Shown here in pieces: positions 1 to 40,307 of a stretch of DNA of 40,307 nucleotides (within the stretch, counting starts at the first letter, position 1; every line of letters starts with the position of its first letter). The stretch is from the NCBI GenBank assembly GCA_017935065.1, contig JAGBIF010000037.1:1-40307 (forward strand), read 5' to 3'. This DNA comes from Clostridia bacterium. Lineage in GTDB: Bacteria; Bacillota; Clostridia; Oscillospirales; CAG-272. The notes beneath the pieces were generated by a model, which saw only the letters and a list, made by a program, of their open reading frames with translations, had not been told where the DNA came from and searched no databases. The position numbers and the translations under genes were made by a program.

Positions 1-834
1 AACACCCCTCTCCTCTATTCCGTGCGCGCCCTTTTCCTTTCTGAAGCAGGGCGAGTAGGAGGTGAGCGTCTGAGGAAGATCAGCCTCGGGGATTATCTGG
101 TCTATAAACTTACCTATCATAGAATGCTCGGAGGTACCGATGAGGTAAAGGTCCTCGCCCTCTATCTTATACATCATAGCATCCATCTCGGCAAAGGACA
201 TAACGCCCGTAACCACGCTTGAACGGATCATAAAGGGGGGCACGCAGTAGGTGAAGCCTCTGTCAATCATAAAATCACGCGCGTAGGATATAACCGCCGA
301 GTGAAGTCTCGCGATATCGCCCATAAGGTAGTAGAAGCCATTACCCGCAACGCGCCTTGCGCTGTCAAGGTCGATGCCCGCGAAGGTCTCCATAATATCG
401 GTATGATAAGGTATCTCGTACTCGGGAACGACAGGCTCGCCGTAACGCTTAACCTCTACATTCTCGCTATCGTCCTTACCGATAGGAACGCTGGGATCTA
501 TGATATTGGGGATGGTGAGCATTATTTTGCGAAGCTTCTCCTCAAGCTCGCCCTCCTCTGCCTCAAGCTCGGAAAGGCGCTTTGCGCCCTCGGCTACCTG
601 GCACTTTACCTCCTCTGCCTCATCAAGCTTCTTTTGCGCCATAAGCGCACCTATGGACTTTGAAAGACGGTTGCGGTTAGCGCGAAGGTCATCAGCCTCC
701 TTTTTAGCGCGGCGAAGCGCCTCGTCAAGCTCGATTGCCTCATCAACAAGAGGAAGCTTTTTATCCTGGAACTTCTTTTTTATATTCTCCCTGACAGCAT
801 CGGGATTTTCTCTTAAAAATCTGATATCAAGCAT
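1..834 (-). CDS. serS: Seryl-tRNA synthetase, N-terminal 278 residues (cut by the left edge)
   Basis: This enzyme charges tRNA-Ser with serine in the cytoplasm. The visible part begins MLDIRFLRENPDAVRENIKK, the usual SerRS start. It is followed by a long charged two-helix coiled coil (about residues 30-100, rich in K, E, R and L) that in this family grips the tRNA long arm. The class II catalytic core then starts, with YLIGTSEHSMIG and, close to the edge, the motif 2 segment CFRKEKGAHG. The C-terminal part with motif 3 lies outside the window. The start at 834 is chosen because a GGGAG sits eight bases upstream; an in-frame ATG five codons earlier overlaps that site. A TTGAAA-17-TATAAT promoter lies just upstream. 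There is no T-box leader, which many Bacillota serS genes have. Identification is firm. Confidence 0.96.
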   Translation of the reverse strand, partial: MLDIRFLRENPDAVRENIKKKFQDKKLPLVDEAIELDEALRRAKKEADDLRANRNRLSKSIGALMAQKKLDEAEEVKCQVAEGAKRLSELEAEEGELEEKLRKIMLTIPNIIDPSVPIGKDDSENVEVKRYGEPVVPEYEIPYHTDIMETFAGIDLDSARRVAGNGFYYLMGDIARLHSAVISYARDFMIDRGFTYCVPPFMIRSSVVTGVMSFAEMDAMMYKIEGEDLYLIGTSEHSMIGKFIDQIIPEADLPQTLTSYSPCFRKEKGAHGIEERGV

Positions 835-866
835 TTTGTCAACTCCCATAAAAAATTTTATACTAT

Positions 867-895
867 ATTATATAATAAACCGAGAAGGATTTCAA
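867..895 (-). promoter_or_regulatory. Promoter of serS
   Basis: On the minus strand TTGAAA (890-895) and TATAAT (867-872) are separated by 17 bases. The start codon follows about 33 bases after the -10 box, so the leader is too short for a T-box. Confidence 0.75.
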
Positions 896-947
896 GAGGT
901 AAGAAAGATTTTATCCTCTGTCATAAGAAAGAATTTTATCTTTTGTC

Positions 948-976
948 TTGATTAAAATACTCATTTGTGCTAAAAT
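948..976 (+). promoter_or_regulatory. Promoter of the cupin gene
   Basis: TTGATT (948-953) and TAAAAT (971-976) are 17 bases apart, a good vegetative sigma-A type match. Transcription from here would include the 18-base tandem repeat described at 992-1050. Confidence 0.65.
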
Positions 977-991
977 GAATAAAAAAGCTAT

Positions 992-1050
992 CGGCAGATA
1001 TTAGAATATCGACAGATATTAGAATATCGGCAGATATTAGAAGTCTGCCG
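992..1050 (+). repeat. 18-base tandem repeat ending in a hairpin, in the cupin leader
   Basis: Two full copies of CGGCAGATATTAGAATAT (the second with one change, CGACAG) are followed by a third copy cut at 16 bases (units at 992, 1010 and 1028). The third unit runs into TCTGCCG (1044-1050), so CGGCAGA (1028-1034) and TCTGCCG form a perfect 7-bp stem with a 9-base loop. The CGGCAGA of unit 1 (992-998) could pair with the same TCTGCCG, giving two competing hairpins. The ribosome binding site (GGGG at 1057-1060) starts just after. It could tune translation or bind a regulator; neither is proven. Confidence 0.8.
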
Positions 1051-1065
1051 AGGAATGGGGTAATT

Positions 1066-1389
1066 ATGTTTTTTCCGTATAAGGATACCTCTCTTACCGA
1101 GCTTTCGGGCGGTGTAAGACGCCGTATTCTCGCAAACGATGAGAAAATGATGGCGGTTGAGGTCGATTTTGACGAGGGTGCGGTCGGTGCTATGCACACT
1201 CATCCGCACGAGCAGATAAGCTATGTTATCTCAGGTGAGTTTTTGGCTACGATTGACGGTGTGGAAAGAAAAATTACCGTCGGTGACACCTACTACACGA
1301 AGGAAAACGAGCCTCACGGCGTGGTATGCCTTAAGGCGGGCAAGCTTCTTGATATATTCACCCCAAGACGCGAGGATTTTCTTAAATGA
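1066..1389 (+). CDS. Small cupin protein, KdgF-like
   Basis: This 107-residue single-domain cupin has the two conserved cupin motifs: HTHPHEQISYVISGEF (about residues 44-59), with the metal-binding histidines and glutamine, and a second histidine in ENEPHGVV (about 84-91). The ending LLDIFTPRREDFL is very like KdgF proteins, which open the ring of unsaturated uronates released from pectin or alginate. That suggests a metal-dependent sugar or small-molecule isomerase, but no uronate pathway genes are visible, so the substrate is unknown. It is a stand-alone gene between divergent serS and fba, with its own promoter and an odd repeated leader. The family is certain; the KdgF function is likely but unproven. 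Confidence 0.82.
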   Translation: MFFPYKDTSLTELSGGVRRRILANDEKMMAVEVDFDEGAVGAMHTHPHEQISYVISGEFLATIDGVERKITVGDTYYTKENEPHGVVCLKAGKLLDIFTPRREDFLK

Positions 1390-1400
1390 GCGCCTTCGCT

Positions 1401-1430
1401 AATATTTCCTGCCCCACAGTCAGGAATATT
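1401..1430 (+). terminator. Hairpin after the cupin gene, weak terminator candidate
   Basis: AATATTTCCTG (1401-1411) pairs with CAGGAATATT (1421-1430) with one bulged T and a 9-base loop. No T-run follows, so termination would be inefficient or factor dependent. Confidence 0.35.
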
Positions 1431-1441
1431 TCAAAGAGGTA

Positions 1442-1470
1442 TTGATTTTTGTGAAAATATAAGCTATAAT
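1442..1470 (+). promoter_or_regulatory. Promoter of fba
   Basis: TTGATT (1442-1447) and TATAAT (1465-1470) have a 17-base spacer. AAGGAG at 1491-1496 is the ribosome binding site for the ATG at 1505. Confidence 0.8.
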
Positions 1471-1504
1471 ATTATAGTAAATTTTATTTTAAGGAGATAA
1501 CAAA

Positions 1505-2371
1505 ATGTTAGTTTCTGCAAAGGAAATGCTGAAAAAGGCAAGAGCAGGCCACTATGCGGTAGGTCAGTTCAACATAAACAACCTTGAGTGGGCAAAGTCG
1601 ATACTTCTCACCGCACAGGAAATGAACTCGCCCGTTATTCTCGGTGTATCCGAGGGCGCGGGTAAGTATATGTGTGGCTACACCACCGTAGTAGGTATGG
1701 TAAACGGTATGATAAACGAGCTTGGAATTACCGTTCCCGTTGCTCTTCACCTTGACCACGGTAGCTACGAGGGCGCAAAGAAGTGCATCGCGGCAGGCTT
1801 CTCGTCGGTAATGTTCGACGGCTCACACTACCCTATTGAGGAAAATATCGCAAAGACAACCGAGCTTGTCGGTATCTGCAACGAGCTTGGTCTCTCTCTT
1901 GAGGCAGAGGTCGGTGCTATCGGCGGCGAGGAGGACGGTGTCGTTGGCGGCGGTGAAGTTGCTGACCCCGACGAGTGCAAGATGATCGCAGACCTTGGCG
2001 TTACTATGCTTGCGGCAGGCATCGGTAATATTCACGGTAAGTACCCCGAAAACTGGGCAGGACTTCGCTTTGATGTCCTTGAGGCTATAAGCAAGAAGGT
2101 CGGTGAGGATATGCCTCTCGTTCTTCACGGCGGTACGGGCATCCCCGCTGATATGATCAAGACCGCTATCTCTCTTGGCGTATCGAAGATCAATGTAAAC
2201 ACCGAGTGCCAGCTTTCGTTTGCGGCTGCTACCCGCGAGTACATCGAGGCAGGCAAGGATCTTCAGGGTAAGGGCTTTGACCCGAGAAAGCTTCTCGCTC
2301 CCGGCTGTGAGGCTATCAAGGCTACGGTCAGAGAAAAGATCGAGCTTTTCGGATCTGCTAACAAGGCATAA
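1505..2371 (+). CDS. fba: Class II fructose-1,6-bisphosphate aldolase
   Basis: This zinc-dependent aldolase splits fructose-1,6-bisphosphate into dihydroxyacetone phosphate and glyceraldehyde-3-phosphate in glycolysis and runs the reverse reaction in gluconeogenesis. The 288 residues show the class II signature: LHLDHG (81-86) with the catalytic Asp and a zinc His, VMFDGSHY, the acidic EAEVGAIGG(E)EDG stretch, GIGNIHGKYP, the phosphate-binding HGGTGIP and KINVNTE. The length is normal for the short class II form. It is transcribed alone, from its own promoter to a perfect 12-bp terminator, behind a strong AAGGAG site. Identification is firm. Confidence 0.97.
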   Translation: MLVSAKEMLKKARAGHYAVGQFNINNLEWAKSILLTAQEMNSPVILGVSEGAGKYMCGYTTVVGMVNGMINELGITVPVALHLDHGSYEGAKKCIAAGFSSVMFDGSHYPIEENIAKTTELVGICNELGLSLEAEVGAIGGEEDGVVGGGEVADPDECKMIADLGVTMLAAGIGNIHGKYPENWAGLRFDVLEAISKKVGEDMPLVLHGGTGIPADMIKTAISLGVSKINVNTECQLSFAAATREYIEAGKDLQGKGFDPRKLLAPGCEAIKATVREKIELFGSANKA

Positions 2372-2378
2372 TATTTTT

Positions 2379-2425
2379 CAGCTCTCATACAGTATACCTA
2401 CTGCCGTATGAGAGCTGTTTTTATT
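2379..2425 (+). terminator. Rho-independent terminator of fba
   Basis: CAGCTCTCATAC (2379-2390) and GTATGAGAGCTG (2406-2417) form a perfect 12-bp stem with a 15-base loop, followed by TTTTTATTT. Confidence 0.93.
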
Positions 2426-2595
2426 TAAAATATATGCAACGATTTCATTAAACCAACAAAAAGAGATAACATTTCGGCTAGGAAATACCGTCAATATATA
2501 CCTCAAAAAGCAATGAAAACGGAATTTTTAATTTTTACTGAATATTTTGCTTTCCCGGCGTCAAGCATTAGAGTAAAAAAGGAAAGAGGCAAAAT

Positions 2596-3174
2596 ATGGA
2601 AGGAATTAAAAAAACAATTATACCTATTCTGGCGGTAATGCTGTCCGCATTACTGCTTGCTATAATGCCGACCGAGGCAGAGGCTATGATATACGAGGAT
2701 ACCGTAAGATTACATATCCGCGCGGCATCCGACAGCGCGGAGGATCAGGCGGTTAAGCTGTCTGTCCGCGATATGCTTCTTGAAAAGTACGGCAGTATAA
2801 TGAATAATGTAAGCGATATGCCCCACGCTGAGGAATGTATACGAAAAAATCTTGGCTATATCGAGAGGGATATTGAGCTTCTGCTTTGCGAGCTTGGCTA
2901 TTCCTACGGCGCTAGCTGTGATATTTGCACCGAGTGGTTTGACGCACGCACCTATGAGAGCTTTACTCTGCCTGAGGGCTACTATAAGGCGCTTATCATA
3001 AGGCTTGGCGAGGGTGAGGGGCGTAATTGGTGGTGCGTGATGTACCCACCGCTTTGCCTTGATATCGCAACGGGACAGGGCGCACTAAGCGACAGCGAGA
3101 GAGCTTTGATTTCCCACAGCGGGTACAGGGTAAAATTCAAAATTCTCGAGGGTGTATCGAGGCTTTTTAAATGA
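2596..3174 (+). CDS. spoIIR: Stage II sporulation protein R
   Basis: SpoIIR is made in the forespore under sigma-F and secreted toward the mother cell, where it triggers SpoIIGA to cleave pro-sigma-E. The protein has a hydrophobic N-terminal signal or anchor (about residues 6-30). After it come the family motifs VRLHIRAASDSAEDQAVKL and VRDMLLE, and the C-terminal GEGRNWWCVMYPPLCL block. The length of 192 is normal for the family. The ribosome binding site GGAAAGAGG precedes the ATG. I could not find a convincing sigma-F promoter in 2426-2595. The gene implies an endospore former. It stands alone between fba and smpB. Confidence 0.93.
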   Translation: MEGIKKTIIPILAVMLSALLLAIMPTEAEAMIYEDTVRLHIRAASDSAEDQAVKLSVRDMLLEKYGSIMNNVSDMPHAEECIRKNLGYIERDIELLLCELGYSYGASCDICTEWFDARTYESFTLPEGYYKALIIRLGEGEGRNWWCVMYPPLCLDIATGQGALSDSERALISHSGYRVKFKILEGVSRLFK

Positions 3175-3199
3175 TGCATCGCGACTTTTTAAATGAGCC

Positions 3200-3228
3200 T
3201 TGATTTTCACAAGAAAATATGTTATACT
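3200..3228 (+). promoter_or_regulatory. Promoter of smpB
   Basis: TTGATT (3200-3205) and TATACT (3223-3228) have a 17-base spacer, 30 bases before the smpB start codon. Confidence 0.7.
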
Positions 3229-3258
3229 TTGTGAAGAATATCATCATCGGGGGCTATT

Positions 3259-3735
3259 ATGGCACAGAGTGAAAGCACAAAGATAATTGCCGAAAACCGA
3301 AAGGCAAGACACGATTATTTTGTAATAGAGACATATGAGGCGGGGGTTGAGCTTCTCGGCACCGAGGTAAAGTCGCTTCGCGCGGGCGGTGTCAATATGA
3401 AGGACTCCTACTGCGAGATAGATGCAGGGCAGATGTACGCCCTCGGTATGCATATCTCACCCTACGAGCAGGGCAACCGAATAAACCACGAGCCTCTACG
3501 TCCAAAGCGCCTTCTTATGCACAAGCGCGAGATAATGAAGCTTACAGGTCTTATATCAAGAGAGGGCTACACCCTCGTTCCGCTGTCGCTTTATTTCAAG
3601 GGCTCAAGGGTGAAGATGGCTATCGGTCTTTGCAAGGGTAAGAAGCTCTACGACAAGCGAGACGATATGGCAAGGCGCGACGCGGCAAGGGTTATCGAGC
3701 GCGAGATGAAGAGCCGCTCACACAAGGATGATTAA
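3259..3735 (+). CDS. smpB: SsrA-binding protein SmpB
   Basis: SmpB binds tmRNA and delivers it to stalled ribosomes for trans-translation. The 158 residues show the beta-barrel hallmarks NRKARHDYFVIETYEAGVEL, GTEVKSLRAG and SPYEQGN. The basic C-terminal tail KGKKLYDKRDDMARRDAARV becomes a helix that occupies the mRNA channel. The length is normal. It has its own promoter and ends at a bidirectional terminator. The tmRNA gene is not in the window. A direct repeat ACTTTTTAAATGA (seen at the end of spoIIR and again at about 3184) lies just upstream and appears to be minor. Confidence 0.97.
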   Translation: MAQSESTKIIAENRKARHDYFVIETYEAGVELLGTEVKSLRAGGVNMKDSYCEIDAGQMYALGMHISPYEQGNRINHEPLRPKRLLMHKREIMKLTGLISREGYTLVPLSLYFKGSRVKMAIGLCKGKKLYDKRDDMARRDAARVIEREMKSRSHKDD

Positions 3736-3804
3736 ACAAAGCCTCATATCCTTGGCTGATATTTTTTAAGAAATATAAATTCTAAAATAATCAAACACGG
3801 AATA

Positions 3805-3850
3805 AAAAACCGCAATGATGCACACAGTTCTTTGCATTATTGCGGTTTTT
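3805..3850. terminator. Bidirectional terminator between smpB and the pseudouridine synthase
   Basis: AAAAACCGCAATGATGCA (3805-3822) pairs with TGCATTATTGCGGTTTTT (3833-3850) with one G-T pair. The A-run and T-run at the ends serve both converging genes. Confidence 0.9.
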
Positions 3851-3851
3851 A

Positions 3852-4466
3852 TTAATTTACAAGAGCCAAATCAGCTTCTTCCTTAGTAAGAGTGCGATAT
3901 TCACCGTATGGAAGATTTCCGTCAAGTGCTAGGGCGCCTATGCTTACTCTTTCAAGTGCGGTTACGGTAAGACCCACAGCCTTTAGCATACGCCTTACCT
4001 GATGCCATCTGCCCTCACAGACGGTAATCTCGCCTATTGATATTATCCTATCGCAAAGCCTTGTAGCGAGTATTTTTTCTCTTGGTATATTCGGCAAAAG
4101 CTCAGGGCACTCACCTGCCCTCATAACCGCAAGCCGTACTGCCGACGAGGCACATGACGCAAAGCGCCTGCCTCCCTCACCCGCCACAACACCCGAGCAA
4201 AGATGCTCAATTACAGCGTCGGTAAGCTCCCCCATTGCCGTGAAGCGATAGGTCTTTTTTATGTTTGATTTTGGGTTAAGTATTTTGGCGTTATAGGCAC
4301 CGTCATCGGTAAAAAGCAGAAGCCCCGAGGTGTCCTTATCAAGCCTGCCGACGTGGAAAAGCCCCGCTTTATCCGCATCCGACAAAAGGTCTGCAACGCA
4401 GGGACGTACATCATCCCTCATAGCGGTGATATATCCGACAGGCTTATTCATCATCAGATATCTCAT
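3852..4466 (-). CDS. RsuA/RluE-type rRNA pseudouridine synthase without an S4 domain
   Basis: This enzyme converts a uridine in ribosomal RNA to pseudouridine. It begins MRYLMMNKPVGYITA, which in RsuA proteins is the start of the catalytic domain. The catalytic aspartate lies in GRLDKDTSGLLL, and GRWHQVRRML is the conserved C-terminal motif. The S4 RNA-binding domain that usually precedes this part is missing, as in RluE. The start at 4466 is chosen because GAGGGG lies three bases upstream and the ATG overlaps the stop of the metal ATPase as ATGA. A longer reading to 4550 does not supply an S4 domain. It is the last gene of the metal operon, probably by chance of co-transcription. The exact target base is unknown. 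Confidence 0.88.
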   Translation of the reverse strand: MRYLMMNKPVGYITAMRDDVRPCVADLLSDADKAGLFHVGRLDKDTSGLLLFTDDGAYNAKILNPKSNIKKTYRFTAMGELTDAVIEHLCSGVVAGEGGRRFASCASSAVRLAVMRAGECPELLPNIPREKILATRLCDRIISIGEITVCEGRWHQVRRMLKAVGLTVTALERVSIGALALDGNLPYGEYRTLTKEEADLALVN

Positions 4467-6319
4467 TGTCCCCTCTTCCCTACCAGAAGCCGCATTGAAT
4501 TCAGCACGCAAAGCACGCATACACCGACATCGGCAAATACCGAAAGCCACATATTGACAATGCCGAAGGCGGCGAGGGCGAGAACGAGAAGCTTTATAAA
4601 TATCGCAAAGACGATATTTCCCTTGGCAATTCCAAGAGTTTTTTTCGCGAGCCTTATTGCCTCTGGTATTCTTTCAAGGTTATCGCTCATTATTATAAGG
4701 TCGGCGCTCTCCTTCGCGCTGTCGGTGCCGCGTATTCCAAGCGTCACACCAACGTCCGCGCGGGCAAGCGAGGGGGTATCGTTTATACCGTCACCGACGT
4801 ACATTACACCGTTTGCGGTGCCGTTTGCGATAGCGTCAATATAGGAATATTTGTCCTCGGGCAAAAGTCCCGAATGAACCTCGTCAATTCCCAGCGCCTC
4901 GGCTACTCTCGCACAGGCCTCGGATTTATCGCCCGTGAGCATTACCGTCCTTCTGACACCGAGGCGCCGAAGCATATCAAGCGCCGAGCGCGCTTCGGCT
5001 CTTACGGTATCGTCGAGGGTGATATAGCCGAGTATTTTATTATCTCTGCCGACAAAGACTACGGTTTTATCGGTAGAAGCGTTTACGGTATCACCCGTGC
5101 TTTCTGTGACAAAGCCAAGACTTCCCGCATATAGCCTGTGTCCCTCGTAAAGGCACTCAACGCCAGCCCCTGGAATAACTCTTGCTTCGGTCGGCAGAGT
5201 GGCAGGCTTACATTTTGCAAGAATAGCCTCCGCGATGGGGTGGGTTGAGGAATATTCGCAGATTGCGGCAAGTGTCAATATCTCATCCTTATCGGCATCC
5301 CCGAGTGCGACAATATCGCTTACAGAGAATTTACCCATCGTAAGCGTACCCGTCTTATCAAAGATAGCGGTTTTTATACGGCTTACGGGCGAAAAGCAAG
5401 ACGAGCCCTTGAAGAGTATACCTCTTGAGGCACAAAGCCCTATACCCGCAAAAAACGAAAGAGGCACCGATATAACAAGCGCGCAGGGACAGGATATAAC
5501 CAGAAAGCTGAGCGCGCGGAATACCGAGGACTTCCACGGAAGAAGCCCGACGAGAGGCGGTATCAAAGCATAGAGCAACGCAAGCGCCACAACGCTCGGG
5601 GTATAAACCCTTGAAAATTTAGTGATAAAGCTCTCTTCCCTTGACTTTCGCTCGGTTGCTTCCTCTACAAGCTGAAGCACACGCATAGCCGAGGACTGCT
5701 CGGCAGGGCGCTCGCACCTGATTACGAGATATCCGTCAAGCACAACGAAGCCTGAGCATACCGAGTCTCCCGCAGAGAGCGAAAGCGGCTTTGTTTCTCC
5801 CGTCATTCCTGAGGTATCGACAAGAGAGGCTCCATCTGTAACCACTCCGTCAACAGGGACGCGCTCACCGCTTCTTACGATTACGCTGTCACCGACCGTA
5901 ACCTCGTCGGCATCGATCAGCGCTTCCTCACCGTCTCTTATTACGGTAGCCTCGTCGGGCGCGATATCCATAAGTGCCTTTATTTTATTGCGCGAGCTTC
6001 GTACCGCACGTCCCTCGAAAAGCTCGCCGAGAAGAAAGAACAGCACTACCGCGCACCCCTCGGCGTACTCACCTATAATCATAGCTCCAAGCGAGGCTAT
6101 GCTCATAAGGAATTTTTCGTCAAAGAAATCCCCGCGCAAAATGCCTCGTACAGCGCTGTAAAGCACCCCTCTAGCGACGAATATATAGGTGAGTGCGAAA
6201 AGGATGATGGGCGCGATACCGCCAAGAGTAATATCAAGGATAAGCGAGACGGCAAATAGCAGAGCGCCAAATGCGAGCGTGCCTATCTCTCCGAGTATAA
6301 ATGAAAACAGTCGCCTCAT
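4463..6319 (-). CDS. P1B-type heavy-metal ATPase (zinc/cadmium type)
   Basis: This membrane pump uses ATP to export a divalent metal. The 618 residues contain the actuator loop MTGET (172-176), the metal-site CPC in a membrane helix (277-279), the phosphorylated DKTGT (Asp321), the STHPIAEA histidine-proline motif and the hinge GDGINDTPS. The CPC together with a lysine in the penultimate helix (IFIKLL) and an aspartate in the last helix (VFADVGV) matches the P1B-2 subgroup for Zn, Cd and Pb, not copper. The N-terminal HMA domain common in this family is absent and is supplied by the separate gene just upstream. The start lies three bases after that gene, with no strong ribosome site, so coupling is likely. 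Specific metal preference is inferred. Confidence 0.92.
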   Translation of the reverse strand: MRRLFSFILGEIGTLAFGALLFAVSLILDITLGGIAPIILFALTYIFVARGVLYSAVRGILRGDFFDEKFLMSIASLGAMIIGEYAEGCAVVLFFLLGELFEGRAVRSSRNKIKALMDIAPDEATVIRDGEEALIDADEVTVGDSVIVRSGERVPVDGVVTDGASLVDTSGMTGETKPLSLSAGDSVCSGFVVLDGYLVIRCERPAEQSSAMRVLQLVEEATERKSREESFITKFSRVYTPSVVALALLYALIPPLVGLLPWKSSVFRALSFLVISCPCALVISVPLSFFAGIGLCASRGILFKGSSCFSPVSRIKTAIFDKTGTLTMGKFSVSDIVALGDADKDEILTLAAICEYSSTHPIAEAILAKCKPATLPTEARVIPGAGVECLYEGHRLYAGSLGFVTESTGDTVNASTDKTVVFVGRDNKILGYITLDDTVRAEARSALDMLRRLGVRRTVMLTGDKSEACARVAEALGIDEVHSGLLPEDKYSYIDAIANGTANGVMYVGDGINDTPSLARADVGVTLGIRGTDSAKESADLIIMSDNLERIPEAIRLAKKTLGIAKGNIVFAIFIKLLVLALAAFGIVNMWLSVFADVGVCVLCVLNSMRLLVGKRGQ

Positions 6320-6322
6320 TGC

Positions 6323-6538
6323 TTATTTTTCTATTTTAACGTTCTTATCAAAGCGCTTGGCACAGCCGTTCACCAAATCAAGAAGGCACCCCTCGGCAAG
6401 GTCTGCCTCAATAGTTATCTTCTCGGTAAGGAAATTTATCTTGCAGGAAGAAATCCCATCCTCTTTTTCATTGAGTGTGGCAAGCTTCTGCGCGCAGTTC
6501 GGGCAGTCAAGTCCTGTTATAGTATACTTGAATTTCAT
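6323..6538 (-). CDS. Free-standing heavy-metal-associated (HMA) domain protein
   Basis: The 71-residue protein has the ferredoxin-like HMA fold signature with GLDCPNCAQKL (Cys12 and Cys15 binding metal). It is about the size of a single domain such as CopZ. It most likely delivers metal to the ATPase encoded three bases downstream, or acts as its detached regulatory domain. The ATG at 6538 is preferred over an in-frame GTG three codons earlier, because GAGG sits eight bases before the ATG and directly touches the GTG. The acidic side chains after the CxxC and the C-terminal CAKRF cysteine are worth noting. The role is inferred from context; the fold is clear. Confidence 0.87.
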   Translation of the reverse strand: MKFKYTITGLDCPNCAQKLATLNEKEDGISSCKINFLTEKITIEADLAEGCLLDLVNGCAKRFDKNVKIEK

Positions 6539-6632
6539 ATTATTCACCTCAAGTTTTTATTTTATAGTTATATTTTTTTCGGGTTAAATTCAGGTTCATC
6601 ATTAAAATTTACCATTTTTAGACAATATTTTT

Positions 6633-6953
6633 CTATTCCTCTATATGCTCAAGTCCTTTTTTCACGATATCTCTGACGTGATCATCCTTCAAGGAATAGA
6701 TTACGTGTCTGCCCTCCCTTTTATGAGAGATGAGGCGCGCCTGACGAAGGGCACGCAGATGATGGCTCACAAGCGGCTCTGACATACCGAGCGTCTCGGC
6801 GATATCACGCACGCAAAGTGGCACAGGGTCAATGGCGAAGAGTATTTTAAGCCTGGTTGAGTCCGCGAATATCTTGAAGAAGTCGGATAGCTCATAGAGA
6901 GTGATTTCGTCGGGAATATTCGCATCAGGTGTCACGTTTTCCTTCAATTGCAT
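6633..6953 (-). CDS. ArsR/SmtB family metal-sensing repressor
   Basis: This winged-helix dimer releases its operator when it binds metal. The 106 residues show the helix-turn-helix LCVRDIAETLGMSEPLVSHH followed by the wing LISHKREGRHVIYSL. The last helix carries D-x-H, ten residues, then H-x-x-E (DDHV...EHIEE). In SmtB and CzrA this is the alpha-5 site for zinc or cobalt, with Glu here in place of the final His. A Cys in the recognition helix region (LCV) recalls CadC, but the N-terminal cysteines of the cadmium site are absent. It heads the efflux operon and probably represses its own promoter through the palindrome at 6973-6992. Confidence 0.92.
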   Translation of the reverse strand: MQLKENVTPDANIPDEITLYELSDFFKIFADSTRLKILFAIDPVPLCVRDIAETLGMSEPLVSHHLRALRQARLISHKREGRHVIYSLKDDHVRDIVKKGLEHIEE

Positions 6954-6972
6954 ACGCCCCCTTTGTTTTTTT

Positions 6973-6992
6973 GATTAAATGCTTGTTTAATC
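6973..6992. promoter_or_regulatory. Probable ArsR operator
   Basis: GATTAAA (6973-6979) and TTTAATC (6986-6992) form a perfect 7-6-7 inverted repeat just downstream of the -10 box. The repressor would block the start of transcription there. TAAATGCT (6976-6983) also has an inverted copy, AGCATTTA (7007-7014), further upstream. Confidence 0.7.
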
Positions 6993-7001
6993 GTTTAATT
7001 C

Positions 7002-7030
7002 ATTATAGCATTTAATAAAAAGATTGTCAA
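7002..7030 (-). promoter_or_regulatory. Consensus promoter of the metal efflux operon
   Basis: On the minus strand TTGACA (7025-7030) and TATAAT (7002-7007) are both perfect, with a 17-base spacer. Such strength fits a promoter kept off by a repressor. Confidence 0.9.
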
Positions 7031-7053
7031 TAGCAAATTCAAGCATTTCCCTG

Positions 7054-7090
7054 AAAAAACCGAGACGGTGTGTAAATATTCCGTCTCGGT
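7054..7090 (-). terminator. Terminator of the protease operon
   Basis: Read on the minus strand, ACCGAGACGG (complement of 7081-7090) and CCGTCTCGGT (complement of 7059-7068) form a perfect 10-bp stem followed by a T-run (7054-7059). Confidence 0.88.
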
Positions 7091-7131
7091 GATATTATTT
7101 TGTTTTTATAGACCTTTATCTTCACTCGTCC

Positions 7132-8079
7132 TTATCTTGCGCTGAGAGCCTCGTTCAGAAATTCGGCTACGGTGTCCTTGGGGATGGTGAAGCCGAAGGC
7201 GAATTTTCCGTCCTTGCCCTGCGAGGTGGCAAAGGTGATACCCACGACCTTAAGCTCTATATCGAGAAGCGCTCCGCCCGATGAGCCGTGATCCACGTAG
7301 GCGCTGTGCCAGATTACGGGAAAGTCAACGTTCGTCGCGGCACTGCCCTCTTGCATATCGATCTCGCGTATACCCCTTACGGTACCGAAGGTGATGACGT
7401 TCGGCTTTCCCTGCGGTGAGCCTATCGCAACCACGGTATCGCCCTCGACAGCGGCATTTTCCGCAATCTCAAGCGCGGAAAGCTCACGCTCACCTCGCGC
7501 AAAGCGTATGCAAGCGAGGTCTCTTTCGGGTGAGTCAAGCACAAGCTCGCCTTCATATTCGTTGCCGTAGGCATCGCTTACGGTATATTCTCTTTCCACA
7601 CAGCCCTCCTCAAGCTCTACTACATGGCTATTGGTGAGCAGATAGTAGTAGCCTGCCCTTTCCTTGAGGATAGCGCCGCTTCCTACCGAGCTTGCGCTTG
7701 GGGTGAGCATAAGTCCCACACGCTCAAGATGTATAACCTTTACCGTTACGCAGGCATCAAGCGCAAAGGCGCTCACCGCAGAGGAGAGCTTCTCATAATC
7801 GGGATACCAGCCCGCATAGAGAGTTATGGGAGATGTGACCGTGTCTCTGAAGGAATAGGGCTCGGTCAGCTCCTTATCGGTATACCAGCCCGAGAATATA
7901 TAATTTTCACGCACAGGATCGTTCGGTCGCGAGGGCGAGGTGAAGGGTATCACACCCTGTACGGTATTATCCCGACCGTCACCGTAGACGTAGGTAACGG
8001 TAAATTCCCCTCCCGCACAAGAGACGAGAGTGACAAGCAGCAGTGACAGAAGCAAGGCCGCGCTTAAAAATTTTTTCAT
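7132..8079 (-). CDS. Lipoprotein with an InlB-type repeat and a trypsin-like protease domain
   Basis: The 315 residues begin with a lipoprotein signal (LVSC, Cys21 lipidated). Then comes a Listeria-Bacteroides (InlB B-repeat) beta-grasp unit (about 26-92, ENYIFSGWYTDKELTEPY...TLYAGW). A serine protease domain of the HtrA/trypsin class follows. The triad is visible: His152 in LLTNSHVV, Asp187 in ERDLACIRF and Ser267 in DHGSSGGALLD. No PDZ domain follows, so it is shorter than HtrA. It is probably anchored outside the membrane and processes or senses surface proteins. The ATGA overlap with the upstream membrane peptidase gene indicates tight coupling. The substrate is unknown. Confidence 0.88.
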   Translation of the reverse strand: MKKFLSAALLLSLLLVTLVSCAGGEFTVTYVYGDGRDNTVQGVIPFTSPSRPNDPVRENYIFSGWYTDKELTEPYSFRDTVTSPITLYAGWYPDYEKLSSAVSAFALDACVTVKVIHLERVGLMLTPSASSVGSGAILKERAGYYYLLTNSHVVELEEGCVEREYTVSDAYGNEYEGELVLDSPERDLACIRFARGERELSALEIAENAAVEGDTVVAIGSPQGKPNVITFGTVRGIREIDMQEGSAATNVDFPVIWHSAYVDHGSSGGALLDIELKVVGITFATSQGKDGKFAFGFTIPKDTVAEFLNEALSAR

Positions 8080-8672
8080 CGTTTCTCTTTTTCGTTAGCC
8101 GAAATCCTTTCGTATATGTACTGAACAGGACCCGTGTCCTTTATCAAAATATCCTTATTTTTATATTTGAACAAAAGCAAAATGAGCATATATCCGTCAC
8201 CGACGCATCCGCCGAGATGATAGGCGAAAAGCAACGCCGTCGCAAAATAGAGCGCCTCGCTGACGAAAAACAGCGCTACGGCAAGCGGCGCCAGCAACAC
8301 AGTAAAGAGCACCAAAGGCCCAACGAGCGCGATTATCGACGCTCTGCGATAAACGAATACGTCGGGCACGCCGCAAAAGGCGCAGGACCACTTAAAACCA
8401 AAGGTCAGACGTCTTTTCGTCAGTAGCTTATAGGCGGCACCGTGTGTCAGCTCGTGAAGAACTATATAGGCAAGCATACCGATGACAAACACCGCCATTG
8501 CCGTCACATCAAAGGAAAGCGAAAAGCCGAGCGGTATCAGCGAAAGCGTGACAAGCAGCGCGGTTACGGCAAGGCACGCGACCGTAAGCAGCATCCCCGT
8601 TTTTTTATCGGCGGCATCTATTTTAAGCACCTGTCGGTAGCCCTCGGGAAGCGTGCTTTCTATATTTCCCAT
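8076..8672 (-). CDS. DUF3267 membrane protein, putative zinc metalloprotease
   Basis: The 198 residues contain two N-terminal membrane segments (about 25-50 and 56-72). The HELTHG zinc-binding motif (73-78) follows, and more hydrophobic helices toward the C-terminus. DUF3267 proteins are thought to be intramembrane or membrane-anchored zincins; activity has not generally been shown. The start at 8672 follows GGAGGAAAT; an upstream in-frame TTG lies before that site. It overlaps the secreted serine protease by ATGA, so two peptidases are made together. This may be a surface quality-control pair, but that is inference from context only. Confidence 0.82.
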   Translation of the reverse strand: MGNIESTLPEGYRQVLKIDAADKKTGMLLTVACLAVTALLVTLSLIPLGFSLSFDVTAMAVFVIGMLAYIVLHELTHGAAYKLLTKRRLTFGFKWSCAFCGVPDVFVYRRASIIALVGPLVLFTVLLAPLAVALFFVSEALYFATALLFAYHLGGCVGDGYMLILLLFKYKNKDILIKDTGPVQYIYERISANEKEKR

Positions 8673-8721
8673 ATTTCCTCCGTACAAATAATAATCGCAA
8701 ATAGAAATTTACTGCATTTTC

Positions 8722-8750
8722 AGTATATCAAATTACGCCCCCTATTTCAA
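8722..8750 (-). promoter_or_regulatory. Promoter of the DUF3267-protease operon
   Basis: On the minus strand TTGAAA (8745-8750) and TATACT (8722-8727) have a 17-base spacer, 50 bases before the start codon. Confidence 0.75.
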
Positions 8751-8821
8751 CAAGGAATGGGAAATTTATAAATTATTTACATAGTAAAGAGCAGTTTTTT
8801 ATTAAATTTTGTATTTTTCGC

Positions 8822-8850
8822 TTGACAATATACATATTATATGATAAAAT
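8822..8850 (+). promoter_or_regulatory. Strong promoter of the corC leader
   Basis: TTGACA (8822-8827), 17 bases and TAAAAT (8845-8850). Transcription should start near 8857, well before the leader hairpin. It is divergent from the promoter at 8722-8750. Confidence 0.85.
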
Positions 8851-8906
8851 ACTCTACGAAAATGCAAGGGTGGCACCTGCCTTAGCATAAAACTCGGAGG
8901 AAAGTC

Positions 8907-8951
8907 ATGGACGACGGCGCGGATAGTTATCCCAATACCGTATCATTTTAA
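8907..8951 (+). CDS. Possible 14-residue leader peptide
   Basis: A 15-codon ORF reads MDDGADSYPNTVSF and stops with TAA. The start ATG stands six bases after a perfect GGAGG (8896-8900), which is a better ribosome site than that of the transporter gene downstream. The stop lies only seven bases before the terminator stem. The peptide is acidic at its N-terminus and has one proline. In E. coli, acidic and proline-rich starts such as MgtL cause ribosome drop-off at low magnesium, and a similar sensing role would fit a CNNM/CorC gene. That comparison is inference. There is no homology evidence that it is a conserved gene. Confidence 0.5.
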   Translation: MDDGADSYPNTVSF

Positions 8952-8957
8952 TAAATC

Positions 8958-9009
8958 AGGCCTAGTCGGGCGGGAATACTCGCAGTATTGTCCGACTAAG
9001 CCTTTTTTT
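8958..9009 (+). terminator. Terminator in the corC leader
   Basis: AGGC and TAGTCGG (8958-8969, with one mismatch) pair with CCGACTAAGCCT (8992-9003). AATACT and AGTATT form the inner stem above a small internal loop. Seven T residues follow at 9003-9009. Confidence 0.85.
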
Positions 9010-9042
9010 GCTTGAATTTTCTCAAAAAAGCGTGCAAATATT

Positions 9043-9061
9043 AATAGCCTTTGCGGCTATT
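9043..9061 (+). other. Hairpin upstream of the corC start
   Basis: AATAGCC (9043-9049) and GGCTATT (9055-9061) form a perfect 7-bp stem with a 5-base loop, directly before the AAAGGAA that is the only Shine-Dalgarno candidate. It has no T-run and is not a terminator. Confidence 0.6.
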
Positions 9062-9095
9062 TATTAAGAAAGGAACGAATAAAGCTTAAAAAATC

Positions 9096-10355
9096 ATGGA
9101 CAGTAACAGTATTATTCTACTCGCAGTAATTCTTTTTTGCGTAGTAATGAGTGCTTACTTTTCAGCAACCGAAACTGCCTTTTCCACACTCAACAGGATA
9201 AGGCTCAAAACTATGGCGGAGGACGGCAACAAGCGCGCGGCTAAGACGCTTAAGCTTGCGGAAAATTTTGATAGCCTGCTCTCGACGATACTTATCGGTA
9301 ACAATATCGTGAACATCCTAGCATCGTCGCTCGCAACGATTTTCTTTATAGCGCTGCTTGGCGGAGATCAGAATCTCGCGACCACGCTTTCAACCGTAGT
9401 GCTTACGGTCGTTGTGCTTATCTTCGGTGAGATTTCACCCAAGAGCATCGCGAAGGAGTCGCCCGAGAAGTTCGCTATGTTCTCGACGCCTATAATCAGC
9501 TTCTTTATTATGATATTCACCCCCTTGAACTTCATTTTCAAGCAGTGGAAGAAGCTTCTCTCCCACATATTCAAGGCAGAGGAGGAGGTCGGTATTACCG
9601 AGGAAGAGCTGATTTCTATAATCGAGGAGGCCGAGGAGGACGGAAACTTTGAGAAGTCCGAGACCGACCTTATCAGAAGCGCCATTGAGTTCAACGAGCT
9701 TGAGGTCGGTGATATCTTCACCCCCAGAATTGATATTACGTATGTCAAAAAGGACTATGAGCTTGAAAGAATAAAGGAAATCTTTATTGAATCGGGCTTC
9801 TCAAGGCTCCCCGTGTGCGAGGATGATCTTGACAACGTGTCGGGTATTCTCTATTATAAGGACTTCTTTACCAAGAAGTTTAACTCTATAGACGAGATTA
9901 CCAAGCCTGTCCTCTATGTAACCAAAAACCGCAAGGTCAACGAGCTTATGGCAGAGCTTCAGGAGAAGAAGCTTCACCTTGCTATCGTTGCCGACGAGTA
10001 CGGCTCAACGGCAGGTATCGTAACGCTTGAGGATATCCTTGAGGAAATAGTCGGTGATATCTGGGATGAGCATGACGACGTCGAGTTTGACGTGCGCGAG
10101 GTTGGCGAGGGCGAGTACATAGCCTCGGGTAAGGCAAACGCATCCAAGGTATTTGACGAGATCGGTATTGATGATGAGATAGATGCCCTTACTATAAACG
10201 GCTGGGCGATGAACGCGCTTGGCAGAATTCCCGCGGCGGGCGATAAATTTGAGGCTAACAATCTCTCTGCTACCGTCATTAAGATGAACGGAAAGCGTAT
10301 TGATAATATAAGACTTGTAAAGCTTGAGGTTCCCGAGGAAGAGGAAGAAGACTGA
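9096..10355 (+). CDS. CNNM/CorC (HlyC) family divalent-metal transporter
   Basis: The 419 residues have the full family layout. A CNNM/DUF21 membrane domain (about 1-190) has SAYFSATETAFSTLN, IGNNIVNILASSLAT and FGEISPKSIAKESPE. Two CBS domains follow (about 205-325, starting at VGDIFTPRIDI and ending with EYGSTAGIVTLEDILEEIVGDI). The CorC_HlyC domain (about 335-412) is last, ahead of an acidic tail. Bacterial members export magnesium or act in magnesium and cobalt tolerance; CBS domains sense Mg-ATP. The start at 9096 is forced by a TAA three codons upstream, yet it has no ribosome site at normal distance (AAAGGAA ends about 20 bases away). A hairpin (9043-9061) lies just before. This suggests control of translation as well as read-through. 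Confidence 0.92.
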   Translation: MDSNSIILLAVILFCVVMSAYFSATETAFSTLNRIRLKTMAEDGNKRAAKTLKLAENFDSLLSTILIGNNIVNILASSLATIFFIALLGGDQNLATTLSTVVLTVVVLIFGEISPKSIAKESPEKFAMFSTPIISFFIMIFTPLNFIFKQWKKLLSHIFKAEEEVGITEEELISIIEEAEEDGNFEKSETDLIRSAIEFNELEVGDIFTPRIDITYVKKDYELERIKEIFIESGFSRLPVCEDDLDNVSGILYYKDFFTKKFNSIDEITKPVLYVTKNRKVNELMAELQEKKLHLAIVADEYGSTAGIVTLEDILEEIVGDIWDEHDDVEFDVREVGEGEYIASGKANASKVFDEIGIDDEIDALTINGWAMNALGRIPAAGDKFEANNLSATVIKMNGKRIDNIRLVKLEVPEEEEED

Positions 10356-10382
10356 TAGCGTAAAAAAGCACTGCGCGACGGC

Positions 10383-10583
10383 GACCTGCGATAAAGCAGG
10401 TCAGCCGAACGATGTTTGCCCTTTCGGGCAAGTGATGTCGGCTCCGCCTAATGATGTAGCCTTCGGCAATGATGTTACGCCTAACGGCGTAGTGGGCAAA
10501 CATCACATCACTGCGACCAACGGGAGCAACATCATTATGAGCGAAGCGAATAACATTATTTTTGCGTAAGCAAAAACATCATT
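10383..10583. repeat. Array of small hairpins separated by TGATGT motifs
   Basis: This fills the gap after corC. It opens with GACCTGC/GCAGGTC (10383-10402). Next come units made of a GATGT spacer plus a mini-palindrome: TTGCCC/GGGCAA (10416-10431), GGC/GCC (10440-10448), GCC-TTC-GGC (10459-10467) and ACGCC/GGCGT (10477-10490). GATGTTTGCCC (10411-10421) has a perfect 11-base inverted copy, GGGCAAACATC (10494-10504), which closes the set into a branched structure. After that the spacer appears inverted, ACATCATT or ACATTATT, at 10529, 10553 and 10576, about 23 bases apart, around TTTTTGC/GCAAAAA. I see no gene here. It is a repetitive intergenic element of unknown role. Confidence 0.75.
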
Positions 10584-10646
10584 CATTTACCACCCGAAAG
10601 TGAATAGGGTATAACACAATATACCTTGCAGGCAAGATAGTGTGCA

Positions 10647-10674
10647 AAAAGGGCGAGAGATTTCTCGCCCTTTT
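10647..10674. terminator. Bidirectional terminator
   Basis: AAAAGGGCGAGA (10647-10658) and TCTCGCCCTTTT (10663-10674) form a perfect 12-bp stem with a 4-base loop. It can stop both the corC transcript and the converging ferritin-like transcript. Confidence 0.9.
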
Positions 10675-10690
10675 CGAGTATTTTATAAAA

Positions 10691-10782
10691 CTGCTTTACG
10701 GTAGGTACCCCAAGCAGTGCTTTTTTACATGAAGCGCGCCTCGGGCGCATGAAGCAAGCTTCGCCTATGAGGCGATGCTTCA
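10691..10782. repeat. Second mini-hairpin array with ATGAAGC motifs
   Basis: CTGCTT/AAGCAG (10691-10717) is followed by TTTTTT. Then come ATGAAGC-GCGCC-tcg-GGCGC, ATGAAGC, and TCGCC-tatga-GGCGA ending in the inverted GCTTCAT (to about 10782). The architecture is the same as at 10383-10583 (short spacer word plus GC-rich mini-palindrome) but with a different word. It lies directly after the stop of the ferritin-like gene. Confidence 0.6.
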
Positions 10783-10788
10783 TTTACC

Positions 10789-12075
10789 TTATTCGGGTTT
10801 GGTATTACACTTAAAATCGGTTGAGGGAGCGGCGCCTGCTACTCTGCCGACATCGGTGTTGTCAGAGCGTCTGTCCCGAAGTGCGGGTATCGGGTTTGGC
10901 GCCGTCTCATAGCGGTAATCCTCACCGCGCCTCTCGATAAATTTCTCGATAACCTCGTGGCTTGGCGCTATTTTCACCGAGGGAATAAGGATGCCCTGGA
11001 AGCGGTAGAAGTCGGCATCCCCCGTCAGGTCCTCTACCCTTTTGTAATCCTCTCTGTCAGAGGTATACTGTACCGTGCTCGCGAGAATATCGCGCACGTA
11101 ATCAATATTTGAATGAAGCGACAGAGGCTCAGGAAACTCGGGATTGGGTATGACCTCGCAGACGTCCTTCTTCTCGTATTTCTTGAGAAGCTCAGCCGCC
11201 TTGTGAAGGTGACCTATCTCAAAGGTGAGATACTCCTCCCACAGTGCCTTGATATAGCAGTCGGTTTCGGTCATATAGCAGGACCAGTAGAGATAGCACT
11301 CGCAGTATTCGTGCAGAAGAAGCATCTCAAGCCAGCTCGCGTTAGGGTCCATAAGCGACTCATACTGCGTAACGTGCTCCTCCTCGACAAGGGCAATTTC
11401 CTCGTAAAGGCGGCGCGAGATATCCGAGGTGGCGGCATTCGATACGTTCATGTAGAAGTTCATCGTCTGCTGCTCCGCGGCGGTAATTATCATCGTATGA
11501 AGCACCGTAGCTATATCCGCGCATTTTGAGTCGATATGCCTCTTAACGTTGTCCTTCGGGAAGCGATGGTGCGCTACCGTGGGGCGCGCGGGCATTATTT
11601 CGGTGTATTTTCCGACAAGCCTCTCGGCTCTGACACCCTCGGTCATCTCAAGTAGGTCGGCATAGCGGTACAGATGGTCAAAGTCCTCAAGAAGCGCGAA
11701 GTCAAGCGCTTTCTTTACGTTGCAGTCGCGCTCGCGCTTTGCAAGCTCGGCGGTGAGATCTACGGCAAGCTGCTCGTAGCCTATCGTATGCTCAAGCACG
11801 CTCTCGTCGCGCGGCTTTAGCAGGGCTATCTTCTGTTGCTGCTGCTTTTCAATATAGCGTGTCAAAGCCAGCTCTCGGAGAAGGTCTCTGTCATCGGTGT
11901 GTCTTGCCATCTGGTGCGAGAACCAATTTGCCTCAAACTCGGTGCCGCACATAAGGATCACTCGCGTTCTCGTGTAAGGATCAACCTCGCGCTTTTCGTA
12001 AGGTCTGGGATAAATTTCGTGAAAATTCTTTATCATTCGCATGGTGTCCATAGCGGTTTCTTTAAACGGATTCAT
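10789..12075 (-). CDS. Uncharacterised protein with ferritin-like diiron motifs
   Basis: I do not recognise a named family. The 428 residues are almost all helical and soluble. The middle part shows the metal-ligand pattern of a ferritin-like four-helix bundle: Glu201 (ITAAEQQTMNFY), then E231-x-x-H234, then Glu256 or Glu259 (LLHEYCECYLY), then E286-x-x-H289 (TFEIGHLH). The N-terminal part (GTEFEANWFSHQ around residue 48 and D131-x-x-H134) looks like a degenerate second bundle. The C-terminal 80 residues are low in predicted structure. It may handle iron, peroxide or another redox substrate, but that is inference. GGGGG precedes the ATG at 12075. A long structured leader lies upstream on the same strand. 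Confidence 0.6.
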   Translation of the reverse strand: MNPFKETAMDTMRMIKNFHEIYPRPYEKREVDPYTRTRVILMCGTEFEANWFSHQMARHTDDRDLLRELALTRYIEKQQQQKIALLKPRDESVLEHTIGYEQLAVDLTAELAKRERDCNVKKALDFALLEDFDHLYRYADLLEMTEGVRAERLVGKYTEIMPARPTVAHHRFPKDNVKRHIDSKCADIATVLHTMIITAAEQQTMNFYMNVSNAATSDISRRLYEEIALVEEEHVTQYESLMDPNASWLEMLLLHEYCECYLYWSCYMTETDCYIKALWEEYLTFEIGHLHKAAELLKKYEKKDVCEVIPNPEFPEPLSLHSNIDYVRDILASTVQYTSDREDYKRVEDLTGDADFYRFQGILIPSVKIAPSHEVIEKFIERRGEDYRYETAPNPIPALRDRRSDNTDVGRVAGAAPSTDFKCNTKPE

Positions 12076-12201
12076 ACAGTTCCCCCTAAAATTATTTTTG
12101 ATATTTTGTCACGGCCTGTGAAGTTTTATGTATGTGCTTTAAATTTCAAGCGCTCGGGCAAGGCCTTATCGAGCGCCTCAGGAATTATAATATGAGAAGA
12201 G

Positions 12202-12460
12202 AAAAAAAGCGCTACAGCGCAAATGCACTCTCGCGCCTTATCGGCTCATGCAGGGGACTGACACACTGACATCCCCCTGTCTTAACTCGCCCGCCTAGGC
12301 AGGACAGCCCCTTTTATCTTTGGCATTGCGGTAATTGTGACTACCGAGCATACACTGGGCGGAATATTTTATGGGCGAATTGACGGCGATATATGAACAA
12401 ATTGTAAACTTCAAATGCGTATGATGTTTTTTTCACAAAGTTGTAGAAAAATTTTAAAAA
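12202..12460 (-). ncRNA. Possible structured leader RNA ending in a terminator, minus strand
   Basis: A minus-strand transcript starting near 12458 would pass through the GC-rich hairpins at 12254-12308. It would then reach GCGC-tgta-GCGC (12209-12220) followed by seven T residues (12202-12208), a compact terminator 127 bases before the ferritin-like gene. It could be an attenuated 5' leader of that gene or a separate small RNA. Part of it (CAGTCCCCTG...GAGCCGATA) recalls a conserved stretch of enterobacterial 6S RNA, but it sits near the 3' end instead of the 5' end and the ends do not pair, so I do not call it 6S. Confidence 0.35.
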
Positions 12461-12472
12461 GTATGTTATAAT
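12444..12472 (+). promoter_or_regulatory. Promoter of ppdK
   Basis: TAGAAA (12444-12449, four of six), 17 bases and a perfect TATAAT (12467-12472). The leader of about 90 bases contains one hairpin (12505-12523) and ends with GGAGG. Confidence 0.7.
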
Positions 12473-12494
12473 ATCGTGAGTGTTGTGATGTCAA
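12465..12494 (-). promoter_or_regulatory. Candidate minus-strand promoter toward the ferritin-like gene
   Basis: On the minus strand TTGACA (12489-12494) and TATAAC (12465-12470) have an 18-base spacer. The -10 box shares bases with the plus-strand ppdK -10 box, so the two promoters should compete. Confidence 0.5.
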
Positions 12495-12570
12495 AAGCAC
12501 ACACGGCGCGGGGTTACTGCGCCAGAAAATGAAAAAATAAAAATATATTTATATTTTGGAGGAAAAAATT

Positions 12571-15198
12571 ATGAGCAAGAAGTATGTCTACCTCTTTTCC
12601 GAGGGTAACAAGGACATGCGTAATCTTCTCGGCGGAAAGGGTGCAAACCTTGCCGAGATGACGCACATCGGTCTTCCCGTACCTCAGGGCTTCACCATTA
12701 CCACCGAGGCCTGCACGCAGTACTACGAGGACGGAAGAATGATCAACGATGAGATCATGGCGCAGATCATGGAATACATCGTAAAGATGGAGGAAATCAC
12801 CGGTAAGAAGTTCGGCGATCTCGAGAATCCCCTTCTCGTTTCGGTCCGTTCGGGTGCAAGAGCATCGATGCCCGGTATGATGGACACCATTCTTAACCTC
12901 GGTCTTAACGAGCAGGTCGTTGAGGTTATGGCACAGAAGTCGGGCAACGCAAGATGGGCTTACGACTGCTACAGAAGATTTATTCAGATGTACTCCGACG
13001 TCGTTATGGAGGTTGGAAAGAAGTACTTCGAGCAGCTTATCGATAAGATGAAGGAAGAAAAGGGCGTTAAGCTTGACGTTGAGCTTTCGGCTGACGATCT
13101 CAAGGAGCTTGCAAATCAGTTCAAGGCTGAGTACAAGGCAAAGATCGGCGCTGACTTCCCCTCTGATCCTAAGGAACAGCTTATCGGTGCGGTTAAGGCG
13201 GTATTCCGTTCATGGGACAACCCCAGAGCAAACGTATACAGACGTGACAACGATATCCCCTACTCCTGGGGTACCGCAGTAAACGTTCAGGCAATGGCAT
13301 TCGGTAATATGGGTGACGATTGCGGAACGGGCGTTGCATTTACCCGTGACCCTGCTACAGGCGAGAAGAAGCTTATGGGTGAGTTCCTTACCAACGCGCA
13401 GGGCGAGGACGTTGTTGCAGGTGTTCGTACACCTATGCCTATCGCAGAGATGGCAGACAAGTTCCCCGAGGCATTTGAGCAGTTCAAGAATGTTTGCGCA
13501 ATCCTTGAGGACCACTACAGAGATATGCAGGATATGGAATTTACCGTTGAGCACGGTAAGCTCTATATGCTTCAGACCAGAAACGGTAAGAGAACCGCGG
13601 CTGCAGCTCTTAAGATCGCTTGTGACCTCGTTGACGAGGGTATGATCGATGAGAAGCAGGCAGTGCTTATGATCGACCCCAGAAACCTTGACACTCTTCT
13701 CCACCCCCAGTTTGACGCAAAGGCTATCAAGACTGCTCAGGCAGTTGCAAAGGCTCTCGGCGCATCTCCCGGTGCTGCATGCGGTAAGGTAGTATTCACC
13801 GCTGAAGAGGCTAAGGAATGGAACGACAGAGGCGAGAAGGTAGTTCTTGTCCGTCTTGAGACCTCGCCCGAGGATATCGAGGGTATGAAGGCATCTCAGG
13901 GTATTCTTACCGCACGTGGCGGTATGACCTCTCACGCAGCGGTCGTTGCACGCGGAATGGGTACCTGCTGTGTATCGGGCTGCTCGGCAATCACCAGCTT
14001 CGACGAGGACAACAAGACCTTCGTGCTTGCAGGTAAGACCTACAAGGAAGGCGACGTTATCTCGCTTGACGGCTCTACAGGTAACATTTACGACGGTGCT
14101 ATTCCTACCGTTGACGCAAGCATTTCGGGTGACTTCGGCAGAATTATGGCATGGGCAGACAAGTACAGAAAACTTGGCGTTCGTACCAACGCAGATACTC
14201 CTAAGGATGCTGCAAAGGCTCGCGAGCTTGGCGCTGAGGGTATCGGTCTTTGCCGTACTGAGCATATGTTCTTCGAGGAAGGCAGAATTGATGCATTCCG
14301 TGAGATGATCTGCGCTGACACCGTTGAGGCAAGAGAGGCTGCACTTGAGAAGATCCTTCCTATGCAGCAGAGCGACTTCGAGAAGCTCTACGTAGCTCTT
14401 GAGGGTAACCCCGTTACTATCAGATTCCTTGATCCCCCGCTTCACGAGTTCGTTCCCACCGAGGAGGCAGACATCGAGAAGCTTGCTAAGGCTATGAACA
14501 AGACCGTAGCACAGATCAAGGACATCATCAACGCACTTCACGAGTCCAACCCCATGATGGGTCACCGTGGATGCCGTCTTGCAGTTACCTATCCCGAGAT
14601 TGCAAAGATGCAGACAAAGGCAGTTATCCGCGCGGCTCTTAACGTTCAGAAGGCTAATCCCAGCTGGAACGTTGTTCCCGAGATCATGATTCCCCTTGTT
14701 GGCGAAATCAAGGAGCTTAAGTACGTTAAGGACGTAGTAGTTGCTACTGCTGATGCAGAGATCGCGGCTGCAGGCGCTGACCTCAAGTACGAGGTTGGTA
14801 CCATGATCGAGATTCCCAGAGCCTGCATCACTGCAGACGATATCGCTAAGGAGGCAGAGTTCTTCTGCTTCGGTACCAACGACCTTACTCAGATGACCTA
14901 CGGCTTCAGCCGTGACGATGCTGGTAAGTTCCTTGACGCTTACTACGACAGAAAGATATTCGAGAACGATCCTTTCGCAAAGCTTGACCAGACAGGTGTC
15001 GGTAAGCTTATGGATATGGCTGTTACCCTTGGTAAGAGCGTTCGCCCCGAGCTTCACGTAGGTATCTGCGGTGAGCACGGCGGTGACCCCTCGAGCGTAG
15101 AGTTCTGCCACAGAATCGGCCTCACCTACGTTTCTTGCTCGCCCTTCAGAGTACCGATCGCAAGACTCGCTGCCGCCCAGGCTGCACTTAAGGACTAA
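12571..15198 (+). CDS. ppdK: Pyruvate, phosphate dikinase
   Basis: PPDK interconverts pyruvate, ATP and phosphate with phosphoenolpyruvate, AMP and pyrophosphate. In Clostridia it often works in glycolysis to gain extra ATP. The 875 residues are full length. The N-terminal ATP-grasp part begins GGKGANLAEM (21-30). The swivelling phosphohistidine domain has LTARGGMTSHAAVVARGMG with catalytic His455. The C-terminal PEP-binding barrel includes GLCRTEHMFF, GHRGCRLAVTYPEI, FFCFGTNDLTQMTYGFSRDD and GICGEHGGDP with the catalytic Cys at about 833. The start is set by GGAGG eight bases before the ATG at 12571. Codon choice is strongly biased (GAG, AAG, CTT), suggesting high expression. It is transcribed alone. 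Confidence 0.97.
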   Translation: MSKKYVYLFSEGNKDMRNLLGGKGANLAEMTHIGLPVPQGFTITTEACTQYYEDGRMINDEIMAQIMEYIVKMEEITGKKFGDLENPLLVSVRSGARASMPGMMDTILNLGLNEQVVEVMAQKSGNARWAYDCYRRFIQMYSDVVMEVGKKYFEQLIDKMKEEKGVKLDVELSADDLKELANQFKAEYKAKIGADFPSDPKEQLIGAVKAVFRSWDNPRANVYRRDNDIPYSWGTAVNVQAMAFGNMGDDCGTGVAFTRDPATGEKKLMGEFLTNAQGEDVVAGVRTPMPIAEMADKFPEAFEQFKNVCAILEDHYRDMQDMEFTVEHGKLYMLQTRNGKRTAAAALKIACDLVDEGMIDEKQAVLMIDPRNLDTLLHPQFDAKAIKTAQAVAKALGASPGAACGKVVFTAEEAKEWNDRGEKVVLVRLETSPEDIEGMKASQGILTARGGMTSHAAVVARGMGTCCVSGCSAITSFDEDNKTFVLAGKTYKEGDVISLDGSTGNIYDGAIPTVDASISGDFGRIMAWADKYRKLGVRTNADTPKDAAKARELGAEGIGLCRTEHMFFEEGRIDAFREMICADTVEAREAALEKILPMQQSDFEKLYVALEGNPVTIRFLDPPLHEFVPTEEADIEKLAKAMNKTVAQIKDIINALHESNPMMGHRGCRLAVTYPEIAKMQTKAVIRAALNVQKANPSWNVVPEIMIPLVGEIKELKYVKDVVVATADAEIAAAGADLKYEVGTMIEIPRACITADDIAKEAEFFCFGTNDLTQMTYGFSRDDAGKFLDAYYDRKIFENDPFAKLDQTGVGKLMDMAVTLGKSVRPELHVGICGEHGGDPSSVEFCHRIGLTYVSCSPFRVPIARLAAAQAALKD

Positions 15199-15280
15199 AG
15201 CTTTAACGAGTTTTGGTGTTTCGGCACAAGGCAATTTAGCCTAAGTCGGACAAAAACAAGTATTCTAACTGAATAACAAT

Positions 15281-15319
15281 AGACCCTTGTTCGAGGTGAC
15301 TCGGATGAGGGTCTGTTTG
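15281..15319 (+). terminator. Terminator of ppdK
   Basis: AGACCCT (15281-15287) pairs with AGGGTCT (15308-15314), with inner TCGAG/CTCGG pairs around a GTGA loop. A short GTTTGT follows, so the T-run is weak. Confidence 0.65.
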
Positions 15320-15365
15320 TACGATTGCAACGCCATATTTCTAAATAAAAAAATTAAAACAACTC

Positions 15366-15394
15366 TTGACTTTTTTATATTTATTTTATATAAT
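15366..15394 (+). promoter_or_regulatory. Strong promoter of the orphan RNA
   Basis: TTGACT (15366-15371), 17 bases and TATAAT (15389-15394). No protein gene follows on this strand before the terminators at 15541 and 15825. Confidence 0.85.
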
Positions 15395-15401
15395 GTATAT
15401 G

Positions 15402-15541
15402 CTCCCATATGGGTGTAACAACCCAGCGGCGCTTCTCGTAGTAGCGCCCTGTGCAGCACAGAAACTCCGGTGGGAGGAGTTGCGCGCACTTTTTGCGCTC
15501 ACTGCACGCCGCCTTGCTTTTTGCAAAGCGGCCTCTTTTTT
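15402..15541 (+). ncRNA. Orphan structured RNA of about 140 bases
   Basis: Between a near-consensus promoter and a strong terminator lies a chain of perfect hairpins: GGGT/ACCC (15411-15424), GGCGCT/AGCGCC (15428-15448), CTGTG/CACAG (15449-15461) and AACTCC/GGAGTT (15463-15481). The terminator stem comes last. Alternative pairings exist: GCGGCG (15426-15431) with CGCCGC (15507-15512), the latter being half of the terminator stem, and GTGCAG (15451-15456) with CTGCAC (15502-15507). This is riboswitch-like logic, but no gene in the same direction follows for over 2 kb. It does not match 6S, SRP, tmRNA or RNase P RNA motifs. It may be a small regulatory RNA or a riboswitch that lost its gene. 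Confidence 0.65.
15508..15541 (+). terminator. Terminator of the orphan RNA
   Basis: GCCGC-C-TTGC (15508-15517) pairs with GCAA-A-GCGGC (15523-15532) with one mismatch and a TTTTT loop, followed by TCTTTTTT. Confidence 0.88.
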
Positions 15542-15792
15542 AGAATAAAACCATATCAATCTTAACAATTCGACTGAACAACTCACTACTTTTGCAAAAC
15601 TATTGTGTACCACCGCTCATCTCACAATTAATCATTGTTAGTGTTGCCACTTTTGGTACTATCTGAAACGGTGGTTTCCGTGGTGGCAAACTTATGGGTG
15701 GTGAGAATAATTAATTTTGTATTTTTGAGGCTGATTGCCTTTGTATGGGGACATTCGCATAGCGTAAATATAGGCATTAGCTAAATAAAGAT
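15542..15792. other. Gene-free stretch with interleaved inverted repeats
   Basis: No credible ORF is present. Three inverted pairs overlap each other: ACCACCG (15609-15615) with CGGTGGT (15669-15675), TTGCCAC (15644-15650) with GTGGCAA (15683-15689), and GAAAC/GTTTC (15665-15678). The pattern could be a decayed mobile-element end or a regulatory RNA; nothing more can be said. Confidence 0.45.
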
Positions 15793-15825
15793 GCACCCAA
15801 CGGGTTTTCCGTTGGGTGCGTTTTT
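15793..15825. terminator. Strong terminator after the DUF4186 gene
   Basis: GCACCCAACGG (15793-15803) and CCGTTGGGTGC (15809-15819) form a perfect 11-bp stem. On the plus strand GTTTTT follows; on the minus strand ATCTTTATTT follows. Confidence 0.88.
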
Positions 15826-15826
15826 A

Positions 15827-16183
15827 TTATTCTTCCCCCATATCTGCTTCTATCCACGCGATAAGTAGGTTGACTATGCGGGATTGGTCGGTTTCGGTTA
15901 GGGGGGTGCCGCGCTTGACGCGGTACCATTTTTCGAGGCAGCCACGGCAGCAGCAGGCGCAGGCGTGTTGGGCTATAAAGACGGGGTGGCCGCGCATTGG
16001 GGTTTGTCTGCCGTCGGACTTGGGGGTAGCGGGGGCGAGGCGCGCTCTTATGAATTCCTCGGCGTGCTCGCGTATCTTCTCTATTCCCTTTTCCCTGACA
16101 TAGTCGCGCTCGGATTTGCCGAGGTGGAATTTTCTTCGGAAGGGGGACTTTTTAAGCCTTGCAAGAGCTTCCTCTACTGTCAT
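15827..16183 (-). CDS. DUF4186 family protein
   Basis: The 118-residue protein matches the DUF4186 pattern as I know it: the N-terminal LARLKKSPFRRKFHL, the central RARLAPATPKSDGRQTPMRG, then HPVFIAQHACACCCRGCLEKWY with a dense cysteine-histidine cluster (about residues 65-86). The cluster could bind a metal. The function is unknown in the family. It is cytosolic, with no signal or membrane segment. GGAGG precedes the ATG. It has its own promoter and terminator and no obvious functional partner. Confidence 0.82.
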   Translation of the reverse strand: MTVEEALARLKKSPFRRKFHLGKSERDYVREKGIEKIREHAEEFIRARLAPATPKSDGRQTPMRGHPVFIAQHACACCCRGCLEKWYRVKRGTPLTETDQSRIVNLLIAWIEADMGEE

Positions 16184-16223
16184 AATATCGCCTCCTTTTG
16201 TAAAGCTTTGTTTTCTTTTATAT

Positions 16224-16253
16224 ATTGTAGCATACTTTTACATAGCTTTTCAA
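16224..16253 (-). promoter_or_regulatory. Promoter of the DUF4186 gene
   Basis: On the minus strand TTGAAA (16248-16253) and TACAAT (16224-16229) have an 18-base spacer. Confidence 0.7.
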
Positions 16254-16283
16254 GTCTTTAAAAGATTATTTTTTGATATAAAA

Positions 16284-16317
16284 AGCAAGAGCCAAGTCAC
16301 TGCTCGGCTCTTGCTTA
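16284..16317 (-). terminator. Terminator of the XRE regulator gene
   Basis: AAGCAAGAGCC (16284-16294) and GGCTCTTGCTT (16307-16317) form a perfect 11-bp stem. Read on the minus strand it is followed by TTTTTAT. Confidence 0.85.
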
Positions 16318-16368
16318 TAGGGCTTGATGTTATTCATTAAATTTTGGGGTACTCAGGAAATTCATTTT

Positions 16369-17313
16369 TTAAAAGGGGATATCGGAAACGTCATCCTCCC
16401 TAACACATCTCAATCTTTTCTTCAAGCCAAAGATGAAGAATACGGGGGATACAACCCACATCACGGCTAAAATTACTATTTTAAAGGGAAGCAAAACGAG
16501 GCTACCTATAAATGAAAAAATACCGTCAAAGGATAAAAGTGTATTTAAAATCGGCATAACCACTTCGAAAATGAAGGTGGAATAGCAAAGCTGGAATACC
16601 AGAGCGTAGGTCATAAGTCCGACATATATGTCAATCAACACATCAAGGACGCTTGTGATGCCTAAAAGGAAGGTGAATATCATAAGCACGAGCGCGGGTA
16701 TAGTGGCAATGATATTTGCCTTGATAAAGTATTTTTTCATAATACCCTTTGGCACCTCGGGCTTCTTCTCGGGATACAGCTCACGTCTTTCGTCGGTGTC
16801 GAGGCTCTCTCTGCACTCTACCATAATGCCCTCGTTATTAAGGCGTCTTGCAAGCTCGCTTGCCTCATCAGCGGTAAGCTTACCTGTGATAAACGAGCCT
16901 TTAGTCTCTGCCATATTCTTTGCCTCTGCAAGACCTATGCCGAGAAGCTCCCTTAAAATCTTTATCGCGTGTATCTTTCGGTTAGCGTCAACACCTTGTG
17001 TAAACAGTGAATAGAGAGTGGGCTCGCTTTTTGTGTTATCGGCGTCTTCATTATCAGCTTGCGTTTTGTTCTCTTGCTCGGGCGTATCCTTAGCATCGGC
17101 GGCTTCCTGTGCGGGCGGTGTCTCGTCTATAATCTCGGCAACGGTAGTATCATATATTTCAGCAAGGCGTCTGAGAGTTGTTATATCCGGCTCGGATGAG
17201 TTCTTCTCCCATTTTGATATTGCCTGCGCGGAAAGATTGAGCTTTGCGCCAAGCTCGCCCTGCGTAAGCCCAGCCTGCTTTCTTAAGGCACAGAGTTTTT
17301 CTCCTAAAGACAT
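16369..17313 (-). CDS. Membrane-bound XRE regulator with an L7/L12 C-terminal-like domain
   Basis: The 314 residues have three parts. Residues 1-62 are a Cro/XRE helix-turn-helix (LTQGELGAKLNLSAQAISKWE). After an acidic, glutamine-rich linker (65-98) comes a segment at 111-167 that copies the C-terminal domain of ribosomal protein L7/L12: KIHAIKILRELLGIGLAEAK, then LTADEASELARRLNNEGIMVE. From about 198 to 297 there are three strong hydrophobic segments, then a short charged tail. It is therefore a DNA-binding protein tied to the membrane with a ribosomal-stalk-like interaction domain. The role is unknown. AGGAG precedes the ATG. The promoter spacer carries CCATATGG, a candidate self-operator. 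Confidence 0.85.
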   Translation of the reverse strand: MSLGEKLCALRKQAGLTQGELGAKLNLSAQAISKWEKNSSEPDITTLRRLAEIYDTTVAEIIDETPPAQEAADAKDTPEQENKTQADNEDADNTKSEPTLYSLFTQGVDANRKIHAIKILRELLGIGLAEAKNMAETKGSFITGKLTADEASELARRLNNEGIMVECRESLDTDERRELYPEKKPEVPKGIMKKYFIKANIIATIPALVLMIFTFLLGITSVLDVLIDIYVGLMTYALVFQLCYSTFIFEVVMPILNTLLSFDGIFSFIGSLVLLPFKIVILAVMWVVSPVFFIFGLKKRLRCVREDDVSDIPF

Positions 17314-17347
17314 TTCAAGTCTCCTCTTTTCGGTTTTGTTCCCTTAT

Positions 17348-17376
17348 ATTCTACCATATGGCACAGCTTAAATCAA
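17348..17376 (-). promoter_or_regulatory. Promoter of the XRE regulator gene
   Basis: On the minus strand TTGATT (17371-17376) and TAGAAT (17348-17353) have a 17-base spacer. The palindrome CCATATGG (17354-17361) touches the -10 box, and CAAC-tttta-GTTG (about 17379-17391) lies upstream; both are possible binding sites. Confidence 0.65.
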
Positions 17377-17538
17377 GCAACTAAAAGTTGAATTTGTAGA
17401 ATAAAGGTTGAAACAGACGCCCTTCCTTGGAAAAAGACGGCTCCTATATTTATTTTCTCGTATTTTTCGCTTTATTTTGTCCCTACGCCATTAAGCTTAT
17501 CTTATTTTACAAAAGATGAGTATTTTTTCAGATTTCTA

Positions 17539-17567
17539 TTGAAAATATATAATAAAGGTGCTATAAT
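17539..17567 (+). promoter_or_regulatory. Promoter of the folate operon
   Basis: TTGAAA (17539-17544), 17 bases and TATAAT (17562-17567). A small hairpin, TGACAA/TTGTCA (17578-17593), stands at the predicted 5' end of the transcript and is followed by TTTTATT. It may stabilise the RNA or weakly terminate. Confidence 0.85.
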
Positions 17568-17613
17568 TGTATATAAGTGACAAGCCTTTGTCATTTTATT
17601 AATCAATATGTGC

Positions 17614-17716
17614 TTAACAGAGTAGGAATATATGCGTTTCAGTGCCGTACGGACGGGGAGTTGCCGACGGACGAAAAGATTTATCTTACGGTATATATTC
17701 CGCATCCCACTGTTAC
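17614..17716 (+). promoter_or_regulatory. Tetrahydrofolate (THF) riboswitch
   Basis: The segment matches the THF riboswitch (folT motif). ACAG (17617-17620) pairs with CTGT (17710-17713). The conserved AGAGTAG leads into GGAATATAT (17625-17633), which pairs with ATATATTCC (17693-17701). GCGTTTCAGTGCCG, ACGGGGAGTTGCCG and GACGAAAAG follow in order, and the 3' side ends CCGCATCCCACT. It senses reduced folates and lies directly upstream of a FolT transporter, as expected. I recognise the motif by eye; a covariance search would settle it. Confidence 0.88.
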
Positions 17717-17731
17717 CGCAGGGTGTAATAT

Positions 17732-17772
17732 ACCTCCACGGTACTAAGATGCAAAATCTGTACTATGGAGGT
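17732..17772 (+). promoter_or_regulatory. Ribosome-site sequestering hairpin of the THF riboswitch
   Basis: ACCTCC (17732-17737) and GTAC (17741-17744) pair with GTAC (17760-17763) and GGAGGT (17767-17772). The second block is the folT Shine-Dalgarno sequence, so the switch acts on translation. No T-run is present. Confidence 0.8.
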
Positions 17773-17778
17773 GTTTTT

Positions 17779-18414
17779 ATGATAAAACAAAAGAGATCGG
17801 CTTTAACGCTGAAAATCCTGACGCTCTCGGCAATGCTTTCGGCACTGTCTATCGTAATGGGAAAATTTCTTGCCATCAATGCAGGCGAGGTGCTGAGGTT
17901 CAGCTTTGAAAATCTTCCTATTCTCTTTTCCGCATACGCCTTCGGGCCCCTCGTGGCAATCGCGGTCGGGGTGGTTGCCGATCTTGTCGGGTGCCTGATG
18001 GTTGGGTATGCGATAAATCCGCTTGTTACCCTGGGCGCCGCGCTTATCGGCGGCGGCAGCGGTGTTATGTTCTATATAGGAAGAAGGCTCAGGCTCTCTC
18101 CCACTCTTAACCTTGTCCTCGGTGTGTTTATCGGGCATATTCTCGGCTCGGTGCTGGTTAAGACGGTGGGGCTTGCCGCATTTTATCAGATGCCCTTCGG
18201 GGTACTGATGCTGTGGCGACTGCTTAATTACGCTATAATCGGCGCGCTTGAAGCCGTAATTCTCTATTTTCTGTTTAAAAACAGCTATCTTAACGGGCTC
18301 GTCCTATCCTTCGGTGTTAAAGACGGTAAGGGCGGTGAGCGCAAGGACTGTGACAAATCCGAATACATTAAGACAAAGGAATTTGACAAGGGGGATGAGG
18401 ACAATGACCTATGA
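17779..18414 (+). CDS. folT: Folate ECF transporter S component
   Basis: FolT binds folate in the membrane and works with the shared energising module (EcfT and two EcfA ATPases), which is not encoded here. The 211 residues contain about six hydrophobic segments. The family pattern is LSALSIVMGKFLAI, then VLRFSFENLPILFSAYAFGP, then GVVADLVGCLMVG. The start at 17779 follows GGAGGTGTTTTT; the reading frame is open further upstream, but that part is the riboswitch. The last 35 or so residues are an unusual hydrophilic tail rich in Lys, Asp and Glu. The gene overlaps folC by 11 bases. Control by the THF riboswitch supports folate as substrate. Confidence 0.92.
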   Translation: MIKQKRSALTLKILTLSAMLSALSIVMGKFLAINAGEVLRFSFENLPILFSAYAFGPLVAIAVGVVADLVGCLMVGYAINPLVTLGAALIGGGSGVMFYIGRRLRLSPTLNLVLGVFIGHILGSVLVKTVGLAAFYQMPFGVLMLWRLLNYAIIGALEAVILYFLFKNSYLNGLVLSFGVKDGKGGERKDCDKSEYIKTKEFDKGDEDNDL

Positions 18415-19687
18415 TGAGGCTATAAGCTATATTCACGGTGTGAGCTGGACCTTCTGCAAGCCAGGGCTTGAGAGAATAAGCGCTCTTTGCGAGGCTCTTG
18501 GAAATCCGCAGAGCTCGCTTAAGTTCGTTCACGTTGCGGGGACTAACGGCAAGGGCTCGTTTTGCGCTATGCTTGATTCGGTGCTGCGAAAGGCGGGCTA
18601 CCGTGTCGGTCTCTTTACCTCGCCCTATATCGTTGATTTCGGTGAAAGAATAAGGGTTGACGGCGAGGCTATCAGCGAGGATGAGCTTTCTGCTATATGC
18701 GATAGGCTCAAGCCTATTACGGATGCTATGGATGATAAGCCTACAGAGTTTGAGCTTATTTGCGCTATCGCATTTCTGCATTTCAAGGCCTGCGGATGTG
18801 ACGTTGTTATTCTTGAGGCGGGGCTTGGCGGCAGGCTTGATTCAACGAATGTTATAAGAAATCCCCTGCTCTCGGTTATTACGGGAATATCTCTTGATCA
18901 CACCGCGATACTCGGCGACACTCACGATAAAATAGCTAAGGAAAAGGCGGGAATAATCAAGGACCGCGCGCCCGTGCTTTACGGCGGTGACGACGAGGGC
19001 TTTGAGGTGATACTGAACACCGCGCTATCACTAGGCTCTACCCTTTTCAGAACGAGGATATGCGATATAAAGGTTAAGAGCGCGACCCTTGAGGGTACGG
19101 TGCTAGATTATCTGGCTTATAAGAATATTGAAATTAAGCTTCTCGGTCTTTATCAGCCGAGGAACTGCGCTACGGTGCTTCTTGCGGTGGATATTCTGCG
19201 CGCGAAGGGGCTGAAAATCTCGGACGAGGCGTTAAGAGAGGGTCTGCTGTCGGCAAGGTGGCAGGCGAGATTTGAGATAATATCAAGGGATCCTATGATT
19301 ATCTTTGACGGCGCGCACAACCCCGAGGGAATTGAGAGCGCGGCAAGGTCGATAAGACATTATTTCGGAAATAAAAAGCTCGTCAGCGTGACGGGGCTTC
19401 TTCGCGATAAGGATTTCGTCAGCGAGGCCAACACCTTAAGGTCCTGCATTGACGAGGCTTACACTATTACACCTGATTCGCCGCGCGCTCTGCCAAATAC
19501 GGAGTATGCCGAGGTCCTTCGTGCAGTCGGTATAGATGCCTATCCCTGCCCCAGCCCAGCGGCAGCGCTTGCCGCCGCTATTGAGAGTGCCATTGACAGG
19601 GACACCGCGGTAATTTGTCTTGGCTCACTGTACACATACGCAAGCATTAAAAAAGCATTAAATCTATTTAAAACAGGAGATATGTAA
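18404..19687 (+). CDS. folC: Folylpolyglutamate synthase / dihydrofolate synthase
   Basis: FolC adds glutamates to folates, which traps them in the cell, and may also join dihydropteroate to glutamate. The 427 residues show the Mur-ligase-like ATPase: VAGTNGKGSFCAML (P-loop), LFTSPYIVDFGERIRV, VILEAGLGGRLDSTNV, SLDHTAILGDTHDKIAKEKAGIIK and the C-terminal FDGAHNPEG. The ATG at 18404 is preferred to in-frame codons upstream because GATGAGG stands just before it. It lies in the riboswitch-controlled operon directly after folT: imported folate is polyglutamated by the next gene product. Whether it also has dihydrofolate synthase activity cannot be told. Confidence 0.95.
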   Translation: MTYDEAISYIHGVSWTFCKPGLERISALCEALGNPQSSLKFVHVAGTNGKGSFCAMLDSVLRKAGYRVGLFTSPYIVDFGERIRVDGEAISEDELSAICDRLKPITDAMDDKPTEFELICAIAFLHFKACGCDVVILEAGLGGRLDSTNVIRNPLLSVITGISLDHTAILGDTHDKIAKEKAGIIKDRAPVLYGGDDEGFEVILNTALSLGSTLFRTRICDIKVKSATLEGTVLDYLAYKNIEIKLLGLYQPRNCATVLLAVDILRAKGLKISDEALREGLLSARWQARFEIISRDPMIIFDGAHNPEGIESAARSIRHYFGNKKLVSVTGLLRDKDFVSEANTLRSCIDEAYTITPDSPRALPNTEYAEVLRAVGIDAYPCPSPAAALAAAIESAIDRDTAVICLGSLYTYASIKKALNLFKTGDM

Positions 19688-19690
19688 ACA

Positions 19691-20035
19691 ATGCCTTACA
19701 TCAAGATTACTACAAGCAAAACTATTTCAAAGCAGAACGAGAGCACACTTACAGAAAAGCTCGGTCAGATTATAAGCATTATTCCAGGCAAAAGCGAGAG
19801 ATGGCTTATGCTCTGCTACGAGGATAATATGAGAATGGCGCTTGGCGGCGACGATTTTCTTGGCACCGCAATGGTTGAGGTCAGCGCGTTCGGAAAAAGC
19901 GACCGCGAGGTTTACGACCGCTTTACCGCGGCGCTTACCGAGGTGCTTTCCGAGACTATTGATCTTGCGCCTGAGCGAATTTATATCAAGTATCAGGAGC
20001 ATTCGATCTGGGGCTATAGCGGTATAAATCTGTGA
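19691..20035 (+). CDS. MIF-like tautomerase family protein
   Basis: The 114-residue protein belongs to the macrophage-migration-inhibitory-factor branch of the tautomerase superfamily. It keeps the catalytic N-terminal Pro2 (MPYIKITTS), a Lys in the active-site region (IPGKSERWLMLCYEDN), and the end IYIKYQEHSIWGYSGINL, which parallels the C-terminal strand of MIF. Such proteins are trimers that tautomerise phenylpyruvate-like compounds in vitro; the bacterial role is unknown. It sits four bases after folC, with AGGAG about eleven bases before the ATG, inside a folate-controlled operon. Its position suggests, but does not prove, a link to pterin or aromatic metabolites. Confidence 0.82.
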   Translation: MPYIKITTSKTISKQNESTLTEKLGQIISIIPGKSERWLMLCYEDNMRMALGGDDFLGTAMVEVSAFGKSDREVYDRFTAALTEVLSETIDLAPERIYIKYQEHSIWGYSGINL

Positions 20036-20709
20036 TGAAAAAAATCGCGACAGTAAGAAACGATTTCAAGGAAAAATTCGGCATACCGAGACAAAGCGGG
20101 CTTTGTGAGGATATTGTCAGCAAGGTGGTTTTTGAGCCTGAGTACAGATGTCCCGAGGCGCTCCGCGGTATTACCGATTTTTCGCATCTTTGGCTTATCT
20201 TTGAGTTTTCAAAAAGCATAAGAGATAGTTGGTCGCCGACGGTACGCCCGCCTAGGCTTGGCGGAAATAAGCGCGTCGGTGTATTCGCGACACGCTCACC
20301 CTTTCGCCCTAATCCCATAGGACTTTCCTCGGTAAGGCTTCTCGGGCTTGAGGAAACGCCAGAGGGTACTGTTCTTCTCGTTGGCGGTGCGGACCTGCTT
20401 GACGGAACGCCTATATACGATATCAAGCCCTATCTTCCCTACACCGACAGCCACCCCGATGCAAGCTTTGGGTATGCCAAGGATGCTATGGAATATGAGC
20501 TTGAGGTAGTTTTTCCCGATAAGCTTCTTTCAAAAATCCCATCGGACAAGCAAAATGCCCTGAAGATAATTCTTTCACAGGACCCGCGGCCATCCTATAT
20601 AAATGACGCGGACAGAGTTTACACCTTCCGCTTTGCGGATTACGAGATATCCTTTACTGTCGCGGACGGAACTCTTACCGTTACCGATGTTCGTGATTTT
20701 ATAGAATAA
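20035..20709 (+). CDS. trmO: tRNA (t6A37) N6-methyltransferase TrmO
   Basis: TrmO uses S-adenosylmethionine to methylate t6A37 to m6t6A in tRNA-Thr. The 224 residues show the TsaA/TrmO beta-barrel motifs: DFKEKFGIPRQSGL, RPPRLGGNKRVGVFATRSPF, RPNPIGLSSVRLL and DLLDGTPIYDIKPYLPYTDS. The C-terminal extension (about 160-224) is usual for the longer members. The ATG overlaps the tautomerase stop by one base (TGATG), so it is translated by coupling. It is the last gene of the riboswitch-controlled operon. A tie between folate-dependent one-carbon supply and SAM-dependent tRNA methylation is possible but inferred. Confidence 0.92.
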   Translation: MKKIATVRNDFKEKFGIPRQSGLCEDIVSKVVFEPEYRCPEALRGITDFSHLWLIFEFSKSIRDSWSPTVRPPRLGGNKRVGVFATRSPFRPNPIGLSSVRLLGLEETPEGTVLLVGGADLLDGTPIYDIKPYLPYTDSHPDASFGYAKDAMEYELEVVFPDKLLSKIPSDKQNALKIILSQDPRPSYINDADRVYTFRFADYEISFTVADGTLTVTDVRDFIE

Positions 20710-20729
20710 TCAGCTTAAGATATAACGAT

Positions 20730-20769
20730 AGCGCACCCCATTTGACAGCTTGTGTCGGGGTGCGCTTTA
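20730..20769 (+). terminator. Terminator of the folate operon
   Basis: AGCGCACCCC (20730-20739) and GGGGTGCGCT (20757-20766) form a perfect 10-bp stem followed by TTATTTG. Confidence 0.82.
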
Positions 20770-20799
20770 TTTGTATTTTTCTGTAATTGGGCTATCATT

Positions 20800-22074
20800 T
20801 TAATTAAGCTTTATATTTTTTCCGTCAAAGACTATACTTGACGGATAAAACGCCTCCATCGCATCGAGCATAGCAATATAATCGCCCGTGCTTGCCGTCT
20901 CTATAAGGCTGTGCATAGCGAGCTGAGGAAGTCCTATATCAACGCTCGGTACTGATACTCTGGTATTTGAAATAGAGCCGAGCGTCGAGCCGCCTACGAT
21001 GTCCGCGCGGTTGAAGTAATGCGCATAGGGGATATTATTTGCAGAAAGAAGCTCGGCAAACACCGCACAGCTTTCGGCATCGGTGGTGTAGCGCTGATTT
21101 GGGTTATGCTTGATTACAACTCCCGATGAGAGTGTCGGCGCGTTCTCTGCATCCGAAAGCTCGGGGCGGTTGGGATGGATGGCGTGCGCGTTGTCAGCGC
21201 TGAGCATAAAGCTCTCTGCCTGACGGCGAAGATAGCTTACCTCATCCCTCGATATGCGATAGAGGGTATCGCGCAGGAAGGTGGATGCCGCGCCCTGCTT
21301 CGTCTCTGAGCCTACCTCCTCGTTATTGAATACCGCAAGCACATTTATCTTTTCCTTATTCCTATCCTTCGTCTTGATAAACGCCTCAAGGCTGGCGCAT
21401 ACACAGGCGAGGTCGTCAAGCCTTGGCGAGAGTATGATATCCTTATTATCACCGATAAGCCTTGGCTCATCCGCGCTCACAAGATAAAGCTCGTGCGAGA
21501 TAATATCCTCTTTATTTACTTTAAGCGACTTAGCGAGCGCATCCTCAAGCGAGCCCGTAAAGCCAAACAGCGCCTGAAGCTCCTCCTTAACATCAAGCTT
21601 AAGTCCGTCATTGGCGGCGCGGTTAAGGTGTATCGCGACGCTTGGAATTACGCAAGCATCGTGAAGCGTAACACCGCGCATTTCAATTCCGCCCGCTACC
21701 CTTACCGCAACTCTTCCCGATATATCGAGCGCGCGGTCAAGCCAGGTGTAATTTAACATTCCGCCGTATCTTTCGGTGCTAAGCCTGACGTATCCGCCAC
21801 GCTCGGCACTTCCCTTTACGCGAAGCGCGGGCTGGTCACTGTGCGAGGCTATTATATTGAAGCCGCCCGCACACTCTCTGTACACAAAGGCGATAAGTGA
21901 GCTTAAGCTTCGGCGCACAAAATAGCCTCTGCCGTCACAAAGCTCCCACTTGTCCGCCTCGCTGAGCTCACAAAAGCCAAGCCCCGAAAGCTCGTCTGCG
22001 ATATGCTCTACCGTATGAAAGGCGGTCCTTGAGGAATTAATAAATGAAAAAAGCTTTTCTATTCTCTTATCCAT
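20800..22074 (-). CDS. M18 family aminopeptidase
   Basis: This cytosolic zinc aminopeptidase trims N-terminal residues, often acidic ones. The 424 residues carry the M18 motifs: IIASHSDQPALRVK (metal His and Asp), LSPRLDDLACVCASLEAF, VFNNEEVGSETKQGA (catalytic and metal Glu), SADNAHAIHPN and the end GLPQLAMHSLIETAST with the last metal His. The ATG at 22074 follows GGAGCGTATT; an in-frame ATG four codons earlier lies before that site. It is divergent from the M20 dipeptidase gene, each having its own strong promoter. Confidence 0.94.
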   Translation of the reverse strand: MDKRIEKLFSFINSSRTAFHTVEHIADELSGLGFCELSEADKWELCDGRGYFVRRSLSSLIAFVYRECAGGFNIIASHSDQPALRVKGSAERGGYVRLSTERYGGMLNYTWLDRALDISGRVAVRVAGGIEMRGVTLHDACVIPSVAIHLNRAANDGLKLDVKEELQALFGFTGSLEDALAKSLKVNKEDIISHELYLVSADEPRLIGDNKDIILSPRLDDLACVCASLEAFIKTKDRNKEKINVLAVFNNEEVGSETKQGAASTFLRDTLYRISRDEVSYLRRQAESFMLSADNAHAIHPNRPELSDAENAPTLSSGVVIKHNPNQRYTTDAESCAVFAELLSANNIPYAHYFNRADIVGGSTLGSISNTRVSVPSVDIGLPQLAMHSLIETASTGDYIAMLDAMEAFYPSSIVFDGKNIKLN

Positions 22075-22104
22075 AATACGCTCCATAGAGTTTTTTCAAG
22101 ACTG

Positions 22105-22133
22105 ATTTTACAATATTTTGCCCAATGTGTCAA
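22105..22133 (-). promoter_or_regulatory. Promoter of the M18 aminopeptidase gene
   Basis: On the minus strand TTGACA (22128-22133) and TAAAAT (22105-22110) have a 17-base spacer. Confidence 0.82.
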
Positions 22134-22140
22134 TAGGGTG

Positions 22141-22169
22141 TTGAAATTCAGTCGCATTTGTTGTAAAAT
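22141..22169 (+). promoter_or_regulatory. Promoter of the M20 dipeptidase gene
   Basis: TTGAAA (22141-22146), 17 bases and TAAAAT (22164-22169). The two divergent -35 boxes are only seven bases apart, which suits shared control of the peptidases. Confidence 0.78.
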
Positions 22170-22199
22170 AAGTTTAATAAATATTTTTTGAGGTGCAAG

Positions 22200-23636
22200 A
22201 TGCTTGATTTGAATTTACCAAGTGAGAAAATGCTTCCCTTTTCTTACTTTTTTGAAATTTCAAAAATCCCACACGGCTCGGGAAACTGCGGAAAAATTGC
22301 CGATTATCTTGTAAGCTTTGCAAAGAAGCACGGTCTTAATTATGAAAGAGACGAGCATAACAACGTGCTTATAAGAAAGCCTGCGACGGCGGGCTATGAG
22401 AACCGCCCGACGGTTATTTTACAGGGGCACACCGATATGGTTGCCGAAAAGGCACCTAGCTCTGATATCGATATGTCCTGCGAGGGACTTCGGCTTTTTG
22501 CCGACGGTGACCTTATCGGCGCTGTGGATACCACCCTTGGCGGTGATGACGGCATTGCGGTTGCCTATATGCTGGCTATTCTTTCCTCGAGCGATATACC
22601 GCATCCCGCGCTTGAGGCGCTGTTTACCTCGGACGAGGAAATAGGGCTTATCGGCGCGTCGTTAGTCGATGGCAGCTGGTTTTCGGGAAAGACGCTTATA
22701 AACATTGACTCTGAGGAAGAGGGTGTGTTTACCGTTGGGTGTGCAGGCGGTGTGCGCGTGGATATGAGCCTTGGCAAGAAGGCGTGCGAGAGACTGAGCG
22801 AGGGTGTCTATTCGGTTAAGGTCGACGGTCTTATCGGCGGACACAGCGGTGTTGAGATAGATAAGGGGCGCGCGAATGCGGCAAGGATAATTGCAGAGAT
22901 ACTTTCCTCGCTTGATAATGTGAGGATTTCCTCTATAAAGGGCGGTAATATGGACAACGCCATTATGAGAGAGTGTGAGGCTGTCTTTACTACCTCGCTT
23001 GACGATGGGGCAATATCCAAAAAAATTCTTTCGCTAGTCTCAAAAATCAGCGACGAGCATCCCGACGACGGCCCTATCCGCGTAAGGCTGAACGAGCTTT
23101 CCGAGAGTGTGTTCTTCACCTATGACGATAGCAGAAGCATCGTGTCTTGTCTTAATTCCCTACCCTTTGGCGTTCTCAAAATGAGCGAGGATATCGCGGG
23201 GCTTCCCGAGAGCAGCGCCAATATCGGTGTTGTAAGGATATCGGCAGAGGCGGACAGCTCTTACCTCACCTCCTCTCTTCGCTCATCAAGCAAGAGCGAG
23301 CTTGCGCGTATGAAGGGCGACTGTATGAAAATTGCCGAGGGGCACGGCTTCACAATCGACTTCAGGGGCGAATATCCCGCGTGGGAATACAGGAAGGACT
23401 CTCGCCTAAGAGACTGCGCCGTTGCACTTTACCGAAAAATGTATGGCAAGGAGCCTGTCGTTATGACTATTCACGCAGGTCTTGAGTGCGGTGCGCTCTC
23501 ACAGAAGATAGATGGGCTTGACTGTATTTCGATAGGCCCCGATATGACGGGAATTCACACCACCGAGGAGAGGCTTTCGGTATCCTCGTCGGTGAGAGTA
23601 TACGAATTTATTCTCGCGCTTATAAAGGCGCTTTAA
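22200..23636 (+). CDS. pepD: Aminoacyl-histidine dipeptidase (M20 family, PepD type)
   Basis: PepD splits dipeptides such as beta-Ala-His and other Xaa-His forms in the cytoplasm. The 478 residues show the M20 metal centre: VILQGHTDMV (His and Asp), TLGGDDGIAVAY (bridging Asp), FTSDEEIGLIGA (catalytic Glu pair) and IDSEEEGVFTVGCAGG. GGHSGVEIDKGRANA belongs to the lid domain, and TIHAGLECG is near the C-terminus. The ATG at 22200 is placed by GAGG six bases upstream; an in-frame TTG lies earlier. The M29 aminopeptidase follows after 49 bases, possibly in one transcript. Confidence 0.92.
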   Translation: MLDLNLPSEKMLPFSYFFEISKIPHGSGNCGKIADYLVSFAKKHGLNYERDEHNNVLIRKPATAGYENRPTVILQGHTDMVAEKAPSSDIDMSCEGLRLFADGDLIGAVDTTLGGDDGIAVAYMLAILSSSDIPHPALEALFTSDEEIGLIGASLVDGSWFSGKTLINIDSEEEGVFTVGCAGGVRVDMSLGKKACERLSEGVYSVKVDGLIGGHSGVEIDKGRANAARIIAEILSSLDNVRISSIKGGNMDNAIMRECEAVFTTSLDDGAISKKILSLVSKISDEHPDDGPIRVRLNELSESVFFTYDDSRSIVSCLNSLPFGVLKMSEDIAGLPESSANIGVVRISAEADSSYLTSSLRSSSKSELARMKGDCMKIAEGHGFTIDFRGEYPAWEYRKDSRLRDCAVALYRKMYGKEPVVMTIHAGLECGALSQKIDGLDCISIGPDMTGIHTTEERLSVSSSVRVYEFILALIKAL

Positions 23637-23685
23637 TGCGTTAAGCTATAATAAACCGATATAACTGAAAGGAAATGAACTTATT

Positions 23686-24912
23686 ATGAATAAAACAAGA
23701 CTTAAAAACTATGCAAAACTAATCGCAAAGGTCGGCGCGAACGTAAGGCGCGGTCAGGAGGTCATCATTGCGGCAGAGCTTGATCAGCCGAAATTCGTAG
23801 AGCTTCTCGTCAGAGAATGCTATAAGCTTGGCGCAAAGCGCGTATCTGTCGATTGGTCGCACCAGCCGCTTGAGGCGCTTAATGTAAAATACTGCAAGGA
23901 CGAGGTGCTTGGGACGCTTGACGAGTGGCAGATCTCCAAGTGGGAAAGACAGGCAGAGGTGCTTCCCGTAAAGATTTACCTCACCTCCGAGGACCCCGAC
24001 GGACTTGCGGGCGTTGATCAGAAAAAGTACGCAAAGGCAAGGGCAAAGCGAGCGCTTACCATAAAGCCTATAAGAGCGAGAATGGAAAACCGCTATCAGT
24101 GGTGTATCGCGGGCGTACCGGGTGAGGACTGGGCAAAAAAGGTGTTCCCAGGTGTGCGCACCTCAAAGGCAATAGATATGCTTTGGGATGCAATTCTCGA
24201 TGCCTCCCGCGTGGGTGATGATCCTATTGCGGATTGGGAAAAGCACAACGCACAGTTTGTAAAGAGATGCGAGTATCTCAACTCGCTCTCGCTTCGCAAG
24301 CTTCACTACACCTCAAAATCAGGCACCGACCTTACCGTAGGTCTTATTCCCGACGGTATTTTCGCAGGCGGCGGTGAGGAAACGCTCGGCGGCGGTGTCT
24401 ACTTCAATCCCAACATACCCACAGAGGAAATTTTTACCTCACCTATGCGCGGTGAGGCAGAGGGTATCGTGTATTCCTCTATGCCGCTTTCCTACGGCGG
24501 ACAGCTTATTGATAAATTCTCGCTCAAATTTGAGGGCGGTAAGGTCACCGAGGCGAGAGCCGAGGTCGGTGAGGCTATGCTTCGCGAGATGATAGCTCTT
24601 GACGAGGGTGCATCATATCTTGGCGAGTGCGCGCTCGTTCCCTATTCCTCGCCTATAAGACAGTCGGGAATTCTTTTCTACAACACGCTTTACGATGAGA
24701 ATGCCGCCTGCCATCTTGCGCTCGGCGCAGGCTTTACCAACCTTCTTCGCGATTACGATAGATATACCGAGGATGAGGCGCACGCTATGGGCATCAACGA
24801 TTCTGTCAGCCACGTTGACTTTATGATAGGCACCGAGGACCTCCGTATCGTCGGCACGGATAAGGATGGGCGCGAGATAGTAATTTTTGACAAGGGCGAA
24901 TGGGCATTTTGA
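23686..24912 (+). CDS. M29 family aminopeptidase (AmpS/AmpT type)
   Basis: The 408 residues match the thermophilic-type metal aminopeptidases: the N-terminal LKNYAKLIAKVGANVRRGQEV, the central FNPNIPTEEIFTSP (metal Glu), DEGASYLGECALVPYSSPI, YDENAACHLALGAGF and NDSVSHVDFMIG with the last metal His and Asp. It removes single N-terminal residues from peptides in the cytoplasm. AAAGGAA precedes the ATG. There is no clear promoter in the 49-base gap after pepD, so the two probably share one. With the M18 enzyme this makes a three-peptidase block, fitting an amino-acid-using lifestyle. Confidence 0.93.
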   Translation: MNKTRLKNYAKLIAKVGANVRRGQEVIIAAELDQPKFVELLVRECYKLGAKRVSVDWSHQPLEALNVKYCKDEVLGTLDEWQISKWERQAEVLPVKIYLTSEDPDGLAGVDQKKYAKARAKRALTIKPIRARMENRYQWCIAGVPGEDWAKKVFPGVRTSKAIDMLWDAILDASRVGDDPIADWEKHNAQFVKRCEYLNSLSLRKLHYTSKSGTDLTVGLIPDGIFAGGGEETLGGGVYFNPNIPTEEIFTSPMRGEAEGIVYSSMPLSYGGQLIDKFSLKFEGGKVTEARAEVGEAMLREMIALDEGASYLGECALVPYSSPIRQSGILFYNTLYDENAACHLALGAGFTNLLRDYDRYTEDEAHAMGINDSVSHVDFMIGTEDLRIVGTDKDGREIVIFDKGEWAF

Positions 24913-24922
24913 GGTAATGGAT

Positions 24923-25033
24923 ATGAATGACGAAAATAAAAACAAATCGGGCAGCGATGAAGAAGCCGCGCTTTCGTGCGCGGAGGAAATTCTTGAGGAA
25001 TACCTTGATGCCTTCCTGGAGCTTGCGAAATGA
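24923..25033 (+). CDS. Tiny acidic protein before Doc, probable antitoxin
   Basis: The 36-residue ORF MNDENKNKSGSDEE...AFLELAK has a disordered, polar N-terminus. Its second half is one amphipathic acidic helix (CAEEILEEYLDAFLELAK). GAGG stands eight bases before the ATG at 24923; a second ATG two codons earlier is too close to it. It overlaps the Doc gene as ATGA. In Phd-Doc systems a C-terminal helix of the antitoxin neutralises Doc. Here only the neutralising part seems to exist, with no DNA-binding N-terminal domain. The antitoxin role is inferred from place and shape, not from recognised homology. Confidence 0.6.
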   Translation: MNDENKNKSGSDEEAALSCAEEILEEYLDAFLELAK

Positions 25034-25407
25034 GAAAGATCAGCTTTGACGAGGCAGTAGCAATTCATACTATGCTCTGCGAAAAAACGGGAGGCGATGC
25101 GGGACTTCGCGACGAGGGTCTGCTCCGCTCGGCGCTTGATATGCCCTTTATGTGCTTTGGCGGAAATGAGCTTTATCCCGACGTATACTCAAAGGCGGCA
25201 AGGCTGTGCCATTCGCTTGTCTTAAATCACGCGTTTGTTGACGGAAATAAGCGAATAGGTATGCTCCTGTGTCTTACCTTCCTTAAGCTAAACGGCGCTG
25301 AGATACACCCCGATGTTGCCGACGTCGCGAATATGGGCCTCGCCATAGCTCGCGGTGACGTGACACAAGAGGAAATCCTTACCTGGCTCCTGAACAATTT
25401 GCGTTAG
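25030..25407 (+). CDS. doc: Doc-type (Fic fold) toxin
   Basis: Doc toxins phosphorylate EF-Tu and stop translation. The 125 residues carry the Fic-fold motif in its Doc form, HAFVDGNKRIG (His67 to Gly77), with the catalytic His and the Asp that sets Doc apart from Fic AMP-transferases. The N-terminal SFDEAVAIHTMLCEKTGGDAGLRDEGLL is also typical of the death-on-curing family. The length is normal. The start overlaps the stop of the small acidic ORF (ATGA), so production is coupled. Both follow the M29 gene without a gap, so the pair may ride on the peptidase transcript. The catalytic residues are intact. Confidence 0.9.
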   Translation: MRKISFDEAVAIHTMLCEKTGGDAGLRDEGLLRSALDMPFMCFGGNELYPDVYSKAARLCHSLVLNHAFVDGNKRIGMLLCLTFLKLNGAEIHPDVADVANMGLAIARGDVTQEEILTWLLNNLR

Positions 25408-25427
25408 CAATATAATTTGCGAAGCAA
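25399..25427 (+). repeat. Two tandem mini-hairpins at the doc stop
   Basis: TTGC-gtta-GCAA (25399-25410) and TTGC-gaa-GCAA (25417-25427) repeat with an 18-base period. They resemble the units of the hairpin array at 10383-10583 (TTTTTGC-gtaa-GCAAAAA). Confidence 0.55.
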
Positions 25428-25435
25428 TAAAAAAC

Positions 25436-25472
25436 AGCGTGATACTCAACCGTGAGCATCACGCTATATTTT
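25436..25472. terminator. Bidirectional terminator between doc and the surface operon
   Basis: AGCGTGAT (25436-25443) pairs with ATCACGCT (25458-25465), with CTCA/TGAG inside. Read plus it ends ATATTTTTT; read minus it ends GTTTTTTATTGC. Confidence 0.9.
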
Positions 25473-26249
25473 TTATTTATCAAGCCTGGTATAAAGCACC
25501 CGTCTGCCCTCTCGTCTGCCCTCGCTGAGGAGCCCTACCGACTGAAGGATGGCTATTACCGAATAGCCGTCAGAAAATCCGTGTCCTACCGCGCGGTTAA
25601 AATCCGCCGCGCAGAATTCGTCGGGAAGCGTCTCGGGAAGGAAGATTTTATAGTCCGCTTCGGATTTAAGCGTTACTATATCAAGAAGCCTTATCGGTAT
25701 GCACTCTGCCCTCTCGCAGCCTCGGTATCTTCTGCCTATCTTGTGCTTGATACCTCGAAGCTTGTATTCGTCACTCTCAAAAAACATAAGCGTAACGGTA
25801 AGACGCTCGTGCGAAAGATACTCGCGGATATTGTAAAGCTCGTAGGCGGATGAGTAAATGCTCTGGTGCTTCGGGCTTTTTTTAGGCGGGGTAATTTCAC
25901 CCGTATCGGCATCAATATATCTTATATATTTGCTTTTATGAAGAGGATATATGACGTTTACGGACGCCTCCTTCAGGAATACGTCAAGCTTTCTTTTAAG
26001 CTTTGAAAACGCCCCCGTCTGTATCTCGGTAATCCTACCGTCCCGCATTATATCGCACACGAAGCCCGCGTGCTTTACCTCATGATATCGCATATCGGGC
26101 TCGGTGAAATACTTTACTATGCGGTGAAGCGAGCGCTCGGAAAGTCTGCCTATGCCCTGCGGGTCGGATATCTCACCGATAGCCTGAAGCCTTGCTGCGG
26201 CAAATCTCTCACCGAGCGATGCGGTATCTTTTGAAGCGGTAGCATCCAT
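25473..26249 (-). CDS. Conserved unknown protein with a possible nuclease-like core
   Basis: I recognise no named family. The 258 residues have a helical N-terminus, then HAGFVCDIMRDGRITEIQ (D66, E75, Q77), which resembles a D...ExQ variant of the PD-(D/E)XK nuclease core. A block rich in basic and aromatic residues follows (VNVIYPLHKSKYIRYID, PKKSPKHQSIYSS). The C-terminal 45 residues look like a winged helix (GHGFSDGYSVIAILQSVGLL). There is no signal peptide. It is the last gene of the LRR-HprK-BY-kinase operon, starting two bases after the kinase stop without a clear ribosome site. The nuclease idea is an inference from a short motif. Confidence 0.5.
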   Translation of the reverse strand: MDATASKDTASLGERFAAARLQAIGEISDPQGIGRLSERSLHRIVKYFTEPDMRYHEVKHAGFVCDIMRDGRITEIQTGAFSKLKRKLDVFLKEASVNVIYPLHKSKYIRYIDADTGEITPPKKSPKHQSIYSSAYELYNIREYLSHERLTVTLMFFESDEYKLRGIKHKIGRRYRGCERAECIPIRLLDIVTLKSEADYKIFLPETLPDEFCAADFNRAVGHGFSDGYSVIAILQSVGLLSEGRREGRRVLYTRLDK

Positions 26250-26251
26250 TA

Positions 26252-27754
26252 TTACTTATCTTCAGCCGTTGCTCTTCCGTATCTTGACTGGCCGCCGTAG
26301 TAATGTCTCTTATAGCTCTTTCCCTGCTTGGGATTGTTATCGTTGATAACGAAGCCGAATATCTTTCCGCCGACACCCTCGATAAAGTCAACCGCGCGCC
26401 TTACCTCGCCTATATCCGAGTAGTCGCATCTTACCGCGATGGCATAGCCGTCTATGGTGTCCGCAACCGCGCTGGCGTCGATAACCTCCCCAACAGGCGG
26501 CATATCGAAAATAACGAAATCGTAAGCCTCACGCCAAGCCCCAACGAGCTCACGCATGGTGGGCGAGGACAGAAGCTCCGAGGGGTTGGGTGGAATTTTT
26601 CCTGAAAGAATTACGTCGTACGCGCCGTCCATAACTCTTACGGTTACGCTCTTATAGTCACTCTCTATTCCCGCAATAAGCTCCGAAAGGCCCGCCGTCG
26701 CATCGACCTTGAATACCTTGTTAAGAACGGGAAGCCTCATATCGGTCTCGACGAGAAGCACGCGCTTGCCGAGATTTGAAAGCGCGTAGGCGAGGTTTGC
26801 CGAAAGAAGGCTCTTCCCCTCACCCGACTGAGCCGAGGTTATGCCTACCGCACTGCCGCGATTGTCGCCTGCAGAGAATATAATATTCGTTCTTAGCTGA
26901 TTAAATGCCTCGGTCAAGCCGAAGGGTGTAGACTTAGTAAGAAGCCTTCCCGTATAGTCTCTTACGAACGCGTTCTTTTTCTTACCCCTTCTGCCTCTTG
27001 CGGCCTTAGCGCCCGCACCGTCATCAAAGCTGGGAATATTGCCGAGGATGGGATGGTCGAAGTTTTCCTTTATGGTCGCCTCTCCGTATACCACAGTATC
27101 AAAGATACTGATAACGAAGTATACAAGATAGGTGAGCATCGCAACCACTACCGCAACAAGTGCGAACACCTTAATGGGCGAGGTCTTTACGGTAATGACG
27201 TCTGCCTCGTCAGGTGAGCTGATCGAGGTAAGGATAGAGGCATTGTTCTCGTTCTGCTTGAGCTTAAGAAGGTCGGTCATAACCTCGGGCATAACTGCCT
27301 TAAGAGACATTGCGATTTCGGCAACGTCCTCCTTCCTCTCACCGTTTACGGTGATGTAGAAGATAAACGAGCCTGTCTCCTTCTTGGTCGCGGTTACCAT
27401 CTTACGAACCGCCCTTACACACTCGTTTTCATTCTCGTAGCCAAGCTTTTCGGTAAGCTTTCCGTACTGAACCGCACGGCGCACGGGAAGGTCCTCGCTT
27501 ACAAGCTCAACACAGCTTGAGGCGATAGCGGTTGCCGCCGCGGTCATTGCCTGGGAGGCGTAATTGTAATCTTCGGACGAATTGCCTACCCAGAAAGTCG
27601 AGCTTGCGCGATAGGTGGGCTTTACGAAAACTGCCACGAATACGGCTGCCGCCGATGCAAGCAGAATAGAGGCTATTATCATAACGATATAGCACTTTTT
27701 AAGGACATCAAACAATGTCTTCAGGGTGATTTCCTTTTCTTTCGTGTTTTCCAT
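26252..27754 (-). CDS. Wzz-type chain-length domain fused to a BY-kinase (CpsD/CapB)
   Basis: Bacterial tyrosine kinases of this type steer export of capsule or exopolysaccharide by cycles of autophosphorylation. The 500 residues hold a Wzz domain between two membrane helices (about 22-45 and 195-218), then the kinase. Its motifs are Walker A SAQSGEGKS (307-315), Walker A' LLVETDMR (333-340) and Walker B FVIFD (413-417). The C-terminal tyrosine cluster has Tyr481, 485, 486 and 492. In most Bacillota the two halves are separate proteins; here they are fused as in proteobacterial Wzc. No glycosyltransferase, flippase or polymerase genes lie nearby, so the polymer it serves is not visible. GGAG precedes the ATG. 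Confidence 0.92.
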   Translation of the reverse strand: MENTKEKEITLKTLFDVLKKCYIVMIIASILLASAAAVFVAVFVKPTYRASSTFWVGNSSEDYNYASQAMTAAATAIASSCVELVSEDLPVRRAVQYGKLTEKLGYENENECVRAVRKMVTATKKETGSFIFYITVNGERKEDVAEIAMSLKAVMPEVMTDLLKLKQNENNASILTSISSPDEADVITVKTSPIKVFALVAVVVAMLTYLVYFVISIFDTVVYGEATIKENFDHPILGNIPSFDDGAGAKAARGRRGKKKNAFVRDYTGRLLTKSTPFGLTEAFNQLRTNIIFSAGDNRGSAVGITSAQSGEGKSLLSANLAYALSNLGKRVLLVETDMRLPVLNKVFKVDATAGLSELIAGIESDYKSVTVRVMDGAYDVILSGKIPPNPSELLSSPTMRELVGAWREAYDFVIFDMPPVGEVIDASAVADTIDGYAIAVRCDYSDIGEVRRAVDFIEGVGGKIFGFVINDNNPKQGKSYKRHYYGGQSRYGRATAEDK

Positions 27755-27771
27755 AACTACTCCAATATATA

Positions 27772-28473
27772 TTAATTATTTAAAAACATATTTCTCGCGA
27801 CCTCAGCCGCATCCTCCTCCATATTCACGAAAAGCTCGTAAAGAGGAACGCTCGCAACGAGGCTGTTAAGCCCCTTCAGAGTAAGCCTTGCCGAGGTATT
27901 ATCCTTCGGCATATATATCTGGCTCATAAGCTCAACACATCCGATGGCGGGTGAGAGCTTTTTATAGAAGTTTCTCTCACTTCGGCGCAGAAGCGCAATT
28001 CCCGAAAGCGGAAGAAGCTCGTTTACACCGTAGCCCTCCTTGCCGCGCCAGGGTGTTGCGCAGGCATACGGCACACCGTCGATAAATCGTATTACGGGTT
28101 TGTCTCCGTTTAGTATATGGCACTCCTCACCGAAGCGCGAGAGCCAGAGGCGAAGATGCGTGGTCTTACCCACCCCGCTTCTTGCGGTTACTGCGTACGC
28201 GCGTCCGCCGTATGCGATTACAGCGCCGTGAAATACGAAAGCTCCGTATTTCGGCAGTTGCTCGGCAATCTTGCGGAATATCACGGTGGATTCGAGCATA
28301 GCGCGCGGGTATTCGGTATCAAGCATAGCTCTTTCACACTCGATATCTGCGTCACTTGCACACACGCTTATAATCGGCTCGCGCTCGGTGCGGTAGTCCT
28401 CGCTGATGCGCTCGATGTGCGACATACGGTTGTCTATCTCAATCGGCAAACCTGCAAGCTCAATTCTAATCAT
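27772..28473 (-). CDS. HprK-like P-loop kinase protein
   Basis: The 233 residues resemble the C-terminal domain of HPr kinase. AFVFHGAVIAYGGRAYAVTA leads into the P-loop ARSGVGKTT (97-105), and HILNGDKPVIRF follows. It lacks the HPr kinase capsid-binding N-terminal domain and the usual K4 loop, so it probably acts on another substrate. Related stand-alone proteins occur in peptide-modification and surface-polymer clusters. It overlaps the LRR lipoprotein stop by eight bases and lies 17 bases before the BY-kinase, so the three are co-expressed. The function is not known. Confidence 0.75.
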   Translation of the reverse strand: MIRIELAGLPIEIDNRMSHIERISEDYRTEREPIISVCASDADIECERAMLDTEYPRAMLESTVIFRKIAEQLPKYGAFVFHGAVIAYGGRAYAVTARSGVGKTTHLRLWLSRFGEECHILNGDKPVIRFIDGVPYACATPWRGKEGYGVNELLPLSGIALLRRSERNFYKKLSPAIGCVELMSQIYMPKDNTSARLTLKGLNSLVASVPLYELFVNMEEDAAEVARNMFLNN

Positions 28474-31312
28474 AGGCGCACTCCTTCATCTCGGCACCTG
28501 TGAGGTCGGTGTTGATAAGACCTATCTTCACTCTCGCAAATTCGGCAAGCGTGCCCTCAAGCTCTACCCTCTCAAGCTTCGGGCAGGTGTTAAAGGCTCC
28601 GTCCTCAATTATGGCGAGAGATTTGGGAATACAAACACAAATGAGCGAAAGATTTCCCGCAAACGCCTCCTCACCGAGTATCATCAGCGATTTGGGAAGC
28701 TCTGCTCTCGCAAGCGAGGTACAGGCTACGAAGGCTCCGCGTGAAATTTCCGTCAGAGCGTCGTTGAATACTATCTCGCGAAGCGAGGAGCAATAGCCGA
28801 AGGCACATTCCTCAATGCTTTCTACCGAGTTGCCGAGACTTACGCGCATAAGCGCCTTGCACTCGTAAAAGGCATAGGATGCAACCGATTTTATTTTGTC
28901 GGGAATAGCTATCTCCTTAAGGCTCTCGCAGGCATAAAAGCTCTGGAAGGATATAAATTCAAGGCTGTCGGGAAGCGTGATTTTTTCAAGTGACTTGCAG
29001 GCGGCAAAGGTATCGGCATAGATACCGAGAATTCCCTCGGGAAGGGTGATCGACTTAATTCCCTCACAGGATGAGAAGGCACCGTCACAGAGATAATCTA
29101 CCTTATCGCCAAGCTTAAGCTCGGTAAGAGCTATGCAGTTGGCGAAGGTGTAGGGCATAACCGAGCCCGAAAGCGAGGTGAGCTTTGCCGTACCCAGCGC
29201 CTTGCAGCCGAAGAACGCGTAGGCACCAATGCTCTCAAAGCGCGAAAGATTTATATCCTTAAGTGAATAGCAGTTGTAAAAGGCGTTTTCACCGATAATT
29301 TTAAGCGATGAGGGCGTCGGGAAGGACACAAGTGCGGTACAGCCGCGGAAGGCAGTGCTTCCTATCTCGCAAAGTCCGCCCGCGCGAACCTCTTTAAGCG
29401 AGGTGCAGCCTCTGAACGCCTCAGCCTCAATATTTTTAACCGAGCGCGCAAGCTCTACTCTCTCAAGCGAGGTGCAGCCAAGGCAAAGGCTCGCGGGGAT
29501 ATACTCTACACCGCCGCCTATCTTAAGCTCGGTTATCGAGGTAACGCCCGCAAGCGCACCCTCACCGATAAGCCTGACGCTTCGCGGTACGGTTAATTTT
29601 TCAAGTCTCGTCTCGCAGAAGGCGTACTCGCCAATCTCGGTAAGAGACGGCGGAAGGGTTATTTCCTTAAGCGAATAGCAGTAGGTAAAGGCGGACGGGC
29701 CGATTTTTTTAACACCGCCGTGGAATACTACGGTAGTGAGATTTTTACAGTTTTCAAGAGTTGATTTCGGAAGCTCGCTTATCCCCTTCGGTACTTCAAA
29801 GGAAACGAGAGCGTCACAGCCCGTGAAGCAATACTCGCCCATACTGACAACGCTGTCGGGAATTTTTATTTCGGTGAGCAGGTCGCACCCCTCAAAGACG
29901 TGAGAGCCGAGCGAGGTAATGCTGTCGGGAAGGGTTACACCCTCAAGCCTGCTTGCGCTGAAGAAGGCGTAGCTCTGCACCTCGGTCACGCTTTCGGGAA
30001 GTGTCACATACACGGTCGAGCCCTGTGAGGAAAATGCCGAGGATATCACCTTGACACCGTCGGGAACGGTTACCGAAAGACCGAGAATTCTCTCTACGTT
30101 AGCACCGCTTATCTGCATCGTGCGGCGGACTATTTTCGCATGCTCGGTCTCGATGTAATTGCCCGTACTGTCAAGCCTTGGCTTATAGTGAACCAAAATT
30201 CCGTCACCGAGGATAAGAAATTCATCGGTAACGCTCTTAAGATACTGCGTGCCGTAAAGCGCCTGCGGGCCTATTGACTCAAGCCCCGCGGGAAAATTTA
30301 TCTCGGCAAGCTGCGTGCAGAGGAAGAAGGCACAGTCGCCAACCGTCTTTAGCCCCTCGGGAAGGATTATACTCTTAATGCTCTCGGAGTTTACGAAGGC
30401 ATAGGGACCTATCGAGGTAACGAAATTTGGAACGGTATATTCGGAAAGCGCCATTTTCGGCGGAAGCCTCAGCACGGATCTATCCTTAAGCGAGACGAGC
30501 GCGCCCGTAGCGGTGGAATAGGATGTGTTCTCTGCCGCCACCGTGATGCCCTCAAGCGCATCGCAGTCGAAAAACGGAGTTGTGCCGACCTCGGCAAGCG
30601 AGGCACCGAAGCACACACTCTTAAGCGCCGAGCAGGCCTCAAAGGTATTATTGCCTAACGCGACGACCGCCTCCCCGCCGTCAAACGAGGTGAGCGACTC
30701 GCAGAGGTAGAAGGCCTTATCGCCGAGCGAGGTCTTACAACCCTCGGCAAAGCTCACGCTCTCAAGAGCCGCGCACTGTCCGAAGGCGTTGTTGCCTATT
30801 CGGGTAACACCTGCGGGAATTACCAGGGTCTTGAACCTTGATGAAGCGTAGAAGGCATAGTCGCCTATTTCGGTAAGATTTTTCGGAAGAGCGAGTGCGG
30901 ATATTTCCGAGCAGTCGGAGAACGCCGCATAGCCTATTTTCTCAATAGAGCCCGTCATTGTGACGGTATGAAGCGAAGCGCAGGAGGCAAAGGCATAGCG
31001 CTCTATGCGCTTGGTGAAGGGGCCGAAGGAAACCGATACTATATCCGTTCCCATAAAGGCTCCCGCACCGACGGCGCTTACCGAGCGACCAGAGATCGCG
31101 GTAGGAAGCACTACCGCCTTGCTAGAGCCGAAATAGCCTACTATCTCAACCGTGCCGTCCTCTATTATTCTGTACTCAAAATCACCGTGTGTCAGGGTAG
31201 GCTCACTTTTTTCTGCGCATCCGCTAAGAAGGCTGAGTGCCAAAACGGCAAGCAGGATGCAGAAAAAAAGCGCAACGCCACCGCGACGGGTGCATTTGTC
31301 TTTAAATATCAT
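28466..31312 (-). CDS. BspA-type leucine-rich-repeat lipoprotein
   Basis: The 948 residues begin with a lipoprotein signal (LSGC, Cys32). They continue with roughly 35 LRR_5 (BspA/TpLRR) repeats of about 23 residues, of the kind LKEITLPPSLTEIGEYAFCE and SFEVPKGISELPKSTLENC. A short break with FLILGDGILVHYKPRLD falls near residues 350-400. Repeats are well diverged in protein and DNA, so this is an old array, unlike the giant protein at 36384. It is anchored on the outer face of the membrane and may bind host or microbial surface ligands. The ATG at 31312 follows GGGTGA; an in-frame GTG lies five codons earlier. It leads the operon with the HprK-like and BY-kinase genes from a perfect promoter. 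Confidence 0.9.
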   Translation of the reverse strand: MIFKDKCTRRGGVALFFCILLAVLALSLLSGCAEKSEPTLTHGDFEYRIIEDGTVEIVGYFGSSKAVVLPTAISGRSVSAVGAGAFMGTDIVSVSFGPFTKRIERYAFASCASLHTVTMTGSIEKIGYAAFSDCSEISALALPKNLTEIGDYAFYASSRFKTLVIPAGVTRIGNNAFGQCAALESVSFAEGCKTSLGDKAFYLCESLTSFDGGEAVVALGNNTFEACSALKSVCFGASLAEVGTTPFFDCDALEGITVAAENTSYSTATGALVSLKDRSVLRLPPKMALSEYTVPNFVTSIGPYAFVNSESIKSIILPEGLKTVGDCAFFLCTQLAEINFPAGLESIGPQALYGTQYLKSVTDEFLILGDGILVHYKPRLDSTGNYIETEHAKIVRRTMQISGANVERILGLSVTVPDGVKVISSAFSSQGSTVYVTLPESVTEVQSYAFFSASRLEGVTLPDSITSLGSHVFEGCDLLTEIKIPDSVVSMGEYCFTGCDALVSFEVPKGISELPKSTLENCKNLTTVVFHGGVKKIGPSAFTYCYSLKEITLPPSLTEIGEYAFCETRLEKLTVPRSVRLIGEGALAGVTSITELKIGGGVEYIPASLCLGCTSLERVELARSVKNIEAEAFRGCTSLKEVRAGGLCEIGSTAFRGCTALVSFPTPSSLKIIGENAFYNCYSLKDINLSRFESIGAYAFFGCKALGTAKLTSLSGSVMPYTFANCIALTELKLGDKVDYLCDGAFSSCEGIKSITLPEGILGIYADTFAACKSLEKITLPDSLEFISFQSFYACESLKEIAIPDKIKSVASYAFYECKALMRVSLGNSVESIEECAFGYCSSLREIVFNDALTEISRGAFVACTSLARAELPKSLMILGEEAFAGNLSLICVCIPKSLAIIEDGAFNTCPKLERVELEGTLAEFARVKIGLINTDLTGAEMKECAYD

Positions 31313-31355
31313 AAAATATTCACCCACACGCTACGCGTAATAATTATCAAACATT

Positions 31356-31384
31356 ATTATACTACAGAAAATTCGACTTGTCAA
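31356..31384 (-). promoter_or_regulatory. Consensus promoter of the LRR-HprK-BY-kinase operon
   Basis: On the minus strand a perfect TTGACA (31379-31384) and a perfect TATAAT (31356-31361) stand 17 bases apart. ACGCGTAGCGT (31325-31335 complement) lies between it and the gene. The divergent SLH gene has no equally clear promoter; GCCGAAAATC is repeated twice in its upstream region (about 31399-31421). Confidence 0.9.
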
Positions 31385-31499
31385 CCTATCTTTCCTATTT
31401 GCCGAAAATCTGCCGAAAATCAAAAGCAATCTCTCTGTATAAATCAGGCAACGATGGGTAAAAATACGAGCAGTCTTATGAAAAGAAAGGAAATTTGCT

Positions 31500-32771
31500 A
31501 TGAAAAAGGCACTCGTGGTTCTTTTAATGACGGCTCTTTTGATTTGCGGCTTCTCGGTTTTTGCATCGGCAGGCTTCGGCGTGGGTATCGAGGTAATGGT
31601 AGACGGCGTTGAGATGATCAAGACAGGACTTACAGGGCAGAAGCTTTGCTTCACCGACACCGATTTCAAGACGGCACTCGGTGTCAGGGATTTTAAAGAG
31701 GTGACAGTGACGAGGCTTCCCGCCTCTGAGGATGGCACTCTTATGCTTGGCGAAAGACGCCTTGCAGAGGGACAAAGCATACGCCGAAGAAACATCGGCA
31801 GTCTTACCTTTACCCCCGCATCCTCGGATATAACCGAGACCAGCTTTGAATTCAAGGTGGACGACCTTTGCGGCGGCGAGGCTATTCTCTGTACCTTAAA
31901 ATTTATTGACCGTATTAACTACGCGCCGACGGTCGAGGGCATCACCGAGGATGCGCTGTCCTACACCACACAGCGCGATATCTCGCTTCACGGCAGACTG
32001 TCTGCCGAGGATAAGGAGGGGGATGAGCTTGAATTTATAATAGTCTCATACCCCAAGTCGGGTGAGCTTACCCTCGGGGATGACGGTGAGAGCTTCAGGT
32101 ACACGCCAAAGGCGGATTTTTCGGGAAGCGATGAGTTCGTCTACGTGGCAAGAGACGAGTACGGTAATTTCTCAAGGCCCGCCAAGGTGAGCCTTAAGGT
32201 GACCGAGCGAATGAGCGAGGTGGTGTATGTAGATATGATTGATTCAAAGAGCTATAACGCATCGGTGGTGATGACGGGTATGGGTATTATGTCGGGCAAG
32301 CGTGTCGGTGACGATATGTACTTTATGCCAGAGGAATGCGTTACCCGTGCCGAGTTCGTGGCAATGGCAATGAAGGCGCTCGGTATGTCGGCGGATAAGA
32401 GCCTTACCGAAAGCTTCTTTGACGATAACGCGGATATACCGAAATCACTTGTGTCCTACGTTGCGACGGCACAGAGGGCGGGAGTAGTGAACGGCTCGTT
32501 TGAAAAGACGGGGCTTTATTTCAGACCTAACGATACGATTACGAGATATGAGGCGGCTATCGTTATGGCAAACCTTATTGACGCGAGCGACCTTGCCGCA
32601 TCCGCGGGCGTCGTTGACATTACCTCGGTGCCCGTATTTGCAAGAGGTCAGTACGGCGCTATGTGCGCGCTCGGCATATTTGACGGCGAGGGCGGCGGTG
32701 TCAAGGACGAGGTGACAAGAGAGGATGCGTGCGAGTATCTTTACCGCCTTTCCTTAAGCTATTCTAAGTAG
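31500..32771 (+). CDS. Secreted surface protein with Ig-like and SLH domains
   Basis: The 423 residues start with a cleavable signal peptide (about 1-24). Next is a beta-rich region (about 45-138) and an Ig-like or cadherin-like domain (142-235, APTVEGITEDAL to PAKVSLKV, with FSGSDEFVYVARDEYG). Three S-layer homology segments follow (about 245-297, 315-360 and 375-420), including VTRAEFVAMAMKALG and ITRYEAAIVMANL. SLH domains bind pyruvylated or similar cell-wall polymers, so the protein is non-covalently held on the surface. AAAGGAA precedes the ATG. It is divergent from the LRR lipoprotein operon. It ends at a bidirectional terminator. Confidence 0.88.
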   Translation: MKKALVVLLMTALLICGFSVFASAGFGVGIEVMVDGVEMIKTGLTGQKLCFTDTDFKTALGVRDFKEVTVTRLPASEDGTLMLGERRLAEGQSIRRRNIGSLTFTPASSDITETSFEFKVDDLCGGEAILCTLKFIDRINYAPTVEGITEDALSYTTQRDISLHGRLSAEDKEGDELEFIIVSYPKSGELTLGDDGESFRYTPKADFSGSDEFVYVARDEYGNFSRPAKVSLKVTERMSEVVYVDMIDSKSYNASVVMTGMGIMSGKRVGDDMYFMPEECVTRAEFVAMAMKALGMSADKSLTESFFDDNADIPKSLVSYVATAQRAGVVNGSFEKTGLYFRPNDTITRYEAAIVMANLIDASDLAASAGVVDITSVPVFARGQYGAMCALGIFDGEGGGVKDEVTREDACEYLYRLSLSYSK

Positions 32772-32793
32772 CCCTTTCACAAAAGTAAAAATT

Positions 32794-32826
32794 CAGGCGA
32801 ACACACAGATTTTGTGTGTTCGCCTG
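32794..32826. terminator. Bidirectional terminator
   Basis: CAGGCGAACACACA (32794-32807) and TGTGTGTTCGCCTG (32813-32826) form a perfect 14-bp stem. The T-run is better on the minus side (AATTTTTAC), serving the NAD(P)HX repair gene. Confidence 0.85.
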
Positions 32827-32853
32827 TCATTTGTATATTATAGTTTGCATTAC

Positions 32854-34404
32854 TTACTGTTTTAGCTTTTCAAGCCTTGATATTTCCATTGCTATTTGCA
32901 CAGGAAGGTCGCTTGGTGTTACACCGTAGCTTGAATAGGTATCTGCAAGCGCGTCGCCTGCTGATGCGTGAAGGTATACCGCAATGGCACAAAGGGTTAC
33001 GGTATCACATCCGCCCGAGGCAAGAAGTGACGCGAGCGCACCCGCAAGCACGTCACCGCTGCCCGCCTTGGCAAGGGCGGATGAGCCACAGGAATTGATA
33101 AAGGTTGCCCTGCCGTCTGTCGTAACCGTGCCCGCGCCCTTTAATACGAGCGTCACACTGTACTCCTCGGCAAAGCGCTCGGCTATGCGCATACGGTCGG
33201 TCTGTATTTTATCCACCTCAATACCCGACAGGCGAGAAAGCTCAAGCGGATGGGGTGTCAGCACCACCTCTCTTTGACTTCGCTTAAGCGCCTCCCTGCC
33301 CTCGCAATTCGCAAGCGAATTTATCGCATCGGCATCGAGGACAAGTATTCCGCCGTCGGTATTAAGAAGTCCTTTTACAAGCCTTGACAGTCCCTCGGTG
33401 TTGCCGCATCCGCACCCTATGAGGGTTACGGCGGCCCTTTTGCTCATCTCGCAAATTCCCGATATGTCGGTGTCGGTAAGCGAGCCTTGAGCAGGCACTG
33501 TCTTATATATCATCTCGGGGAATACCTGCATCAGTCTTTCATTTCTTTCGGCGGTGCCAAGGGCGGTGACATAGCCCGCGCCGCATCGAAGCGCCGCACC
33601 GTGGGCAAGAAGTGAAGCGCCGAGAAATTCATCGCCTCCAAGGTAGGTAAGAAGCCTGCCAAAGCTACCCTTGCTTGAGTTTTCCGCGCGTCTTGGCAAA
33701 AGCTCGGCGGCAAGGCGCTGTGTCATATAGTATCTCGGTCTTTGCTCTTTAAGAATATCCTCGGCAATATCCTGTATTCCAAGAGTATCAAGATAAACAC
33801 TGCCTGCATATTCCTTTGCGGGATAGGATACTGTGCCGCACTTGATATAGGAAAGGCAGACGGTTCTGTCATAGTGAGGGGTGCTGTTATCAACCGCGCC
33901 CGTCAGCGCATTTATGCCAAGAGGTGTATCAACCGCAAGAAGCCTCGCTCCAGAGAGCTTCATAATATCCGCAATATTAGAAAACCACTCGGGAAGCGGA
34001 TACCTCACTCCGCTGCCGAAAACCGCCTCAACGATAATATCCGCTGACAAAATGGCGGGATGGATGCTTTGTGAGTATTCATAAGAGCGAATACCAAGCG
34101 ACCTAAGACGTTCCTCGTAAAAGAGAAGCCCCGCGCTCTTTTCCCTGCCAAATGACATATCCACAAGGGTAATATCGCACTCTCCAGAAAGCAGGCTCGC
34201 GGCGCACGCACCGTCAGCACCGTTGTTGCCGCTGCCGATAAGGAACACGACCGAGGCCCTTTTTGGTATATCATTCAGCATATCCATAATATGCTCTGCT
34301 ACCGCCTTGCCTGCTCTGCCTATAAGCTCTATCTCACTTATGGATGTGTTATTTATAATATATCCGTCAATTTCCCTGACGGCGCTCGGCTCTATTAAAC
34401 GCAT
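32854..34404 (-). CDS. nnr: Bifunctional NAD(P)HX epimerase / ADP-dependent NAD(P)HX dehydratase
   Basis: This enzyme repairs NADH and NADPH hydrates. The N-terminal epimerase (about 1-210) has FLIGSGNNGADGACAA and AVDTPLGINALTG. The C-terminal dehydratase (about 225-510) has GSFGRLLTYLGGDEFLGAS, RCGAGYVT, LVLDADAINSLA, EVVLTPHPLELSRLSG, LVLKGAGTVTTDG and the nucleotide-binding SALAKAGSGDVLAGALAS. The total length of 516 fits fused NnrE-NnrD proteins. The ATG at 34404 follows AAGGGGGGC, and a TTGAAA-17-TAAAAT promoter precedes it. It is divergent from the cytidylate-kinase-like gene. Identification is firm. Confidence 0.95.
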   Translation of the reverse strand: MRLIEPSAVREIDGYIINNTSISEIELIGRAGKAVAEHIMDMLNDIPKRASVVFLIGSGNNGADGACAASLLSGECDITLVDMSFGREKSAGLLFYEERLRSLGIRSYEYSQSIHPAILSADIIVEAVFGSGVRYPLPEWFSNIADIMKLSGARLLAVDTPLGINALTGAVDNSTPHYDRTVCLSYIKCGTVSYPAKEYAGSVYLDTLGIQDIAEDILKEQRPRYYMTQRLAAELLPRRAENSSKGSFGRLLTYLGGDEFLGASLLAHGAALRCGAGYVTALGTAERNERLMQVFPEMIYKTVPAQGSLTDTDISGICEMSKRAAVTLIGCGCGNTEGLSRLVKGLLNTDGGILVLDADAINSLANCEGREALKRSQREVVLTPHPLELSRLSGIEVDKIQTDRMRIAERFAEEYSVTLVLKGAGTVTTDGRATFINSCGSSALAKAGSGDVLAGALASLLASGGCDTVTLCAIAVYLHASAGDALADTYSSYGVTPSDLPVQIAMEISRLEKLKQ

Positions 34405-34427
34405 CTGCCGCCCCCCTTTTTTCTTTT

Positions 34428-34456
34428 ATTTTATCACTACTCTTTTATTTTTTCAA
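34428..34456 (-). promoter_or_regulatory. Promoter of the NAD(P)HX repair gene
   Basis: On the minus strand TTGAAA (34451-34456) and TAAAAT (34428-34433) have a 17-base spacer. Confidence 0.75.
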
Positions 34457-34463
34457 GTAATAC

Positions 34464-34492
34464 TTTACAAAAGTTTCTGGCTGTGCTAAAAT
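34464..34492 (+). promoter_or_regulatory. Promoter of the kinase-permease pair
   Basis: TTTACA (34464-34469), 17 bases and TAAAAT (34487-34492). It starts seven bases from the divergent -35 box. Confidence 0.7.
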
Positions 34493-34523
34493 AATTAAAA
34501 AATACATTTTAGTGGGGGTAAAT

Positions 34524-35162
34524 ATGGCAAAGCGAATAGTTATAACGATAGCCAGGCAATACGGCAGCGGCGGCAGAGAGATAGGACAGAGGCTCTCCGA
34601 GCTTCTCGGCATCCCGCTTTACGATAAAGAGCTTATAACCGAGGCGGCAAGCCGAGGCAAGCTTGACGAGAGCGTGCTTACGCTCACCGACGAAACCAGC
34701 GCAAACAGTCTGCTCTACACGCTCGCGCTCGGCTCAAACGCGGTAGGCGCGGCTATGAGATTTGGCTACAAGATGCCTCTTAACGATAAGCTTTTTATCC
34801 TACAGTCAGAGGTAATCAAGGAATATGCCAAGGCGGGCAGCTGTATTATAATCGGAAGATGCGCCGACTACGTGCTTCGCGAGGATGAAAGCCTATTCAG
34901 AGTATTTATCTACGGCGACCTGCCTCACCGACAGGCTCGCGTTGCCGAGCGCCACCCCGAGATAAAGTCCTCCGCGATAGTTGATACAATAAACAAAACC
35001 GACAAGCGACGCGCCTCGTATTACAATTTCTATACGGGCGGAAAATGGGGCAGGTACGACAACTACGATATCGCGCTCAATTCCTCAACGCTCGGTATAG
35101 AGGGCACGGCAAGACTGCTCTTTTCCGCAATCAAGGGCATCACCGAGGATAAGGACAAATAA
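34524..35162 (+). CDS. Cytidylate kinase-like family protein
   Basis: The 212 residues match the cytidylate-kinase-like (AAK6-type) group: the P-loop variant ITIARQYGSGGREIGQRLSELL, then GIPLYDKELITEAA, and in the middle SCIIIGRCADYVLRE. The C-terminal INKTDKRRASYYNFYTGGKWG is the family's lid-like region. These proteins are common in gut Clostridia and are probably not the essential Cmk, which has a different N-terminus and length. The substrate is unknown. The ATG at 34524 follows GGGGG; an in-frame GTG four codons earlier lies before it. The permease gene follows after 30 bases in the same transcript. Confidence 0.85.
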   Translation: MAKRIVITIARQYGSGGREIGQRLSELLGIPLYDKELITEAASRGKLDESVLTLTDETSANSLLYTLALGSNAVGAAMRFGYKMPLNDKLFILQSEVIKEYAKAGSCIIIGRCADYVLREDESLFRVFIYGDLPHRQARVAERHPEIKSSAIVDTINKTDKRRASYYNFYTGGKWGRYDNYDIALNSSTLGIEGTARLLFSAIKGITEDKDK

Positions 35163-35192
35163 GCACCTGCTGCCTTGCGAGAAAGGACACAT

Positions 35193-36299
35193 ATGAAACG
35201 CATAGCTTATTTCGTCAGGACAAACGCGGTAATGCTTATCGCGCTTACTCTTGCCGCGGTGACTTCGTTCATCGTGCCGCCTGACGAAAAATACATTGAT
35301 TATTTTGATTTCAAAACGCTCACCTGTCTCTTTACGGTGCTTCTGGTTGTCTGCGCCTTAAAGAACGTGAGGTTCTTCTATACGGTAGCAGAGAAAATTG
35401 TCAAGCATTTCAAGAACGCGAGGCTTGCCGTATGCGCTCTCGTTTACATAACCTTTATCGGCTCTATGCTGCTTGCAAACGATATGGCACTGCTTACCTT
35501 TTTACCGCTTGGATACTTCGTGCTGATTTCTGCAAAAATGGAAAAATATATGTGCGTGACATTTATACTTCAGAACATTGCGGCAAATCTCGGCGGTATG
35601 CTTACACCCTTCGGAAACCCTCAAAATTTATACATTTATTCACATTTTAACATACCTACGGGCGAATTTATGATGATAATGCTCTTCCCGTTTTTGCTCG
35701 CAATCGCAATGATAACGGCGTGCTGTATCATATTTATCAAGCCAGAGCCACTCGTCTTTTCGGGCATTGAAAGACGCATACCGAGGGTGCGCGTCTCTAT
35801 ATATCTTCTGCTCTTTGCCTTCGCGATCATTTGCGTATTCAAGATAATTCCCTATTGGTACGCTCTTATAGTGATAGTCCCTATAATGCTTATTATGGAC
35901 AGAAACGCCTTTTTAAAGGTTGACTGGGGGCTTCTTCTTACCTTCGTATTTTTCTTCATCTTCGCGGGAAACACCTCAAGAATTGAGCCTGTCAGAGAGG
36001 TGATGTCAATACTTCTTGATAAATCGACGCTTCTGTTCTCTACCCTTTCCTGTCAGGTAATAAGCAACGTGCCCTCGGCAATACTGCTATCCCAGTTCAC
36101 AGACAACTACCGCGAGCTTCTGCTCGGTGTAAACATCGGCGGCTGCGGCACGATAATCTCATCCCTCGCAAGCCTTATCACCTTCCGCGAGTATACCGAG
36201 CATAACCCAGGTCAAGGTCTTAAATACCTAGGCGTTTTCTCGGCGTTTAACTTCACATTCCTGCTAGTTATGCTGGGATTTTGTTTTCTTATAGTTTAA
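35193..36299 (+). CDS. SLC13/ArsB-superfamily anion permease
   Basis: The 368 residues form about ten membrane helices of the ion-transporter superfamily that includes citrate, dicarboxylate and arsenite carriers. LLANDMALLTFLPLGYFVL and its second-half partner SCQVISNVPSAILLSQF are the re-entrant-loop signatures, and NLGGMLTPFGNPQNLYIY is the GNPQN substrate region. The protein is a little shorter than the usual 420-470. The ATG at 35193 follows AAAGGACACAT. It is the second gene after the cytidylate-kinase-like gene. A di- or tricarboxylate or other anion is the likely cargo, but it cannot be named from sequence. Confidence 0.85.
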   Translation: MKRIAYFVRTNAVMLIALTLAAVTSFIVPPDEKYIDYFDFKTLTCLFTVLLVVCALKNVRFFYTVAEKIVKHFKNARLAVCALVYITFIGSMLLANDMALLTFLPLGYFVLISAKMEKYMCVTFILQNIAANLGGMLTPFGNPQNLYIYSHFNIPTGEFMMIMLFPFLLAIAMITACCIIFIKPEPLVFSGIERRIPRVRVSIYLLLFAFAIICVFKIIPYWYALIVIVPIMLIMDRNAFLKVDWGLLLTFVFFFIFAGNTSRIEPVREVMSILLDKSTLLFSTLSCQVISNVPSAILLSQFTDNYRELLLGVNIGGCGTIISSLASLITFREYTEHNPGQGLKYLGVFSAFNFTFLLVMLGFCFLIV

Positions 36300-36318
36300 G
36301 GTTTTTATAAATAGTTTA

Positions 36319-36353
36319 AGCGCCAAGCGGCAAGCCGCTTGGCGCTCTTTTTT
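36319..36353 (+). terminator. Terminator of the kinase-permease operon
   Basis: AGCGCCAAGCGG (36319-36330) and CCGCTTGGCGCT (36335-36346) form a perfect 12-bp stem with a CAAG loop, followed by CTTTTTT. On the minus strand it may also stop the giant LRR gene, but the T-run there is poor. Confidence 0.92.
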
Positions 36354-36383
36354 GTATTAGCAGACTATTTCTGCACAAGGCAT

Positions 36384-39300
36384 TTACCCGCGTTTCCAAT
36401 AGTGATTAGCGTACGACGAACTAAGATACTTGGCAGCGGTTGAGGTGCTCTCAAGGTCTGTAGCAGAAATACTAGTTCCGCTGGCGCTGATTGCGGTGTC
36501 TGAGTACGAACGCCACCAGCCGCTCTTGTTCTCAAAGGTTACGCTTATAAGCGAGGTGCAATTATAGAACGCCCTGTAGTCGATAGATGTAACTCCGCTT
36601 CCTATCGTTACGCTAGTAAGCGAGGTGCAATTAGAGAACGCATAATCGCCGATAGATTTAACGCTATTCGGTATCGTTACGCTAGTAAGCGAGCTACAAC
36701 CCGAGAACGCCCCGTCGCCGATAGAGGTAACGCCGCTTCCTATCGTTACGCTTGTAAGCGAGTCGCAATTATAGAACGCATAATCGCCGATAGATTCAAC
36801 GCTATTCGGTATCGTTATGCTAGTAAGCGAGGTGCAATTTTCGAACGCATAATTGCCGATATAGGTAACGCTATTCGGTATCGTTATGCTCTTAAGCGAA
36901 GTGCACTTTCTGAACGCATAATCGCCGATAGAGGTAACGCTATTCGGTATCGTTACGCTAGTAAGCGAGCTACAACCCGAGAACGCCCCGTCGCCAATAG
37001 AGGTTATGCTATTTGGAATTGTTATGCTTGTAAGCGAGGTGCAAATTCTAAACGCCCCATCGCCGATAGTGGTACCACCCGTAATTACTACGCTTTTTAA
37101 AGAAGTTGGCACGTAATCATCGTTGGAACTGGCGGAATAAGCTCTAAATATATAACCAAAATATGTGTTTACGCCGTCTTTCGTAGAGCCAACGAATGGA
37201 ATTGTCATACTCTCAAGCGAGCGACACCCTTCAAACGCCCCATAACCGATAGAGGTAACGCTATTCGGTATCGTTATGCTTGTAAGCGATTCGCAACAAG
37301 CGAACGCGCTCTCGCGGATTGAGGTAACGCTATTCGGTATCGTTATGCTAGTGAGCGAGCTGCAATAATAGAACGCAGATTCGCCGATAGAGGTAACACC
37401 GCTTCCTATCATTACGCTTGTAAGCGATTTGCAATAATAGAACGCAGATTCGCCGATAGAGGTAACGCTGTTGGGAATCGTTACGCTTGTAAGCGAGGTG
37501 CAATAATGGAACGCATAATCGCCGATAGATTTAACGCCGCTTCCTATCGTTACGCTTGTAAGCGAGGTGCAATAATGGAACGCATAATCGCCGATAGAGG
37601 ATACGCTATTCGGGATTGTTATGCTCGTAAGCGAGGTGCAATCTCGGAACGCATAATCGCTGATATAGGTAACACCCTCTGGTATTACAAGATTAGTAAT
37701 AGGAGTATCGCTTCCTACCATATATAGCTTTTCTGCATAATTAGTGGGGTTTGAAGAGCTACTACTGAAGCTAATAGCACACCATTTTGCTATATCAGAT
37801 ATATATACCTTATCAAGCGAGCTGCAATCACAGAACGCATTCCAGCCGATAGAGGTAACGCTGTTGGGAATCGTTACGCTTGTAAGCGAGGTGCAATAAT
37901 GGAACGCTTCTTTTCCAATAGAGGTAACTCCGCTTCCTATCGTTACGCTTGTAAGCGAGTCGCAATAATAGAACGCGCTCTCGCGGATTGAGGTAACGCT
38001 ATTCGGTATCGTTATGCTTGTGAGCGAACGGCAATAACAGAACGCAGAAGCACCGATAGATGTAACTCCGCTTCCTATCGTTACGCTTGTAAGCGAAGTG
38101 CAATTATAGAACGCAGAAGCACCGATAGAGGTAACTCCGCTTCCTATCGTTACGTTTGTAAGCGAGTCGCAATTATAAAAAGCTCCATAGGGAATGTTTC
38201 CACCGGTTACAGTTACGGATTTAAGTGTTGAGGGAATATAATACGTGGAATAGCTCGAGGACGCATAGTATTGCTTTGTAGCTACACCGCCTTCATAGCT
38301 TGAAGTTCCGAATATATATCCAAACAGCGTTGAACTACTTGCAGAAGTTGCAGGCTTGCTGCCGCCAACGAAAGGTATTGTCATGCTCTCAAGCGAGCTA
38401 CAACCCTCGAACGCAGAACTGCCGATAGAGATAACGCTATTTGGTATCGTTACGCTCGTTATGCTATCATCTTGATAAAAAGCGTATTTGTTAATTGCAT
38501 AATTCTTATCATTATACTTATCGGGGAGAGTAAGCTCGGTATAGGTTCCTATATAACCTACAAGATATACGGTATCTCCGTCCTCAAAGAATATATATCC
38601 GTCGGTAGTAGTATGAAGCTTACTCGGAGTATCGAGAGAATTATATATACCAAGCGCGTAATATCCTATATAACCATAATCTTCGCTTCCCTTAGTTATA
38701 TTAAGGCTTGATAAATTATATACCTCGACAAGCTTGTAGCAATAAATGAACGCGCTCTCGCGGATAGAGGTTACGCTATTCGGTATCGTTATGCTAGTAA
38801 GCGAGGTGCAATTTTCGAACGCATAATTGCCGATATAGGTAACGCTATTCGGTATCGTTACGCTTGTAAGCGAAGTGCAACCTTCGAACGTATAACCGCC
38901 GATAGAGGTAACGCTATTCGGTATCGTTATGCTTGTGAGCGAACGGCAATATTGGAACGCATAATTGCCGATATAGGTAACGCTATTCGGTATCGTTATG
39001 CTTGTGAGCGAACGGCAATATTGGAACGCATTCCAGCCGATAGAGGTAACGCTATTCGGGATCGTTATACTTGTAAGCGAGTCGCAATATGCGAACGCCC
39101 CTTTTCTGATAAAGGTAACGCCATTTGGTATAGTTACAATTGTAAGCGAGTCGCAATTTATGAACGCATAATCGCTGATATAGGTAACACCCTCTGGTAT
39201 TACAAGATTAGTAATAGGAGTATCGCTTCCTACCATATATAGCTTTTTTGCATAATAAGTGGGGTTTGAAGAGCTATTACCGAAGCTAATATCGCACCAC

Positions 39301-40307
39301 TTTGCTATATCCGATATATAGACCTTGTCAAGCGAAGTGCAATCTTCGAACGCACTATAGCCGATATAAGTAACTCCGCTTCCTATCGTTACGCTTATAA
39401 GCGAGGTGCAATCATAGAACGCCATCTCGCCGATATATTTAACGCTATTCGGGATTGTTACGTTTAAAAGTGAGGTGCAATACTCGAACGCATAATTTCC
39501 GATAGAGGTAACTCCGCTTCCTATAGTTACGCTAGTAAGCGAGGTGCAACGATAGAACGCACCGTAAAGTATATTGCCACCGGTAACAGTAACGCTCTTT
39601 AGCTTAGACGGTATGTAATACGTAGTGTATGTGATGCTGGAAGTACTAGAACCGTAATAAGATTGCTCCGTAGCAGTACCTCCCGTATAGCTATCAGTAC
39701 CGAATATATATCCAAAAGGATATTGATAAGTGTCGGTTGATTCTTTTTTGCTGCCGCCTACGAAAGGTATCGTCATACTTTCAAGCGAGCTGCAACCCGA
39801 GAACGCAGAACTGCCGATAGATGTAACGCTATTTGGGATAGTTACACTTGTAAGCGAAGTGCAACCTTCGAACGTATAACCGCCGATAGAGGTAACGCTA
39901 TTCGGTATCGTTATGCTTGTGAGCGAACGGCAATATCGGAACGCATTCCAGCCGATAGAGGTAACGCTATTCGGGATAGTTACGCTAGTGATTGCATCGC
40001 TGCTGAATGCATAAGTAGGAATAGAAGTTACTCCCTCGGGTATTACAAGATTAGTAATAGGAGTTTCGCTTCCTACCATATATAGCTTCTTTGCATAATA
40101 CAGAGGATTAGAATCATCATCAAAATCTATAGCGCACCATTTTGCTATATCCGATATATATACCTTATCAAGCGAGGTGCAATTATGGAATGCAGACCTA
40201 CCGATAGAGGTAACTCCGCTTCCTATAGTTACGCTTGTAAGCGAAGTGCAATTATAGAACGCACCGTAAAGTATATTACCACCGGTAACAGTAACGCTCT
40301 TTAGCTT
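36384..40307 (-). CDS. Giant BspA-type LRR_5 surface protein, C-terminal 1307 residues (cut by the right edge)
   Basis: The frame stays open to the window edge. An internal Met at 40079 is not a start, because the same module (KVYISDIAKWC, then MVGSETPITNLVIPEGVT) runs through it. About fifty repeats of the form LTSVTIPNSVTSIGDYAFYN are seen. Longer modules interrupt them: DKVYISDIAKWC...YAKKLYMVGSDTPITNLVIPEGVTYI (three copies), SMTIPFVGGSK...FGYIFGTDSY...STLKSVTVTGGN (three more or less full copies, plus a part at the edge), and one unique YIFFEDGDTVYLVGYIGTYTE segment. The C-terminus (FENKSGWWRSYS...SSSYANHYWKRG) lacks an LPXTG or SLH anchor, so any anchor or signal is outside the window. 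It probably binds host or microbial ligands. It uses more AT-rich codons than neighbouring genes. Confidence 0.9.
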   Translation of the reverse strand, partial: KLKSVTVTGGNILYGAFYNCTSLTSVTIGSGVTSIGRSAFHNCTSLDKVYISDIAKWCAIDFDDDSNPLYYAKKLYMVGSETPITNLVIPEGVTSIPTYAFSSDAITSVTIPNSVTSIGWNAFRYCRSLTSITIPNSVTSIGGYTFEGCTSLTSVTIPNSVTSIGSSAFSGCSSLESMTIPFVGGSKKESTDTYQYPFGYIFGTDSYTGGTATEQSYYGSSTSSITYTTYYIPSKLKSVTVTGGNILYGAFYRCTSLTSVTIGSGVTSIGNYAFEYCTSLLNVTIPNSVKYIGEMAFYDCTSLISVTIGSGVTYIGYSAFEDCTSLDKVYISDIAKWCDISFGNSSSNPTYYAKKLYMVGSDTPITNLVIPEGVTYISDYAFINCDSLTIVTIPNGVTFIRKGAFAYCDSLTSITIPNSVTSIGWNAFQYCRSLTSITIPNSVTYIGNYAFQYCRSLTSITIPNSVTSIGGYTFEGCTSLTSVTIPNSVTYIGNYAFENCTSLTSITIPNSVTSIRESAFIYCYKLVEVYNLSSLNITKGSEDYGYIGYYALGIYNSLDTPSKLHTTTDGYIFFEDGDTVYLVGYIGTYTELTLPDKYNDKNYAINKYAFYQDDSITSVTIPNSVISIGSSAFEGCSSLESMTIPFVGGSKPATSASSSTLFGYIFGTSSYEGGVATKQYYASSSYSTYYIPSTLKSVTVTGGNIPYGAFYNCDSLTNVTIGSGVTSIGASAFYNCTSLTSVTIGSGVTSIGASAFCYCRSLTSITIPNSVTSIRESAFYYCDSLTSVTIGSGVTSIGKEAFHYCTSLTSVTIPNSVTSIGWNAFCDCSSLDKVYISDIAKWCAISFSSSSSNPTNYAEKLYMVGSDTPITNLVIPEGVTYISDYAFRDCTSLTSITIPNSVSSIGDYAFHYCTSLTSVTIGSGVKSIGDYAFHYCTSLTSVTIPNSVTSIGESAFYYCKSLTSVMIGSGVTSIGESAFYYCSSLTSITIPNSVTSIRESAFACCESLTSITIPNSVTSIGYGAFEGCRSLESMTIPFVGSTKDGVNTYFGYIFRAYSASSNDDYVPTSLKSVVITGGTTIGDGAFRICTSLTSITIPNSITSIGDGAFSGCSSLTSVTIPNSVTSIGDYAFRKCTSLKSITIPNSVTYIGNYAFENCTSLTSITIPNSVESIGDYAFYNCDSLTSVTIGSGVTSIGDGAFSGCSSLTSVTIPNSVKSIGDYAFSNCTSLTSVTIGSGVTSIDYRAFYNCTSLISVTFENKSGWWRSYSDTAISASGTSISATDLESTSTAAKYLSSSYANHYWKRG
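36540..40307. repeat. Nested tandem DNA repeats inside the giant LRR gene
   Basis: A 69-base unit recurs dozens of times and is often nearly identical (for example the blocks at 36640-36720, 36880-36970 and 37400-37600). Above it, kilobase-scale modules repeat: the IAKWC block at about 37781, 39297 and 40137, and the VTVTGGN block at about 38180, 39558 and 40261. The segments at 37664-37760 and 39168-39264 are almost the same. Such arrays expand and contract by recombination and are prone to assembly error. Confidence 0.88.

Follow-up and report, generated by a model that had tools for sequence, protein, structure and literature searches.

The leader ORFs with demonstrated Mg2+ sensing, mgtL and mgtQ, are enterobacterial and serve importers (PMC11282234, PMC8092293; these and the papers below are cited from the text portions available to us). 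In mgtL, ribosome drop-off alters the RNA structure and relieves termination (PMC11282234), and mgtQ likewise uses destabilization of the ribosome by an acidic chain (PMC8092293). In E. coli, ribosomes become unstable when they carry nascent chains rich in Asp/Glu, an effect termed intrinsic ribosome destabilization (IRD) that high Mg2+ counteracts; what IRD senses is the stability of the ribosome and not Mg2+ directly (PMC9718836). For exporters of the CorC kind, such control has so far only been proposed, through ribosome destabilization for CorC and through the leader ORF YoaL for mgpA: in Salmonella, expression of corC and mgpA rises at high Mg2+, the N-terminal region of CorC itself holds an IRD sequence, and the authors term the regulation of such genes unclear (PMC12421838). 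A ribosome can also act on a terminator directly. When the distance between a stop codon and the terminator downstream of it was shortened from 28 to 5 bp, termination dropped from ~90% to <10%, and this drop depended on translation; in amino-acid attenuators the stops are >20 bp from the terminator, and terminators less than ~100 nt from a start codon usually escape the ribosome unless pausing synchronizes ribosome and polymerase (PMC4824070).

The window analyzed here is the whole 40,307-nt stretch of contig JAGBIF010000037.1 (assembly GCA_017935065.1) from a Clostridia bacterium. It carries a short leader upstream of a CNNM/CorB-type gene, with these features:

8822-8850, + strand: promoter TTGACA-17-TAAAAT with a TG ahead of the second hexamer (11/12 consensus positions in a scan)
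8862-8888, + strand: 5′ leader hairpin directly ahead of the Shine-Dalgarno site (predicted fold)
8896-8900, + strand: GGAGG, ribosome-binding site of the leader ORF (read in the sequence; orthologues keep the site with changes)
8907 (ATG) to 8951 (end of TAA), + strand: leader ORF MDDGADSYPNTVSF, 14 codons with an acidic N-terminus (conserved frame)
8958-9009, + strand: intrinsic terminator (attenuator), hairpin 8958-9003 with U's to 9009 (folding, covariation)
9069-9074, + strand: AAAGGA, which lies 21 nt 5′ of the transporter ATG and presumably serves as the ribosome-binding site of this gene (read in the sequence)
9096-10355, + strand: CNNM/CorB-type Mg2+ transporter, the presumed regulated gene (Pfam CNNM, CBS, and CorC_HlyC)

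The elements named by the first-pass annotation, a near-consensus promoter, a leader hairpin, a GGAGG-led 14-codon ORF, a terminator, and the transporter gene, can all be read in the sequence. The promoter site alone is not significant, because shuffles give nearly as many such sites (two per 421 bases in the scan vs. 1.5 expected). Among the orthologous leaders described below, the best promoter score is at least 11, always with a 17-nt spacer, in 28/30; the low scores are 8 and 9, for L047 and L054. A 5′ hairpin is predicted in most leaders and differs in sequence and size by species; 5′ UTR folding gave a mean z of −1.5, with z < −1 in 20/28. The terminator had been called strong and placed seven bases past the leader stop, which agrees with our count of 6 nt, or 7 without counting a basal A-U pair, and with a stability of −23.4 kcal/mol (z −4.1; 0/200 shuffles equally stable). 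It is missing from the output of a simple consensus terminator scan, probably because of its stem mismatches. Taken whole, the leader (8857-9015) has ordinary stability (z −0.95; 29/200 shuffles equal or better). The ribosome site of the leader ORF is, as claimed, better than that of the transporter (GGAGG vs. AAAGGA 21 nt from the ATG); such long spacing is common in the source genus, where GAAAGG-like sites lie similarly far from CNNM starts. A further small hairpin, AATAGCC..GGCTATT (9044-9062), lies between the terminator and the transporter ribosome site, and in some species (e.g., L040, L044, and L055) a small hairpin lies between the AAAGGA-type site and the CNNM start.

By its sequence, the presumed regulated gene belongs to the CNNM/CorB group: it encodes a DUF21 membrane domain, a CBS pair, a CorC domain, and the Mg2+-site residues. 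The protein aligns with archaeal CorB 7m1t over residues 7-321 (E 3.5e-56), and in this alignment, compared by eye, the two TM1 serines and the FGEIxPK motif match the Mg2+-site residues of CorB named in PMC8242095. In Staphylococcus aureus, growth in high Mg2+ depends on the relative MpfA, and cells that lose it contain more Mg2+; the authors could not distinguish an exporter from a regulator of export (PMC6711546). As bacterial relatives are tied to Mg2+ export, we presume that the window transporter works in this direction. On the 3′ side of the gene (10370-10600), repeated short palindromic words (aatgatgt, gccctttcgggc) resemble interspersed repeats by eye. Elsewhere, the window holds a THF riboswitch (RF01831, 85.8 bits, 17616-17714) before the gene at 17632.

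A CNNM protein search of 60 genomes of the source genus gave matches at E 1e-40 in 56 of them, with 82 matches listed; the best 30 of these (57-100% identity, one per genome) form our orthologue set. A leader ORF occupies the same position in 30/30, and from its start codon to 12 nt ahead of the terminator (425 codons in total) frame 0 has no stops, while the other two frames have 19 and 22. Because all 30 orthologues carry the leader and stops are missing from one frame alone, the leader is conserved beyond chance. The first-pass annotation had staked its proposal in part on the frame and hairpins being kept among relatives, and the observation came through this check, with the frame kept in 30/30 and a terminator that covaries (see below). 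A nucleotide search for the leader across the genus returned mainly short fragments; the protein search followed by reading upstream succeeded.

The leader peptides are 14-27 residues long, with an acidic start and a variable C-terminal part. In residues 2-10, 118/270 are Asp/Glu and none is Lys/Arg, while from residue 11 onward Asp/Glu make up 14/287. A typical start is MDDGADADTC; L032, a relative of the window copy, reads MDADADSCYPNRIHI. The window peptide has three acidic residues only. It had been described as acidic and proline-containing: the acidic start is conserved in the genus, the proline is not, and what is conserved are the Asp residues, plus a Cys among the first 12 residues in 27/30 (the window copy and two others are without it). 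An early Cys also recurs in other leader types. Proline at the start is typical not of the genus but of a second leader type in relatives.

Judging from sequence, leaders of a similar kind are found ahead of CNNM genes beyond the source genus, in other genera, families, and orders. The first-pass annotation had suggested searching upstream of CNNM/CorC genes in Clostridia relatives with a covariance model, and this found leaders in the genus, in the family, and beyond. When run over 69 genomes, a covariance model built from the genus leader matched at E<1e-6 in 33 of them among the matches listed, once per genome; of these 33 matches, 30 come from the sequences used to build the model, and the three new ones (G026, G038, and G068) also precede CNNM genes, for a total of 33/33. 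Ten genus model matches were inspected, and three lie before CNNM genes (L310, L318, and L319). We rejected L311-L317 as CNNM leaders, with no CNNM gene in the stretch inspected; by eye, they look like terminators or chance (L312 ends at a contig edge, and at L313 and L314 the 7 residues are the tail of a longer frame, open for 64 and 69 codons upstream). A loose pattern search of the genus contigs found at least 118 stretches, and of the 80 listed ones searched with the model, L091, L092, L093, L121, and L158 scored E<1e-17, the next best being 0.004.

Among more distant CNNM genes of the genus, we sampled 20 upstream stretches out of the 52 other listed matches. Five of seven CNNMs at 45-47% identity have variant leaders (MDGDSSGNC, MEDADGNC, MDADSSDTNC, MDADSSEDDYC, and MDADSSDTDC) and two have none. 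A CNNM at 38% identity has the leader MDGDSSGAQDANC, four paralogues at ~30% carry other forms (MDPLPRSC, MDTIPRSC, MDTLPRC, and MISGDLDVPRS), and one carries MEGDSTTHH. Tandem CNNM pairs have a leader in 0/7 sampled upstream regions, and one remaining stretch is likewise without one. CNNM searches further out covered 70 genomes of the family, 59 of the order, and 99 of the class and added more leaders; in the class outside the order, 22 upstream regions were read and yielded leaders including MDSNSDADPANC, MDSDECDT, and MDSDAGDC. We also applied a fixed rule (a Shine-Dalgarno-like site, 8-60 residues, and Asp/Glu minus Lys/Arg ≥2 in residues 2-7), by which 20/75 further CNNM upstream regions from genus, family, and order have an acidic ORF and the other 55/75 do not. 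The controls gave 2/75 on the reverse strand, a mean of 1.4 and a maximum of 5 in shuffles (30 rounds), and 0/26 for other window genes. The rule misses some leaders visible by eye, and at least one match is likely false, L299, which resembles the end of an upstream gene.

In the family, the genus model matched at E≤0.01 in 39/295 genomes. Beyond three known genus leaders, 41 family matches were listed: by eye, 17 are acidic leaders before CNNM genes, one is an acidic leader before a P-type ATPase gene (L237), and 23 are not acidic leaders, so that 17/18 of the inspected acidic leaders precede CNNM genes. The best non-leader match, L227 (E 5e-9), was rejected as the acidic end of a 193-codon frame. 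At L237 (G115:C9, the same locus as L363), the leader MDDADSSDADRSNTYHK and a terminator precede a P-type ATPase that is most similar to Ca2+ types; this genome gave no CNNM match at 1e-60. Among 30 upstream regions from the P-type ATPase matches listed in the family, the fixed rule found an acidic ORF in 0/29 others, or 1/30 including L237, the query, which makes L237 an exception. Four of the other 23 matches (L250, L253, L356, and L357), from three genera, have in common a leader element situated close to P-type ATPase genes, with the sequence AATAAAGTCAAC ... CTGGCTTTATT ... GATGAGACTTATC ... GATAGGTCTTTTTTT; it has no Rfam match at gathering score and is possibly a metal-sensing RNA. Another recurring element, promoter-proximal and ending in a terminator, is found at L349, L351, L352, L358, and L361 in several genera of the family: GACGGTTAGC ... 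GGTTAAGAAATAACCGC ... GGGCGGTTATTTCTTTTTT.

The second leader type before CNNM genes combines Asp/Glu with Pro, often as CCC-CGA followed by AGT or TGT (MDEPPR, MDPLPRSC, and MEEPPLC). It occurs at L073, L074, L254, L256, L262, L268, L273, L274, L283, L288, and L294, often with no terminator found by our script. At L273 the leader ORF overlaps the transporter start, and at L274 an acidic leader continues in frame into the CNNM protein. CNNM proteins without a leader tend to have an acidic start of their own (MDSDSI and MDDGSI; e.g., L257, L260, L277, and L325). In an exploratory comparison, with related rows, starts set by script, and groups set by hand, CNNM N-termini had a mean of 1.04 Asp/Glu in residues 2-6 without a leader vs. 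0.67 with a leader (56 and 67 loci; Mann-Whitney p 0.006).

The terminator is the only consensus structure of the aligned genus leaders (RNAalifold). It has 98.1% of its cells paired and changes on both sides in 5/9 pairs, and its covariation score was reached by 0/500 shuffles. RNAalifold gave no antiterminator or aptamer, in the whole alignment or in slices without the 3′ arm, and, apart from the terminator itself, no conserved pairs inside the ORF or involving the 5′ arm in the genus alignment, where a misaligned fold could be missed. Over the leader, no Rfam family, M-box included, matched at gathering score, and three matches in a permissive search were all far below their gathering scores.

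The end of the leader stop lies between −10 and +27 nt relative to the first base of the terminator 5′ arm in 30/30 leaders, past that base in 15 and not past it in 15, and the ATG lies 52-66 nt from the terminator. For the variant leaders, a biased sample of 49 picked by hand after seeing the sequences, a script took the best hairpin with a T-run as the terminator and could call one in 38; the stop is upstream of the hairpin (≤12 nt) in 8, inside it in 14, and read through in 16. With hairpins of −11 kcal/mol or better (n = 31), these counts are 6 upstream, 13 inside, and 12 beyond. The script found no hairpin in the other 11/49, nine of them of the proline type.

Beyond the peptide, the leader ORFs are biased at the nucleotide level: in codons 2-10 of L029-L058 and relatives, the preference for GAC, TGT, GGG, GCG, and AGT exceeds what the peptide needs. 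In the first ten codons of the genus leaders, Asp is encoded by GAC 100 times and GAT 14 times (469 and 339 in CNNM genes), Cys by TGT in 30 cases to 0 (18 to 25 in CNNM genes), and Gly by GGG in 15/31 (15/664 in CNNM genes). The other Asp-type leaders (n = 30) use AGT for 35/50 Ser codons vs. 26/352 in twelve CNNM genes, and the proline-type leaders (n = 16) use CGA for 13/18 Arg codons vs. 12/165 in thirteen CNNM genes. The Pro codons in the first 14 codons of the latter are CCC 14, CCT 10, CCG 4, and CCA 1, compared with CCC 58, CCT 24, CCG 54, and CCA 4 in the 13 CNNM genes. Sensing of TrmD/m1G37 at Pro codons is a possible parallel for proline-type leaders; the window leader itself belongs to the Asp type. 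Shared ancestry may account for part of the bias within the genus; it does not easily explain its recurrence between families. A hairpin within the ORF is visible by eye in several leaders. In a synonymous-codon test for such hairpins, p<0.2 was reached in 16/30 and 14/29 leaders in a first window and in 8/30 and 17/29 in a wider one, with 49/200 for CNNM control segments; the structure excess over CNNM segments is weak (p 0.045 for the genus, 0.001 for the others), and an ORF hairpin explains the synonymous bias at best partly.

Building on the conserved frame, the acidic N-terminus, the covarying terminator, the stop position, the lack of a detected competing fold, and the association with CNNM genes, we propose, with a probability of roughly 0.56, that the leader is a ribosome-controlled attenuator. 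A finished ORF would block the terminator, ribosomes would drop off at the acidic codons at low Mg2+, and the Mg2+ exporter would be on at high Mg2+. RNA polymerase would transcribe the short leader, and a ribosome loading at GGAGG would meet an ORF whose opening codons are largely Asp. Once past the acidic codons, it would reach the stop at or inside the terminator, in relatives often running through it, so that the terminator would stay unfolded and CNNM would be transcribed. At low Mg2+, the ribosome would instead drop off the acidic codons (IRD), the terminator would fold, and the CNNM gene would be off. The acidic start is most likely what makes ORF completion conditional. Because the stop is at, in, or beyond the terminator and the alignment shows no competing fold, a ribosome that completes the ORF should keep transcription from terminating, and since finished translation would block the terminator, the predicted polarity is opposite to that of mgtL. 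We infer the polarity from the anatomy and Mg2+ as the signal from published ribosome behavior; translation of the ORF, antitermination by the ribosome, IRD, and the export direction are also inferred.

A transporter that is on with ample Mg2+ would fit the gene, since MpfA and corC/mgpA are linked to high Mg2+. With only 52-66 nt from ATG to terminator, shorter than ~100 nt, a pause would be needed, and the 5′ hairpin is a candidate pause or loading signal. In Firmicutes, moreover, transcription and translation may be less tightly coupled than they are in E. coli. We count the synonymous bias against a Mg2+ attenuator, as peptide sensing alone does not predict it, and the conserved Cys has no role in a simple IRD attenuator model. 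The low count of three acidic residues in the window peptide and the 55/75 further CNNM regions without an acidic ORF by the fixed rule also weigh against such an attenuator.

Several other readings share parts of this evidence. The first-pass annotation suggested Mg2+-dependent translation attenuation in the manner of mgtL. In such a reading, ribosomes would abort at low Mg2+, the freed leader RNA would form an antiterminator, and the transporter would be turned on. The part of this that stands is a conserved acidic leader ORF and terminator ahead of a Mg2+-type transporter, a parallel to which the proline of the window peptide adds; the mechanism itself fares worse, as RNAalifold finds neither a fold inside the ORF nor a partner for the terminator 5′ arm other than its 3′ arm in the genus alignment, the stops lie at, in, or past the terminator, where a finishing ribosome would block folding, and CNNM/CorB relatives are tied to export, which low Mg2+ should not induce. 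We regard it as unlikely. The same attenuator could also answer to a cue other than Mg2+, such as another metal on Asp/Cys (Ca2+ or Mn2+), a drug, or general ribosome instability, which we consider a minority possibility worth keeping in view. IRD reports ribosome stability and not Mg2+ itself (PMC9718836), an early Cys is present in 27/30 leaders and recurs in other types, and the signal need not be Mg2+, because the acidic leader at L237 precedes a P-type ATPase nearest Ca2+ types. This stands against the absence of the early Cys from three of the 30 leaders, the window copy among them, and against the near-exclusive company of CNNM genes, 33/33 for the strong genus matches listed (30 being the model's own) and 17/18 for the inspected acidic leaders of the family.

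A classical amino-acid attenuator sensing the charging of Asp- or Cys-tRNA would make sense of the Asp codons and the Cys codon close to the start, and of the GAC and TGT bias. We judge it improbable, however: no antiterminator was detected, the stop is too close to the terminator for a trp-type arrangement, which keeps >20 bp (PMC4824070), and the gene lies outside amino-acid synthesis and uptake, with stalling under starvation expected to switch it off. The synonymous bias would likewise suit the other suggestion of the first-pass annotation, a new metal riboswitch or aptamer with an incidental ORF, as would the 5′ hairpin predicted in most leaders and the slight preference of the ORF codons for local structure. 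That suggestion did not hold up well, since the terminator is the sole conserved fold, the 5′ hairpin varies in sequence and size, no Rfam family matches at gathering score, and the reading frame is strictly kept; we give it a very small chance. Least credible is a functional small protein acting in trans: the N-terminal segment is conserved, but the product has only 14-27 residues with an unconserved C-terminal part, and the ORFs of relatives often cross the terminator.

The proposed attenuator, with completion of the ORF keeping the terminator open, may extend well beyond the window. We put at somewhat under even odds the broader proposal of a widespread Clostridia class whose sensor would be an acidic nascent peptide and whose antiterminator would be the ribosome, with IRD of positive polarity turning on a Mg2+ exporter at high Mg2+. 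Such a class would have several forms (Asp-rich, and Asp/Glu-Pro with CCC-CGA) in front of the same gene family, would occasionally be borrowed by another cation pump, and could perhaps trade places with an acidic N-terminus of the exporter. If so, the weakness of the ribosome on acidic chains at low Mg2+ would be used with the opposite sign, for the control of export. In openly licensed literature (titles and abstract starts, preprints not covered), we found no description of an acidic CNNM leader, and within this scope two surveys of attenuators and candidate structured RNAs make no mention of hemolysin, CBS domain, CorC, or magnesium.

Among known systems, trp-type attenuators share with the window leader the pairing of a leader ORF and a terminator, and differ from it in that the window-type leaders have no codons matching the operon product, no detected antiterminator, and a stop too near the terminator. 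The mgtL leader of mgtA in enterobacteria and the mgtQ leader of mgtB in Salmonella are similarly short ORFs with early acidic residues before a Mg2+ transporter, and the sensor that we propose, ribosome destabilization, is theirs. However, the sequence is unrelated to mgtL, the window terminator is intrinsic while that of mgtL is Rho-dependent, and mgtQ acts on translation. Unlike in both, the stop is at or in the terminator, the predicted polarity is opposite, and the gene is a presumed exporter rather than an importer. The alternative folding by ribosome progress seen in mgtL was not detected in window-type leaders, where a misaligned fold could be missed. Of the same predicted polarity are, in Salmonella/E. 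coli, the IRD of CorC (YbeX) and the leader YoaL upstream of mgpA, CorC-domain genes proposed to be raised at high Mg2+; there, the IRD lies within the corC gene or, for YoaL, the leader overlaps the region directly 5′ of the gene, and the available text of PMC12421838 describes a transcription terminator for neither. In layout, the counterpart is pyrBI of E. coli, whose leader ORF extends up to or past an intrinsic terminator and thereby lets a nearby ribosome block its folding, as the stop positions suggest for 30/30 genus leaders and 38/38 scored variants (≤12 nt upstream, inside, or beyond). The pyrBI leader responds to UTP via transcription pausing in a 135-bp leader gene (PMC4824070); the window leader likely has an acidic-chain sensor, and a UTP response would not be expected before a metal transporter. 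Acidic Mg2+-sensing leaders and pyrBI-like attenuators are each already known; the openly licensed literature searched gave no instance of the two combined before a presumed CNNM exporter in Clostridia, with inverted predicted polarity.
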